Positions 1 to 64,000 of a stretch of DNA of 64,000 nucleotides are shown piece by piece (the stretch's first letter is position 1; each line of letters begins with the position of its first letter). Source of the DNA: Burkholderiaceae bacterium (GTDB taxonomy: Bacteria; Pseudomonadota; Gammaproteobacteria; Burkholderiales; Burkholderiaceae_A); NCBI GenBank assembly GCA_018402635.1, contig JAGYIP010000005.1, forward strand, positions 62,001-126,000, given 5' to 3'. A model generated the notes under the pieces. It saw only the letters and a program-made list of their open reading frames with translations, ran no database searches and was not told the DNA's origin. The translations under genes were made by a program, and so were the position numbers.

Positions 1-410
1 ATGGATGGTTCGGACGGTATCTGAGAGAGGTTAACAGCGGGCAGAGGCAGCCATCCGGGCTTTCGGTGCTCGGCCACAACCGTGGTGAAGATGCCACCAC
101 GCACGTACCACTTGGCGGTTAGTCGCATGAATCGTGGGTCGGTGGCCGTCACCATGGCATCGAGAATCTCGTTGGTGACCGCCTCATGAAAGGCGCCGCG
201 ATTGCGGAAGGACCATGCGAAGAGCTTTAGGGCTTTGAGCTCAAGGTTGCGCCCATCGGGAATGTAGTCAAGCACCAAAGTCGCAAAGTCGGGCTGGCCG
301 GTGAGGGGACAGAGGCAGGTGAATTCAGGAATTTCAATGTGAACCCGGTAGTCCCGTTGAGGGGCTGGGTTTGCAAAGGTTTCAAGCGAGGTAGCGGGCG
401 AACTTGGCAT
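1..410 (-). CDS. queF: NADPH-dependent preQ0 reductase QueF, 3' end cut by window
   Basis: QueF reduces 7-cyano-7-deazaguanine to preQ1 in queuosine biosynthesis. Reading the minus strand from the ATG at 410 gives about 136 residues. It contains [12 protein letters not shown] at residues 31-42, with the expected catalytic Cys34 and Asp41, then ELKALKLF near 57 and [10 protein letters not shown] near 67-76. The C-terminal part has the RGGI and [10 protein letters not shown] pattern seen in short proteobacterial QueF proteins. The length is that of the single-domain type I enzyme, so only the last few residues should be missing. It is divergent from smc across a 177-base gap. I see no preQ1 riboswitch in front of it. 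Confidence 0.9.
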
Positions 411-482
411 TGGAGGATTGGTTTGAGGGTTAGGTTGGCAAAAGGCATTAATTAGACGAAGTTAGCTAGAAGATAGGCGACG

Positions 483-510
483 TTTAACGCCTTAGCCCGA
501 GTGGTATTAT
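483..510 (+). promoter_or_regulatory. possible smc promoter in the queF/smc gap
   Basis: The gap 411-587 lies between divergent queF and smc. TATTAT at 505-510 could be a -10 box, with a weak TTTAAC at 483-488 at 16-bp spacing. I see no other gene or strong structure there. The assignment is tentative. Confidence 0.2.
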
Positions 511-587
511 ACGAAGCTTCACCCTTGCGGGGCTTGGCGTTGCTCTGCCCTAGTATTTCTAGCAATTCTCTTTAGCTTACCGTTATT

Positions 588-3500
588 ATGCGACTCACCC
601 AAATCCGATTAGCCGGGTTTAAATCTTTTGTGGACCCAACGGGTCTGCAGTTTACTCGCCAACGGGTGGGCATCGTGGGGCCCAATGGTTGCGGAAAAAG
701 CAACCTTATTGACGCGGTACGTTGGGTGCTTGGTGAGTCAAAGGCCTCAGAGCTTCGCGGCGAGTCCATGCACGACGTCATTTTTAATGGCTCGGCAAGT
801 CGCAAGCCTGCAGGGCGTTCAAGCGTTGAGCTTATTTTCGATAATTCGCTTGGCCGTCTTGGTGGTCCCTGGGGAAGGTTTGCCGAGCTTTCAGTTAAGC
901 GCGTGCTTGCCCGTGATGGTCAGTCGTCCTACACCATCAATGGCCAGTCGGTTCGCCGAAAAGACGTCTACGACATCTTCTTAGGAACAGGGCTTGGTCC
1001 TCGTGCCTACGCCATCATTGGTCAGGGCATGATTTCTCGGGTGATTGAGTCGCGCCCCGAAGAGCTTCGGGTCTTTCTTGAAGAAGCCGCGGGTGTTTCT
1101 AAATACCGCGAGCGGCGCAAAGAAACAGAGCATCGGCTTGCCGATGCGCGTGAAAACCTTGCCCGGGTGGACGACATTCGGCTTGAACTTGAAAAGCGGG
1201 TCGAGGTTCTGTCTGCGCAGGCCTCGGTGGCAGAAAAGTACAACCAACTTACATCCACTAAGCGCACAAGGCAGACGGTGTTGCTGGCCGTGCGCTCCTC
1301 GGAATTGCAGCATGCCCAGCGTCGTTACTCTGCCGAGCGGCTTGAGGCCGAAAAGCTGCTTGAGGCTGTTCGCACACAACAGGCGGCTTTGTTGCGCGAG
1401 CGCGAGGTTCTTGATGCCCGCTATGTGGAACTGCAGGCCAACCTTCAGTCGGTTCAGGCCTCCGTCTTTGAGTTAAATACCGCTGTTGCGCGTCGAGAGA
1501 CGGAAGATCGCTCGCTCACGCAGATTCGTGATCGCTCCATTGCGCTTCAGTCTGAGGCGCGTGAGAGCCTTGAACAAATTCAGTCCCAGTATCAAAGGTC
1601 TATTAGTGCACTCAAAGAGGCGCAAGCGTCTCTTGAGACGATTCGCTCAGAGCTCGCTAAGCGACTTTCCGACCGTGATACCGCCCGTCAGGCCGTGCGC
1701 CCCATTGAAGAGGCCGTTGAAGAACTTGGCAATCAGTTGTCTGAATCCAAAGCCACCCTCGCTGCAGCCGATGCCGACATTCGTGGCATCGCCACGCGTA
1801 TTCAAGAGACATCGGGCCGAGAGCTTCAGTTAAAGGGCCGGCTTGAAGAGCTTCAGCAACAAAGACAGCAACTTGAAAAGCTTGATGAGTCGGCACTAAG
1901 CGCAATTCGTCAACAGCATGCCGAGGCCTTGGAACTCGCTGAGCTTGCGGGTGCCGACCACCGCACCCTGGTCGATCGGGTTGCTCAGGCCGATCAGTCC
2001 GTGGTTCAGGCCAGGGCCCAGGTGCAGCAGACCACGCTTGCCCTTGAAAAGTCTCGGGCAAGTCTCGCGGCCAACACTGAGGCGCTCCAGAAGGTCTCAG
2101 CCAGAGAGCAATTAACCGGCTGGCTTGAGGAACAGGCGCTTACAGAGGCCAAGGCTGTCTGGTCGGAACTCTCTGTGCGCCCGGGTTCCGAGCGTGCCAT
2201 TGAGGCCGCCCTGGGGGATCGTCTGTCGGCCTTAGGCATTGAGGCCTCAGCGCTTGAGTCGCTTTTGCGTTCGGCCGAGCCTCCTTCGCGCATCGGCCTG
2301 CACTGGTCTGACTCAGTTGCCGGTCTGTCCAACGCGGCAGAGCCCGATGATGCGCTGTCTCAAGAAATTCAAGGCGAAGGCCCAGTGGCCGACCGATGCA
2401 GGCAGTGGCTCAAAGGCTTTCGCCGTGCCGACTCCTTTCGGCAGGCTGCTGAAAATCGGGGGCGATTGGCCGAAGGCGAGTTCTGGGTAAGTCCTGAGGG
2501 CCATATTATTCGCCCCGGTGAGCTACGCTTTTTTGCAAAAGACTCCCCTGACTCCGGTGTTTTAAAGCTTAAGGCGAAGGTCGAGTCACTTGAACGCGAC
2601 TGCAGGCGTCAAGAACTCTCTGCCCAAGAGGCGCTTGATCTGTTGTCACGTCGCGAAGATACACACCAGGCGCTGCGTCGCCAGGCGGCAAATGCACAAG
2701 AGACGGAGTCCAGAGCCCGGCAGCGTGTCCATGAGCTCGAACTTGCGCAGCTTAAACTCACCCAGAAGGCAGAGCGCCTGCAGGCGAAAGAAAAAGACCT
2801 GCACGATGCCGAGGCTCGTTTGAACGACGAGGCCGATCAACTTTCCCAACGTATGGAGACCCTGCAGGCTGAACAGAAAACAGCCTCTGAGGCTGCCGAC
2901 CAGCTTCGCGATTCCTTAGCCCAGATTCAGGCGCGGCTTGATCAGTCGGGTCAGCGCCTGCAGCTTGCCCGGCAGTCTTTGCTTGAGAAAGACAGCGTTT
3001 TGCAGGAGTCACTGCTAGCAGAGCGCTCCCTTAAGGAGAGGTGCTCGGGTCTGCAGGAGGCGGCGGCAAGCCTTGAGCAGCGGGGCAGTGAGACCGAAGA
3101 GCAGTTGTCCCGCCTGTCAGAAGAGCTTGAGGACGCGGTGAGCCAGCTTGCGCAAAGCAGCCTTCAGTCCTTGCTTGCCGAGCGAGTGGCCCGTGAGGCC
3201 TCTTTAGGTCAGGCCAGGCAGCTCGCCGAGCAGGCTGCAGACGTTCTGCGCCAGAAAGACGAGCAGCGACTCACGCTAGAGCGAGAGTCCGACCCGCTGC
3301 GAGAGCGAACGATTCAGGCTGACACAGCCCTAGCAGGTGCCCAGGCAGCCCTTGAGCAGATAAGCCAGCAAATCTCTGAATCGGGGCTCGAGGTCGATGC
3401 CCTTATTCAAAGCTGGCCCGAGCATATGCCCCCACCGGAACTGCCCTCGGCCTCGAGTCTTCAGGCCGAGATCAACCGGCTTCAGCGAGAAGTTGATGCG

Positions 3501-4121
3501 CTTGGCGCCGTTAACCTTGCAGCCCTTGCGGAACTTGAGCAGGCCAACGAACGACAGACCTTTCTTAAGGCCCAGGCCGATGACCTTCAGGGTGCAGTCG
3601 AGACACTCGAGGACGCCATTCGCAAAATCGATCGCGAGAGTCGCGCCCTTTTGCAGTCAACCTATGACACGGTTAATGATAATTTCGGTCGTCTTTTCCC
3701 AACATTGTTTGGGGGTGGTGAGGCAAGGCTTGTTCTGACCGGAGAGGAAATTTTAGACAGTGGCATTCAGGTCATGGCCCAGCCTCCTGGCAAGAAGAAC
3801 ACGACCATTCACCTGCTTTCGGGTGGCGAAAAAACACTTACGGCCATTGCCCTTGTGTTTGCGCTGTTCCAATTAAACCCCGCACCCTTTTGTCTGTTGG
3901 ACGAGGTCGATGCACCGCTTGATGATCCCAATACCGAGAGGCTCTGTCGGCTCATTGAGAAAATGTCCGAAGCAACCCAGTTCATCTTCATTACGCACAA
4001 CAAAATATCCATGGAGCTTGCTGAGCACCTCGTGGGTGTGACCATGCAAGAGCAGGGCGTCTCGCGGCTTGTTGCGGTTGACCTTGATATGGCAAGCAGC
4101 TTTGTGCGGGATGCTGCCTAG
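588..4121 (+). CDS. smc: chromosome segregation protein SMC
   Basis: SMC is the ATPase of the condensin-like complex that compacts and segregates the chromosome. The 1177-residue protein has the full architecture. Walker A GPNGCGKSN is at residues 31-39. Long coiled-coil arms rich in Glu, Gln, Leu and Arg follow, and a hinge begins near residue 510. A second coiled coil leads to the ABC signature LLSGGEKT at about 1076-1083 and Walker B CLLDEVD with Asp1105 and Glu1106. The length is normal for the family. zipA starts 3 bases after the stop and ligA follows, an order typical of betaproteobacteria. No scpA or scpB is present in the window. Confidence 0.97.
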   Translation: MRLTQIRLAGFKSFVDPTGLQFTRQRVGIVGPNGCGKSNLIDAVRWVLGESKASELRGESMHDVIFNGSASRKPAGRSSVELIFDNSLGRLGGPWGRFAELSVKRVLARDGQSSYTINGQSVRRKDVYDIFLGTGLGPRAYAIIGQGMISRVIESRPEELRVFLEEAAGVSKYRERRKETEHRLADARENLARVDDIRLELEKRVEVLSAQASVAEKYNQLTSTKRTRQTVLLAVRSSELQHAQRRYSAERLEAEKLLEAVRTQQAALLREREVLDARYVELQANLQSVQASVFELNTAVARRETEDRSLTQIRDRSIALQSEARESLEQIQSQYQRSISALKEAQASLETIRSELAKRLSDRDTARQAVRPIEEAVEELGNQLSESKATLAAADADIRGIATRIQETSGRELQLKGRLEELQQQRQQLEKLDESALSAIRQQHAEALELAELAGADHRTLVDRVAQADQSVVQARAQVQQTTLALEKSRASLAANTEALQKVSAREQLTGWLEEQALTEAKAVWSELSVRPGSERAIEAALGDRLSALGIEASALESLLRSAEPPSRIGLHWSDSVAGLSNAAEPDDALSQEIQGEGPVADRCRQWLKGFRRADSFRQAAENRGRLAEGEFWVSPEGHIIRPGELRFFAKDSPDSGVLKLKAKVESLERDCRRQELSAQEALDLLSRREDTHQALRRQAANAQETESRARQRVHELELAQLKLTQKAERLQAKEKDLHDAEARLNDEADQLSQRMETLQAEQKTASEAADQLRDSLAQIQARLDQSGQRLQLARQSLLEKDSVLQESLLAERSLKERCSGLQEAAASLEQRGSETEEQLSRLSEELEDAVSQLAQSSLQSLLAERVAREASLGQARQLAEQAADVLRQKDEQRLTLERESDPLRERTIQADTALAGAQAALEQISQQISESGLEVDALIQSWPEHMPPPELPSASSLQAEINRLQREVDALGAVNLAALAELEQANERQTFLKAQADDLQGAVETLEDAIRKIDRESRALLQSTYDTVNDNFGRLFPTLFGGGEARLVLTGEEILDSGIQVMAQPPGKKNTTIHLLSGGEKTLTAIALVFALFQLNPAPFCLLDEVDAPLDDPNTERLCRLIEKMSEATQFIFITHNKISMELAEHLVGVTMQEQGVSRLVAVDLDMASSFVRDAA

Positions 4122-4124
4122 CCT

Positions 4125-5132
4125 GTGATGGACGCACCTGGCTGGGACTCCCTTTGGGTAGCCCTTGGTCTATTAGCCCTAGGACTGCTTCTGGCGGTTG
4201 CTTTTCACAGCTTTATCGAACTGCGACAGCATCGCAAGCCTGGTGGGTCTAGTGGTCTTTTTGCCCGAGCGGCGCCGGCTAGTTCAAATGACGATGCCTT
4301 GTTGTCTGACCCGAATTCTTCCACTGACGAGCTTTCAACTCCAGTTCCTCCGTTCGCCTTAGCGGCAGGTCAGAGGGCTGAGGCCGAGCATTGGAAAGGA
4401 CCCACATCCTTCGAGCTCGCCATAGAGTTTGAATGCCTTGGTCGTATGCCAGAGCCAACCCTGGAAGAGCTGCGTACCGTGCGGCGAATTGGCTCAAAGC
4501 CAGTGCGTTGCATTGAGGGTCCCGGGTTTCATCAGGCCTGCCTATCCATTGCCCTTGCGGGTCGTTCGGGGTTTTTGAATCTGCTTGAGCTCGATGAGTT
4601 CTCTGCGCGTTGCGAGGAGCTTGCTGGCTCGCTTGAGCTCACCATTACCAGTGCGCCGCTCGATGCCTCCGAGGTTATTCGTCTTGCTCGGCAGGCAGAG
4701 GAGCGCCTGCTTGAGATCGACGCCCAGGTTCAGTTCAGCCTCGTCACCGATCGGCCGCCCAGCCTACGCGCCATTGAGCAGGCTGCTCAGCATGCGGGGC
4801 TATTGGCCTGGGGCGAGGGCCGTTTCTTTATGCAAGAGCAGGGCTCCGATGACGTTGTCTTTAGTGTCCTGCCGGGGGATCAAGGCGCGTTGCTGGGCTT
4901 CATGATGGACCTGCCGCGTGTGCAAGAGCCTGTGGAGGCCTGGTCTGCCATGGTTGAGGCGGCAAAGGTTTTTCAGCAAAGCCTAGGAGGGCAGTTGGTG
5001 GATGAGCGCAATGCCGTGCTCGATGACAAGGCCTTTGGCTATGTTGGTCAGCAGATTCAAGACAGGGCTCGTGTCTTTGTTGAGGCAGGCCTGGTGCCTG
5101 GTGACGACTTTACCAAGCGAATTTTTACCTAG
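4125..5132 (+). CDS. zipA: cell division protein ZipA-like (FtsZ-binding C-terminal domain)
   Basis: ZipA anchors FtsZ to the inner membrane at the division septum. The 335-residue protein starts with one hydrophobic segment (residues about 9-29) followed by a basic stretch, as expected for an N-terminal membrane anchor. A low-complexity Ser/Pro linker follows, then a C-terminal ZipA/FtsZ-binding type domain from about residue 190. The gene starts with GTG at 4125 or ATG at 4128, 3 bases after smc. Its position between smc and ligA supports the call, because ZipA homologues in betaproteobacteria are divergent in sequence. Confidence 0.85.
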   Translation: MMDAPGWDSLWVALGLLALGLLLAVAFHSFIELRQHRKPGGSSGLFARAAPASSNDDALLSDPNSSTDELSTPVPPFALAAGQRAEAEHWKGPTSFELAIEFECLGRMPEPTLEELRTVRRIGSKPVRCIEGPGFHQACLSIALAGRSGFLNLLELDEFSARCEELAGSLELTITSAPLDASEVIRLARQAEERLLEIDAQVQFSLVTDRPPSLRAIEQAAQHAGLLAWGEGRFFMQEQGSDDVVFSVLPGDQGALLGFMMDLPRVQEPVEAWSAMVEAAKVFQQSLGGQLVDERNAVLDDKAFGYVGQQIQDRARVFVEAGLVPGDDFTKRIFT

Positions 5133-5144
5133 GCTTTTCAGTAA

Positions 5145-8145
<3,001 letters not shown>

Positions 8146-8154
<9 letters not shown>

Positions 8155-8194
8155 TCATTAGTCATTAGTCATTCATCATTCGCAATTCGTCATT
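8146..8194. repeat. seven degenerate 7-bp tandem units across the galU stop
   Basis: Seven consecutive heptamers fill 8146-8194: AATCATT, three exact AGTCATT units, then CATCATT, CGCAATT and CGTCATT. The first unit is the end of galU and its stop codon. The array fills nearly the whole gap to the convergent glnD stop at 8199. Since 7 is not a multiple of 3, the repeated TAG falls in all three plus-strand frames, and the complement supplies TAA and TGA on the other strand. Confidence 0.85.
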
Positions 8195-8198
8195 CGCC

Positions 8199-10859
8199 TT
8201 AGGCTGCAAGCGCCTGACTAGCCCCTACCGCGCTCAGTAGGTCTGCCTCAAGCCTAACCTGGAAGGCCTCGCGCTCAAGCCCGGCGCCCTTGATCAAAAA
8301 AATGTCTTCCGCCCGCTCGCCAAGCGTTGCAACCCGTGCCGCGTGGATGGTGATTTTGTGCTGCGTAAGGCAACGCGAAATGGAGTACAGAAGGCCTGGC
8401 CGATCGGTTGCAACGATGGTGAGAATGTAGAACTCTTGTCGGGCATCGGGTGCGAGCGTGACCGAGGCTGGAATGGGGAAGTGCCGCGACTGGCGTGACT
8501 GGCGGCCTTGGCCAATGGCCGGCAGTGCCGAATTCGAGTTAAGCCAGGCAGGCAGTCCAGCCTCAATGAGGCTTAGCATCTCACGGGAGTGGCCCGGATA
8601 GGCCTGATGATCAAGCACGAAGGCATCCAGGGCGTAACCGGTGCGAGTCGTGTGAATACGGGCGTCAAGAACCGGAAGGTTCTGCTGGTAGAAGTAGGCG
8701 GTAATTCTTGCAAAGAGTTCGTCAGAGTCGTTGGTGTAGACCGCAACCTGCAGGCCCTCCTGTTCGGGGGCGAGCCGAGCAAAGACACGTGGCCCTGATG
8801 CAGTGACCGGATAGGCAAGATGCCGTGCATGCCAGGCAATTTCAGCTGCCGAATGCCTTTGAAAATAGCTTGCCTCAAGCCCACGCCAGAAAATACGGGC
8901 AGGCTCAGCCGGCTGCCCAAGCTGAAAAAGCGCCTGCTCGGCCTGTTCTCGTTTGTTGCTGGTGCTCTGGCCAAGTAGAGTCTGGGCCGATTGTAAGAAG
9001 TTACCCTTGCCGCGCGCCTTAATCAGCGCAAGTGATTTCTGGTAGAGCTCCTCAAGAAGTTTGGCCTTCCAGGCATTCCAAACCTTCGGGCTTGTCCCGC
9101 GAATATCTGAAACTGTAAGCGCATAAAGGGCCTTGAGTTGCTCTTCCGTCTTTACAAGATCCACAAAACGATGAATGACATCGGGGTCGGCGAGGTCCTG
9201 CTTCTGTGCAAAGGATGACATTGAGAGATGCTCCCGAACCAGAAAGACAAGAAGATCTTGGTCGTTTTGACTGAGTCCGTAGTTCTTCGAAAAGCGAATG
9301 ACCTCTTTTGCACCCAGGTTGGAATGATCGCCACCACGCCCCTTGGCGATGTCATGAAAGAGGGCAGCCAAATACAGCCGCCAGGCCTCGGGAAGTTCTT
9401 CCACCAGTTCCGTAAGCAAGGGGAATTCGTGGGCATACTCGTGCATGTGCAGGCGTCGAAGGTTGCGAATGACCTGCAGAATGTGCTGATCGACCGTGTA
9501 GACATGGAACAGGTCATGCTGCATCTGGCCCACAATTCGACGAAAAACAGGCAGCATCCGACCCAATATCCCTAGGTCGTTCATGATGCGAAGGGCATGA
9601 ACAATGCCCCTTGGCTGCTTAAAAATTTCTATAAACAGTGCCTTGTGTTCGGGCCTCTCACGAAATTCACGATCGACAAGCTCCCTGTTGTTCCAAAGCG
9701 ATCGAAGCGTTCGTGCGGTCATTGCGCGGTGGCTGCTTTCTTTTTGCATGACCAGAAAGCTCTTCAGTAAGAGCGAGGGGTTTTCCTTAAAAATGGTCTC
9801 GTCACGAATATCAAGAAGCCCTCGGTCCTCATAGAAATAGTCGTCAATCTTTCTCGCCGCAGGGTGTCTCTTGCCGTCTGCCGATTGTGGCGAGGAAGAG
9901 GCGCTTTCAAAAGCCTTCGAACCGGGGCCGTCGAGTTCAGCAAGTAAGATTGCTGTGACTTTGTAAATAACCTTTGCCGCCCGGTAGTAACGTTGCATCA
10001 ACAGCTCACTTGCCCGGCGACCTTTCGTGGCCTCTATGCCAAGCTGCGCCGCAAGCCGATTCTGAAGGTCAAAGACCAGGCGGTCTTCTCTGCGATTGGC
10101 CAGAAGGTGCAACTGCGCTCGCAGGTTAAGTAAAACGGTCTGTTGCTGTTGCAGCTGGCGAGATTCTTCGGGGGTAAGCAGCCCTCTGGCCTCAAGCGCC
10201 TTCCAGCTCGTTCCAACACCTAAGGCGGTGGCAATCCAGCGAATGACCTGCAGGTCACGAAGACCGCCCGGGCTTTCTTTGATATTGGGTTCAAGTGAAT
10301 AGGGGGAGTCCTGAAAGCGAGCATGCCTCTGGCGCAGTTCGAGCTTCTTTCCTTGAACAAACCAGTCGAGGCTGATGGCCGACTGCCAACGTGCTTGAAG
10401 CTGGCTAAGAAGGGCTTGGGGCCCAGCAAGCAGGCGCGACTCGAGCAAGGCAGTGGCAACGGTTAAGTCGTTCTGGGCCTGATGAATGCATTCGTCGACA
10501 TCTCGGACACTGTGCCCAGCATCAAGTCCAATGTCCCAAAGCCCCGTCACAAAGCCCGAAATGGACGCCTCGTATTGCCTTGCATGGCTGGCATGCGGCA
10601 AGAGAATAAGAAGGTCAATGTCTGAATAAGGGGCAAGCTCGCCACGACCATATCCACCGACAGCGACAAGAGCAATTTCTTCAAGGCCTGCCTCTGCCCA
10701 AAGCAAATTGACGCAGTCATCGATGGCCTGACTTAACTGCTGGCTAAGTTGAAGCGGGTTGCCATGGCCGTGCCAGCCAACGGCATTTTGGCTGCGACAG
10801 TCTTTGACCTGCTGCCGAAGCTGTTGAACTACAGAAGGTTCTGTAGAGGCTTTTGCCAC
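8199..10859 (-). CDS. glnD: bifunctional [protein-PII] uridylyltransferase/UMP-removing enzyme GlnD
   Basis: GlnD senses glutamine and attaches or removes UMP on PII proteins, controlling nitrogen assimilation. The 886-residue protein has the nucleotidyltransferase motif GGYGRGELAPYSDID at residues 68-82, the HD-domain motif FHDIAKGRGGDHS near residue 500, which carries the UMP-removing activity, and two C-terminal ACT domains (about 705-785 and 815-886) for glutamine sensing. The length is normal. It lies 60 bases downstream of map on the same strand and is probably cotranscribed. It converges on galU. Confidence 0.96.
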   Translation of the reverse strand: MAKASTEPSVVQQLRQQVKDCRSQNAVGWHGHGNPLQLSQQLSQAIDDCVNLLWAEAGLEEIALVAVGGYGRGELAPYSDIDLLILLPHASHARQYEASISGFVTGLWDIGLDAGHSVRDVDECIHQAQNDLTVATALLESRLLAGPQALLSQLQARWQSAISLDWFVQGKKLELRQRHARFQDSPYSLEPNIKESPGGLRDLQVIRWIATALGVGTSWKALEARGLLTPEESRQLQQQQTVLLNLRAQLHLLANRREDRLVFDLQNRLAAQLGIEATKGRRASELLMQRYYRAAKVIYKVTAILLAELDGPGSKAFESASSSPQSADGKRHPAARKIDDYFYEDRGLLDIRDETIFKENPSLLLKSFLVMQKESSHRAMTARTLRSLWNNRELVDREFRERPEHKALFIEIFKQPRGIVHALRIMNDLGILGRMLPVFRRIVGQMQHDLFHVYTVDQHILQVIRNLRRLHMHEYAHEFPLLTELVEELPEAWRLYLAALFHDIAKGRGGDHSNLGAKEVIRFSKNYGLSQNDQDLLVFLVREHLSMSSFAQKQDLADPDVIHRFVDLVKTEEQLKALYALTVSDIRGTSPKVWNAWKAKLLEELYQKSLALIKARGKGNFLQSAQTLLGQSTSNKREQAEQALFQLGQPAEPARIFWRGLEASYFQRHSAAEIAWHARHLAYPVTASGPRVFARLAPEQEGLQVAVYTNDSDELFARITAYFYQQNLPVLDARIHTTRTGYALDAFVLDHQAYPGHSREMLSLIEAGLPAWLNSNSALPAIGQGRQSRQSRHFPIPASVTLAPDARQEFYILTIVATDRPGLLYSISRCLTQHKITIHAARVATLGERAEDIFLIKGAGLEREAFQVRLEADLLSAVGASQALAA

Positions 10860-10919
10860 CTCAGCATTGCTGCAAGCCTGGGAGGCATCCGATTTTCTGA
10901 CGATGGGCTCCTTTGGCTC

Positions 10920-11735
10920 TTAGCCTAAGGCGAGGCTTTGGCGGGTTCGCACCCAGTCGGGGCTTCCCGTTGAAACCGTAAGCACCTCAAAGCCCGATTC
11001 GGTGACAAGAATGGTGTGTTCCCACTGGGCCGAAAGGCTGTGATCTTTGGTGACGATGGTCCAGCCATCGGCAAGCTCGCGTATCTCGGGCCGCCCTGCG
11101 TTAATCATGGGCTCGATGGTGAAGGTCATGCCCGCCTGCAGTTTCAAGCCAGTGCCAGGCTTGCCATAGTGAAGAACCTGGGGCTCTTCGTGAAAGACTC
11201 TTCCAATGCCATGGCCACAGAACTCGCGAACAACCGAGTAGCCTGCAGCCTCGGCATGCTGTTGTATGGCATGGCCTATGTCGCCAAGCGTGCGGCCAGG
11301 CGCCACCTGCTCAATACCTCTCCAAAGACACTCATGGGTGATCTCGCATAGGCGTTTGGCCGCAATCGACGGTGCACCCACGAAGAACATACGACTTGTA
11401 TCGCCGTGGTAGCCGTCTTTAATAACCGTGATGTCAACATTTACGATGTCGCCAGCTTTTACGACCTTTGACCCCGGAATGCCATGGCAGACCTGATGAT
11501 TGACCGAGGTGCATACAGACTTGGGGTAGGGCGCATAGCCTGGCGGGCAGTAATTCAGCGGGGCAGGGATGGTCTGTTGAACATTCACCATGTAGTCATG
11601 GCAGAGGCGGTCGATGGCCTCAGTGGTCATTCCTGGGCGAATCTGAGGCGCGAGATGGTCAAGCACCTCGGAGGCAAGCCGGCCAGCAACCCGCATGCCT
11701 TCAATATCTTGAGCTGATTTGATAGAAACTGCCAT
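10920..11735 (-). CDS. map: type I methionine aminopeptidase
   Basis: Map removes the initiator methionine from nascent proteins. The 271-residue protein carries the pita-bread fold ligands in order: His80 (substrate), Asp101, Asp112, His175 in CGHGIGRVFHEEP, Glu208 in FTIEPM and Glu239 in WEHTILVTE. Type I length, with no N-terminal extension. It is divergent from rpsB, the usual arrangement in proteobacteria. The rpsB promoter overlaps the map start codon, so the two transcription starts are very close. Confidence 0.97.
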   Translation of the reverse strand: MAVSIKSAQDIEGMRVAGRLASEVLDHLAPQIRPGMTTEAIDRLCHDYMVNVQQTIPAPLNYCPPGYAPYPKSVCTSVNHQVCHGIPGSKVVKAGDIVNVDITVIKDGYHGDTSRMFFVGAPSIAAKRLCEITHECLWRGIEQVAPGRTLGDIGHAIQQHAEAAGYSVVREFCGHGIGRVFHEEPQVLHYGKPGTGLKLQAGMTFTIEPMINAGRPEIRELADGWTIVTKDHSLSAQWEHTILVTESGFEVLTVSTGSPDWVRTRQSLALG

Positions 11736-11748
11736 AACTGCTTATAAT
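11719..11748 (+). promoter_or_regulatory. sigma70-type promoter of rpsB-tsf
   Basis: TTGATA at 11719-11724 and a perfect TATAAT at 11743-11748 are 18 bp apart and point towards rpsB. The predicted start near 11755 would give a leader of about 93 nucleotides before the rpsB ATG. The -35 side lies in the first codons of the divergent map gene. Confidence 0.7.
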
Positions 11749-11771
11749 TACATGTTTTTTTAAGAAAATGT

Positions 11772-11817
11772 GGCCCTCGATGCAAGGGTGTCTTCTAAAG
11801 AAGACCGTATCGAGGCC
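11772..11817 (+). promoter_or_regulatory. rpsB leader nested hairpin, candidate S2 autoregulatory element
   Basis: The leader can fold into an outer stem (GGCCCTCGAT 11772-11781 with ATCGAGGCC 11809-11817, one bulged C) enclosing a perfect 6-bp stem (GTCTTC 11790-11795, loop TAAA, GAAGAC 11800-11805). It lies between the promoter and the ribosome binding site at 11834-11840. S2 is known in enterobacteria to repress rpsB-tsf through leader RNA; that this structure does the same here is inference. Confidence 0.5.
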
Positions 11818-11847
11818 TAATGCTAACCCTTGCCGGAGAGAAACTCT

Positions 11848-12606
11848 ATGTCAGCCGTATCTATGCGTGAAATGCTCGAAGCCGGTGTCCATTTTGGGCA
11901 CCAGACTCGGTTCTGGAACCCCAAAATGTCTCAGTACATTTTCGGTCATCGCAACAAAATTCACATTATCAACCTTGAGGCCACCGTGGCCAACATGAGT
12001 GATGCCTTGGGCTTTATTCGCAAGCTCTCGTCGCGACGCGGCACTGTGCTGTTTGTGGGCACAAAGCGCGCTTCACGCGAAATCATCCAAGAAGAAGCCA
12101 CCCGCGCCGGTATGCCTTATGTTGATCAGCGCTGGCTTGGTGGCATGCTCACCAACTTCAAAACGGTCAAAACCTCCATCAAACGGCTCAAAGAGATGGA
12201 AGCCGCTGTAGAGGAGGGCGGGCTTGAGCGCATGTCCAAGAAAGAGGGGCTTCGTTTTGAGCGCGAGCTTGAGAAGTTAAAAAAAGGCCTAGGTGGCATT
12301 AAAGATATGAACGGGCTGCCTGATGCCATGTTTGTTGTCGATGTCGGCTATCACAAAATTGCCATTCAAGAGGCGAACAAGCTTGCTATTCCGGTGGTTG
12401 GTGTTGTCGATACAAACCACTCCCCCGAGGGCATCGACTACGTCATTCCGGGTAATGATGATTCAAGCCGTGCTGTTCGTCTTTACGCACGTGCTCTGGC
12501 CGATGCCATTTTGCAGGGCCGTACCGAGGCCGTTTCAGACCTCGTTCAGGCCACTCAAGAATCAGAAGAATTCGTCGAGGTGGATGCGCCCGAGGCCACA
12601 GCCTAA
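11848..12606 (+). CDS. rpsB: 30S ribosomal protein S2
   Basis: S2 is a large protein of the small ribosomal subunit. The 252-residue product starts [20 protein letters not shown] and contains the conserved [10 protein letters not shown] and [19 protein letters not shown] stretches. I chose ATG 11848 over an in-frame ATG at 11830 because GGAGAG at 11835-11840 is well spaced from it and the family begins this way. It forms the usual operon with tsf, 45 bases downstream. Confidence 0.98.
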
Positions 12607-12651
12607 ATCGCTGCCACTTTTTTGTTTTGACCGCTATTTATGGAGTAAACG

Positions 12652-13545
12652 ATGCCTGATATTTCAGCAAGCATGGTGAAAGAGTTACGAGAGAAGACCG
12701 ACGCCCCCATGATGGAGTGCAAGAAGGCCCTTACCGAAGCCGAGGGTGATCTTCAGAAGGCCGAAGAAATTCTTCGAGTACGACTAGGGTCGAAGGCTAG
12801 CAAAGCCGCCTCGCGAGTGGCGGCCGAAGGCGTGGTCGCAATTGCAACCCGAGAGTCTTTGGCTGCCATTGTCGAGCTCAATTGCGAGACTGACTTCGTC
12901 GCTAAAAATGACGACTTCCTTGGGTTTGCCGCCGATCTTGCTCGCATTGCAATGGACCAGGCCTCGGTCACCACGGTCGATGTCCTGTCGGCGCAGCCTT
13001 TATCGGGACAGACGGTTGAAGAGATTCGCACAGGCTTGGTGGGTAAGCTTGGCGAAAACGTGTCGGTGCGACGGTTCCAGCGCATTGAGGCAAAGGGCCG
13101 TTTCTATACCTACATACACGGTGGCGCCAAAATTGGGGTGCTGCTCGACCTTGTAGGCGGCGACGAGACCCTAGGCCGTGACATTGCCATGCACATTGCG
13201 GCAAGTAAGCCACGCTCACTCGATGCCTCGGGCGTTGATGCCCAGCTGATCGAGGCTGAGCGCCGGGTTGCGAAAGAAAAGGCTACTGAGTCGGGTAAGC
13301 CCCCCGAGATCGCCGAAAAAATGGTGGAAGGCGCCGTTCAAAAGTTTCTAAAAGAAGTCACCCTGCTTGGTCAGGTTTTTGTGAAGGCTGAAGACGGCAA
13401 ACAGACCATTGAGCAGCTGCTGAAGGCTAAGTCCGCAAGCATTGCAAGTTTTGTTCTTTATATTGTGGGTGAGGGCATTGAGAAAAAGCAGACAGACTTT
13501 GCCGCTGAGGTGGCTGCCCAGTCCGCAGCCGCCCGGGCAGCATAG
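12652..13545 (+). CDS. tsf: translation elongation factor Ts
   Basis: EF-Ts exchanges GDP for GTP on EF-Tu. The 297-residue protein has the N-terminal UBA-like domain ([21 protein letters not shown]), the [12 protein letters not shown] motif and the two core subdomains of the family. Start ATG 12652 is preceded by GGAGTAAAC. It is followed by pyrH 14 bases downstream, the normal rpsB-tsf-pyrH-frr order. Confidence 0.98.
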
Positions 13546-13559
13546 GGCCTGATGCTTAC

Positions 13560-14276
13560 ATGAGCAATCGGCCCTACCGACGCATTCTATTAAAGCTCTC
13601 TGGTGAGGCGCTGATGGGCGATGACGCCTACGGTATTAACAAGGGCACGATCGACAGCATTGTTGACGAAATTTCGAAGGTCGTTGCCACGGGTGTGCAG
13701 CTTGCCATTGTGATTGGAGGGGGCAATATCTTTCGGGGTGTTGCCCTTGGCGCATCGGGGATGGACAGGGCAACAGCCGATTACATGGGCATGATTGCAA
13801 CCGTTATGAATGCCCTTGCGCTTCAAGATGCCATGCGACAAAAGAATATCGAGGCGCGGGTTCAGTCAGCGCTTCGTATCGACCAGGTGGTTGAGCCCTA
13901 CATTCGCCCCAAGGCAATTCGTTACCTTGAAGAAGGCAAGGCGCTTATTTTTGCAGCCGGTACAGGCAATCCGTTTTTTACAACCGACACGGCTGCTGCT
14001 TTGCGTGGTGCGGAAATTGGGGCCGAGATTGTTTTGAAGGCCACGAAAGTCGATGGCATTTACAGCGCCGATCCCTTCAAGGTGGCTGACGCCACACGGT
14101 TTGAGACGCTCAGCTTTGACGATGCCATTTCGAAGAACCTTCGGGTTATGGACGCAACCGCCTTTGCCCTGTGTCGCGATCAGCGTCTACCTATTCGTGT
14201 TATCAGTCTCCTTAAGCCAGGCGCTTTGCTAAGGGCGGCGCAGGGCGAGTCCGAAGGCACCTTGGTTCATGTTTAA
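13560..14276 (+). CDS. pyrH: UMP kinase
   Basis: PyrH phosphorylates UMP to UDP in pyrimidine nucleotide synthesis. The 238-residue amino-acid-kinase-fold protein shows [13 protein letters not shown] at residues 8-20, the glycine-rich [10 protein letters not shown] near 57, the [18 protein letters not shown] stretch that binds nucleotide and the [13 protein letters not shown] motif. Full length, in the rpsB-tsf-pyrH-frr operon. Confidence 0.98.
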
Positions 14277-14319
14277 GTGCGGCAGTGACACCAGGCCGTC
14301 ATCACGGGAGTAGAAAGCG

Positions 14320-14880
14320 ATGAATCCTCAAGAAATTAGCAAGGCCACAGAGCAGAAGATGGTGAAAAGTCTTGAGTCACTTCAATTGGCCTACACCAAA
14401 ATTCGAACAGGCCGGGCCCATTCGGGCCTTCTTGAGCATATTCAGGTCGACTATTACGGCACCCCCACCCCGCTCTCGCAGGTCGCCTCTTTAACGCTCG
14501 TTGATTCGCGCACCATTGGTGTTACGCCTTGGGAGAAGAAGATGGTGGCGGTTGTTGAAAAGGCCATTCGTGAGTCGGGCCTGGGCTTAAACCCCGCCAC
14601 ATCGGGGGACCTCATTCGGGTTCCTATGCCTGCTCTTACCGAGGAGCGACGCCGCGAGTTAACGAAGCTTGTTCGCTCCGAGGCTGAGGACGCAAAAATT
14701 GCGGTACGCAATATTCGTCGCGATGCCATCGAACAATTTAAAAAGCTCACCAAAGACAAGCTCATCTCTGAAGACGATGAGCGTCGAGGACACGAAGACA
14801 CCCAGAAACTTACCGACCGTTTCGTCGCTGAAATTGACAAGCTTTCCAGTCAAAAAGAGGCTGAGGTCATGACCGTTTAA
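14320..14880 (+). CDS. frr: ribosome recycling factor
   Basis: RRF splits post-termination ribosomes together with EF-G. The 186-residue protein has the standard length, the N-terminal [21 protein letters not shown] segment, [17 protein letters not shown] in the middle and the C-terminal long helix. A GGGAG ribosome binding site lies at 14308-14312. It lies between pyrH and uppS. Confidence 0.98.
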
Positions 14881-14918
14881 TGCCGCGCATCTGATTTCAT
14901 GAATTTGTAGAGGCTTTA

Positions 14919-15727
14919 ATGAACTTACCCTCGAGCACAACCCAGCTTGTACCGGAGGTGCATTCTTTTCCGCAGCATGTCGCCATTATTATGGATGGCA
15001 ACGGGCGTTGGGCCTCTGCTCGTCGGCTACCTCGGGTTGCAGGTCACGAGCGCGGACTTGCGGCGCTGCGCAAGACCGTCGAGGCCTCGGTTTCCATGGG
15101 CATAAAGGCGTTAACTGTTTTTGCATTTAGTTCTGAGAACTGGCGACGGCCTGAGGAAGAAGTAAGTTTTTTAATGACGCTGTTTTTACGTGCTCTGCGA
15201 CGCGAGGTAAAGGAACTTCATCGCAATGGCATTGAGTTGCGCATTATTGGGGATCTGGACGGTTTTTCTGAGCCCTTAAGAAAAGCCATTCATGACTCGG
15301 TTGAGAGAACACGCGGTAATAAGGCGATGGTGTTAACGGTTGCTGTGAATTATGGGGGGCGCTGGGATTTATTGAATGCCGTGAATAAGGCGCTTGAACA
15401 GGCCACATTTCAGCAGCAAGGGCCCTCAGGCTTACTGAGGATGCCATTCGCCCTTATCTCGCCCTGTCTGACCTTCCCGAGCCTGATCTTTTCATTCGAA
15501 CCGGGGGGGAGCAGCGCATAAGTAATTTCATGATCTGGCAGCTTGCCTACACGGAACTCTTCTTCACGAACGCTCATTGGCCTGATTTCGATGGGCAGGC
15601 TTTACGCCAGGCCATCGAGAGTTACCAGATGCGGGAAAGACGCTTTGGGCGTACTTCAGGCCAGTTGGCCTCTCAGGCTATGTCTGGTTCAACAGACAAG
15701 GCTTACAACACCCGCTTTGCCATCTAG
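14919..15727 (+). CDS. uppS: undecaprenyl diphosphate synthase UppS, -1 frameshift in the sequence
   Basis: UppS makes the C55 lipid carrier for peptidoglycan and O-antigen. The N-terminal frame has [11 protein letters not shown] with Asp26 and Asn28, [11 protein letters not shown] and the middle of the domain up to about 15430. The conserved C-terminus ([23 protein letters not shown]) continues in another frame to the stop at 15727. One missing base, most simply a G at 15429-15430, restores a normal protein of about 269 residues. The enzyme is normally essential, so a sequencing error is far more likely than a pseudogene. Confidence 0.9.
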
Positions 15728-15733
15728 TCCATT

Positions 15734-16558
15734 TTGCTTGTTCGCATCCTAACGGCCATCGGGCTTTTTGCACTTGTTCTACCTTTTGCACTGTTGGCAT
15801 CAGTCCAATGGTTCCTCCAGGCGGTATCAGTTATCTTGGCGCTCACTCTTCTTGAATGGCTAAGACTTTTGTCTCTCGGCCGTGGTCCATGCCTTGCTGT
15901 GTCGGTTGCTTTCTTCACCATGACTACGCTGCTGTTGCATAACGGCTACTTCGATCTTTACGCCTTGGCGCCTATCGTTCTTGTTCTGGCCTGTTTGGGT
16001 TGGGTAGCAACACTTTATTTCGCCCTTACCCGCGGGAGAGTTCTTGGCGGTGCAGCGGCAGCCTTCTGGGCATTCTTTGCCTGCTATGCAGCATGGGTTG
16101 CCGTTTGGGTCGGACGCGAACAGGGTTTGACGGCTCTTTTGCTTGCCGTTATTTTGGTTTGGGTTGCCGATAGCGGCGCCTATTTTTTCGGAAAATGGTT
16201 TGGACGGATGCGACTTGCGCCTTCGATAAGCCCCGGGAAGACCTGGGAGGGCGTCTTGGGGGCGGTTGTTCTAAGTCTGCTGGTCATGCTGAGCCTTGCA
16301 AGCTGGCTGCCCTACGGCTGGAACTGGGCTGCGGCCAACCGCTGGGGCTATGTCTTTCTTGCCATGATGGTGTTGGCCTTTACGGTGTTAAGCGTGGCGG
16401 GAGACCTTTTTCAGTCGTTACTCAAGCGCAGGGCCGGTGTTAAAGATTCTGGAAACCTACTGCCCGGCCATGGCGGCCTCTACGATCGGCTGGACGCAGC
16501 CCTTGTGGTGCTGCCGTTTACCGTTTTTGCGCAATTATGGGCAGAATCAAGGTTATGA
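15734..16558 (+). CDS. cdsA: phosphatidate cytidylyltransferase CdsA
   Basis: CdsA makes CDP-diacylglycerol, the precursor of all membrane phospholipids. The 274-residue protein has about eight hydrophobic segments and the C-terminal CDP-alcohol signature (RRAGVKDSGNLLPGHGGLYDR). The start is TTG at 15734, six bases after the uppS stop; no ATG or GTG gives a sensible N-terminus. It overlaps dxr by 4 bases (ATGA), so coupled translation is likely. Confidence 0.93.
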   Translation: MLVRILTAIGLFALVLPFALLASVQWFLQAVSVILALTLLEWLRLLSLGRGPCLAVSVAFFTMTTLLLHNGYFDLYALAPIVLVLACLGWVATLYFALTRGRVLGGAAAAFWAFFACYAAWVAVWVGREQGLTALLLAVILVWVADSGAYFFGKWFGRMRLAPSISPGKTWEGVLGAVVLSLLVMLSLASWLPYGWNWAAANRWGYVFLAMMVLAFTVLSVAGDLFQSLLKRRAGVKDSGNLLPGHGGLYDRLDAALVVLPFTVFAQLWAESRL

Positions 16559-17730
16559 CGGTGAAACGTATCTGCCTCTTAGGTGCGACAGGCTCAATTG
16601 GCAAGAGCACGCTCGACCTTATCGCCCAGCATCCTGATCAATTTGAGCTTTTTTCGGCAAGCGCCAATTCCGATGTGGAAGGCATGCTAAGGCTTGTCCA
16701 GGCCTTTAAGCCCACGCAGGTCTGCATGAGGGATGAAGCGGCTGGGCAGCGGCTCTCGAGCCAACTTAAGGCGCTTGGCCTTGCGAAGACCGAGCTTCTT
16801 ATTGGCGGGCAGGGGCTGAATAATCTTGCTGCCCACCCCTCGGTCGATACCGTGGTTGCTGGCATTGTGGGCATTGCAGGGCTTTTGCCGGTCTGGTCGG
16901 CCGTTAGCACGGGAAAGTCGGTGCTGCTTGCAAACAAAGAGGCTCTTGTCTGCGCCGGAGAGCTTTTTGTTCAGGCGGCTAAGCGCTCTGACGCGCGTAT
17001 TCTTCCCATCGACAGTGAGCACAATGCCATCTTCCAGTGCCTAGGGCCTGCCTACCGCTGTTTTACCCGACCGGCGTCGGTGCGTCGGCTCTTGCTAACC
17101 GCCTCTGGGGGCCCCTTTCGTCAATGGTCGCCTGAGGCTATTCGGTCTGCTACGCCCGAGCAGGCAGTTAAGCATCCCAACTGGGTGATGGGCCCGAAAA
17201 TTTCGGTGGACTCGGCAACCATGATGAACAAGGCGCTTGAACTCATTGAGGCACACTGGCTTTTTGCCATGCCTGCCGCAGAGATCGAGGTGGTTATTCA
17301 TCCTCAGAGCATTATTCATTCAATGGTTGAGTTTCAGGATGGATCAACCCTCGCCCAGCTTGGGGCGCCCGATATGCGCACGCCCATAGCCCATGCGATG
17401 GCCTGGCCCCATCGCATTCAGTCCTCGGTCGAGTCACTGAACTGGAGCCAACTGCGCGAACTGCAGTTCGAGGTTCCCGACAACAAGCGCTTTCCTTCCT
17501 TGGAGTTCGCTCGCCATGCCCTTGCCAGTGGACCTGTCGCAAGCATCTGCCTGAACGCCACAAATGAGGTCATGGTGGCCAGGTTTTTAAAGGGTGATTG
17601 TGCGTTTGGGGCTATATTCGATCAGGTTGAAGAGGGCCTTAGTCGTTTTGCAGGCCGGTTTCCCATTCCTACAGGCCTTGATGACGTGATGGCCATCGAT
17701 ACAGAGGTAAGGTCTTTCTATGCTCACTAG
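16555..17730 (+). CDS. dxr: 1-deoxy-D-xylulose 5-phosphate reductoisomerase
   Basis: Dxr converts DXP to MEP with NADPH, the committed step of the non-mevalonate isoprenoid pathway that feeds UppS. The protein (391 residues from ATG 16555) begins with the NADPH-binding GATGSIG at residues 10-16. It contains LLANKEALVCAGE, the metal/substrate motif PIDSEHNAIFQCL and the WVMGPKISVDSATMMNK loop. ATG 16555 overlaps the cdsA stop; ATG 16537 is also in frame but less likely. Its end overlaps rseP. Confidence 0.96.
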   Translation: MTVKRICLLGATGSIGKSTLDLIAQHPDQFELFSASANSDVEGMLRLVQAFKPTQVCMRDEAAGQRLSSQLKALGLAKTELLIGGQGLNNLAAHPSVDTVVAGIVGIAGLLPVWSAVSTGKSVLLANKEALVCAGELFVQAAKRSDARILPIDSEHNAIFQCLGPAYRCFTRPASVRRLLLTASGGPFRQWSPEAIRSATPEQAVKHPNWVMGPKISVDSATMMNKALELIEAHWLFAMPAAEIEVVIHPQSIIHSMVEFQDGSTLAQLGAPDMRTPIAHAMAWPHRIQSSVESLNWSQLRELQFEVPDNKRFPSLEFARHALASGPVASICLNATNEVMVARFLKGDCAFGAIFDQVEEGLSRFAGRFPIPTGLDDVMAIDTEVRSFYAH

Positions 17731-19047
17731 CGTATTTGCATTCCTTGTTGCAGTTGGTCTCTTGGTTTTTATTCACGAGCTTGGCCATTACCTGGCAGCC
17801 CGCTCGGTGGGTGTTCATGTGCAACGGTTTTCAATTGGTTTTGGCCGCCCTCTTATTACGCGACGTGACAAGAATGGCTGCGACTGGGTCATTGCACTGG
17901 TGCCCTTGGGCGGTTATGTGCAGATGACCGAGAACGAAGACTCGCCCAAAAGCTTCGATCGCAAGCCGCTCTGGGCGCGTGCCTGGGTTGTTGTCGCTGG
18001 CCCCTTGGCCAACTTCCTTTTGCGGTGGTTGCCTTTGCATGCCTGGCAATTATTGGACGCCCCGAACCCATCGCGGTGTTCGATCAGCCCCCAGCCCAGT
18101 CGCTTGCCGAGCGCCTTGGTCTGCAAAAAGGTGACCAGCTGACTCTGCTTAATGGTGAGCCGATACGGTCTTACTCCGACTTTCGCTGGAAGATGACCCA
18201 GGCCTATATTGGCGAAGGGCAGTCACGCTACGAGCTGGAGCTCTCAACCGTCAGTGGTACGCAGCGCACGATAACGCTAAGCTTTGCCGAGCTGCAGCCG
18301 CTTGCCCAGGATGCCTCCATTGATGACATTCTTTTGAAGGCAGGTATACGACCGAGGTCGAATGGGGTGGTGGTGACGTCGGTGCTGGCAGCCAGCCCGG
18401 CTGAGGCCGCGGGTCTGCGCCCCGGAGACGGCTTTATAGGCCTTCAGGGGCGCGCCATAACCGATCCAAAAGATCTTCAGCAGCTTGTAGCAGCTTCTCA
18501 GGGGCAGCCGCTTGAGCTCGTTATTCGTCGCGAGGGCAGCGGCCAGCAAGAGGCCCTTATTATTCGGCCTCAGCAGGCGCCTGACGGCACAAGCTACCGT
18601 TTGGGAGTTGGCATTGGCCCTAGTCTTGAGACGCAATGGATACAGTACGGTCCGCTTCAGGCCATTGAAAGGGGCGTGCAGCGTACAGCCGAGCTTTCTG
18701 TCTTGTCACTGCAGGCGCTTGGCCGGATGGTAACGGGCGATTTGTCGTGGCGTCAGATGAGTGGCCCGGTGGGTATTGCCGGTGCGGCAGGCCAGTCAGC
18801 CGAGCTTGGTCTTATTGCTTTTGTAAGTTTTTTAGCACTTATTAGCATAAGCATTGGGGTCTTGAACCTGCTTCCTATCCCAATGCTCGACGGTGGACAC
18901 CTCATGTATTATGCCTTTGAGTTTGTTCGTGGTCAGCCTCTCTCGGTGCAGGCCCAGCAGGCAGGCCAGCGGCTTGGCTTGGTCCTTATTGCCCTTCTTA
19001 CGAGCCTGGCGCTAGTAAATGACATGTCCCGATTGTTTGGGTTCTAA
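17720..19047 (+). CDS. rseP: RIP zinc metalloprotease RseP, -1 frameshift in the sequence
   Basis: RseP is the inner-membrane site-2 protease that cleaves anti-sigma factor RseA and activates the sigmaE envelope stress response. The first frame gives the zinc motif HELGH (His19, Glu20, His23) in the first membrane segment and runs to GPLANFLL. The second frame, from about 18022, continues FAVVAFACLAIIG, then PDZ domains and the C-terminal NLLPIPMLDGGH motif. One T missing from the TTTT at 18018-18021 explains the break. The corrected protein has about 442 residues, a normal length. The gene sits just before bamA, as usual. Confidence 0.92.
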
Positions 19048-19056
19048 AGGGGTTTC

Positions 19057-21450
19057 ATGGTTTTTTCAGGCTTTTTATTGTCTCGTTCGGCTGCCCGAAT
19101 GCCAATGACGCGCTCGGCAGTTTTTGTTCTCGGCCTGTTTGCCTCGTCATTTGTTACAGCCCAGGTGCAACTGCCCGCGCCAGCGCCGCCTGTGCAGCCC
19201 GATTCCCCCTCGGTCATCTCCCCATCGGTCCCCGAGGGCATCACCATTGAAGACATCCGTATCGAAGGCCTGCAACGCATTGAGCCCGGTACGGTCTTCT
19301 CTTATTTGCCTGTGCGCATCGGTGAGGTCTTGTCAGCAACGACAGCGGCAGAGGCTGTGAGGGCGCTGTTTGCAACAGGCTTTTTCCAAGATGTGCGTAT
19401 TGAAATTGACGGGCGGGTTTTGGTTGTTCTTCTTGAAGAGCGCCCAGCCATTGGTGCCATTGAAATTACCGGCGCGAAAGAGTTCGATGCCGAGACGCTT
19501 AAAAAAGCGCTTGGTGATGCTGGGTTGTCAGAGGCACGTATTTTTGATCGCGCCGTTCTCGAGCGGGCCGAACAAGAACTTAAGCGTCAGTACCTGGGCC
19601 GTGGCAAATACGACGTACAGGTTCAGACCACGGTCTCGCCGCTTCCGCGAAACCGGGTTGCGGTCTCCATTGCAATTGATGAAGGTCAAGACGCAAAAAT
19701 TAAAGAGATTCGTATTGTGGGGGCTAGCGCGTTTTCAGAAAAGACGCTGCTTGATGAGTTCAAGCTCTCAACCCCCACCTGGATGAGCTGGTACACCAAG
19801 TCGGACCAGTATTCGCGTCAAAAGCTTACCGGCGACCTTGAGAGCCTTCGTTCCTTTTATTTAAACCGTGGCTATCTTGAGTTCGTAATCGACTCCACGC
19901 AGGTTTCCTTGTCTGCCGATCGCCGCGATGTATTTATTACGCTTGTGGTGAAAGAGGGCGAGAAGTTCAACTTTGGCGAGTTTCAGTTTGTCGGCGATAT
20001 GCTTGACCAGCCCGACACCTTCAAAGCCCTCAATACAATCAAGCCCGGTGAGACGTTTTCAAACGAGCGGCTTCAAGAGGTCTTGAAGTCAATGACCGAA
20101 AAGCTGGGCGCCCTAGGCTATGCATTTGGAAATGTCAGCCCCATTCCGAATAGTAACCGCGAGACAAAAACCGTAGATTTTGTTTTGCAGGTTGATCCAG
20201 GTCGGCGTGTCTATGTAAGGCGAATTAATATTAGTGGAAACGCCAAGACTCGGGACGAGGTGATTCGTCGTGAGATGCGTCAGTTCGAAGCGTCCTGGTA
20301 TGACAGCGAGCGTATTCGCATCTCCCGAAACCGTATCGATCGTCTCGGCTACTTTAATGCTGTTGAGGTGGATCGCGAGGCAGTGCCGGGTACATCCGAC
20401 CAGGTTGACGTAAATGTAAAGGTTGAAGAGCGACCCTTAGGAAGCCTCACCTTCGGGCTGGGCTATTCCAGTTCAGAAAGCGTTGTTCTCTCGGGCTCCA
20501 TTAGTCAGCAGAACTTCATGGGCACAGGAACCAATGTTTCGCTTGAGGTGAATACAAGTCGTGTGAGCCAGACCTTTGCCATTCGTCATGTTGATCCTTA
20601 TTTCACTGACGACGGCATTAGCCGGTCGCTTGATCTTTACACCCGCACCTTTAACGCCGACGAAATCGACTCTTTAGCCGACTACAAAATTGTCTCAACC
20701 GGATTCGGGGCTCGGTTTGGTATTCCCTACACGGAAGAAGATCGTATTTTTGTTGGTCTCGCCGTTGAGAATTCGAAGCTTTCAGGAGACCCTGAGGCAG
20801 AGAACTGGACAGAGTTTCGAAACGAGTTTGGCAACCAGGCAACGGCTGTGCTTGCTTCCATTGGCTGGTCGCGCGACAGCCGTGACAGTGGTCTCGCACC
20901 AACCTCTGGGCGTTATCAGTTTGCCAACCTCGATTACGGCACGCCAATTGGCGATCTTGAGTATGCACGCCTTACCTACGGAGACCAGTTTTTCTATCCC
21001 CTTAGCAAAAGGGTGACCTTGGCCCTCAATACTGAAGTTGGTGTTGGACTTGGCCTTTTCGGAAAGCCCTACCCAGCCATTAAGAACTTTTACGCCGGAG
21101 GCATTGGCTCGATTCGTGGCTTTTCCTCAAGCTCTGTTGGCCCGAAGTCTGCCATTACAAATGACTCGATCGGCGGTACGAAGCGTGTCATTTTCAACAC
21201 GGAATTGTTAGCCCCGCTGCCCGGTATGGCCCAGGACCGCTCAATTCGTGTCTTCACCTACCTGGATGCAGGAACTGTCTGGGGTGAGGATGATGATGTG
21301 ACGCTGTCAGACTTGCGCGCGTCGGCGGGTGTGGGCTTAAGCTGGTTCTCCCCTGTTGGGCCACTTAAACTAAGTTTTGGTCAGCCAATTAAAAAGAAGG
21401 ACGGTGACGAGACCGAGTCCTTTCAGTTTCAAATTGGCTCGAGTTTCTAG
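19057..21450 (+). CDS. bamA: outer membrane protein assembly factor BamA
   Basis: BamA is the Omp85 core of the complex that folds beta-barrel proteins into the outer membrane. The 797-residue protein has a signal peptide ending near VTAQ, five POTRA domains (about residues 50-420) and a C-terminal beta-barrel. The barrel includes the conserved IRGF motif near residue 685, and the protein ends in Phe, the usual barrel sorting signal. AGGGG precedes ATG 19057; an ATG at 19099 is a possible alternative that would shorten the signal peptide. Its partner bamD starts at the far end of the window. Confidence 0.97.
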   Translation: MVFSGFLLSRSAARMPMTRSAVFVLGLFASSFVTAQVQLPAPAPPVQPDSPSVISPSVPEGITIEDIRIEGLQRIEPGTVFSYLPVRIGEVLSATTAAEAVRALFATGFFQDVRIEIDGRVLVVLLEERPAIGAIEITGAKEFDAETLKKALGDAGLSEARIFDRAVLERAEQELKRQYLGRGKYDVQVQTTVSPLPRNRVAVSIAIDEGQDAKIKEIRIVGASAFSEKTLLDEFKLSTPTWMSWYTKSDQYSRQKLTGDLESLRSFYLNRGYLEFVIDSTQVSLSADRRDVFITLVVKEGEKFNFGEFQFVGDMLDQPDTFKALNTIKPGETFSNERLQEVLKSMTEKLGALGYAFGNVSPIPNSNRETKTVDFVLQVDPGRRVYVRRINISGNAKTRDEVIRREMRQFEASWYDSERIRISRNRIDRLGYFNAVEVDREAVPGTSDQVDVNVKVEERPLGSLTFGLGYSSSESVVLSGSISQQNFMGTGTNVSLEVNTSRVSQTFAIRHVDPYFTDDGISRSLDLYTRTFNADEIDSLADYKIVSTGFGARFGIPYTEEDRIFVGLAVENSKLSGDPEAENWTEFRNEFGNQATAVLASIGWSRDSRDSGLAPTSGRYQFANLDYGTPIGDLEYARLTYGDQFFYPLSKRVTLALNTEVGVGLGLFGKPYPAIKNFYAGGIGSIRGFSSSSVGPKSAITNDSIGGTKRVIFNTELLAPLPGMAQDRSIRVFTYLDAGTVWGEDDDVTLSDLRASAGVGLSWFSPVGPLKLSFGQPIKKKDGDETESFQFQIGSSF

Positions 21451-21485
21451 GTTTTTTTCAGAAGTCTAATGTTCGGAGGTTTTTG

Positions 21486-22040
21486 GTGGTTATAAATACG
21501 CAATCAATGGTGAGTCGCAACAATTCATGGGCCCTGCGCGTGAGCCTTGTTGTTTTTCTTGGGGCATCGCTCTTGATCTCCTCAGCGGCCTGGGCACAGA
21601 CCAAGATTGGTTTTGTGCGCACCGAAAGAGTTCTAAAAGAGTCCACCCCTGCCCAGGCCGCCCAGAAGAAGCTTGAGGCCGAGTTTTCAAAGCGCGAGAA
21701 GGAGCTTCAAGATTTAGCCAGCCGTCTTCGTGGTCTATCAGAGAAGCTTGAGCGCGATCTGCCTGTTCTCGCTGAGAAAGACCGTGTTAATCAGCAGCGA
21801 GAAATTACCGACATGGAGCGCGACCTGCAACGCAGGCAGCGTGAGTTTCGTGAAGATTTGAACCAGCGTCGTAACGAGGAGTTAGCAGGGGTAGTGGAAC
21901 AGGCCAATCAGGCCATTCGCAAAATTGCTGAATCTGAGAAGTTCGATATTATTTTTCAAGAGGCGGTCTATGCATCGCCACGAATCGATATTACCGATAA
22001 GGTGCTGCGTGCCCTTGGAACCAAGGCAAGCGGAAAGTAA
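21486..22040 (+). CDS. skp: periplasmic chaperone Skp (OmpH family)
   Basis: Skp holds unfolded outer-membrane proteins in the periplasm on their way to BamA. A signal peptide ends at SSAAWA-Q; the mature part is a highly charged helical coiled-coil (residues about 50-150) as in the OmpH family, ending in a short domain with the IIFQEAVYASPRIDITDKVL pattern. GGAGG at 21475-21479 favours GTG 21486; TTG 21483 and ATG 21507 are other in-frame starts. Positioned between bamA and lpxD as in most proteobacteria. Confidence 0.9.
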   Translation: MVINTQSMVSRNNSWALRVSLVVFLGASLLISSAAWAQTKIGFVRTERVLKESTPAQAAQKKLEAEFSKREKELQDLASRLRGLSEKLERDLPVLAEKDRVNQQREITDMERDLQRRQREFREDLNQRRNEELAGVVEQANQAIRKIAESEKFDIIFQEAVYASPRIDITDKVLRALGTKASGK

Positions 22041-23058
22041 TACGCTGTCTGTTTCTGCTGCCGAGCTTTTCGAGCCGCTTGGCTTTCAGGTTCAAGGGGA
22101 TCAATCCCTTCAGTTAACGGGCTTTTCCAGCCTCGATCGGGCCACAGCAACCCAGTTCAGTTTCCTTGGGCATGCCCGGCACCGTGAAACCCTTGCTTCA
22201 ACCAAGGCAGGTCTGGTTATTCTTCCCTTAGATGCGCCTGCTGAGGATGGTGCATGGCAGGCATGGGTCACCGTTCACGATCCCTACCTGCTTTTCGCGA
22301 AGGCTGCGGGCCTCTTGGTTCAGCGAAGGCAGGCGAAAGCGCCACAACCCAGCCTTGTCCATCCCACTGCAGTGGTCTCGCCCGATGCGATACTCGCAAA
22401 CGGGTGCCAGGTTCATGCCCATGCCGTTATTGAGAGCGGTGCCGAGCTTGGCATGGGAACGGTTGTTGGGGCAGGCAGCTTTATTGGTGAAGGCGTTCGT
22501 ATTGGCGCTGGAAGCTGGCTGGCGCCCCGGGTTGTCATTCAGGCCTCTGCAACCCTGGGCGAGCGTTGCATCATTCATGCCGGAGCCGTCATTGGTGCCG
22601 ATGGCTTTGGCTTTGTTGCCGACCTAGATAAGTCTTGGGTGAAGATTCCTCAAACAGGTTCGGTGCAGCTTGGTGATGATGTTGAGGTCGGCGCTAATAC
22701 AACCATCGATCGCGGTACGTTTTCCAACACACGGCTTGGCAATGGCGTGAAGCTTGACAACCTCATTCAGGTGGCGCACAACGTCGAGATTGGTGATCAC
22801 ACGGCCATTGCCGCATGCGTGGGCATTGCGGGCAGCGCAAAAATTGGAAGGTTCTGTCAAATAGCAGGGGCTGCGGGCATTCTTGGGCATTTATCTATTG
22901 CTGATTTCACGGTGGTTGGGCCTATGACACTTATTCAGTCAAGCATTTCCAAGGCGGGCAGGTATGTGGGGGTCTTCCCCGCCATGGAGCACCGACGCTG
23001 GGCCAAGGCTGCGGCAAGCCTAAGGCGGGAGTTTCCGGCGGCTCAAGGCGATGCATAG
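22015..23058 (+). CDS. lpxD: UDP-3-O-acylglucosamine N-acyltransferase LpxD
   Basis: LpxD adds the N-linked hydroxyacyl chain at the third step of lipid A synthesis. An N-terminal uridine-binding domain is followed by left-handed beta-helix hexapeptide repeats (HAVIESGAELGMGTVVGAG and onwards) with the catalytic-His motif QVAHNVEIGDH. The start is uncertain. TTG 22015 gives about 347 residues and overlaps skp by 26 bases, GTG 22009 is also possible, and no ATG lies near the expected N-terminus. The gene ends inside a triplicated 9-mer. It is followed by fabZ but not by lpxA and lpxB, which lie near 36-38 kb. Confidence 0.92.
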   Translation: MEPRQAESNTLSVSAAELFEPLGFQVQGDQSLQLTGFSSLDRATATQFSFLGHARHRETLASTKAGLVILPLDAPAEDGAWQAWVTVHDPYLLFAKAAGLLVQRRQAKAPQPSLVHPTAVVSPDAILANGCQVHAHAVIESGAELGMGTVVGAGSFIGEGVRIGAGSWLAPRVVIQASATLGERCIIHAGAVIGADGFGFVADLDKSWVKIPQTGSVQLGDDVEVGANTTIDRGTFSNTRLGNGVKLDNLIQVAHNVEIGDHTAIAACVGIAGSAKIGRFCQIAGAAGILGHLSIADFTVVGPMTLIQSSISKAGRYVGVFPAMEHRRWAKAAASLRREFPAAQGDA

Positions 23059-23076
23059 GATGCATAGGATGCATAG
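23050..23076. repeat. three exact 9-bp tandem units across the lpxD stop
   Basis: GATGCATAG occurs three times in a row (23050-23058, 23059-23067, 23068-23076), followed by a partial GATA. The first copy encodes Asp-Ala-stop at the end of lpxD, so the other two repeat the stop codon in the same frame. Confidence 0.9.
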
Positions 23077-23150
23077 GATAGGCTTAAGATCAATTAAAGT
23101 TGGGGTGGACGGTTGGTAGAAGGCGTTATTTTTTTGGGAGATTGGCACGC

Positions 23151-23609
23151 ATGACTTTATCTGTGCAGGACATTTTAAAAACCCTGCCCCATCGGTATCC
23201 GTTTCTACTTGTTGACCGTGTGGAAGAACTTATTCCCGGTGAGCGCATTCATGCTTATAAGAATGTCACCATCAACGAAGAGTTCTTTACCGGGCATTTT
23301 CCTCATTATCCCGTGATGCCGGGGGTTCTTATTATTGAGGCGCTTGCGCAGGCAGCAGGTGTGCTGTCGTTTAAGACCATGGAGCAGGCGCCTTCGGACG
23401 ACACCGTTATTTTTTTCGTGGGTATTGATGACGCCCGTTTTAAGCGGCCCGTTGTGCCGGGTGACAGGCTTGATCTTCATGTCACCATTGAACGCTGTGT
23501 GCGTGCTGTCTGGAAATACAAGGCAAGGGCCCTTGTTGGTGAGCAACTGGCCGCAGAGGCCACGTTAATGTGCGCCTTACGGGATGTTCGCCCCTCCGAA
23601 AGCGACTGA
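23151..23609 (+). CDS. fabZ: 3-hydroxyacyl-ACP dehydratase FabZ
   Basis: FabZ dehydrates 3-hydroxyacyl-ACP in fatty acid elongation and competes with LpxA and LpxD for the same hydroxyacyl-ACP. The 152-residue hot-dog protein has [13 protein letters not shown] at residues 12-24, the catalytic [13 protein letters not shown] with His49, and Glu63. ATG 23151 has GGGAG upstream; longer in-frame starts add an unconserved segment. The 92 bases after lpxD hold the rest of the 9-mer repeat and no gene. Confidence 0.97.
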
Positions 23610-23618
23610 CGTAAGGTT

Positions 23619-24302
23619 TTGACAGAATCCCTGGTTATTGGGGTTGATGAGGCGGGACGTGGCCCTTGGGCGGGTCCTGTTACCGCGGCCGCGGTTGTCA
23701 TTCGGGCCGTTGGCCTGTCAGGCCCTACTGGGGCAGGTGCGCGATTCCAAGGCCTTAACAGCAAAGCGGCGTGAAGCCCTGGTGCCTATTATTAAGGCGC
23801 AGGCCTTGGCCTGGGGGTAGGCTGGTCAGATGTTGATGAAATTGACGGGCTTGGCATTCTTAAGGCAACCTTCCTCGCCATGAAACGTGCGGTCCATGCG
23901 CTTTTCTCCAGCCTGCCCAGTGCTTCTTCTGAGGGTGCTCTGAATCAAGATTCAGCGGTGCCGATGTTGAACGGCCAGCAGGTTCGGCTCATTGTGGATG
24001 GCAGTCTTCACCCGGCGAGGTATCTTGGTGAGGATCAATGGCCTTGGCCCACCGAGACCATGGTGAAGGCCGATGCCCGTCAGATTGAGGTGGCGGCTGC
24101 CTCTGTTCTTGCAAAGACGGCCCGCGACGCCCACATGGTGGCGCTTGCGAAGACCTATCCCGGCTTTGGCTTTGAGCTTCATGCAGGCTACGGCACGAAA
24201 CAGCACCAGCAGGCTTTGCGGCGGCTTGGGCCTGTTGCCGTGCATCGCAAATCGTTTCGCCCCATACGCGAGCTTCTGTTAAGCAGCGAGCGCGCACCAT
24301 GA
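23619..24302 (+). CDS. rnhB: ribonuclease HII, two compensating indels in the sequence
   Basis: RNase HII removes ribonucleotides and RNA from DNA hybrids. Three frames are needed. [15 protein letters not shown] (catalytic Asp and Glu) is in the first, from TTG 23619. [20 protein letters not shown] is in the second, after an extra base in GGGG 23730-23733. [25 protein letters not shown] through the C-terminal KRSFRPI-like end is in the third, after a base missing from GGGGG 23813-23817. Correcting both gives one normal-length protein. The gene overlaps the next one by 4 bases. It usually follows lpxB; here it directly follows fabZ. Confidence 0.85.
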
Positions 24303-25228
24303 GCCATGAGTACCTGGCAGGCCTTGCCTTGCGGCGCATCTCGTCAAAGGAGAACCCCGAGTTTCGTCGTCTTCTTGCTGCGCAAGGCCAGGCGGATGTC
24401 CGACGTGCTGAGGGCCTGTGTTGGCTTGAGGGGCCGCGGCTGATTCAGCAGTTTCTGCTGGCTGTGAAACAGGCCAAGGAGCATCCACTGGCTCCTCCCC
24501 AATGGCAGTGCGACACCCTTGTTTTCTCCGAGGACTGGCTTGAGAACCAGGCCTCGCAGGCCCTTTGGCAGCCGCTTGTCGAAGAGCTTTCATGTCTTAT
24601 GACGCATGCCCTTGTGATGCCAGACCGTCTCTTTGCGCGGCTTGCCGAGACAAGCTCGCCAGCCGGTCTTGGTCTTCTGATTGCATCAGGTCTTGCCCAC
24701 GACGAGCCGCTGGTCGAGTCTGATCGTGCCTTAGCAAGAGCCTGCGAGACAGGCGATGGTCTTGTCCTTGATGCCATTCAAGACCCAGGCAATCTGGGGA
24801 CCCTTCTGCGCACGGCCGCGGCTGCGGGGACTTGCTGGGTCGCCTTCACGCAAGGCTCAGCAGATCCGTTCTCGCCCAAGTGCCTGCGGGCGGGCCTGGG
24901 AGCCCAGTTCGTCCTGCAGCTTTTCCCCCAGCAGACTCCAGAGGTTTTGGTCTCTGTCTTAAAGGCCAGTGGGGTTGATCTTTTTGCAGCCGACCCGCTG
25001 CTTGGCCAGTCCCTATTCGCAGAGCCGGTGTCGCAAAGGCTTGGACGCCCGGCCGCTCTGGCCTGGGTGTTTGGTCAAGAGGGCAGGGGACTGTCGGACT
25101 ATTGGAGAACCCAGCCCGATATTGGCAAGGTTTTTATTCCCCAGAGCAGCGCCATGGAGTCCTTAAATGTTGCGGCAGCTGCAGCGGTCTGCCTCTTTGA
25201 GCGGCGTCGCTGCCTTACGGCATCTTAA
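24299..25228 (+). CDS. SpoU/TrmH-family RNA 2'-O-methyltransferase
   Basis: Members of this SPOUT family methylate the 2'-OH of ribose in rRNA or tRNA using SAM. The 309-residue protein has an N-terminal substrate-binding part and the three trefoil-knot motifs: IQDPGNLGTLLRTAAAAG, FGQEGRGLS and IPQSSAMESLNVAAAAAV. The position after rnhB and before ppsR is a conserved Burkholderiales slot. The exact RNA target cannot be read from the sequence. Its end overlaps the convergent ppsR by 14 bases. Confidence 0.88.
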   Translation: MSHEYLAGLALRRISSKENPEFRRLLAAQGQADVRRAEGLCWLEGPRLIQQFLLAVKQAKEHPLAPPQWQCDTLVFSEDWLENQASQALWQPLVEELSCLMTHALVMPDRLFARLAETSSPAGLGLLIASGLAHDEPLVESDRALARACETGDGLVLDAIQDPGNLGTLLRTAAAAGTCWVAFTQGSADPFSPKCLRAGLGAQFVLQLFPQQTPEVLVSVLKASGVDLFAADPLLGQSLFAEPVSQRLGRPAALAWVFGQEGRGLSDYWRTQPDIGKVFIPQSSAMESLNVAAAAAVCLFERRRCLTAS

Positions 25229-26039
25229 GCTGCGACAAAATGGTGGTGGCGATCTCTTCGATGGATTTGGTTGTTGTAGATAGCCACTGAATACGCTCGC
25301 GTCGCATGAGCGTTTCTGCAGCGGCAACCTCGGCCCGGCAGTTTTCAAGGGCCGCATAACGTGAATCGGGCCGACGCTCTTGCCGAATGTCAGACAGCCG
25401 CAGCGGGTCGATGGTCAGGCCGAAGCACTTTGTTTTGTAGGGCAGAAGGGCGTCGGGCAGCCGGTCACGGTCGAAGTCTTCGGGTATTAAAGGGTAATTT
25501 GCCACTTTCAGCCCATACTGCATCGAGAGATAAAGACTGGTGGGTGTCTTGCCACTGCGGGAGACGCCAATAAGAATGGTGTCGGCATCGGCAAGGTTTC
25601 GGGAGGACTGACCGTCATCGTGGGCCAGGGAAAAGTTAATGGCCTCAATACGGTTTTTGTACGACTCGGAATCATTGGCATGGTGGAACCGTCCGATGGT
25701 GTGGCTTGATTTCATGCCAAGCTCAATTTCCAAGGGCTCCACAAAGGTTTTAAACATGTCCATGTGGACCGCCTGGGCAAGCTTGACTCGCTCAGCAATG
25801 GCTGGGTCTACAAGCGTTGAAAAAACAATTGGCCGCGCGCCATCACGGCGGCCTTGCTCTTCAATGACGCTGCGGGCAGCATCGGCCTTATCAAGGGCAT
25901 TGACAAAAGGAAGCCGCCGAATCGAGAAGCGAAGGCTTTCAAACTGGGCAAGGATGGAGTTTCCGAAGGTTTCTGCGGTGATTCCGGTGCCGTCTGAAAC
26001 GAAAAAGACGGTCCGGCCGCTGGGTGAGGAGCTGGTCAT
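25215..26039 (-). CDS. ppsR: phosphoenolpyruvate synthase regulatory protein (kinase/pyrophosphorylase)
   Basis: This DUF299 enzyme inactivates and reactivates PEP synthase by ADP-dependent phosphorylation and phosphate-dependent dephosphorylation of a threonine. The 274-residue protein has the N-terminal FFVSDGTGITAETFGNSIL motif and the P-loop-like GVSRSGKTPTSLYLSMQYG near residue 160. It is divergent from its target gene ppsA with a 52-base gap, which strongly supports the functional pairing. Confidence 0.95.
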   Translation of the reverse strand: MTSSSPSGRTVFFVSDGTGITAETFGNSILAQFESLRFSIRRLPFVNALDKADAARSVIEEQGRRDGARPIVFSTLVDPAIAERVKLAQAVHMDMFKTFVEPLEIELGMKSSHTIGRFHHANDSESYKNRIEAINFSLAHDDGQSSRNLADADTILIGVSRSGKTPTSLYLSMQYGLKVANYPLIPEDFDRDRLPDALLPYKTKCFGLTIDPLRLSDIRQERRPDSRYAALENCRAEVAAAETLMRRERIQWLSTTTKSIEEIATTILSQLKMP

Positions 26040-26091
26040 ACCCGGTAAAATGCGCCTTAACTAAAAAAATTTCAATGTCTAGGGGTTTTTC

Positions 26092-28559
26092 ATGTCAAAT
26101 CGTAATGAAGTTGCAGCAAACCGGCTTGGTGAGCGGCTGGTGGTTCCTTTCCAGGAACTGCGTATGCAGGACGTTGACTCGGTGGGGGGGAAGAACGCCT
26201 CGCTGGGCGAGATGATTAGCCAGCTCGCCAGCGCGGGGGTGCGTGTGCCGGGTGGTTTCGCCACCACGGCCCATGCCTTTCGTGTTTTTTTGCGTCATGC
26301 CGGCCTGGCCGAGCGCATTGCTAAGCGTCTTGAGGGGCTGAACACCGAGGATGTTCGCGCACTTGCAGACTGCGGTTGCGAGATTCGTCAATGGATTGTT
26401 GAGACACCACTGCCTGCCGAGCTTGAGGCCGAGATTCGACAACATTTCAATGGTCTGGTCGGTTCTGAAGGGCAGGGTGTGTCGCTTGCTGTGCGCTCTT
26501 CGGCCACAGCCGAAGACCTGCCCGATGCCTCGTTTGCAGGCCAGCAGGAGAGCTACCTGAATGTTGTGGGCATTGACGACGTACTTGAGAAAGTTCGGCA
26601 TGTCTTTGCCTCGCTCTACAACGACCGCGCCATAAGCTACCGGGTGCACAAGGGGTTCACCCATGTTGAGGTAGCGCTGTCGGCGGGCATCCAGCGCATG
26701 GTGCGGTCTGACACGGGTGCAGCAGGCGTTATGTTCACGCTCGACACCGAGTCGGGCTTTGATCAGGTTGTCTTCATCACCAGCTCTTATGGCCTTGGTG
26801 AGACGGTGGTGCAGGGCGCGGTGAATCCCGATGAGTTTTATGTGCACAAGCCCATGCTTGAGGCCGGTAAGTTTCCTGTCATTCGTCGTCAAATTGGAAG
26901 CAAGCTTATTAAGATGGTGTTTGCAACGCCAGAAGAACGACAGAAAACCAAAGAGGCCGTAGTCACGGTAGACGTCTCCACCGAGGCCCGCAATCGTTAC
27001 TCTTTAAGCAATGATCAGGTCATTGAGCTTGCCAAGTACGCCTGCATTATTGAGAAGCACTACGGCCGGCCTATGGACATTGAGTGGGGGCTTGATGGCC
27101 AGGATGGCAAACTCTTTATTCTTCAGGCCCGCCCAGAAACAGTGAAGTCGCAGCAGTCAAGTGCCGATGTGCAGCAGCGCTTTCGACTGAAAGGGCATGG
27201 CAATCTTCTGGCCTCAGGTCGCGCCATTGGGCAAAGAATTGGTGCAGGTCCTGTGCGGGTTGTCTCCGGACCCCACGAGATGGCGCGTGTTCAGCCTGGC
27301 GATGTCTTGGTAACCGACATGACAGACCCCAACTGGGAGCCTGTCATGAAGCGCGCCTCAGCCATCGTGACCAACCGTGGCGGGCGCACCTGCCATGCGG
27401 CCATTATTGCGCGCGAGCTTGGTATTCCTGCCGTTGTGGGCTGCGGGGATGCAACCGAGCGTATAGGCGATGGCACAACCGTAACGGTCTCATGCGCCGA
27501 GGGCGACACGGGCAATATCTATGAAGGCCTGCTTGAGACCGAGGTCAGCAATGTGGAGACCGGAGAGCTGCCCACCATTGCCGTGAAAATCATGATGAAT
27601 GTGGGCAACCCACAACTTGCCTTTGACTTCCAGTCCATTCCCAACGAGGGTGTCGGGCTGGCTCGGCTTGAATTCATTATTAATAACAACATTGGCGTGC
27701 ACCCCAAGGCCATTCTCGACTACCCCCAGGTGGATGCCGAGTTAAAAATGCAGTCGAGCGTATCGCCCGTGGCCATGCCTCGCCCCGCGATTTCTTCATC
27801 GACAAGCTTGCTGAGGGCGTGGCCACCATTGCAGCAGCCTTCTGGCCCAAGCCCGTGATTGTTCGCATGTCCGACTTTAAAAGCAACGAGTACCGCAAGC
27901 TAATTGGCGGCTCACGTTACGAGCCCGAGGAAGAAAACCCCATGCTTGGTTTTCGAGGTGCCTCACGCTACATTGCCAGCGCATTTCGCGACTGCTTTGA
28001 AATGGAGGTAGAGGCCTTAAAGCGTGTGCGCGAGCAGATGGGTCTTGTGAACGTTGAAATTATGGTGCCCTTTGTTCGCACGCTTAAAGAGGCCCGCCAG
28101 GTGAGCGAGCTTTTAGCCGCCCACGGTCTTTCTCGGGGAAGCGGTGCCGATGCCAAGGGCCAGGGTGGACTGCGTCTGATTATGATGTGCGAGCTCCCCT
28201 CGAACGCCATTCTTGCAGACGAGTTTCTGCAGTATTTCGATGGCTTTTCCATAGGCTCCAACGACCTCACCCAGCTTACGCTTGGTCTCGACCGCGATTC
28301 GGGTCTGGTGGCAGATGCCTTCGACGAGCGTGACCCCGCCGTGAAGGCCCTTTTAAAACTTGCTATTGAGGCCTGTAACAAGGCTGGTAAGTACGTGGGA
28401 ATATGTGGCCAGGGCCCATCGGACCATCCCGATTTTGCCGCCTGGCTTATGGACGAGGGTATACAGTCCATCTCGCTTAACCCCGACACCGTGGTTCAGA
28501 CATGGCAGGGCCTTGCAGCAATTAAGGGCCCCGGCAGCTCGTTTCAGCCTCCGAGCTAA
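26092..28559 (+). CDS. ppsA: phosphoenolpyruvate synthase PpsA, -1 frameshift in the sequence
   Basis: PpsA converts pyruvate and ATP to PEP for gluconeogenesis. The first frame has the N-terminal ATP-binding domain and the phosphohistidine domain with [15 protein letters not shown] (His435). The second frame carries the PEP/pyruvate-binding C-terminal domain ([16 protein letters not shown] and [15 protein letters not shown]). The break lies in AAAAA at 27744-27748; one extra A gives [20 protein letters not shown] and a full protein of about 822 residues. A sequencing error is likely. livH starts only 18 bases downstream. Confidence 0.92.
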
Positions 28560-28577
28560 ACACTGGCGTTTGCAGGC

Positions 28578-29507
28578 ATGGACATCTTCCTTCAACAGCT
28601 TTTTAACGGACTGGTTTTAGGAAGTGTCTATGCCCTGGTGGCCCTAGGCTACACCATGGTCTATGGCATCTTGCAGCTCATTAACTTCACCCACGGTGAG
28701 GTGCTTATGGTGGGTGCCATGGTGAGCCTCACTGTTGTGAGTTTGTTGCAGACTTTTTTCCCTGGGTTGGCGCCCTGGGTGATGCTGCTGCTTGCTCTTC
28801 TAACAGCCATTCCTGCCTGCATGGCCTTATCGGCCACCATCGAGCGTCTTGCCTATCGGCCGCTGCGCAATGCCCCGCGGCTTGCACCCTTAATTACCGC
28901 CATTGGTTTATCAATTGTCCTGCAGACCTTGGCAATGCTTGTCTGGGGTCCAAACCCCATGGTCTTTCCAGACCTTCTACCAACCATCCCCATTCAATGG
29001 CAGGGTGCCTTCATTGCGCCCAAACAACTGCTTATTCTTGTGGTCTCTGCGGTGCTTATGGTGGCCCTGGTGCTTCTTATTCAATACAGCCGGCTTGGCC
29101 GGGCCATGCGTGCGGTTTCAGAAAGCCCTTCCATGGCCATGCTGATGGGCATTAACCCCGACAAAATTATTGCGATCACCTTCATGATTGGCGCGGCACT
29201 GGCCGCCGTTGCAGGGCTCTTGGTTGCCATGAACTACAACATTGTGCACTTCACCATGGGTTTCATTCTTGGGCTTAAGGCTTTTACGGCAGCAGTTTTA
29301 GGTGGCATTGGTAATGTGCCTGGTGCGGTGCTTGGCGGGCTTTTACTTGGCATTATTGAAAGCCTGGGTGCTGGCTACATTGGCGACATTACAGGTGGGT
29401 TCTTGGGCAGTCATTACCAAGATATCTTCGCCTTTGCGGTGCTTATTCTGGTTCTTCTTTTTCGTCCCTCAGGCCTTTTAGGGGAGCGGGTTGCTGACCG
29501 GGCTTAG
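28578..29507 (+). CDS. livH: branched-chain amino acid ABC transporter permease LivH
   Basis: LivH is one of the two membrane subunits of the high-affinity leucine/isoleucine/valine importer. The 309-residue protein has about eight hydrophobic segments, the family motif GYTMVYGILQLINFTHGE near residues 24-41 and a C-terminal GLKAFTAAVLGGIGNVPGA loop that contacts the ATPases. It starts 18 bases after ppsA and overlaps livM. Confidence 0.93.
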   Translation: MDIFLQQLFNGLVLGSVYALVALGYTMVYGILQLINFTHGEVLMVGAMVSLTVVSLLQTFFPGLAPWVMLLLALLTAIPACMALSATIERLAYRPLRNAPRLAPLITAIGLSIVLQTLAMLVWGPNPMVFPDLLPTIPIQWQGAFIAPKQLLILVVSAVLMVALVLLIQYSRLGRAMRAVSESPSMAMLMGINPDKIIAITFMIGAALAAVAGLLVAMNYNIVHFTMGFILGLKAFTAAVLGGIGNVPGAVLGGLLLGIIESLGAGYIGDITGGFLGSHYQDIFAFAVLILVLLFRPSGLLGERVADRA

Positions 29508-30570
29508 CGACAGACAGAAGGCGCTGGCTGCAACCGTTCTTATTGGGCTTGCGCTTATCGCACTTCCCTTTTTCGCGGGTCAGTTCGGTAACGCCTGGAT
29601 ACGCATACTGGCCTTTGCACTTCTTTACATCATGCTGGCGCTTGGGCTAAACATTGTTGTGGGCTATGCGGGCCTGCTTGATCTTGGCTATGTGGCCTTT
29701 TATGCAGTCGGGGCCTATATGTATGCGCTGCTTGCCTCGCCGCATTTGTACGAGCAGTTTGAATGGATTCGTCAGACCTTTCCCGATGGGCTGCATAGCT
29801 CTATCTGGCTTGTCATTCCCCTATCGGCTGGGCTAGCGGCGCTTTTTGGTGTCTTACTTGGGTTTCCGGTTCTGCGTCTGCGCGGCGACTACCTTGCCAT
29901 TGTTACGCTTGGCTTTGGCGAGATTATTCGCATCTTCTTAAACAACCTCAATGCACCGCTTAACTTTACCAATGGCCCGCAGGGCATAAGCCGAATTGAC
30001 CCCATTCAATTAGGGGGTCACAGCCTGGGTGACGACCTTGTTCTTGGTGGGCTTACGCTTCCTTCTGTTCAGCTTTACTACTATTTATTTTTAGCTTTAA
30101 CAGTGATTATTATTATTGTCTGTGTGCGTCTTGAAGACTCGCGAATTGGCCGGGCCTGGATGGCGATTCGCGAGGACGAGGTTGCGGCCAAGGCCATGGG
30201 CATTAATACCCGAAACATCAAACTGCTGGCCTTTGCCATGGGTGCAAGCTTTGGCGGTGTTTCGGGTGCTATGTTTTCTGCCTTTCAGGGCTTTGTCTCT
30301 CCGGAAAGCTTTGTGCTTATGGAAAGCATTGTCATTGTGGCCATGGTGGTGCTTGGGGGTATGGGCAACATTGCGGGTGTGGTGCTTGGGGCGATTCTTC
30401 TGTATGCCATACCCGAGGTGCTGCGGCTGGTTGCCAAGCCTCTGCAGGAGTTTCTTTTTGGGCAGGAGTACATTGCCCCAGAAGCCATACGCATGCTTAT
30501 GTTTGGCCTGGCGATGGTGGTCATGATGCTCTACAGGCCGCATGGTCTGCTTGGGAAAAAGCGTGCCTAG
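29491..30570 (+). CDS. livM: branched-chain amino acid ABC transporter permease LivM
   Basis: LivM is the second permease subunit. The 359-residue protein is strongly hydrophobic and has the conserved ALGLNIVVGYAGLLDLGYVAFYAVGAY segment and the ATPase-contact motif MGINTRNIKLLAFAMGASFGG. The start is TTG at 29491 with GGGGAG at 29481-29486, overlapping livH by 17 bases; no ATG is available near this point. Confidence 0.93.
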   Translation: MLTGLSDRQKALAATVLIGLALIALPFFAGQFGNAWIRILAFALLYIMLALGLNIVVGYAGLLDLGYVAFYAVGAYMYALLASPHLYEQFEWIRQTFPDGLHSSIWLVIPLSAGLAALFGVLLGFPVLRLRGDYLAIVTLGFGEIIRIFLNNLNAPLNFTNGPQGISRIDPIQLGGHSLGDDLVLGGLTLPSVQLYYYLFLALTVIIIIVCVRLEDSRIGRAWMAIREDEVAAKAMGINTRNIKLLAFAMGASFGGVSGAMFSAFQGFVSPESFVLMESIVIVAMVVLGGMGNIAGVVLGAILLYAIPEVLRLVAKPLQEFLFGQEYIAPEAIRMLMFGLAMVVMMLYRPHGLLGKKRA

Positions 30571-31364
30571 TTCGGAAACCCTGCTTTCGGTGAAGGGGGC
30601 CTCAAAGTCCTTCGGAGGACTCAAGGCGCTCTCCGATGTTTCGGTTGCTATTGCGTCGGGGGAGATCTACGGGCTTATTGGCCCAAACGGTGCAGGTAAG
30701 ACAAGTTTTTTTAATGTTATTACCGGGCTCTATCAGCCCGACTCGGGCCATTTCGAGCTGGCGGGCAAGTCCTATTCGCCCCAGTCGATTCACGGCGTGG
30801 TTGAGGCGGGCATTGCTCGAACCTTTCAGAACATTCGTCTCTTTCCCGAGATGACGGTGCTTGAGAATGTCATGGTGGGGCGTCATTGCAGAACCCGTGG
30901 TCTTCACGCAGGCGTTATCGGTGCCATTTTCCGCACCTCGGGATTCCGCGCCATGGAGCAGGGTATTCGCGACCAGGCCCTGGGCCTGTTGAACTATGTA
31001 GGCCTAGCCGAGCGCGCCTCCACCATGGCCTGCACCCTGCCCTACGGTGATCAGCGACGGCTTGAGATTGCACGGGCTCTGGCCACCGAGCCCAAGCTCT
31101 TGGCGCTTGATGAGCCGGCTGCCGGAATGAATGCCACCGAGAAAAACAGTCTGCGGGAACTGCTAAAACGCATTCGTAGACGATGGTAAGACCATTCTTA
31201 TTATTGAGCACGATGTGAAGCTGGTGATGGGTCTTTGTGACCGCGTCACGGTTCTTGACTACGGGTGTGTTATTGCCTCGGGGCTGCCGCAACAGGTACG
31301 TCAAGACCCGGCTGTTATTGAAGCCTATCTTGGAAGGGCCGCCGCCCACGAGGCTCAGCCATGA
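30563..31364 (+). CDS. livG: branched-chain amino acid ABC transporter ATPase LivG, frameshift in the sequence
   Basis: LivG is one of two ATPases powering the importer. Walker A GPNGAGKTSF, the LPYGDQRRLEIARAL signature and Walker B LLALDEPAAGMN are in the first frame. The frame breaks at about 31178, where TILIIEHDVKLVMGLCDRV and the C-terminus continue one base later up to TGA 31364. One extra A near 31178 (or two missing bases) explains it. GTG 30563 is the likely start, overlapping livM by 8 bases; ATG 30542 is in frame too. It overlaps livF by 4 bases. Confidence 0.88.
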
Positions 31365-32110
31365 GTCAGAGCGAGGCTGCCTTACTTTCGGTCGCTGGGC
31401 TCTCTGTGGCCTACGGGGGTATTCAGGCCGTCAGGCAGGTGTCTTTCAATGTTCCCCATCGAGGCCTTGTTGCCCTAATTGGTGCAAACGGGGCAGGCAA
31501 GACCTCCGTTCTTCGGGCCCTCTGCGGTCTTACCCCGAAGGCCTCCGGCGAGGTTCGTTACGACGGCGAGCCCATTACGAAGACACCGGCCTCTGAGCTC
31601 CCCGCGCGTGGGCTTATTCTGGTGCCAGAGGGCCGGGGCGTCTTTCGTCGTATGACCGTGCTTGAAAACTTAAGGCTCGGGGCCTATTGCCGCGAGGGCT
31701 TTCTTGCGAAGCCGTCAGGTAAGGCAGACCTTCAGGCCGATCTTGATGCGCAGCTTCAGAGCTTTCCCAGGCTTGGCGAGCGACGGAGCCAGCTGGCCGG
31801 AACACTCTCGGGGGGCGAGCAACAGATGCTTGCCATTGCGCGCGCACTTATGGGACGACCTCGGCTGCTGTTGCTTGATGAGCCCTCCATGGGCCTGTCT
31901 CCCATTTTAGTGGATCAGGTCTTTGAGAAGATTCAGGCCATTGCGAGCGCGGGCACAACCATATTGCTGGTGGAGCAGAACGCACGCATGGCGCTTGAAA
32001 TTGCAAGCCTTGGCCTGGTTTTAGAATCGGGCGAGCTTATCTTGCAGGGCTCGGGTGAGGACCTGTTGAAGAGTGCCGAGGTGCGGGCGGCTTACTTGGG
32101 GGAGGAGTAA
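31361..32110 (+). CDS. livF: branched-chain amino acid ABC transporter ATPase LivF
   Basis: LivF is the second ATPase subunit. The 249-residue protein has Walker A GANGAGKTS near residue 43, the signature LSGGEQQMLAIARALMGRP, Walker B LLLLDEPSMGLSP and the switch histidine region replaced by LLVEQNARMALEIA, as is usual for LivF. Last gene of the livHMGF run. It converges on the binding-protein gene. Confidence 0.94.
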   Translation: MSQSEAALLSVAGLSVAYGGIQAVRQVSFNVPHRGLVALIGANGAGKTSVLRALCGLTPKASGEVRYDGEPITKTPASELPARGLILVPEGRGVFRRMTVLENLRLGAYCREGFLAKPSGKADLQADLDAQLQSFPRLGERRSQLAGTLSGGEQQMLAIARALMGRPRLLLLDEPSMGLSPILVDQVFEKIQAIASAGTTILLVEQNARMALEIASLGLVLESGELILQGSGEDLLKSAEVRAAYLGEE

Positions 32111-32121
32111 CGAAAGTGGAG

Positions 32122-32156
32122 ACCCTGGCCAAAGCCTTGGGGCTTCAACCAGGGGT
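32122..32156. terminator. nested stem-loop between convergent livF and the binding-protein gene
   Basis: ACCCTGG 32122-32128 pairs with CCAGGGGT 32149-32156 (one bulge) and encloses AAGCC 32132-32136, loop TTGG, GGCTT 32141-32145. It lies in the 61-base gap between two convergent stop codons, where a shared terminator would be expected. There is no U-tract on either strand, so intrinsic termination is not certain. Confidence 0.35.
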
Positions 32157-32171
32157 GCGGCTAGCGGCGGT

Positions 32172-33317
32172 TTACTGAATAACCTTTACAAGCTCTCGCT
32201 TAGGGCCGTTAAAAGTGAAGAGCGTCAGGGTGCCATTCAGAATGTCGCCATTCTTATCAAAGGCAATGGGTCCGGTAACGCCCTCGTATTTAATCTTGGC
32301 AAGTTCCGGAAGATAGGCCTTGGGGTCGACGGAGTTGGCCTTCTTCATGGCTTCCACCATCACCAGAGTGGCGTCATAAACATAGGGTGCATAGAGCTTT
32401 ACTTCTTCGCCTGTCTCCGACTTAAACCGAGTACGGAAGTCCGCCATTTTCTTCTCAAACTTACCAACCACACCGCCAGCCTCTGCACAGAAGACCTTGG
32501 AATTGCCCACCGCATCGCCTGCAAGCTTGGGCAGTTCGCTGGTGCAAATACCATCGCCGCCCATGAACTTGGCATCAATACCAAGCTGCTTCATTTGACG
32601 CAGCATGGGGCCACCCACTGCATCCATTCCTCCAAAAAACACAACGTCTGGTTTACGGCCGCGAATGGTTGTAAGGATGGCGCTAAAGTCGGTGGCCTTG
32701 TCGGTTGTGTATTGACGTGTCACCACCTTGCCGCCAGCCGCCTGCACGCCCTTGGCGAACTCGTCGGCAACGCCCTGGCCGTAGGCCGTGCGGTCATCAA
32801 TAATGGCAATGGACTTGCCCTTGAGTTCATTGACCGCATACCGGCCAAGCGTGCCACCCAGCTGACCGTCGTTGGCCACCACTCGAAAGGCGGTGTTGTA
32901 GCCTTGAAGCGTGTAACGAGGGTTGGTGGAAGAGGGTGAAATTTGAGGAATGCCAGCCCGGTTATAAAGGGTCGAAGCAGGAATCGTAGTGCCCGAGTTC
33001 AGGTGCCCAATAACGCCTGCCACCTTCGCATCAACAAGCTTTTGTGCAGCCGCTGTTCCCTGCTTGGGGTCGGCTGCATCGTCTTCCGAAAGAAGCTCGA
33101 ACCTCACCTTCTGGCCGCCAATGGTGAGGCCCGCCTTGTTGAGGTCGGCAATGGCCAGTTTCGCTCCGTTCTCGTTGTCTTTCCCAAGGTGGGCAATGCC
33201 GCCGGTCATGGGGGCGACATGGCCTATGCGAACAACGGTCTGTGCCCAGACGGCGGAGCTTGAGAACAGGGCGGCAACGGCAAGCCCAACGGACGCGGTG
33301 CGAAGCTGAGTTTTCAT
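32172..33317 (-). CDS. livK: branched-chain amino acid ABC transporter substrate-binding protein
   Basis: This periplasmic protein captures the amino acid and delivers it to LivHM. The 381-residue product has a signal peptide ending at SSAVWA-Q, then the type 1 periplasmic-binding fold with IGHVAPMTGGIAHLGKDNENGA, the GHLNSGTTIPASTLYN ligand loop and IIDDRTAYGQGVADEF. I chose ATG 33317, which is preceded on its strand by GGAGAC, over an in-frame start at 33380 that would add residues before the signal peptide. It is on the opposite strand from livHMGF, so it has its own promoter. Confidence 0.93.
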   Translation of the reverse strand: MKTQLRTASVGLAVAALFSSSAVWAQTVVRIGHVAPMTGGIAHLGKDNENGAKLAIADLNKAGLTIGGQKVRFELLSEDDAADPKQGTAAAQKLVDAKVAGVIGHLNSGTTIPASTLYNRAGIPQISPSSTNPRYTLQGYNTAFRVVANDGQLGGTLGRYAVNELKGKSIAIIDDRTAYGQGVADEFAKGVQAAGGKVVTRQYTTDKATDFSAILTTIRGRKPDVVFFGGMDAVGGPMLRQMKQLGIDAKFMGGDGICTSELPKLAGDAVGNSKVFCAEAGGVVGKFEKKMADFRTRFKSETGEEVKLYAPYVYDATLVMVEAMKKANSVDPKAYLPELAKIKYEGVTGPIAFDKNGDILNGTLTLFTFNGPKRELVKVIQ

Positions 33318-33351
33318 GGTAAATGTCTCCTGTAAAAACGCGTATTTTGCA

Positions 33352-33840
33352 TCAGTCCATACGCTGACGGCGGTCGGCAAAGAACTTTTTTAATAGTGCT
33401 GAGGATGTCTCTGCAAGAACGCCTCCGCGCACGGTGGTCTGATGATTGATGCCTTCAAGCGTGTAGACATTAACTGCACCACCGGCTGCACCGGTTTTGG
33501 GATCAGATGCACCAAAAATAACCTCATCAAGCCGCGCATGGAAGATGGCCCCCGAGCACATAAGACAAGGTTCAAGGGTTACATAAAGCCGGCAGCCGGG
33601 CAGTCGGTAATTGCCCAGCGTCTGGGCGGCCTGCCGAAGCGCGATGATTTCAGCATGGCCCGTCGGGTCGGCAAGCCCAATGGGCCGGTTGGCACCCTGG
33701 CCCACCAGAACATCGTTACGCACGACCAAGGCCCCCACAGGAACCTCACCATTGGCCCAGGCCTGCCGTGCCAGCTCAAGGGCCTGGTCCATCCAGTACT
33801 CGTCAGAGAACCTGGGTGCTGGGGTTCTTTCAGTTACCAT
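33352..33840 (-). CDS. tadA: tRNA-specific adenosine deaminase TadA
   Basis: TadA deaminates adenosine 34 of tRNA-Arg(ACG) to inosine. The zinc-site motifs are complete: GHAEIIAL with His62 and Glu64, and TLEPCLMCSGAI with Cys92 and Cys95. From ATG 33840 the protein has 162 residues and a normal N-terminus (FSDEYWMDQALELARQAW). An upstream in-frame TTG at 33876 would add 12 residues. The ATG lies inside a perfect 8-bp inverted repeat and has a poor ribosome binding site. Divergent from the gnnA-like gene. Confidence 0.93.
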   Translation of the reverse strand: MVTERTPAPRFSDEYWMDQALELARQAWANGEVPVGALVVRNDVLVGQGANRPIGLADPTGHAEIIALRQAAQTLGNYRLPGCRLYVTLEPCLMCSGAIFHARLDEVIFGASDPKTGAAGGAVNVYTLEGINHQTTVRGGVLAETSSALLKKFFADRRQRMD

Positions 33841-33854
33841 TTGCTCATGGTAAC
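33833..33854 (-). promoter_or_regulatory. perfect inverted repeat over the tadA start codon
   Basis: GTTACCAT at 33833-33840 and ATGGTAAC at 33847-33854 are exact inverted copies separated by 6 bases. In the tadA transcript this hairpin would hold the ATG in its 3' arm. A short in-frame-to-itself reading frame (MVTMSKW, 33857-33834) preceded by AAGGGA overlaps the tadA start, so either a leader peptide or a protein operator is conceivable. Confidence 0.45.
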
Positions 33855-33889
33855 CATGAAGTCCCTTACGAGCCAAAGCCGCTAGCCCT

Positions 33890-34870
33890 ATGACTAAACC
33901 CCTACGTGCAGCGGTGGTCGGCGTGGGCTACCTTGGACGTTTTCATGCCCAAAAGTACGCCCAGCTTGCGGGCCTTAACCTTGTAGCGGTTGTGGATGCC
34001 GACATCGACCGGGCCCAGGCAGTGGCCAGTGAGTTTCAGGGATGCAAGCCGCTGACGCAACTGCACACCTTGTTTGAAGAGGTCGACCTGGTGAGTGTGG
34101 TGGTGCCCACTCAACTGCACTTTGAAACTACCAAGCCTTTTCTTGAGCGGGGCATTCATGTGCTCTTGGAAAAACCCATGACAGTAACCGTTGAAGAGGC
34201 CAAAGAACTGAATGCCATTGCGCAGAGAACCGGGGCTCTTCTTCAGATTGGGCATCTTGAGCGTTTTAACCCAGCGCTGATGGCTGTTACAGGGCAGTCC
34301 ATTGCCCCCTTGTTCATTGAATCGCATCGTCTTGCGCCCTACAAGCCTCGGGGCGCCGATGTCAACGTGGTGCTTGATTTAATGATTCACGATGTGGACA
34401 TTATTCTGAACATGGTGGGTTCTGATATTGCCCGTATTTCAGCAAGCGGTGCGAAGATTCTCTCGGAGACCATCGATATTGCAAATGCACGGCTTGAGTT
34501 TGCCAATGGCTGTGTGGCCAATGTCACCTCGAGCCGCGTTAGTCACAAGACCGAGCGCAAGATGCGAATTTTTGCCCATCAGTCTTACCTGACCATTGAC
34601 TTCCAAGAGCGTCGATTTGGCCTTCATCGTCGGGGAGAGCGTGAACTCTACCCAGGCATTCCAGAAATTGTGAGTGAAGAAACCTCGTTTGAGTCGGCCG
34701 ATGCCTTGCTGACAGAAATTCAGGCCTTCGTGGCAGCCGTACGAGGCGAGGGCCCGGTGATCGTCTCGGGCCTTGATGGTCAGCGAGCACTTGAAACTGC
34801 AATTCGTATCACCGAGCTGGTGCATGAGGGCCCCACCAGTCTCGACCAACCCCTTGGCCGTTCACTTTAA
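33890..34870 (+). CDS. gnnA: Gfo/Idh/MocA-family oxidoreductase, probable UDP-GlcNAc 3-dehydrogenase (GnnA-like)
   Basis: The 326-residue protein has an N-terminal Rossmann fold with GVGYLG at residues 11-16, the family motif LLEKPMTV with Glu94-Lys95-Pro96, GHLERFNPA at 121-129 and the DLMIHDVD active-site segment at 163-170. In Acidithiobacillus, GnnA oxidises the 3-OH of UDP-GlcNAc so that GnnB can aminate it, and its gene sits with lpxA and lpxB. Here it is followed 14 bases later by a DegT-type aminotransferase and then lpxB, the same combination. The main alternative is a WbpB/WlbA-type enzyme for an O-antigen sugar, but no matching acetyltransferase or epimerase is near. Family certain; substrate inferred from context. 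Confidence 0.75.
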   Translation: MTKPLRAAVVGVGYLGRFHAQKYAQLAGLNLVAVVDADIDRAQAVASEFQGCKPLTQLHTLFEEVDLVSVVVPTQLHFETTKPFLERGIHVLLEKPMTVTVEEAKELNAIAQRTGALLQIGHLERFNPALMAVTGQSIAPLFIESHRLAPYKPRGADVNVVLDLMIHDVDIILNMVGSDIARISASGAKILSETIDIANARLEFANGCVANVTSSRVSHKTERKMRIFAHQSYLTIDFQERRFGLHRRGERELYPGIPEIVSEETSFESADALLTEIQAFVAAVRGEGPVIVSGLDGQRALETAIRITELVHEGPTSLDQPLGRSL

Positions 34871-34884
34871 AAGGACTGTTTATC

Positions 34885-35982
34885 TTGATACCCATGGTTG
34901 ATCTGCGCACGCAGTACCACTCGCTAAAGGCCGATATTGATAAGGCGGTGCTTGATGCCCTTGATGCAACGCAGTTTATTCTTGGACCCAACGTTAAGCA
35001 GCTTGAAGAGGAGGTCAGCCAGAGTCTGGCAGTTCCCCATGTCATTAGCTGCGCCTCGGGGACCGATGCCCTGCACTTGGCCCTTGCTGCCCTGGGCATT
35101 GGGCCTGGCGACGAGGTGATCACCACGCCGTTCACCTTTATTGCAACCGCCGAGGCCATTGCCTATGTCGGTGCGACACCGGTCTTTGTCGATATTGACG
35201 CAAGGACCTTCAACCTTGACCTTGCCCAGGTGCGCAGCGCCATTACACCTAAAACGAAGGCTGTGATTGCAGTTCACCTATTTGGCCAGCCTGCCGATGT
35301 CCATGGGCTTATGGAAGCCTGTTGCAAGGACAACCTCTACCTAATTGAAGACTGCGCTCAGTCGTTTGGCGCAACGGTGGGTGGTAAGCCCACAGGTGGC
35401 TTTGGCGTCATGGGCTGCTTTAGTTTCTTTCCAAGTAAGAACCTCGGCGGCTATGGCGACGGGGGCGCTGTGACCACGCTTACTGAAGCTCATAAGCAAG
35501 AGCTACTTGCCCTGCGTAACCATGGCAGCCATGTGCGTTACTACCACGATGTCATTGGCTACAACAGCCGTCTTGATGAGCTGCAGGCCGCCATTCTTCG
35601 AGTCAAGCTTCAGCATATTGAACGCTTCAACACCGAGCGCCGACGTGTTGCCCACCGCTACAACGAGAAGCTTGCGGGTCTGCCTGTAACCACGCCCTTT
35701 GAAGATGGCCTTGGTCGGCATGTCTTCCACCAGTACACCATTCTTACCGATCATCGCGAGAAGATCTCGTCCTTTCTTGGCGAAAAGAAGATTGCCAGTG
35801 CGGTCTACTACCCGGTGCCTCTGCATCGACAAAAGGCCTTTGGTGATCGGTTTGCCGGCCTTAGCCTTCCAGTGGCCGAGTCGGTCAGCCAGCGATGCCT
35901 GTCTTTGCCGATCTACCCTGAGATGACAAACGATCAGGTTGACGAGGTGGCTGCAGCGGTTCGGGATGCACTCCGGTCGTAG
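34885..35982 (+). CDS. gnnB: DegT/DnrJ/EryC1-family aminotransferase, probable UDP-3-keto-GlcNAc transaminase (GnnB-like)
   Basis: This 365-residue PLP enzyme has SCASGTDALHLALAALGIGPGDEV, EDCAQSFGA and the PLP-lysine segment FFPSKNLGGYGDGG with Lys185. Such enzymes transaminate keto-sugar nucleotides. With the preceding oxidoreductase it would convert UDP-GlcNAc to UDP-GlcNAc3N, the substrate for amide-linked acylation by LpxA. TTG 34885 gives the family N-terminus MIPMVDLRTQY, with AAGGA at 34871-34875; ATG 34894 is the alternative. WbpE-type enzymes of O-antigen pathways look similar, so the role rests on the neighbours lpxB and lpxA. Confidence 0.75.
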   Translation: MIPMVDLRTQYHSLKADIDKAVLDALDATQFILGPNVKQLEEEVSQSLAVPHVISCASGTDALHLALAALGIGPGDEVITTPFTFIATAEAIAYVGATPVFVDIDARTFNLDLAQVRSAITPKTKAVIAVHLFGQPADVHGLMEACCKDNLYLIEDCAQSFGATVGGKPTGGFGVMGCFSFFPSKNLGGYGDGGAVTTLTEAHKQELLALRNHGSHVRYYHDVIGYNSRLDELQAAILRVKLQHIERFNTERRRVAHRYNEKLAGLPVTTPFEDGLGRHVFHQYTILTDHREKISSFLGEKKIASAVYYPVPLHRQKAFGDRFAGLSLPVAESVSQRCLSLPIYPEMTNDQVDEVAAAVRDALRS

Positions 35983-35989
35983 GTATTGC

Positions 35990-36030
35990 GCCGTTGCCTT
36001 AATGGCATGGTGTCGCCTTAAGGTGACGGC
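35990..36030 (+). promoter_or_regulatory. long hairpin covering the lpxB ribosome binding site
   Basis: GCCGTTGCCTTAA at 35990-36002 pairs with TTAAGGTGACGGC at 36018-36030 over 13 positions (two G-U pairs), and GGC 36004-36006 with GCC 36015-36017 extends it, leaving an 8-base loop. The stem ends at the base before the lpxB ATG and contains its Shine-Dalgarno AAGGTGA. A shorter palindrome (36012-36027) is a competing fold. No U-tract follows, so it is not an ordinary terminator. Confidence 0.5.
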
Positions 36031-37239
36031 ATGAGCCTCAGCCTCGGCCCTAACCCCAGCCTCAGTCCCAACCCCACCAATACCAGGTCTATCCGAATAG
36101 CCCTTATTGCCGGAGAGGCCTCCGGTGACCGGCTGGCAGCCGACCTGGTGCGGTCGATTCAGAAGAAGACCGCTGGCCTTTCTTTTTTTGGAATGGGCGG
36201 CGCATCCATGCGGGCCGCTGGTGTGCGTATTGAACAAGATTTTGCTGGGCTTTCCGTAGTGGGTATCTTGGAGGCGCTCTGGCACTACCGTAGGCTTCGG
36301 GCGGTGCTTGAGCGTATGAAGCGCATGCTTGCCGACGAGCGGCCCGACCTTCTTATTCTTGTTGACTACGCCGAGTTTAATTTGCGGCTGGCCGACTATG
36401 CCAAGTCGATTGGCTTGAAGGTCTTGTTCTATGTAAGCCCGCAGCTCTGGGCCTGGCGGCCAAGTCGCATTCACCGAATGGTGGGGCGCATTGATGGCAT
36501 GGCTGTTTTGTTTCCCTTCGAGGTGCCTTATTACCAGGCGGCTGGCATACCGGTGCGCTTTATTGGCAACCCCTTGGTGGATGATGTCAGGCCATCAGGC
36601 ACCGTAGAGCAGCTTCGGCAGTCCTTTGGTCTGGGTCTGGCTAAAGACAAGCCCATCCTTGGCCTCTTTCCTGGTTCCAGAGAGTCGGAATGGCGCCGGC
36701 ACATGCCAACGCTGGTGCAGCTGGCCGAGCAAATGCTGGCCAAGGGCGTTCAGCCTGTGGTTTCGATTGCCTCCGGACTCGATATTGATGAGAAAGAGCA
36801 GGCCCGCCGACATCCTGGTATTCGTTGGGTGAAGGGCCGCTCGGTGGATTTAATGGCAAGCTGCGACGCGCTTGTTGTGGCATCTGGAACGGCAACCCTT
36901 GAGGCAGGGCTGCTAAAAATTCCTATGGTGGTTATCTACAGGCTTAGCTGGCTTAGCTATGAGCTTCTTCGATTGTTTGTGCACGTGAAAGACATTGCAC
37001 TGGTGAATATTGTTGCAGGCCGACGCATTGTTCAGGAGCTTATTCAGTCCTTGTTCACGCTGCAAAACCTTAGTGAAGAAACACAACGGCTTTTGTTTGA
37101 TGAGGCCTATCGACGGACCATGGTCGAGGCTCTTGGGGATGTCAAAGAGAGTCTGGGGGAGGGCGGTGCGTCGGACCGGCTTGCAGACTGGGTGCTTGAG
37201 CTTGTGCTTATTGCGCCGCCGCGCGGCCCGTCCGAATAA
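36031..37239 (+). CDS. lpxB: lipid-A-disaccharide synthase LpxB
   Basis: LpxB joins UDP-diacylglucosamine and lipid X to form the lipid A disaccharide. The 402-residue GT-B protein has IRIALIAGEASGDRLAADL at residues 21-39, FYVSPQLWAWRPSRI, FIGNPLVDD and the nucleotide-binding LFPGSRESEWRRH, all typical. About 19 residues before the conserved start form a Pro/Asn/Ser-rich repeat (SLGPNPSLSPNP), but no other start codon is available. Its end overlaps lpxA, on the opposite strand, by 32 bases. Normally lpxB follows lpxA on the same strand. Confidence 0.95.
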   Translation: MSLSLGPNPSLSPNPTNTRSIRIALIAGEASGDRLAADLVRSIQKKTAGLSFFGMGGASMRAAGVRIEQDFAGLSVVGILEALWHYRRLRAVLERMKRMLADERPDLLILVDYAEFNLRLADYAKSIGLKVLFYVSPQLWAWRPSRIHRMVGRIDGMAVLFPFEVPYYQAAGIPVRFIGNPLVDDVRPSGTVEQLRQSFGLGLAKDKPILGLFPGSRESEWRRHMPTLVQLAEQMLAKGVQPVVSIASGLDIDEKEQARRHPGIRWVKGRSVDLMASCDALVVASGTATLEAGLLKIPMVVIYRLSWLSYELLRLFVHVKDIALVNIVAGRRIVQELIQSLFTLQNLSEETQRLLFDEAYRRTMVEALGDVKESLGEGGASDRLADWVLELVLIAPPRGPSE

Positions 37240-37996
37240 TGCCGCGCTTGCTTTCTTCAATGAACCTCACGAAGCGATCAACCTCTGCATAACAGTCTCG
37301 AAGCGCAACGATCTCGGGCTCATCAGGGCGATGACCCCGGCGATGCACAAGAAGACGGAAGACCCGCTCGAGCCCCTGAATAACCTCGCTCTCGATTCCC
37401 CTGCGCTGCAGGCCAACCTTGTTAATGCCGATGGCCCGTGCGTAGTTGCCCGTGGCAAGCGTGAAGGGGGAAAGGTCGCGGTTAAGGGCTGCGCCCATAC
37501 TTGTGTAAGCATGGGCTCCCACCCGGCAGAACTGATGCACCAGGGTGAAGCCACCCAGGGTGACACCATCTTCAATGTGAACATGGCCTGCAAGCGAGGC
37601 GTTGTTTGCAAAAATAACGTTGCTGCCGATTTTGCAGTCATGGGCAATGTGGCAATACGCCATAATCAGGTTATGGTCACCGACACGCGTTACACCGCCA
37701 CCCCGCACGGTTCCACGGTGAAGGGTGGCCGATTCTCGAATGATGTTGTGATCGCCAATAACAAGCTCAGTGGGTTCGTCTTTGTAGCTCAGGTCTTGGG
37801 GAGGCTGGCCAAGACTTACAAAAGGGTAGATCTGACAGTGTTCGCCGATGGTGCAGGGCCCCGAAATAACCGCATGCGAGGCAACCCAGCTGCCCTTGCT
37901 AATTTTTACGTTGGGACCAATGACGGCAAAGGCGTCAACCCTGACGTCATCGGCCAATGAGGCCTGGTCGGAAACTTGGGCAAGAGGGTGAATCAT
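37208..37996 (-). CDS. lpxA: UDP-N-acetylglucosamine O-acyltransferase LpxA (or 3-amino-sugar N-acyltransferase)
   Basis: LpxA transfers a 3-hydroxyacyl chain to the 3-position of UDP-GlcNAc, the first step of lipid A synthesis. The 262-residue left-handed beta-helix protein aligns without gaps to E. coli LpxA through the active site: His116 and His119 (E. coli 122 and 125), His138 and His154 (144 and 160). The acyl-length ruler position (E. coli Gly173) is Met167, as in C10-specific Pseudomonas LpxA. It is convergent with lpxB and lies next to gnnA/gnnB-like genes, so its natural acceptor may be the 3-amino sugar with an amide product. Confidence 0.95.
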   Translation of the reverse strand: MIHPLAQVSDQASLADDVRVDAFAVIGPNVKISKGSWVASHAVISGPCTIGEHCQIYPFVSLGQPPQDLSYKDEPTELVIGDHNIIRESATLHRGTVRGGGVTRVGDHNLIMAYCHIAHDCKIGSNVIFANNASLAGHVHIEDGVTLGGFTLVHQFCRVGAHAYTSMGAALNRDLSPFTLATGNYARAIGINKVGLQRRGIESEVIQGLERVFRLLVHRRGHRPDEPEIVALRDCYAEVDRFVRFIEESKRGIIRTGRAAAQ

Positions 37997-38055
37997 TGTT
38001 TATTCTGAAAAGTGACGCCCGATCATACCCCAGGCTCATAGGCTAGCCTTCTTCG

Positions 38056-38982
38056 ATGGCGCGCGAGGTTCTTAATTCGGTGGTGAAGGGCTCCTTGTGG
38101 CTTGGCGGCATCTATTCCTATCTGCCTCGGAGAATTCAGCAGGTGCTGTCGGTTCCCCTGGGTGCCTTGCTTTACTGGCTCGCCTCACCCCGACGCCTAG
38201 TGGTTGCGCGTAATCTTTCGCTTTGCTTTCCATCGCTTTCCGAGGCCCAGCGCTTGACCATCTCGCGTCAGTTCTTTCGAAACGTTGCCCGCGCCTTTCT
38301 CGATTTATTTCAGCTTTGGCGAATCAGAGAAAATGATCTAAAACAATTGGTTAAATTAGAAAATCTCGAACTGTTCGAGGTAGCAAAGCGGGGCTTTATT
38401 GAGCAGGGGCGGCCGGTCATTGTCTTTGCACCTCATTTTGTTGGGCTTGATGCGGGCGGCGCCCGGCTGCAGCTTGAAGACCAGCTCGTTTGCATGTATT
38501 CCAATCAGGCACTGCCTGCCATCGATGCCTGGATTTATAAGGGCCGTAGCCGTTTTAACCAGCCCCTGCTGATTTCGCGGCGTGATGGCATCGGGCAGCT
38601 GGTGAGAGCTTTGAAGAAGGGCGTCACCGCCCATTTTTCGCCCGACATGGACCTTGGTCGACGAGGGGCAGAGTTTGTGCCTTTTCTCGGCGTGCCTGCT
38701 GCCACCCAGCCAAGCATCATTCGGCTCGCCCATCTTACCAACGCAACAGTCCTTCCCATGGTGACGTTCTTAACCCCACAGGGCTACCGTGCCAAGTTCT
38801 ACGAGCCTTTATCGTTTCCGAAAGAGGAAAGCCTTGCGCAGGGCCTTGCTCGTATTCACGCCTTTATTGAGGCGCGTATTGCAGAGGCACCCGATCAATA
38901 CCTCTGGGCCCATCGTCGTTTCAAAACACGACCTGAAGGCCTTGAGCCTGTTTATCCGCCTAAACGAGCCAAGATAGGTTAA
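38056..38982 (+). CDS. lpxL: LpxL/HtrB-type lipid A late acyltransferase
   Basis: This family adds secondary acyl chains to Kdo2-lipid IVA at the inner membrane. The 308-residue protein has an N-terminal hydrophobic segment, the HX4D active site in APHFVGLDAGG, the SRRDGIGQLVRALKKG block and the C-terminal WAHRRFKTRPEG motif. It probably belongs to the second lipid A locus with lpxB and lpxA. Which acyl position and chain length it uses is not visible. A short AT-rich patch sits at about 38330-38370. The stop is only 6 bases from the convergent hipA stop. Confidence 0.9.
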   Translation: MAREVLNSVVKGSLWLGGIYSYLPRRIQQVLSVPLGALLYWLASPRRLVVARNLSLCFPSLSEAQRLTISRQFFRNVARAFLDLFQLWRIRENDLKQLVKLENLELFEVAKRGFIEQGRPVIVFAPHFVGLDAGGARLQLEDQLVCMYSNQALPAIDAWIYKGRSRFNQPLLISRRDGIGQLVRALKKGVTAHFSPDMDLGRRGAEFVPFLGVPAATQPSIIRLAHLTNATVLPMVTFLTPQGYRAKFYEPLSFPKEESLAQGLARIHAFIEARIAEAPDQYLWAHRRFKTRPEGLEPVYPPKRAKIG

Positions 38983-38988
38983 CTCACA

Positions 38989-40347
38989 TTAGGAAAGCTT
39001 GGCCAGACGTTCCGCTACGGATGGATCGAATTTCTTCTGGGTCAGCAGATCTCCAATCGTCGATTGTCGGGACTTGATTGCTTCGGCGACTAACCCTCGT
39101 CGCTCTTCAATGACGGGCAGCACTTTCTCTCTTAGAAAGTCTTGCTCGACCGGCAACAGCCGTTCGTCTGCGATGATTCTGGAGATGGCCTGCGGCAAGT
39201 CCGCACTCATCCGCGACAAGATGCCACGGACCAGCCTTGGCGCCACGCCAGCCTCATAGGCCATCGCATCCCAGTGCGGCCCCTCCACCCAGCCGGGCTT
39301 GTTCTCACCAGCAATGGCCATGGACATGGTCTGCCTTGGCAGGTAGGCCTCCACGCAGAGCATGTCGTAAAACGGGGCCACTGCAGCTTTCTGTCCCCGC
39401 ATCAGGAAAGCAATGTTCTTGGCGTGCGCGTCCAGGTTGCCGACTAGGTAGTTAAAGGCGATCCACTGAACAACTGCATTGGTAGCCACGATTGGACGAT
39501 CGATGAACCTTCCTTGGAGAACCCCAAACAAGTGATGCAACCCCAGTCCACCCTCGCTCTCGTATTTCTTTGAAGGCGCCACGCCAAGAGCCTGGCACAG
39601 ATCGATCTGATGAACGCGCCCGAACGTCATCCCAGCAGCCTTCTCTGGCCTCTTTTCCAATGGCACCCGATCAAATCGTTCGATGACATAGAGTGGCTCA
39701 GGGAGATGCAGCAAACCAACCGCAGGCACCGGAACCTTTAGCGCATGGGCCAGGCGCATGCAGAAAAATTCGTTGGCCGGGCAGTGAGGGAAGTCCGCGC
39801 TGGCATTCTCTGGTTTAACGATATGGGTCGATGGCGCCGAACCCTCGGGCAGAAACATCGCACCATAGACGTCGATACGCAGCCCCAGTTTTTCCTGGGC
39901 ACCCGCCAGAGACATGCGGATTTCTTGCCATGACGCCATCAGAGGGAGATTGCGCGCTCTGGACGCCTGAATCTTTTCCTGTAGTGCTGCGCTTGAGAGT
40001 GGGACCAAAACCTCCTCGGTTGTCAGATCAAAGCCCTCTGGAATCAGCGAAAGAGCCCCTGCGGTGTCCTGTCCGTGCCGACTCAGAAGCGCCCAGGTGT
40101 CTCGGGGATCGACTCTGTCCCGTAAGGCGATCAAATCTCGCAGTCGGCCTTCGGGCAATAGGTTTTCGAAAAACCATTCAACCGGCTTTGCGTCCGTAGT
40201 GTCTTGAAATTCTCCAGTGGCAATTGGAAAATTGGGCGATAACGCATAGCCCTTCCACTCGGCCGTGTAGCTGAACTTCCAAAGCCCATTTTCGATTTCA
40301 ATAGTTCCGACCAGAATACCGTCGGCCGAGACGATCAACCTGTTCAT
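38989..40347 (-). CDS. hipA: HipA-type serine/threonine kinase toxin
   Basis: HipA toxins phosphorylate a tRNA synthetase and cause growth arrest. The 452-residue protein has the kinase features of E. coli HipA: SLAGAQEK at residues 146-153 (autophosphorylated Ser equivalent 146), STHIVKP with Lys178, the catalytic GNLDAHAKN with Asp306 and Asn311, and FYDML with Asp328. Length and motifs are complete, so it looks active. It overlaps hipB by 4 bases. It sits in a small patch between two conserved housekeeping genes and is probably acquired. Confidence 0.93.
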   Translation of the reverse strand: MNRLIVSADGILVGTIEIENGLWKFSYTAEWKGYALSPNFPIATGEFQDTTDAKPVEWFFENLLPEGRLRDLIALRDRVDPRDTWALLSRHGQDTAGALSLIPEGFDLTTEEVLVPLSSAALQEKIQASRARNLPLMASWQEIRMSLAGAQEKLGLRIDVYGAMFLPEGSAPSTHIVKPENASADFPHCPANEFFCMRLAHALKVPVPAVGLLHLPEPLYVIERFDRVPLEKRPEKAAGMTFGRVHQIDLCQALGVAPSKKYESEGGLGLHHLFGVLQGRFIDRPIVATNAVVQWIAFNYLVGNLDAHAKNIAFLMRGQKAAVAPFYDMLCVEAYLPRQTMSMAIAGENKPGWVEGPHWDAMAYEAGVAPRLVRGILSRMSADLPQAISRIIADERLLPVEQDFLREKVLPVIEERRGLVAEAIKSRQSTIGDLLTQKKFDPSVAERLAKLS

Positions 40348-40580
40348 GCCGTTTCACTTGGCAATCGCAACCTGACCTCAATACCGAACCGACTGCAGAC
40401 GGACAGTACTTTCCCGATCTGGGCTGTCGGCTTTCCTTGCTCCAGACCGTTAAAAAAGGGCAAGCTCACGTTGCATAACGCTGCGGCATCGCGTTGAGTC
40501 AGTCCAGATTCCTTGCGGACAGCCCGAAGAATTTCCCCAAGCTCGACGACAGAAAAGATGCCAAGTTCCCTGTTTGCCAT
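40344..40580 (-). CDS. hipB: HipB-type antitoxin, XRE-family DNA-binding protein
   Basis: HipB neutralises HipA and represses the operon. The 78-residue protein is mostly one helix-turn-helix domain (LGEILRAVRKESGLTQRDAAALCNVSLPFFNGLEQGKPTAQ region, residues about 14-54). GGGGAGG at 40583-40589 precedes the ATG. Two identical palindromic sites upstream fit autoregulation. Confidence 0.92.
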   Translation of the reverse strand: MANRELGIFSVVELGEILRAVRKESGLTQRDAAALCNVSLPFFNGLEQGKPTAQIGKVLSVCSRFGIEVRLRLPSETA

Positions 40581-40597
40581 CGCCTCCCCGATATTGA

Positions 40598-40661
40598 TAA
40601 ACGATCGTTGAATTTTGCTCTGTATGTGCCCTCAAGGCAAGAAAAACTAAACGATCGTTGA
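40598..40661 (-). promoter_or_regulatory. two identical palindromic operators upstream of hipBA
   Basis: The 14-mer TAAACGATCGTTGA occurs exactly at 40598-40611 and 40648-40661; each holds the perfect palindrome AACGATCGTT. The centres are 50 bp apart, near five helical turns, so bound dimers would face the same side. A hipBA promoter between them is expected, but I can point only to a weak candidate. The sites differ from the E. coli HipB operator. Between 40662 and 40795 I see no gene. Confidence 0.7.
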
Positions 40662-40795
40662 TTCTTGAAGCTGGACGGAAAGTAGCATTTTTACCGCCGG
40701 ATTTACTGTCAACTGAATCTGCGCCCCGAAAAACAACGGGCATGGCCGTTAGCCGGGGACCAGCACCACGCGTCGCCTGCGTTCATCTCCTCCTC

Positions 40796-41248
40796 TTACA
40801 GAGGCTCAAACGTAATCAACTCGCGCACACGCAGCTTTAGCGCATCGGCCACCGCCTGCAGGCGCTCAACCGACACGCCCTTGTACTGCGTGGCTTCGTA
40901 ACGCTGGACTTGTTGCTCGGCCACCGCTAGCTTGTCGGCCAGCTCTTTCTGCGTCCAGTTGCGCATGATACGGGCCTTGATCAGTGCGGGCGCCAGGTCG
41001 ACAATGGACTCCGCGGTGATTGAGGTCAGTTGCCCGTCGCGCAGTCTCTCGTAGTCGGCCACCTCTGCCAGGAGATCGTCGAGCTGACTTTGGGCCGCCT
41101 CACGCAGGGCCTTCTGCGCACGCGGGTGGAGGCTGCGCGTGTTGCTCTCCGGCGCGTCGATAGCCGCGTGAAACTTGGCGACCTGTGCCTTGCTGATCTG
41201 GTACTGCCGTTCCGCCGGGGATGCCGGGCCATCGGGCGGATGCTGCGA
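40796..41248 (-). pseudogene. 5'-truncated XRE-family HTH regulator
   Basis: The intact C-terminal part (88 residues from a GTG at 41062) is a helix-turn-helix domain: RNWTQKELADKLAVAEQQVQRYEA. The same frame stays open upstream to 41248 and encodes ERQYQISKAQVAKFHAAID and further residues typical of the N-terminus of this regulator family. It runs into a stop at 41249 without any ATG, GTG or TTG before the conserved part. The 5' end thus appears lost at a junction 8 bases beyond the guaA stop. A short product from the internal GTG may still bind DNA. Confidence 0.65.
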
Positions 41249-41256
41249 TCACCAAA

Positions 41257-42903
41257 CTACTCCCACTCAATGGTGGCAGGTGGCTTTCCAGAAATATCGT
41301 AGACCACCCGGTTAATGCCGCGAATCTCGTTGATGATGCGGTTCGATACGGTGGCTAAAAGGCTGTGCGGAAGTTCGGCCCAGTGAGCGGTCATGAAATC
41401 GGTCGTCACAACCGCACGCAAGGCCACCACGTATTCGTAGGTGCGGCCATCGCCCATAACACCCACCGACTTCACAGGAAGAAAGACGGCAAAAGCTTGG
41501 CTGGTTAGGTCGTACCAGGTCTTGCCAAGGTCGTCTGGGGCACATAGCCCCTGCTGCAGGTCTTTTGCGGTTGTAACCGTTGAGCGAAGCGTCTCGATGA
41601 AGATGGCGTCGGCCTGCTGCAACAAGGGCACGTAGCTGGGGTCGATGGCGCCTAGAATGCGCACGCCAAGGCCTGGGCCAGGAAAGGGGTGGCGATAGAC
41701 CATCTCTCGAGGAAGACCTAGCGCAATGCCAAGCTCACGAACCTCGTCTTTAAAAAGATCGCGAAGCGGCTCAAGCAGATTCAGCCCAAGCTTCTCGGGC
41801 AGTCCACCCACGTTGTGATGGCTTTTTATGGTGACGGCCTTCTTCGACTTAGCACCACCGCTTTCAATGACGTCGGGGTAGATGGTGCCTTGACCAAGAA
41901 AGGAAATAAAGGTGCCTTGCGCCTTCAAGGCCTCGGCCTGCTCCATAAACACGTCCACAAAAAGGCCGCCAATGATCTTGCGTTTGGCCTCGGGGTCGTG
42001 AACGCCTTGAAGGGCGGAGAAGAAGCGCTGCTTGGCATCAACCCGAATAACCCTGGCATGGAGTCGGCCTTCGAACATGGCCATCACCTGGTCACCCTCG
42101 TTCAGCCGCAAAAGGCCGTGGTCAACAAAGACACAGACCAGCTGCTCGCCAATCGCCTTATGAATAAGCGCTGCGGCCACCGAGGAATCAACACCTCCCG
42201 AGAGCCCAAGCACAACACCCTGTTCACCCACCTGGGCCTTAATACGGGCCACGGCCTCGTTAATATGATCTTTCATGATCCAGTCGGGGCGAGCTGCACA
42301 GATATCAACTGCGAACCGCTGCAAAATAGCCCGCCCTTGAATCGTATGCGTAACCTCGGGATGAAACTGCAGGCCATAAAAGCCACGATCGTCATCGGCC
42401 ATGCCTGCAATGGGGCAGCTTGCCGTTGAGGCCATAAGACGAAAGCCTGGCGGAAGCTCGCTGACGCCGTCCCCATGGCTCATCCAGACCTTCAACATGC
42501 CATGGCCCTCGGCGGTGGTGAGGTCGGCAATGCCCTCGAGCAGGCGGGTATGACCTCGGGCCCTTACTTCGGCAGACCCAAACTCACGATGGTCACCGGC
42601 CTGAACCTTTCCGCCAAGCTGCAAGGCCATGGTCTGCATGCCGTAGCAAATACCAAGTACAGGAAGGCCACACTGAAAGACAAGTTCGGGGGCCTTATCG
42701 GTATGAACGTCGTAAGCGCTCGCATGACTGCCCGAGAGCACAATGCCCTTGACCGACGATTTTTCCAGGTAAAGGCTTAGCCAGTCGTCGCTGACATCAC
42801 AGGGGTGGACCTCGCAGTAAACGTGAAGCTCACGCAGGCGCCGGGCAATAAGCTGCGTGAGCTGTGAGCCGAAATCGAGAATAAGAATTTGGTCGTGGTT
42901 CAA
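41257..42903 (-). CDS. guaA: GMP synthase (glutamine-hydrolysing)
   Basis: GuaA aminates XMP to GMP using glutamine. The N-terminal class I glutaminase has [27 protein letters not shown] with nucleophile Cys86, and FHPEVTHT. The synthetase half has the PP-loop [13 protein letters not shown], and the dimerisation domain ends at TIEWE. I chose TTG 42903, two bases after the guaB stop, because it gives the family N-terminus (548 residues); a longer frame to 43014 lies inside guaB. guaB-guaA operon. Confidence 0.96.
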
Positions 42904-42905
42904 CC

Positions 42906-44378
<1,473 letters not shown>

Positions 44379-44750
44379 CTACCGGTTGCGGGTCCAGCGG
44401 TCGAACTGCCCCTTGCCTGCCTGCTCTAAGCGACGGGTCTGCACCCGCTGACGACGGGCAAGTTTTGGGTCTGCAAGAAGCGGGCCGAGAAGCTCAAGCC
44501 GGTCGCCCTGGTTAAGGCATGTATTGGCCGCAACAGCTCTGCCATAAAGGGCAAAGCCTGCGGCCTTGTTGAAGGCCTCTGCCAGATCTGTGAGGTCCTT
44601 GGTCTTCTGGCTTGAAAGCCAAAGCTGCAGCTCTTCAATGGTCATCGCAACTGGCAACGCAAGCCAATGCCTGGTGGCAAGGTTTAACTTGGGCTGGGTG
44701 TCTGTAACCACCAGTTCAATGGCAATGCCTTGTTGCATGCTTGGGGTCAT
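44379..44750 (-). CDS. rnfH: RnfH family ubiquitin-like protein
   Basis: A 123-residue beta-grasp protein of the RnfH family (UPF0125), whose function is not settled. The pattern GFALYGRAVAANTCLNQGDRLELLGPLLADPKLARRQR near residues 63-100 is diagnostic. It lies between ratA and guaB on the same strand, the conserved ratA-rnfH arrangement. The N-terminus is a little longer than usual; ATG 44738 is an alternative start. Confidence 0.85.
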   Translation of the reverse strand: MTPSMQQGIAIELVVTDTQPKLNLATRHWLALPVAMTIEELQLWLSSQKTKDLTDLAEAFNKAAGFALYGRAVAANTCLNQGDRLELLGPLLADPKLARRQRVQTRRLEQAGKGQFDRWTRNR

Positions 44751-44772
44751 TACCTCTGCCTGGGCGTACCTG

Positions 44773-45216
44773 TTAGTGGGGGGGGAGGTGATGCCTGTGC
44801 TCGGCCTGCTTCACAAAGGCATCGACAAAGCTTGCAGCAATCTGGTCAAAGACCGGGCGCACCACGCGCTCAAGCAGGCCACCAGCAAAGTGGTACTCGA
44901 GGTAAAACTCAATTCGGCAGGCCTGATCGGTAATGGCATGAAACTGCCATTCGCCCTGCAATGACTTAAAGGGGCCTTCGTGCAGCTGCATGGCAATGCG
45001 TTGGCCAGGCTCATGCTGGTTGCGCGTTGTGAAAGACTGACGGATACCCTTAAACTGGACGTCCACCCGGGCAAGCAGGCTGCCATCGGCTTGTGGGATC
45101 ATCTGGGAGCCCGAGCACCAGGGCAAGAACTCCGGGTACTGGGGAACGTTCGAGACCAGGTTAAACATAGCGTTGGCCGAGTAGGGCACCAGCACGGACT
45201 TTTTTACGACGGACAT
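44773..45216 (-). CDS. ratA: RatA/Coq10-type START-domain protein
   Basis: The 147-residue SRPBCC/START domain protein belongs to the family of E. coli RatA (reported to bind 50S subunits) and Coq10 (ubiquinone binding). It shows VVKKSVLVPYSANAMFNLVSNVPQYPEFLPWC at the start and WQFHAITDQACRIEFYLEYHFAGGLLE later. It is divergent from smpB with only 11 bases between start codons, the classic ratA/smpB pair. The precise role here is open. Confidence 0.9.
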   Translation of the reverse strand: MSVVKKSVLVPYSANAMFNLVSNVPQYPEFLPWCSGSQMIPQADGSLLARVDVQFKGIRQSFTTRNQHEPGQRIAMQLHEGPFKSLQGEWQFHAITDQACRIEFYLEYHFAGGLLERVVRPVFDQIAASFVDAFVKQAEHRHHLPPH

Positions 45217-45227
45217 TTTAGGATTGT

Positions 45228-45683
45228 ATGTCGATCATCGATAACAAGAAGGCCTTCCACGACTACTTCATTGAGGAGAGGTTTGAGGCTGGACTGGTTT
45301 TGCTGGGCTGGGAGGCCAAGGCCATTCGCGCAGGCCGCGCGCAGCTTAAAGAGGCCTATGTGGTGATTCGACGGGCTGAGCTCTACCTTATTGGTGCACA
45401 TATTTCCCCCTTAAGCTCAACCTCCACCCATGTAACGGCAGACCCGGTGCGAACGCGAAAGCTGTTGCTTCATTCAGAAGAAATCGGCAAGCTCATTGGC
45501 AAGGTGGAGCGCTCGGGTTATTCCCTTGTGCCACTTAATTTGCATTACAGTCGAGGGCGAATAAAGCTTGATCTAGGTCTTGCCAAGGGTAAGAAGCAGC
45601 ACGACAAGCGAGCCACCGAAAAGGAGAAAGAGTGGAACCGCGAGAAGCAGCGAATTCTGCGAGAGGTCGTCCGCACCTCCTAA
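45228..45683 (+). CDS. smpB: SsrA-binding protein SmpB
   Basis: SmpB delivers tmRNA to stalled ribosomes for trans-translation. The 151-residue protein has [32 protein letters not shown], the tmRNA-binding core and the basic C-terminal tail ([24 protein letters not shown]) that mimics mRNA in the ribosome. Divergent from ratA. The next gene overlaps its 3' end by 52 bases. The ssrA gene itself is not in the window. Confidence 0.97.
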
Positions 45684-46183
45684 TTTCGGTTCAGGCTCAG
45701 CGTCTCTACCTTTTTGATCCTGATCCCAATCAACTCGACACAGGTAATCCCCCGTCGCGGTCCCCGCGTGCCGAGTTCGTTGTCTCAACCTCGCGCAATG
45801 GCACCGGCCAAGAGCAGGGCAGTTTTAGAACCCCCTTGGGAAGGCACCTTGTTCGCGCAAAAATTGGAAAGGGTGCAGCCCTTAATACTGTTTTTGTAGG
45901 CCGAAGGACGACCGGGGAAATCTGGACCCCAGAGCTTGCCGCAAGCAGTCCCGGCCGGGACTGGATTCTGACCCGAATTCTGTGGCTCTCGGGCCTAGAG
46001 CCTGGGATGAATCGATTGGGGCGGGTGGACACCATGCGGCGCTACATCTACATTCACGGCAGCCCACCCAGTGTGAAGATGGGGGAACCCGGGTCGATTG
46101 GCTGCGTCCGCATGCGCAACCAAGACATTGTTGACCTTTTCGATCTTGTGCCCTACGGCACCACAGTTGACATTCGCGACTAG
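45632..46183 (+). CDS. L,D-transpeptidase (YkuD domain) without visible signal peptide
   Basis: YkuD enzymes make 3-3 cross-links in peptidoglycan or attach lipoprotein. The 183-residue protein starts [17 protein letters not shown] near residue 14, contains [24 protein letters not shown], and ends with [23 protein letters not shown] holding the catalytic His and Cys. The motif reads S-I-G-C instead of the common S-H-G-C. No hydrophobic signal or anchor is visible. The only ATG before the domain is inside smpB, so the start is uncertain. Confidence 0.82.
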
Positions 46184-46268
46184 CCCGCCATTTGCCTTTG
46201 AAGTAGTACCAAGCACCGCCTAAGAAGACGTTAACGGGGCAAATCGTAAAACCATGGCAGACGACAAC

Positions 46269-47054
46269 TTACTTTATGTTGGCCTTGCTGCGCAGGGCCT
46301 GCTGAAAGTTACTTAGCTTCTGACGCTGCAAGCCTTCAACAATTTGCGTGCGAACCTCGGTAAGCGGCGGTGGTGCGGTTTCACGAATGTCGTCAACCCG
46401 AATGACATGCCAGCCAAACTGAGTCTGAATGGGCTCGGCCGTGAGACCACCTTTCTTCAGCGAGGCCATTGCTTTTGAGAACGGCTCCACAAAGGTGTCT
46501 GCCGAGGCCCAGTCAAGATCACCGCCATTGCCGGCTGATCCAGGGTCTTTCGAGAGCTGCTTTGCCAACTGCTCAAACGACTCCCCCTTCTTAAGACGAC
46601 CAATAACTGCACGCGCCTGGTCTTGCGACTCAACAAGAATATGCCGGGCACGATACTCGGTGGCCTGACCTGAGGTCATACGCTTGTATTCTTGGGAGAT
46701 CTCGTCATCGGTTACCGGGTTGCGTCCAAGCTCATCTTGAACAAGAGACTGGATAAGAATCTGGGTGCGCGCGGTCTCAATTTGAAAGCGCGTTTCTGAC
46801 TTGGCTGGAAGCCCCCTGCGCTCGGCCTCCTGCAAAAGCACCTCACGATCCACCAGTTCTTGTCGCACGAGCGAGGCCAATTCGGGGCTGGCCTGCTGGC
46901 CCTGGCGCTCGAGCTCTTGAATGAATAAGTCTGCCCGCTCTTTCGGAATAGGCCGACCATTGACCACAGCAATGTTCTGGGCCTGCACCGCCGTAATGCA
47001 CAGGCTAGTTAAAAGGATGGCCGAGAGGCTTTTGCCAATAAACGTAGGGGTCAT
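46269..47054 (-). CDS. periplasmic parvulin-type peptidyl-prolyl isomerase
   Basis: This class of SurA/PpiD/PrsA-like foldases isomerises proline bonds in exported proteins. The 261-residue protein has a signal peptide ending at AVQA-Q, an N-terminal helical chaperone part and a rotamase domain from about residue 135 (EYRARHILVES, GGDLDWASADTF and TQFGWHVIRVDD). It overlaps bolA by 4 bases and lies in the conserved msrB-yciB-bolA-ppi run. Confidence 0.9.
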   Translation of the reverse strand: MTPTFIGKSLSAILLTSLCITAVQAQNIAVVNGRPIPKERADLFIQELERQGQQASPELASLVRQELVDREVLLQEAERRGLPAKSETRFQIETARTQILIQSLVQDELGRNPVTDDEISQEYKRMTSGQATEYRARHILVESQDQARAVIGRLKKGESFEQLAKQLSKDPGSAGNGGDLDWASADTFVEPFSKAMASLKKGGLTAEPIQTQFGWHVIRVDDIRETAPPPLTEVRTQIVEGLQRQKLSNFQQALRSKANIK

Positions 47055-47320
47055 TTCACCTCCGAGGGGCTACGCGCGTCGATGGACAGCGCATGAATTC
47101 GTGTGGGTAACAGATCTGAGAGCGCATCATACACAAGCTGGTGTCGTCGAACTCGGCTAAGACCCTCAAAACCGGTGCTGACAAGCATGAGGTCGAAGTG
47201 ACCTCCGCCCGATGCCGCGCCGGCGTGCCCCCGGTGGGCCTCGGAATCGTCATGAAGCTGAAAGGCCTCAACATCCATTTTCGCTCGCAGCCGAGCTTCA
47301 ACTTCCTCGATAAGGGTCAT
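47051..47320 (-). CDS. bolA: BolA family protein
   Basis: BolA proteins bind glutaredoxins and iron-sulfur clusters and affect cell shape under stress. The 89-residue protein has the class II KH-like fold pattern: EDSEAH-like DDSEAHRGHAG, GGHFDLMLVSTGFEGLSRVRRHQLVYDAL and LPTRIHALSIDA. It overlaps the downstream isomerase gene by 4 bases. Confidence 0.92.
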   Translation of the reverse strand: MTLIEEVEARLRAKMDVEAFQLHDDSEAHRGHAGAASGGGHFDLMLVSTGFEGLSRVRRHQLVYDALSDLLPTRIHALSIDARSPSEVK

Positions 47321-47335
47321 GTCTGTCGCTTGTGT

Positions 47336-47905
47336 TTAGGGTTTCGACGACTTGTCAGGCTCTGGTTCTGGCTCTGATTCAGACTTCATGAAACGGCCCA
47401 TATAAAGCGCCTGGGCAACAACAAAGGCAAGTGTTAGCCCAAGTGTTCCGAAGACTTTGAAGTCAACCCAGACATCTGTGGAAAACGCAGTGGCCACCCA
47501 GGCGTTAAGAGCGGCCATGGCAAAAAAGAAGAGAGCCCAGGCCGTGTTGAGCAGCCGCCAGGCATGTGCGGGTAGATCGATACGGCCAGCCATAAGCTTC
47601 TCAATGAGGTAGATGCTTTTAAAGAGCTGCGGCACGATCAGCACGAGCCCGAAAAGCAGATACAAAAGACTGGGTTTGGCCTTAATGAAACGCTCGTCTT
47701 GCAGAAACAGTGTTGCGCCGCCAAAGACAACAATAAGGCCAAGGCTAATCCACTGCATCTTGTCGATGGGCAGGCCGCGCCAGCGCATAAGTGCAATCAT
47801 GACGAGGCTAATAACAATGGCGCCTGCCGTTGCCGCATAAATATCAACGGTTTTGTACAGAACAAAAAAAGCCACCAGGGGAAGCCAGTCGGCAAAGAGC
47901 TTCAT
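47336..47905 (-). CDS. yciB: inner membrane septation protein YciB (IspZ)
   Basis: YciB is a five-helix inner-membrane protein linked to septation and envelope integrity. The 189-residue product starts MKLFADWLPLVAFFVLYK, has five hydrophobic segments and the family stretch DKMQWISLGLIVVFGGATLFLQDERFIKAKPSLLY. It overlaps msrB by 4 bases. Confidence 0.93.
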   Translation of the reverse strand: MKLFADWLPLVAFFVLYKTVDIYAATAGAIVISLVMIALMRWRGLPIDKMQWISLGLIVVFGGATLFLQDERFIKAKPSLLYLLFGLVLIVPQLFKSIYLIEKLMAGRIDLPAHAWRLLNTAWALFFFAMAALNAWVATAFSTDVWVDFKVFGTLGLTLAFVVAQALYMGRFMKSESEPEPEPDKSSKP

Positions 47906-48324
47906 TTCGACTCAAACAAAACGGAGGCTGAGTTCACGCAGTACCGCAGCCCCGTTGGGGCGGGACCATCGTTAAAGACATGGCCAAGGTGCGCGTTGCA
48001 CTGACCGCAGACAATCTCGGTTCGGGTCATGCCGTGGCTATGGTCAGCTATTTCTTTGATGACGCCGTCGGTGAGCGCCTGGAAATAGCTGGGCCAGCCA
48101 CAGCCCGCGTCAAACTTGTGATCGGAGTGAAACAAGGGCGTATGGCAGCAGATGCAGTTGTACTGCCCCTTATCCCAATGATTCCAGTAGGCACCCGCAA
48201 AGGCGGGTTCGGTGTGCTTAAGCCGTGCAACGGCGTACTGCATGTCGGTAAGCGACTCTCGATAGACATCGTCGGGCTGCTCAAGTGGGGCTGCGGGGGT
48301 GGATGGTCTGGTGCTGGGTTTCAT
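47902..48324 (-). CDS. msrB: peptide-methionine (R)-S-oxide reductase MsrB
   Basis: MsrB repairs oxidised methionine (R form) in proteins. It has the zinc CxxC pairs (NCICCHTPLF and VCGQCNAHLGHVF) and the catalytic cysteine in GLRYCVNSASV. ATG 48324 gives 140 residues; a TTG at 48351 would add nine. First gene of the msrB-yciB-bolA-ppi run. Confidence 0.93.
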   Translation of the reverse strand: MKPSTRPSTPAAPLEQPDDVYRESLTDMQYAVARLKHTEPAFAGAYWNHWDKGQYNCICCHTPLFHSDHKFDAGCGWPSYFQALTDGVIKEIADHSHGMTRTEIVCGQCNAHLGHVFNDGPAPTGLRYCVNSASVLFESK

Positions 48325-48367
48325 AAGCGCATAAAAGGAAGGAAGAGGCAAGGCCTTTATTCTAAGC

Positions 48368-50056
48368 CTAGCTGGAGCAGCTTAAGGCAAGCCCTTTGGC
48401 CCAGTCGGGCGCTGCTTCAAGCCAGGCCTGGTTTTCTAAGCTGTCACTAAAGGGGTTTTTAAGCATGGCCATGGCTTTGTGAAGCGGGCCCAGATCGCCC
48501 TCGTCCTCAAGCGCACGAATGACCTCCTCGAGCACCCAGTTACGAAGAACAAACGAGGGGTTTGCGGCAAGACGTTGGTCTGACCACTGAGTCGCATAGG
48601 CCTGGCTTGAAGCCTGTTCCGTTAAATGCCCGGCCTTTTCACCCTCTTGAAGCTTGGCCTCAAGCTCAGACATAAACTGCCTTGAGGCCTCGGAGTCAGG
48701 CAGACATCGGGCAAGCGCCGCCCAGCGGGCCTCGAACGAGAGTGCGGCATTAAACGGTTGGCAATGGCCAAGACTACGGAAGAAATGCGTGAAGTCGACG
48801 GATTCTTTCTGCATGAAAAGAAAGCAGCGGTCAATGGTGGCAAGCAGCTCGGCGCGTTCGCAATGCGCAAGCCCAAGCTTGTCGCGCATTCGGCCTTCGA
48901 ATCGGTTGTAGAAGGCTGTCTCGTAGCCCGACTGAGCCTCTTCAATAAGGCTTTGGGCCGATTGGCTTTTAAGATCAACATCGTAAAGCCCCGCCAAGGC
49001 GCTTAGGAGTCGCTGAATATTCCAAAAGCCAATCGAGGGCTGACCTGCATAGCGGTACCGTCCCTCGTGATCGCTGTGATTGCAGATGAAGTTGGGATCA
49101 AAGGCCTCCATAAAACTGAAGGGTCCGTAGTCGATGGTGAGCCCTAAGGCTGAAAAGTTATCGGTGTTCATGACCCCATGCATGAATCCCACGCTCATCC
49201 AGTCGGCCATCAGGCAGGCGGTTTTACGGGTAATGATGTTCAGAAAGTCAGTGACCTGATTGAAGCCCGAAAGCCCTTGCAGAGACGAAAACCCGGGGTC
49301 AGCCTCTGCCAATGACCTGAGCATGGCGGCTGTCTGCTGTTGGGCAAGCGCCTTTGCATGGGGGTCGAACCGCGCATGGCTTTTGGCGCGATGGGCAAAA
49401 TATTCGAAATGACCAAACCGAAGAAAGCTTGGGGCCATACGGCAGACCACCGCAGCTGGCTCAAGGCGTTCACGCACCACGGGAGTCTGCGAGACAGCTA
49501 AAGACAAGGCCCGGGTGGTTGCAATGCCAAGCCCATGCATGGCCTCGGAGCATAGAAATTCGCGCACGGACGAGCGCAAAACAGCACGACCGTCGGCATG
49601 CCTTGCAAAAGGGGTTGGCCCCGCACCCTTGAGCTGAAGCTCCCAGCCGTTGAGCGCGCCCAGGTTAAGCGCGCGGCCATCGCCCAAGCGTGGCACGAAC
49701 ACGCCGAACTGATGGCCTGCATAGACGGTGGCATAGCAGCGAGGCTGCTCCAGGGCGCAGCTTCCCGAGAGCCATGCCGCCCAGGCTGGGCAGCCCTGAA
49801 TGGTCTGGGCCGACTCGCCAAGGCAGGCAGCCGCCTCGTCAGAGACCGCAACCAAGACGGGCTCTTTAAGAGGCGTTGGGTCGCAGGGGTAGATCAGCGG
49901 CTCTGCGGCCCAAGGCTGCTCAAGCGCCAAAAGGCCTGCAGCAATGGGCAGGCCTGTGCCTGCTGCCTGCTGAGAGGAAAAGGCCGTAAGACTCTGACGG
50001 CTTACAGTCCCGGATGGGGGATACGAGGACAGCGGGGGGAGGTCAGAACCAATCAT
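48368..50056 (-). CDS. selO: protein adenylyltransferase SelO (YdiU)
   Basis: SelO is a pseudokinase that transfers AMP from ATP to Ser, Thr or Tyr residues of redox proteins. The protein (562 residues from ATG 50056) has YAGHQFGVFVPRLGDGRAL, ELQLKGAGPTPFARHADGRAVLRSSVREFLCSEAMHGLG, GVMNTDNFSALGLTIDYGPF and the C-terminal family end. No in-frame TGA precedes the stop, so there is no selenocysteine. An in-frame ATG at 50092 overlaps the divergent thioesterase start. Confidence 0.93.
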   Translation of the reverse strand: MIGSDLPPLSSYPPSGTVSRQSLTAFSSQQAAGTGLPIAAGLLALEQPWAAEPLIYPCDPTPLKEPVLVAVSDEAAACLGESAQTIQGCPAWAAWLSGSCALEQPRCYATVYAGHQFGVFVPRLGDGRALNLGALNGWELQLKGAGPTPFARHADGRAVLRSSVREFLCSEAMHGLGIATTRALSLAVSQTPVVRERLEPAAVVCRMAPSFLRFGHFEYFAHRAKSHARFDPHAKALAQQQTAAMLRSLAEADPGFSSLQGLSGFNQVTDFLNIITRKTACLMADWMSVGFMHGVMNTDNFSALGLTIDYGPFSFMEAFDPNFICNHSDHEGRYRYAGQPSIGFWNIQRLLSALAGLYDVDLKSQSAQSLIEEAQSGYETAFYNRFEGRMRDKLGLAHCERAELLATIDRCFLFMQKESVDFTHFFRSLGHCQPFNAALSFEARWAALARCLPDSEASRQFMSELEAKLQEGEKAGHLTEQASSQAYATQWSDQRLAANPSFVLRNWVLEEVIRALEDEGDLGPLHKAMAMLKNPFSDSLENQAWLEAAPDWAKGLALSCSS

Positions 50057-50113
50057 GCGATGCAGTGTAAGACTTGGTATGGTTGAGCCCATGGATTCCC
50101 CCTCGTATCCCCC
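50016..50113. repeat. 13-bp inverted repeat flanking divergent selO/thioesterase starts
   Basis: GGGGGATACGAGG at 50016-50028 and its exact complement CCTCGTATCCCCC at 50101-50113 are 72 bases apart and bracket both start codons. In each gene the repeat encodes Ser-Tyr-Pro-Pro near the N-terminus. Confidence 0.7.
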
Positions 50114-50534
50114 GGAAACCCCAAGTCATACGCCCTTTATGGCGCACCTTGAACCTCATCATGCCTCGGCGCAAGACGGCAGTGCCCGGTTGGAACTCAA
50201 ACTGCAGCCCTGGCAGCGCAATGGTATGGGCGTGGCCCATGGGGGCGTGATTATGACCTTGTTGGATGCCGTGATGGCCATGGCAGCCAAGTCGGCCGAC
50301 CCAGCAGGGGCCTGGGTGGTGACCATTGAGATGAAGACCAGTTTTCTGCGGCCGGGGCGCGATGAACTGATTGCCTTGGGCTTTTGTGAGCACAGGTCGA
50401 CCAGCATGGCCTTTTGTCGTGGGGAAATTAAAGACCCCTCGGGAAGGCTTATTGCAACGGCCATGGGCACCTTTCGACGCATGACGGCCCTGGCGGGCCG
50501 AAAGGCTCCAAGGCAGACAGCCGATGACCCCTAG
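50091..50534 (+). CDS. PaaI-family hot-dog thioesterase
   Basis: The protein (147 residues from ATG 50091) has the hot-dog thioesterase pattern NGMGVAHGGVIMTLLDAVMAMAAKS with the HGG motif, VTIEMKTSFLRPGRDE and a C-terminal strand. Such enzymes hydrolyse acyl-CoA esters; the substrate is unknown here. Starts at 50055 and 50127 are also in frame. Divergent from selO. Confidence 0.85.
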   Translation: MDSPSYPPETPSHTPFMAHLEPHHASAQDGSARLELKLQPWQRNGMGVAHGGVIMTLLDAVMAMAAKSADPAGAWVVTIEMKTSFLRPGRDELIALGFCEHRSTSMAFCRGEIKDPSGRLIATAMGTFRRMTALAGRKAPRQTADDP

Positions 50535-50551
50535 ACTTTGAAGGCCTGTCG

Positions 50552-51683
50552 TTAGAGTTTGGGGCGATTGGGCACCTGAGGCTCGCGCGGCACGACATAA
50601 GGCATGTCGTGCAGTTCAAGCATCACCCTTTCCCCAGAGGAGGCCGCAAGGCCAACAAGGCCAGCCTGACCTCGAAAGGGCTCGAGCTTTAGGCTCACCA
50701 GGTAATGCGCCTTTTGCGATGCTTCAACAGGCGTTACGGTAACCACCTCACCAATAGGCTGCTCGCTTAGCGCCTCGGCCGAAGCAAGAAAGACATCCTC
50801 GCCCGGCAAAAGGCCGGCGGGCCCTTCAAATAAGAACATCCGTTGATTAAGTTTACCTAGGTAGTGACTGCGGGCGACGATCTCTTGGCCCGGGTAGCAG
50901 CCCTTGGAGAAACTAACACCGTTGAGAAGGTCAAGGTTAATGGTCTGGGGGACAAAACGTTCGCTGAGCTCCACCTCAAACCAGGGCAGTCCCTGCCGAA
51001 TTTCAGCCTCTGCCCAGTCGCTTGGCGAAAGTAACTCATAGTCATAACCAGCAGATGTAAGCGCGTCGAGTTGATCTTCGAGGTAAGGCGCCTGCAAAGC
51101 AGACGATTCAGCCTGACCAGCATGACCGGCATGACCGGCTTGGGCAGCTTGGGTATCAGGAACCCTCGTCGGGGTTGAGTTCGCGGGCCTCTCAACCATT
51201 GGGGGACTGGCGTCAGGTTCGATAAGCCAGTAGCGCCGAGCTGAGGCATCAGGGCCCTGCAGCGGGGGCCATTCGGCAGGCAACAGGGTCATGCCGTGTA
51301 GAGCAACCTGTAGGGTGTCCAGCGCCCGGGGCAGGCTTAGTCCATAAATCGCAGAATCTGCTTGGCGGATTTTTACTTTGGCTCGCAGCACAAACATGGA
51401 GAGCCTCTTGACGAGGCTAGGTGCAAGTGAGGCCGGCATGAGCAGTTGGAAGCGCTCCGGATTCTCGCGCCAGATCCAGAAGACGGCGTAGAGCCGGCCC
51501 TTCGCATTGCAGTAGCCCGAAAGCTGAGCCTGCGGTTTTTCTTCCGACTTTGCAGTTTGAGGACCAGCAGGCGAGGGCACTCACGTCGTTACAAAGCTGG
51601 GCCTGAAGAAACGAAAGGGCATCAGAGCCCTCAACAGTAACGAGACGGTAGTTGAGGCGGTGTTCCGGGACAAGGTTGGGCAT
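50552..51683 (-). CDS. ygfZ: folate-binding protein YgfZ, frameshift in the sequence
   Basis: YgfZ is a tetrahydrofolate-binding, GcvT-like protein that supports iron-sulfur enzymes. The N-terminus (LNYRLVTVEGSDALSFLQAQLCNDVSAL) reads from ATG 51683. After about 51580 the protein continues in another frame with SGYCNAKGRLYAVFWIW, the diagnostic KGCYPGQEIVARSHYLGK and a beta-barrel end. One extra base near 51570-51585 (or two missing) explains it. A linker with the repeat QAGHAGHAGQ is an unusual insertion. Convergent with the thioesterase. Confidence 0.85.
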
Positions 51684-51755
51684 AGGCTGGATAATAGACC
51701 CTAGGTTGGTCGCCGAGGGTGAGCAAAACCTACTTATTCAGCGGAAATAGAGGCC

Positions 51756-53540
<1,785 letters not shown>

Positions 53541-53544
<4 letters not shown>

Positions 53545-54629
53545 GCCAGGCCAGCCAGCAGAGCCCAGCGGAGGCTGGAGCGTCTTGTCTTGTCTGGAGG
53601 CCCTGGTTTGACCACTGGTGGGCACAGTCCAAGCCTTTTTCTCATGCCGAGGCCCAGGCCGGTCTGCTTGTTGGTCCCGCGCGAATGGATCTAGGAGCCT
53701 TCGCGCTTGCCTTAGCAGCTGCACGCCTTTGTCATCAGCCAGCCCCCGATGGTCGGGCCTGCGGCCAGTGCCCGAGCTGCCGCTGGGTTGCTCAGGGCCA
53801 GCACCCTGACTGCCGCTGGATTCGATCGGCCATGGAGCAGGGCGCCGATGCCGAGGCAGCTGCTGAGGACTCAGACGCTACCGACGACGATTCCGCTGCT
53901 GCCGTGGAGTCGGTTGCAGAGGCCGGCGAGGCTGAGTCCTCGGGGAAAGAGAAAAAGCAGAGCGCACAGATTCTTATTGCTCAGGTGCGCCAGCTGCAAG
54001 ATTTTGCGGGGGTGAGCTCGCATCGAGGAGGTTCGCGTTGGGCGGTCATTGGGTCCATTCATCGGCTCAATGTCTTTTCCGCCAACGCCTTACTTAAAGG
54101 CCTCGAGGAGCCTGAGCAAGGCATGCGCTATCTGCTTTATGCCGAGCGACTTCGTGGTGTCCCCGCAACGATCTTGTCGCGCTGCAGGCGCATTGTTCTG
54201 CAGACCGACGCTCAGAATCTGCAAAGCCAGGCGCTTAGCGCCAATGAGGCCAGTCAGTGGCTTTTGCCCTTCCTTACGGCACGCCCAGTCAGGGTTCAGC
54301 CCACGGGCTGGGCGGCTCGGGTGGGAAAGACCACCTCCATTGCCGATACAGTCGAGCTGCTTTTGCGCTGGCTCACCGACATGGAGCGATGTCGCCAGGG
54401 TCTTCGGGCCCGCCACTTTCCTCTTGAGACCACCGCGCTAATGGCCTGGGCCCAGGCCGTCTCTCAGCAGCGAGCAACTCAGCCTTATCCCGACCGCTAT
54501 GCCAGGCTGCTTGATAAGCTTGTGATCTATGCTCGTGGCAGCCTCCACCCTGTGAATGCCCAGTTGTACCTTGAGTCGGTCTTTGAAGACCTGCGTCAGT
54601 CGATGTTTCCTGAAACAATGGGGCGATGA
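53541..54629 (+). CDS. holB: DNA polymerase III subunit delta'
   Basis: Delta' is part of the clamp loader. The 362-residue protein has the AAA+ zinc module CGQCPSC near residue 74, VIGSIHRLNVFSANALLKGLEEP with the usual clamp-loader signature and a sensor-like TILSRCRRI. Between the zinc module and the helicase-like core lies an acidic, Ala/Glu-rich low-complexity insert at about residues 98-140. The C-terminal collar domain follows. tmk-holB-tatD order. Confidence 0.92.
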
Positions 54630-54647
54630 CCAACGGAGTTTATCTTT

Positions 54648-55427
54648 ATGCTGCCTGAGTTTGCCGATTCGCACTGCCATTTGAACTACGAGGGCCTGTC
54701 GCAGCGAACCGACGAGGTGCTGCAGGCCATGGCTGCGGCCGGGGTAACGCGGGCCTTAAACATCTGCACCACCCTTGAGGAGGCAGACAAGGTTCTTGAG
54801 CAGACGCTTGGCCGCCCGCGGCTTTGGTGTTCTGTGGGGGTGCACCCCGATTACGACGAAGTGGCCAGTGAGCCCACTGTGGAAGAGCTCGTTCAGCGTG
54901 CTGGCCATGAAAAGGTTGTGGCTATTGGTGAGACGGGTCTTGACTACTACCGGCTCAAGGGTGACCTTAACTGGCAGCGCGAACGGTTTCGGGTTCATAT
55001 TCGCGCTGCGCGCACAGTGAATAAGCCTTTAATCATTCACACGCGCGAGGCTGCCAACGACACTTTAAGCATTCTTCGAGATGAGAAAGCACATGAAGTA
55101 GCAGGTGTAATGCATTGTTTTACTGAGTCTATTGAGGTGGCTTGGGCGGCCATCGATATGGGTTTTTTCATTTCCTTATCAGGCATCGTGACCTTTAAGA
55201 ATGCCCAGCAGGTGCACGAGGTCGCCCGCGGGATTCCGCTTGAGCATCTACTTATTGAGACCGACGCACCGTTTCTTGCACCGGTGCCATTTCGAGGCAA
55301 AACCAACGAGCCTGCCTATGTGGTGCATGTGGCGCAGCGTATTGCAGAGCTTAAAGGCCTCTCGGTTGATCAGGTGGCCGAGGCCACAACCCAGAACTTC
55401 TGCCGGTTTATAGGCCAGGCCGCTTAG
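54648..55427 (+). CDS. tatD: TatD family metal-dependent hydrolase (DNase)
   Basis: TatD proteins are metal-dependent 3'-5' exonucleases. The 259-residue TIM-barrel protein has the metal motif DSHCHLNYEG at residues 7-16, GETGLDYYRLKGD, HTREAANDT, MHCFTESIEVA and LIETDAPFLAPVPFRGK, all standard. Last gene of the mltG-tmk-holB-tatD run; converges on phaA. Confidence 0.94.
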   Translation: MLPEFADSHCHLNYEGLSQRTDEVLQAMAAAGVTRALNICTTLEEADKVLEQTLGRPRLWCSVGVHPDYDEVASEPTVEELVQRAGHEKVVAIGETGLDYYRLKGDLNWQRERFRVHIRAARTVNKPLIIHTREAANDTLSILRDEKAHEVAGVMHCFTESIEVAWAAIDMGFFISLSGIVTFKNAQQVHEVARGIPLEHLLIETDAPFLAPVPFRGKTNEPAYVVHVAQRIAELKGLSVDQVAEATTQNFCRFIGQAA

Positions 55428-55564
55428 CCTAGGCTCTAGTCCTTGATTTGAGATTGCTGCAGTTTGTTTAACGCGCGCTTATTCTAAACAGTGGGCGTTA
55501 ATCGTTTTGACCTGCGACTTCGGAAGCTTTATTTTGCTCATAATGTATATTATGTTAACTAAAG

Positions 55565-55595
55565 TAGTTTAAAAGAAGGGGTCGCTAGGACCCCT
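55565..55595 (-). terminator. intrinsic terminator downstream of phaA
   Basis: AGGGGTC 55577-55583 and GACCCCT 55589-55595 form a perfect 7-bp stem with a 5-base loop. On the minus strand it is followed by TCTTTT, a U-tract. It lies about 105 bases beyond the phaA stop. The remaining gap 55428-55698 holds no gene; it also has an AT-rich hairpin (CATAAT/ATTATG at 55539-55554) and a 9-bp inverted repeat (55616-55624 with 55678-55686) in the phaA 3' leader-out region. Confidence 0.65.
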
Positions 55596-55698
55596 CTCCC
55601 GAGGTCCGAAAACGAGGCCTGCAAACGAAGCACACAAAACCAGGCCCGAAAAGAAATTCGAACCTCGCCGATGCGGCTTGCAGGCCGAACCTAGAAAA

Positions 55699-56874
55699 CT
55701 AGAGCCTCTCGAAGACCACTGCAATGCCCTGGCCACCACCAATGCACATGGTGGCGAGCCCGTAGCGGCCGCCACTGCGATGCAGCTCGTGAATGCACTT
55801 GGTTGCAATGACAGCGCCCGTTGCGCCAACAGGATGACCCAGCGCAATAGCCCCGCCGTTGACATTGACCTTGGCGGGATCAAACCCAAGCACCTTGGTC
55901 ACGGTTAACGCCTGGGCTGCAAAGGCTTCGTTCGACTCGATAACGTCGATCTGATCCAGCCTAAGACCCGCGCGCTGCAGTGCGATTTTTGTGGACGGAA
56001 TAGGACCCTCCCCCATGATGTCGTTTGGAACGCCTGCCACGGCATAACTGACCACCCGTGCGAGAGGCTTTGCGCCGCTCTTAGCTGCGGCAGCCGCCTC
56101 GCCAAGCACGAGAAAGGCTCCGGCATCGTTAATTCCAGAGGCATTGCCTGCGGTTACGGAGCCATCCTTTTTGAAGGCGGGCTTCATTGCAGCCAGTTTC
56201 TCAAGGCTGGTTGCCCGAGGATGCTCATCGGTGTCAAAAACAATATCGCCCTTTTTCGAGCTAATGGTGATGGGCACGATCTGGTCTTTAAAACGCCCCT
56301 CGGCAATGGCCTTGGCCGCGCGGTTCTGAGATTCAAGGGCGAAGGCGTCCTGCGCATCGCGTGAAAGGCTGTGTTTTGTGGCAAGGTTTTCGGCGGTAAT
56401 GCCCATGTGGCCTACGCCAAAGGGGTCGGTCAGTGCAGCCACCATCATGTCAACGACCTTGGTGTCTCCCATGCGTGCCCCGGTTCGCATGGCTGGGCTA
56501 AGGTATCCGCCTCGGCTCATTACCTCAACGCCTCCTCCAATGCCAAAGTCGGAGTCCCCGAGCAGAATATTTTGGGTGGTTGATACAACGGCTTGAAGGG
56601 CCGAACCGCAGAGCCTGTTAATAGTGAGTGCAACCGATGTCATGGGAAGCCCTGCCTGGATGCTTGCAACACGTGCCACATAGGCAGACCGCGACTCTGT
56701 AGGAATGCAGTTGCCAACCACGGCATACTGAATGAGGTCGGCATCCACAGCAGAACGGGCAATGGCCTCTTTCATCACCATTGCGCCAAGCTCGCTGGGC
56801 TCAAGGCTTGATAGGCTGCCTCCAAATCCGCCAATGGCCGAACGCACGGCACTAAGGACTACGACTTCTCTCAT
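55699..56874 (-). CDS. phaA: acetyl-CoA acetyltransferase (beta-ketothiolase)
   Basis: PhaA condenses two acetyl-CoA to acetoacetyl-CoA, the first step of PHB synthesis. The 391-residue thiolase has nucleophile Cys89 in NRLCGSALQ, GHP with His347 and the catalytic Cys377 in MCIGGGQG. The location next to phaB, phaC and phaR supports a PHB role over fatty acid degradation. It is separated from phaB by rimO and phaR. Confidence 0.9.
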   Translation of the reverse strand: MREVVVLSAVRSAIGGFGGSLSSLEPSELGAMVMKEAIARSAVDADLIQYAVVGNCIPTESRSAYVARVASIQAGLPMTSVALTINRLCGSALQAVVSTTQNILLGDSDFGIGGGVEVMSRGGYLSPAMRTGARMGDTKVVDMMVAALTDPFGVGHMGITAENLATKHSLSRDAQDAFALESQNRAAKAIAEGRFKDQIVPITISSKKGDIVFDTDEHPRATSLEKLAAMKPAFKKDGSVTAGNASGINDAGAFLVLGEAAAAAKSGAKPLARVVSYAVAGVPNDIMGEGPIPSTKIALQRAGLRLDQIDVIESNEAFAAQALTVTKVLGFDPAKVNVNGGAIALGHPVGATGAVIATKCIHELHRSGGRYGLATMCIGGGQGIAVVFERL

Positions 56875-56889
56875 ATTGCTCTCCTTTGC

Positions 56890-58269
56890 TTAGGTTTCAA
56901 TTAGTTGCGTCTGTCTCTGCTTAGCCGTGGTCCCAGACGCAACCCAGATGGCTTCAAGGTCGTAGGCATCGCTCTCGACAATGTCGACCTCCGCCCATTC
57001 ACCAAGCCTGACAGGCATGGCGTGGCGTGAACTCGGGTTGGGCCAGATGCGGACAATGCCGTCGATCTCGGGGGCATCTCCGGGGCCGCGGGCCATAAGG
57101 CAGCCCTCCTCTTCATCCATTGCGTCAATCAGCACCCGAACCCGTCGGCCTACCCAGCGTTGAAGTCGCTTCTGCGAAATAGGCGCCTGGTGGGCCATGA
57201 CCCGTTCCTGGCGCTCACGCCGGAGTTCCTCGGGAACCGGATTGGCCAACTGATTGGCGGTTGCCCCTTCCACCGGGCTGTAGGCAAAACAGCCGAGCCG
57301 GTCGATCTCTGCCTCGCTAAGAAAATCAAGGAGCACCTGAAACTCCTCTTCCGTTTCCCCCGGAAAGCCTGCAATAAAGGTGCTTCGGAGGGTTAGGTCG
57401 GGGCATATCTTGCGCCAGTTTTGAATTCGGGCGAGCACCTTCTCTGCAGCAGCTGGCCTTTTCATGCGCTTTAGAACATCGGGATGGCCGTGTTGAAAAG
57501 GGATGTCCAGGTAGGCAAGAATCTTGCCTTGCGCCATGAGGTCAAGAACATCATCCACATGAGGATAAGGGTAGACATAATGCATCCTCACCCAGACTCC
57601 CAGTTCACCGAGCTCTTTGGCAAGTTCGTAGAAATGAGTCTTCACCGGCCGGCCATTGACAAAGTCGGTTCGGTGCCGAAGATCGACACCGTAGGCGCTG
57701 GTGTCCTGAGAGACAACCAGCAGTTCCTTGACCCCCGCCTTCACTAAGGCCTCGGCCTCACGCATCACCTCGCCGATAGGCCGCGAGACGAGATCACCAC
57801 GCATGCTTGGAATAATGCAGAAACTGCAACGGTGGTTGCAGCCTTCTGAGATCTTAAGGTAGGCGTAGTGGCTTGGCGTTAGGCGCACGCCCTGCTCAGG
57901 AACCAGGTCGGTGAATGGGTCGTGGGGCCTGGGAAGGTGGGTGTGAATGGCCTGCATGACCTCTGCGGTGGCATGCGGTCCGGTGACTGCCAGAACCTTG
58001 GGATGGGTTTTTTGAACAAGGTCCCTCTTGCCAAGGCAGCCCGTAACGATGACCTTGCCGTTTTCTTCAAGTGCCTCGCCAATGGCATCGAGACTTTCTT
58101 GCACCGCCTCGTCAATAAAGCCGCAGGTGTTGACAACCACAAGATCAGCACCTGCATAGTCTGCGGAAATGGCGTAGCCCTCAGCCTTTAGCTGCGTGAG
58201 GATCCGCTCGGAATCCACAAGCGCCTTGGGGCAGCCAAGCGAGACGAAGCCAACTGTGGGACTGGTCAC
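56890..58269 (-). CDS. rimO: ribosomal protein S12 methylthiotransferase RimO
   Basis: RimO methylthiolates an aspartate of ribosomal protein S12. The 459-residue radical SAM protein has the N-terminal cluster cysteines Cys13, Cys49 and Cys78, the radical SAM motif CNHRCSFC with Cys144, Cys148 and Cys151, and a C-terminal TRAM domain. It lies inside the PHA cluster between phaR and phaA with short gaps, so it is probably cotranscribed. Confidence 0.96.
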
Positions 58270-58284
58270 TGGACGATTACGGCC

Positions 58285-58866
58285 CTAGTCGTTCTTAGGC
58301 TTTGATGCGGGGCGCTCATCGCCTTTGGGAAACCCGAAAGAGGACATCATGTTGCGCGTACTGGCCTGCATCTGCTCTTCCATCTGCAGAAAAACTTTTT
58401 GGCTCTGATCGAGGTAACTGGACATGAGGTTTTGCATCATCGGGGCCTGGCCTGCCATGAACTGCGCCCAGGCTTCCTGGTTAACAAGCCCCTTGTTGCT
58501 CGACATTAAAGTCTCAGATTGTTTCTGAAGTTTCGTCTGCATGTCCATGAATCCTTGAAGGTTTTTTTCAAGGTAGGTGCCCATCAGGCCCTGCATGGCA
58601 TTGCCATAGAAACGAATAATCTGAGCAAGCACATTGGCTGAGAAGATGGGCATGCCTGCTGATTCCTCCTCAAGAATGATCTGCATCAGAATGCTTCGAG
58701 TGAGGTCCTCGGAAGACTTCGCGTCTACAACCCGGAACTCTTCTTGGGACAAGACCAGCTCTTTAACGTCGGACAGGGTGATGTAACTGCTGGTGCGCGT
58801 GTCATAGAGCCGCCGATTGGGGTACTTCTTAATGAGGCGGCCATCTTTTTTCGAGGAGGAGACCAT
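58285..58866 (-). CDS. phaR: polyhydroxyalkanoate synthesis repressor PhaR
   Basis: PhaR binds DNA and nascent PHB granules and represses phasin and pha genes until polymer is made. The 193-residue protein has the N-terminal DNA-binding segment LIKKYPNRRLYDTRTSSYITL at residues 11-31 and a PHB-accumulation regulatory domain (FSANVLAQIIRFYGNAMQGLMGTYLEKNL). It lies directly downstream of phaB. Confidence 0.95.
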   Translation of the reverse strand: MVSSSKKDGRLIKKYPNRRLYDTRTSSYITLSDVKELVLSQEEFRVVDAKSSEDLTRSILMQIILEEESAGMPIFSANVLAQIIRFYGNAMQGLMGTYLEKNLQGFMDMQTKLQKQSETLMSSNKGLVNQEAWAQFMAGQAPMMQNLMSSYLDQSQKVFLQMEEQMQASTRNMMSSFGFPKGDERPASKPKND

Positions 58867-58877
58867 ACGATACCTGC

Positions 58878-59615
58878 CTAACTCATGTGCAGGCCACCGT
58901 TGAGCGAGAAGTCTGCTCCGGTAGCAAAGCCGCTGTCGTTTGAGGCAATCCAGGTGACCATTGAGCCAATCTCCTCGGGCTCGCCTAGGCGCTTGACTGG
59001 AATGGTGGCTACGATTTTCTCGAGCACCTCGGGCTTAATGGCGCGGACCATGTCGGTACCGATGTAGCCTGGCGAAATGGTGTTAACCGTGACGCCCTTG
59101 GATGCGAGTTCTTGGGCAAGGGCCATGGTGAAGCCATGAATACCAGCCTTTGCGGTGGAGTAGTTTGTCTGACCGAACTGGCCCTTTTGGCCGTTCACCG
59201 ACGAAATATTAATAATGCGGCCCCAGCCCTTGGCCACCATGCCCTCAACAACCTGCTTGGTGACGTTAAAAAGGCTGTTCAGGTTGGTGTCGATCACAGC
59301 GCCCCACTGCTCAGGGGTCATTTTTAAAAATATGCCGTCCTTGGTAATGCCCGCATTATTCACAAGCACGTCGGGGTTGCCATGCTCAGCCTTAACTTTC
59401 TCGAAGGCCTCTAGCGTTGACTCCCAGCTTCCTACATTGCCCACGGAGGCATAAAAGGTGTAGCCGTCTGCGGCCTGCTCGGCAATCCACTTCTTGTGAT
59501 CACGGCTTGGGCCGCAGCCCGCAATGACCGTAAAGCCTGCATCGTGCAGCTTTCGACAGATTGAGGTTCCTATGCCCCCCATTCCTCCGGTAACGTACGC
59601 AACGCGTTTCTCCAT
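58878..59615 (-). CDS. phaB: acetoacetyl-CoA reductase
   Basis: PhaB reduces acetoacetyl-CoA to (R)-3-hydroxybutyryl-CoA with NADPH. The 245-residue short-chain dehydrogenase has TGGMGGIG at residues 9-16, NNAGITKD, the catalytic Ser in INISSVNGQKGQFGQTNYSTAKAG with the YxxxK pair, and the PhaB-type end GADFSLNGGLHMS. Its ribosome binding site GGAGGAGG is strong. phaC lies 68 bases upstream. Confidence 0.95.
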   Translation of the reverse strand: MEKRVAYVTGGMGGIGTSICRKLHDAGFTVIAGCGPSRDHKKWIAEQAADGYTFYASVGNVGSWESTLEAFEKVKAEHGNPDVLVNNAGITKDGIFLKMTPEQWGAVIDTNLNSLFNVTKQVVEGMVAKGWGRIINISSVNGQKGQFGQTNYSTAKAGIHGFTMALAQELASKGVTVNTISPGYIGTDMVRAIKPEVLEKIVATIPVKRLGEPEEIGSMVTWIASNDSGFATGADFSLNGGLHMS

Positions 59616-59683
59616 AACGCCTCCTCCAGTAGTAATGTCTTATTGAATGCTTTTTAAGTCGTATCTTCCCTGCACGGCCAGCA

Positions 59684-61297
59684 CTAGGTTTCGCTCTCTG
59701 CCAGAAGGTCTGCTGCCTTTTCTTTTACATAGTGGCCCGGCGCGGGCTCAAGCACCTTGTAGGCACCTGTTTTACCGAGCCGCTTGGGCGCAGCAATGTC
59801 TTTGCCCTTGTAGGGCTTAAGCCATACCGCCCAGTCATTCCACCAGCTTCCAGGATACTCCTTCGCCTGGCTAAGGAAGTCCTCTGGGCTCTTGCCCATG
59901 GTCTTCGCAATGCTAAAGCTTCGTTTGTTCTTGGCGGCCGGGTTGATGCTTCCCGCAATATGGCCGCTGGCTCCAAGTACGAACCGTATATTGGCTCCCA
60001 CTAGAGCTCTTGCTGAGGCCCAGGCTGAGGTCCAGGGCACGATATGGTCTTCGCGTGCACCAAAGGCATAAACAGGCATTTTAATTTTTCGCAGGTCAAT
60101 GCCCTGGCCGCAGACCTTGAGCTTATTGGGCTTAACAAGGTTGTTCTCTAGGTAGGTGTTGCGCAGGTACCAGGCAAAGAAAGGGCCTGGAAGGTTCGTG
60201 CTGTCGGAGTTCCAGTAAAGAATATCAAAGGCTGGCGGGGTCTCTCCCTTCAAATAGTTGCGCTCAACGTAATTCCAGACAAGATCGTTGGGACGCAAGA
60301 AGGAAAAGGTTGTGGCCAGTTCTTGGCCGGGTAAGAGCCCGCCCTGGCCAATGGTGGCCTCACGCATGGAGACCTGTGACTCATTAATAAAGACATCCAG
60401 CACCCCCGAGTCCGAGAAGTCGAGCAGGGTTGTCATGAGCGTAAGTGTCTGCACCGAGTTGTCGCCCTTGGCGGCAAGCACGGCCAGTGCGTTGGTGGTC
60501 ATGGTGCCACCTACGCAAAAGCCAAGCGCATTAATCGTTGGGCTGCCTGAAATGGCCTTCACGGACTCTATGGCCTTAAGAATGCCCTTACCAATGTAGT
60601 CCTCCCAGGTGGCATCCGCCTGAGGCTGCCCCGGGTTCTTCCAAGAAACCAAAAACACCTGGTGGCCCTGGTCAACGGCAAATTTCACCAGAGAGCTCTG
60701 CGGGCTAAGGTCCATGATGTAGAACTTGTTAATGCTTGGCGGCACCATAAGAAGCGGCACGCTACCAACCTTGGGTGTTGAGGGCTTGTACTGAATGAGC
60801 TGAAAAAGCTCGTTTTGGAAGACAACGGCGCCGGGTGTCGTTGCCAGATTTTCTCCAATAACAAAGCCCGACTCGTCGGACTGGGAGATACGCCCCTTTT
60901 GCATGTCGTGCAAAAGGTTGTCGATTCCGGCACGAAGGCTCTCACCCTTGGTTTCAATGAGCCGGCGTTGCGCCTCGGGGTTCGTGGCAAGAAAGTTTGT
61001 CGGTGAAAGTGCATCAATCCATTGCTGCACAACGAACTTAAGTTTCTGCTGAGTCTTTGCGTCGGCATGCACAGCATTGGTCATGGCCATGAGCGTCTGG
61101 CTATTTAAGACATAGAGCGCTGCCAGTGTGCTGTAGGGGCTCGACTGCTGCCAGTCGGGGGTTGTGAAGCGTTTGTCCTGTGAGGCAACGGACTGAGCGT
61201 TTTGGTCGGAGGTGAGAATTTGGCTAAGTTTTTGAACGTAACTGCGCTGAATTTCAGCCAGCTCGTCTGCAGAAATTGGGCTCAGGTTTTGCGTCAT
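59684..61297 (-). CDS. phaC: class I poly(3-hydroxyalkanoate) synthase
   Basis: PhaC polymerises (R)-3-hydroxybutyryl-CoA into PHB granules. The 537-residue alpha/beta hydrolase has the lipase-like box GFCVGGT with Cys261, the catalytic Asp417 in GAREDHIVPW and His446 in GASGHIAGSINP. It is slightly short for class I because of a short N-terminal domain. Start of the phaC-phaB-phaR-rimO-phaA run. The 66-base gap before it includes the palindrome GGGTTAACCC at 61353-61362. Confidence 0.95.
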   Translation of the reverse strand: MTQNLSPISADELAEIQRSYVQKLSQILTSDQNAQSVASQDKRFTTPDWQQSSPYSTLAALYVLNSQTLMAMTNAVHADAKTQQKLKFVVQQWIDALSPTNFLATNPEAQRRLIETKGESLRAGIDNLLHDMQKGRISQSDESGFVIGENLATTPGAVVFQNELFQLIQYKPSTPKVGSVPLLMVPPSINKFYIMDLSPQSSLVKFAVDQGHQVFLVSWKNPGQPQADATWEDYIGKGILKAIESVKAISGSPTINALGFCVGGTMTTNALAVLAAKGDNSVQTLTLMTTLLDFSDSGVLDVFINESQVSMREATIGQGGLLPGQELATTFSFLRPNDLVWNYVERNYLKGETPPAFDILYWNSDSTNLPGPFFAWYLRNTYLENNLVKPNKLKVCGQGIDLRKIKMPVYAFGAREDHIVPWTSAWASARALVGANIRFVLGASGHIAGSINPAAKNKRSFSIAKTMGKSPEDFLSQAKEYPGSWWNDWAVWLKPYKGKDIAAPKRLGKTGAYKVLEPAPGHYVKEKAADLLAESET

Positions 61298-61363
61298 CTA
61301 AAAGTTCTCCTTCAACATGCACTTTAGTACGAGTCTACCCTGCCTGAGACCGGGGTTAACCCG

Positions 61364-62188
61364 TTATGGGTCAACGAAACGCCAGATGAGAGCAGCCATT
61401 CGGCCTGTTTTTGCCTCTCGGCGGTAAGAATAAAAGCTCGACGGGCTACTGAACGTGCATGCAGTGTCTTCGGCAATACCTATTTGGGGTAGGCCACGCG
61501 CAGCCAGTTCCAGCTTAATCTGCCGTGCTGCAATCTGGGGTAGGTCTGCCAGCCAACGCCCTGCCGCAGAGGGCTTGAAGTGGGCCTCGGTGGCCAAATT
61601 GGCCTTTAAGGCCTCCACCACCTCGCCGCCCACTTCAAACTGATTAAAGCCAATGCAGGGGCCAAGCCATGCCCAGAGCCCATCGGCGCAGCCTATAGGA
61701 CTTGCCTCTTGCATCGCCCCAATAAGTGATGCAATGACCCCGTCGGCAAGCCCTCGCCAGCCGGCGTGGGCCGCACCCACGACCTGGCCGTTGGCGGACG
61801 CCATCAAGACAGGCAGGCAGTCGGCGGTGAGGATGGCGCAGGCATGCCCGGTCATGGTGGAGACGCTTGCATCGGCCTTGGGGCCAAGCCCCAAGGCATC
61901 CTCAGCCTGCGGGTAAGCCGTATGCCCCAGGCGAAAAACCTGCCTGCCATGCACCTGCTGAAGCCAAAACGGCTTGACCCCGAGGGCATGCTCGAGCTCC
62001 CAGCGATTGGCCTGAACAGCAGCCAGGTCATCGCCGACATGCAGTCCCAGGTTAAAGGCCTCATAGGGGTCGCTTGAATGCCCAGCCCATGCATGGGCCG
62101 ATACATTGCTTCCACGCTTGGTGTAGGCAACACCAACGCCTGGAACAGGGCATTGCACTTGCACAATGGGTGGGCGGCAGGGACTCAT
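61364..62188 (-). CDS. pgeF: purine nucleoside phosphorylase YfiH/LACC1-type (PgeF)
   Basis: This copper/zinc protein of the former laccase-domain family acts on purine nucleosides and, in E. coli, corrects wrong amino acids in peptidoglycan stems. The 274-residue protein has LQQVHG, TADCLPVLMA, VGAAHAGWRGLADGV and LGPCIGFNQFEVG with the metal ligands. It overlaps rluD by 4 bases, the usual rluD-pgeF pair. Confidence 0.92.
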   Translation of the reverse strand: MSPCRPPIVQVQCPVPGVGVAYTKRGSNVSAHAWAGHSSDPYEAFNLGLHVGDDLAAVQANRWELEHALGVKPFWLQQVHGRQVFRLGHTAYPQAEDALGLGPKADASVSTMTGHACAILTADCLPVLMASANGQVVGAAHAGWRGLADGVIASLIGAMQEASPIGCADGLWAWLGPCIGFNQFEVGGEVVEALKANLATEAHFKPSAAGRWLADLPQIAARQIKLELAARGLPQIGIAEDTACTFSSPSSFYSYRREAKTGRMAALIWRFVDP

Positions 62189-63243
62189 TCGACGGGCAGG
62201 CCTGCTGCATTAAGCAGTGCGATGAAGTCTGCAGGCGGGCTCTGCTCAAAGTGCAAGGGCTCACCGGTTGCAGGCTTGATCAGCCCAAGGCTTTGGGCGT
62301 GCAGCGCCTGCCGATTAATGGGTGGCTTGGCCTGGCGCGGCGCACCCAGGTGATAGACGGGATCGCCCACAATGGGATAACCAATGGACTGCAGATGCAC
62401 TCGAATCTGGTGGGTCCGGCCCGTCTCAAGCCGGCAGGCAAGCAGCCGAACGGGCTGAGTCTCGAGAAGCCCAGAGGCAAGCACCTGGTAATGGGTCGTT
62501 GCGGGTTTGCCGCGCTCTCCATTGACAATGGCCATGCGCTGTCGGTCGCTGGGGTGCCGGCCCATTGGCGCCTCAACCTTGCCCCTCATAAGCCCGGTTC
62601 GGCCCGAGGTACCCACGGCCTGTCGATGCCAGCAGACGGCCAGATAATGCCGAAAGACAGACTTACTCTGCAATTGCCGGACCAGGCTGGTCTGGCTGGT
62701 CAGCGTCTTGGCAACCACCATAAGACCTGAGGTGTCGCGATCGAGCCGATGGACAATGCCTGCCCGCGGCAGTGCTTGCAGCTCAGGCCATTGGTGAAGA
62801 AGTCCGTTAAGCAGGGTGCCTGACCAATGCCCCGCAGCAGGATGCACCACCAGGTTGGCAGGCTTGTTGACAACAATAAGCTCTTCGTCTTCAAAAACAA
62901 TGGCCAGATCCATGGGCTCTGGCAGCCCGGCCTCAACGGCCTGGGGCCTTGGAATACGTACTCGATACGACTGGCCGGCTGCCACGGCCTGGCTGCCTTT
63001 GGTCACCGCATGATTAAGAAGGCTGACCTGCCCGGCCACGATCCATTGTTGAATTCGCGATCGCGAGTGATCGCTAAGGCATGCTGCCAGAAATGCATCA
63101 AGCCGCCGACCAGCCTGTTCGGGCTGGACCTCAAACCAAAGCTCCTCGCTATAATAAGACTGGTTGAGCTCGCTGGCCTCGTCGACCTCTACAAGGTCTT
63201 CGCTCAGCGGCTCTGGGTTCGTGGGGGTATGAAGGTCGGTCAA
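62185..63243 (-). CDS. rluD: 23S rRNA pseudouridine(1911/1915/1917) synthase RluD
   Basis: RluD makes three pseudouridines in helix 69 of 23S rRNA. The 352-residue protein has an S4 RNA-binding domain (residues about 44-95, GRRLDAFLAACLSDHSRSRIQQWI) and the catalytic motif HRLDRDTSGL with Asp168. Divergent from bamD with 18 bases between start codons, the conserved arrangement in proteobacteria. Confidence 0.95.
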   Translation of the reverse strand: MTDLHTPTNPEPLSEDLVEVDEASELNQSYYSEELWFEVQPEQAGRRLDAFLAACLSDHSRSRIQQWIVAGQVSLLNHAVTKGSQAVAAGQSYRVRIPRPQAVEAGLPEPMDLAIVFEDEELIVVNKPANLVVHPAAGHWSGTLLNGLLHQWPELQALPRAGIVHRLDRDTSGLMVVAKTLTSQTSLVRQLQSKSVFRHYLAVCWHRQAVGTSGRTGLMRGKVEAPMGRHPSDRQRMAIVNGERGKPATTHYQVLASGLLETQPVRLLACRLETGRTHQIRVHLQSIGYPIVGDPVYHLGAPRQAKPPINRQALHAQSLGLIKPATGEPLHFEQSPPADFIALLNAAGLPVE

Positions 63244-63261
63244 TGTGAAGGAGTTCCTGTC

Positions 63262-64000
63262 TTGATAGCCGAACGTGTTGGGGGCCTACGTCTATTTTCC
63301 CTTTTAATTCTTGTTTTGGCTTTTCTGTCACTAAGCCTTGCAGGATGTTCCACAACGGAACGTGACGAAACGGTTAACTGGTCGGCTGATAGGCTTTACT
63401 CCGAGGCCAAAGATGAAATGAACTCAGGCAATTGGGCCACGGCCATTGGCCTGCTCCAAAAACTCGAGTCTCGCTACCCTTTCGGTCGTTATGCCCAGCA
63501 GGCCCAGCTTGATACCGCCTATGCCCATTGGAAGGACGGGGAGCTTGGCCTGGCCCTCGCCGCCGTGGACCGATTTTTGCGTCTCTACCCAAACCACGAA
63601 AGCGTCGACTACGCCATCTACCTAAAGGGCCTCATTAACTTTAACGATCGATCAAACCTTTTCTCAAAAATCACCGGAGAAGACCTGGCCGAACGTGACC
63701 CCAAGGCGGCCCGCGAGGCCTTCGATAGCTTCAAACGTCTTATTACCGAGTTTCCGTCCAGCCGTTACACCCCCGATGCCACGGCGCGCCTTCAGTTTCT
63801 TTTAAATACCCTTGCCTATAACGATGTGCATGTCGCCCGTTACTACCTGCGGCGAGGGGCCCACATGGCTGCAGTCAATCGGGCCAAAGAGGTGGTCTAC
63901 AGCTATCAGGGAACGCCTGCCATTGAAGAGGCCCTGGCCCAGCTTGAACTGGGCTACGCAAGCCTTGGTTTAACCGACTTGCAGCAAGACGCACGGCGTG
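63262..64000 (+). CDS. bamD: outer membrane protein assembly factor BamD, 3' end cut by window
   Basis: BamD is the essential lipoprotein partner of BamA. From TTG 63262, with AAGGAG at 63248-63253, it encodes a lipoprotein signal ending LSLAGC (acylated Cys29), then TPR repeats (LYSEAKDEMNSGNWATAIGLLQKLE and onwards) and the family motif RDPKAAREAFDSFKRLITEFPSSRY. No ATG or GTG gives the signal sequence. About 246 residues are visible, so most of the protein is here. Confidence 0.94.
   Translation, partial: MIAERVGGLRLFSLLILVLAFLSLSLAGCSTTERDETVNWSADRLYSEAKDEMNSGNWATAIGLLQKLESRYPFGRYAQQAQLDTAYAHWKDGELGLALAAVDRFLRLYPNHESVDYAIYLKGLINFNDRSNLFSKITGEDLAERDPKAAREAFDSFKRLITEFPSSRYTPDATARLQFLLNTLAYNDVHVARYYLRRGAHMAAVNRAKEVVYSYQGTPAIEEALAQLELGYASLGLTDLQQDARR

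Follow-up and report, generated by a model that had tools for sequence, protein, structure and literature searches.

In Acidithiobacillus ferrooxidans and Leptospira interrogans, a pathway made up of GnnA, GnnB and LpxA proceeds through UDP-GlcNAc3N and gives lipid A an amide-linked 3-acyl chain. Passages of two reports state that GnnA and GnnB together make this sugar nucleotide (PMC5644692, PMC8036547). The locus described here resembles that pathway in having gnnA and gnnB together with lpxA and lpxB; it differs in its convergent lpxB/lpxA layout, in its position at a new site and in belonging to a Burkholderiales-type draft genome. Its LpxA shares with the L. interrogans enzyme, a characterised GlcNAc3N user, a non-lysine residue at the position of Escherichia coli Lys76 (Gly71 there, Ser70 here). 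However, it carries a methionine at the hydrocarbon-ruler position, where L. interrogans LpxA, which takes C12, has Lys171 (sections of PMC7072397). The Met ruler is instead that of the C10-specific LpxA of Pseudomonas aeruginosa (Met169 there, Met167 here, in an ungapped alignment), which, unlike the LpxA under study, keeps a lysine (Lys72) and is assigned UDP-GlcNAc as acceptor in a structure-based description within the same sections of PMC7072397. We suggest that the LpxA of this locus is part of an imported GlcN3N-lipid-A module that combines an acceptor switch with a short chain, an explanation toward which, taken in full, we lean with modest confidence.

The locus lies in a 64,000-nucleotide stretch of a Burkholderiaceae genome, hereafter the window. 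The first-pass annotation had placed lpxA at 37208-37996 without naming a strand; we find a complete and intact open reading frame there on the minus strand, with an ATG start and a 262-aa product. This protein exceeds both NCBIfam LpxA cut-offs (333.7 vs 226 bits; 310.1 vs 231) and retains the His/Asp dyad H119/D120 (E. coli H125 and D126), the pocket histidines H116, H138 and H154 (H122, H144 and H160), and R198 (R204). No other LpxA was identified in the 1.96-Mb assembly, an 83%-complete draft from which a second LpxA could be missing; three other matches are weak (E 2.6e-9 to 0.3), and the strongest of them falls inside lpxD. LpxC and LpxK matches are also present from the lipid A pathway.

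Convergent with lpxA is a set of three genes on the plus strand. The first (33890..34870) encodes a GnnA-like Gfo/Idh/MocA dehydrogenase (UDP-GlcNAc 3-dehydrogenase) whose best NCBIfam score is 185 bits, below the cut-off of 450, and whose best PDB chain is 7bvj (229 bits), which we take to be A. ferrooxidans GnnA. The second (34885..35982) encodes a GnnB-like DegT/DnrJ sugar aminotransferase that passes no NCBIfam cut-off; its best PDB match is 7b0d, with WbpE chains close behind, and it is 58-67% identical to the products of gnnB genes adjoining gammaproteobacterial lpxA. The third is lpxB (36031..37239; 243 bits, cut-off 190), whose 3' end overlaps that of lpxA by 32 nt. On the other side, divergent from lpxA, stands a gene for an LpxL/HtrB-type late acyltransferase (38056..38982, plus strand; 208 bits, below cut-offs). 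A HipA-type protein is encoded between lpxL and guaA (38989-40347, minus strand); in a relative, G010, the gap from lpxL to guaA is ~16 nt, showing that this gene is not common to all close relatives.

The presence of gnnA and gnnB homologues beside lpxB and lpxA, recognised by homology with no curated cut-off passed, bears on the acyl linkage. The first-pass annotation had spoken of a "3-linked" chain without its acceptor context; because of these neighbours, an amide on GlcN3N is likelier than an ester on GlcN. Judged from sequence, UDP-GlcNAc3N is quite probably the acceptor of this LpxA. Enzymes of the GnnA/GnnB type can serve other sugars, in keeping with the WbpE chains among the PDB neighbours of GnnB, and four order-level relatives with GnnA (G083, G063, G041 and G088) keep Lys76 and show no gnn gene on the fetched lpxA stretch. 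These observations would fit a conventional O-acylating LpxA, with UDP-GlcNAc as acceptor and C10 as chain, and gnnA and gnnB serving another glycan. We regard that arrangement as unlikely, given that gnnA-gnnB adjoin lpxB/lpxA in all members of the window's type as well as in gammaproteobacterial relatives, and that the pocket lysine is replaced by serine.

The canonical gene order in the family, as seen in close congeners without gnnAB, is bamA-ompH-lpxD-fabZ-lpxA-lpxB-rnhB. The segment lpxD-fabZ-lpxA-lpxB was present in 14/14 canonical LpxA loci fetched (seven from g1 and seven from g2, including one of the two loci of G017), where g1 to g3 are our codes for genera or groups of the same family as the window genome; close named records are Burkholderiales/Betaproteobacteria MAGs, for example SFB_34D_100_33, RJ.6 and WB4_1_1048. 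In the window, the native cluster contains lpxD (21925..23058, start approximate, plus strand; 47-54% identity to the family) and fabZ (23100..23609, start approximate, plus strand; 60-76%), and the native lpxA-lpxB pair is absent from this assembly. The fabZ stop codon (23607-23609) and the rnhB start (TTG, 23619) form a direct junction (23607..23621, plus strand), and no lpxA-lpxB remnant was found in the 9-nt gap between them. The imported set sits ~10 kb away. Its arrangement, with tadA followed by gnnA-gnnB-lpxB facing lpxA and then by lpxL, recurs in three g1 relatives; gnnA-gnnB-lpxB is thus convergent with lpxA in 4/4 g1 members of the window's type (G000, G005, G006 and G010, window included), the G006 contig stopping within lpxA. 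GnnA was not found at E<=1e-30 in the seven other g1 genomes, each of which has only a canonical LpxA (~45%). No LpxA match was found in the g3 genomes G014, G016 and G022, which we do not read as loss of lipid A, since all of them are incomplete and G014 has LpxC. Several well-known genes with intact neighbours are split between frames in the window (rnhB, 23619-24302; uppS, 14919-15521; rseP, 17720-19047; ppsA, 26092-28559), as is lpxC on contig C6. These are probably assembly indels and possibly real frameshifts.

Phylogenetic analysis, performed after dropping eight named loci that duplicated survey genomes and rows under 200 aa (also dropped from the 2x2 counts below), shows that the two LpxA types have separate ancestry: a single clade for canonical and cassette LpxA was rejected by the AU test (p 0.0054, lnL difference 63). 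The window LpxA groups first with g3 LpxAs (SH-aLRT 85); gammaproteobacterial gnn-linked LpxAs join next, at modest support (84, 67). In the surrounding clade (SH-aLRT 92), Met occupies the ruler in 16/16 sequences and Lys76 is found in 4/16. Its nearest relatives beyond the family are gammaproteobacterial and have the same convergent layout and the Met. Comparison with two of these, Thioalkalivibrio sulfidiphilus and Ectothiorhodospira lacustris, gives identities of 56-57% for LpxA, 47% for LpxB, 61-65% for GnnA and 66-67% for GnnB, versus 40-49% (LpxA) and 30-34% (LpxB) to the family's own canonical proteins. Both species share with the window the convergent order, lpxA facing lpxB, gnnB and gnnA, together with the Met ruler and a non-lysine residue at position 76 (Gly there). 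In these species, however, the set still lies inside the bamA-ompH-lpxD-fabZ cluster, whereas the window set is displaced and the native slot is empty. The AU test, the convergent layout with Met in gammaproteobacterial relatives and the absence of the native pair together argue that the ruler Met arrived with the imported GlcN3N-lipid-A module. We infer that the module arrived first and that the native lpxA-lpxB pair was lost afterwards.

The ruler residue itself, Met167 (codon 37496..37498, minus strand), had been equated in the first-pass annotation with E. coli Gly173 by way of His154 and E. coli His160. This holds in phmmer alignments to the PDB chains of the E. coli (1lxa) and P. aeruginosa (5dem) enzymes, which are ungapped in this region, and column mapping likewise equates Met167 with P. 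aeruginosa Met169, the residue of a C10-selective LpxA. Met167 is invariant in 9/9 gnn-type LpxA sequences of the family and is therefore not a chance misread; the canonical LpxAs of the family have Ala at the ruler, or Gly in one genome (G007). The annotation's further claim, that E. coli G173M and the Pseudomonas Met give C10 enzymes, agrees with published statements (passages of PMC6408518 and PMC6820557). According to the first of these, G173M turns the C14 enzyme of E. coli into a C10 enzyme, and M169G has the opposite effect in P. aeruginosa (PMC6408518); the second describes Met169 as the ruler in the P. aeruginosa structure, touching ligands in the acyl groove (PMC6820557). The same residue equivalence would also suit O-acylation of UDP-GlcNAc with C10. 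For the family Ectothiorhodospiraceae, part of PMC5923411 reports lipid A of Spiribacter salinus with ester-linked 10:0(3-OH) at 3 and 3' on glucosamine, a comparison that concerns lipid A chemistry and not the LpxA sequence.

Met at the ruler column is neither rare nor telling by itself. It occurs in 71/265 aligned LpxAs, a set biased by enrichment for relatives, and among 121 LpxAs from GnnA-negative genomes the residue is G in 43, M in 26, A in 18, V in 12, F in 10, I in 7, L in 3, and S and T in one each. Since ruler Met is seen in GnnA-negative genomes too, it is uninformative on the acceptor.

The first-pass prediction of 3-hydroxydecanoyl as the donor chain is partly upheld, through the residue equivalence and the published swaps; we consider C10 a plausible best guess from sequence, and UDP-GlcNAc3N and C10 together to be about evenly balanced against the rest. 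Because the C10 prediction has a one-residue basis and the cap residue differs, C12 is also possible. The acyl channel of E. coli LpxA is capped by H191, according to passages of a review (PMC6286764); this position is Y185 here and P187 in P. aeruginosa, and two groove residues, A130 and S134, differ from P. aeruginosa V132 and A136. An N-acylating LpxA in which such residues outweigh Met167, so that the chain is C12 or longer, would have a precedent in the C12-taking GlcNAc3N-LpxA of L. interrogans (part of PMC7072397). We judge this somewhat unlikely in view of the single-residue swaps at the ruler that changed C14 to C10 and back (portions of PMC6408518).

A second substitution, Ser70 (codon 37787..37789, minus strand), falls by column mapping at E. 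coli Lys76 and P. aeruginosa Lys72. The chain in PDB 3r0s, presumably C. jejuni LpxA, also has Ser at this position. In E. coli, Lys76 contacts the glucosamine ring O at 3.0 A (section of PMC6286764), and its P. aeruginosa equivalent contacts the sugar 6-OH, as stated in part of PMC7072397, which also lists the Gly71 of L. interrogans at this site. We scored both residue and GnnA in 234/255 rows; no GnnA score was given to the canonical copies of six genomes with two LpxAs, or to named loci that had neither gnnA on the stretch nor a genome-wide search. With Lys and non-Lys as rows and GnnA absent and present as columns, and with counts uncorrected for kinship, the order set gave [[75,5],[2,8]] (p 7e-7; GnnA in 8/10 non-Lys and 5/80 Lys rows) and the phylum set [[41,8],[3,33]] (p 1e-12; GnnA in 33/36 and 8/49). 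The named loci, from a survey of 80, gave [[4,30],[2,21]], with no association (p = 1), and a test on phylogenetically independent pairs was not significant, with four supported pairs being too few.

Where gnnA or gnnB stands beside lpxA, 29 of the 31 readable rows are non-Lys (32 rows in all, one truncated; the exceptions are G072cas and G305), stretches of 1.2-1.4 kb being too short to show such adjacency. Genomes with two LpxAs mostly follow suit, with the cassette copy non-Lys in 5/6 and the canonical copy Lys in 5/6 (G072cas is Lys; G140can is Ser). For named loci without adjacent gnn genes, the same search, covering 28 genomes in all, found GnnA elsewhere in the genome for 13/15 non-Lys and 5/9 Lys loci. 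Seven non-Lys rows had no GnnA found (G018, G025, G117, G141, G118, L294 and L311): in G018 and G025, lpxB begins ~12 nt into the contig, so that a contig end lies where gnnAB would be, and G117, G118 and G141 carry GnnB-like matches. Lys is kept in 25 named loci, mostly deltaproteobacterial, whose lpxA stretch also holds gnnA or gnnB. These loci, the p of 1 among named loci and the independent-pairs result do not sustain Lys76 loss as a proven marker of GnnAB-linked LpxA. Loss of this residue is a possible adaptation to a 3-amine acceptor, not a required one, and we offer it as a lead only. A literature search, weak on this point as most subscription papers lay outside it, found no report of a Lys76 association or of gnnA in Betaproteobacteria. 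In L173 (G305) and L207 (G452), an LpxA near a gnnA-like gene keeps Lys76, with Arg in place of E. coli His160. LpxAs of the Acidiferrobacterales/Muproteobacteria type (L267-L271, L295 and L310) have His-x-Gly for E. coli Asp74-Leu-Lys76, and their genomes encode GnnA at another site.

In the imported-module explanation that we prefer, GnnA would oxidise UDP-GlcNAc at C3, and GnnB would then transaminate the oxidised sugar to UDP-GlcNAc3N. LpxA, with Ser70 in place of Lys76, would move a 3-hydroxyacyl chain onto the 3-amine to form an amide at C3, while Met167 would close off the acyl groove, which lies between subunits, at its distal end and select a short chain, most likely 3-hydroxydecanoyl. 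The predicted product is a lipid A whose 3 and 3' positions bear short chains in amide linkage. We infer the GnnA and GnnB activities, the acceptor choice and the chain length from residue identities and gene context. The known GnnA/GnnB-LpxA pathway would thereby gain this LpxA as a member; what is more likely to be new is a joint change of acceptor and ruler via an imported module.

A relaxed LpxA that accepts both UDP-GlcNAc and UDP-GlcNAc3N would instead yield a hybrid backbone. GlcN3N-GlcN lipid A accompanies gnnAB and two lpxA genes in Capnocytophaga canimorsus (passages of PMC3342949), hybrid lipid A is described for Granulibacter in part of PMC8036547, and both LpxA types occur in G017, of a second genus in the family. 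This genome has the canonical lpxA-lpxB and, in addition, a gnnA-gnnB / lpxA / lpxL set without lpxB (loci L047 and L048), and in this respect it resembles C. canimorsus. That species belongs to another phylum and has two lpxA genes, whereas the window genome has one LpxA. With the gnn-type enzyme as sole LpxA, we find a hybrid backbone here distinctly unlikely. The two-LpxA state of G017, a bin with ~3% estimated contamination, looks like an intermediate; if it is not contamination, G017 is predicted to make hybrid lipid A. More generally, and tentatively, the sugar-acyl linkage may behave as an exchangeable gene module, gnnA-gnnB-lpxA(-lpxB) with its own ruler, that enters a genome, coexists as in G017 and displaces the native LpxA, with Lys76 loss as the acceptor switch.

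If the imported-module explanation holds, bacteria of a single genus diverge in the outer membrane's most conserved portion, with ester versus amide at 3/3' and a longer versus a short chain, and one module accounts for both changes. The chain probably goes onto an amine in place of a hydroxyl, which would alter the chemistry of the outer-membrane anchor. Under this explanation, one genus would offer two natural LpxAs for probing acceptor and chain-length determinants, with Lys76 as a candidate single residue for acceptor choice. Two order-level relatives also carry a second LpxA beside gnnA/gnnB and lpxL (L121, 8329-9084, in G072; L117, 1809-2558, in G054). The G072 cassette copy keeps Lys76, with Phe in place of E. 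coli His144.
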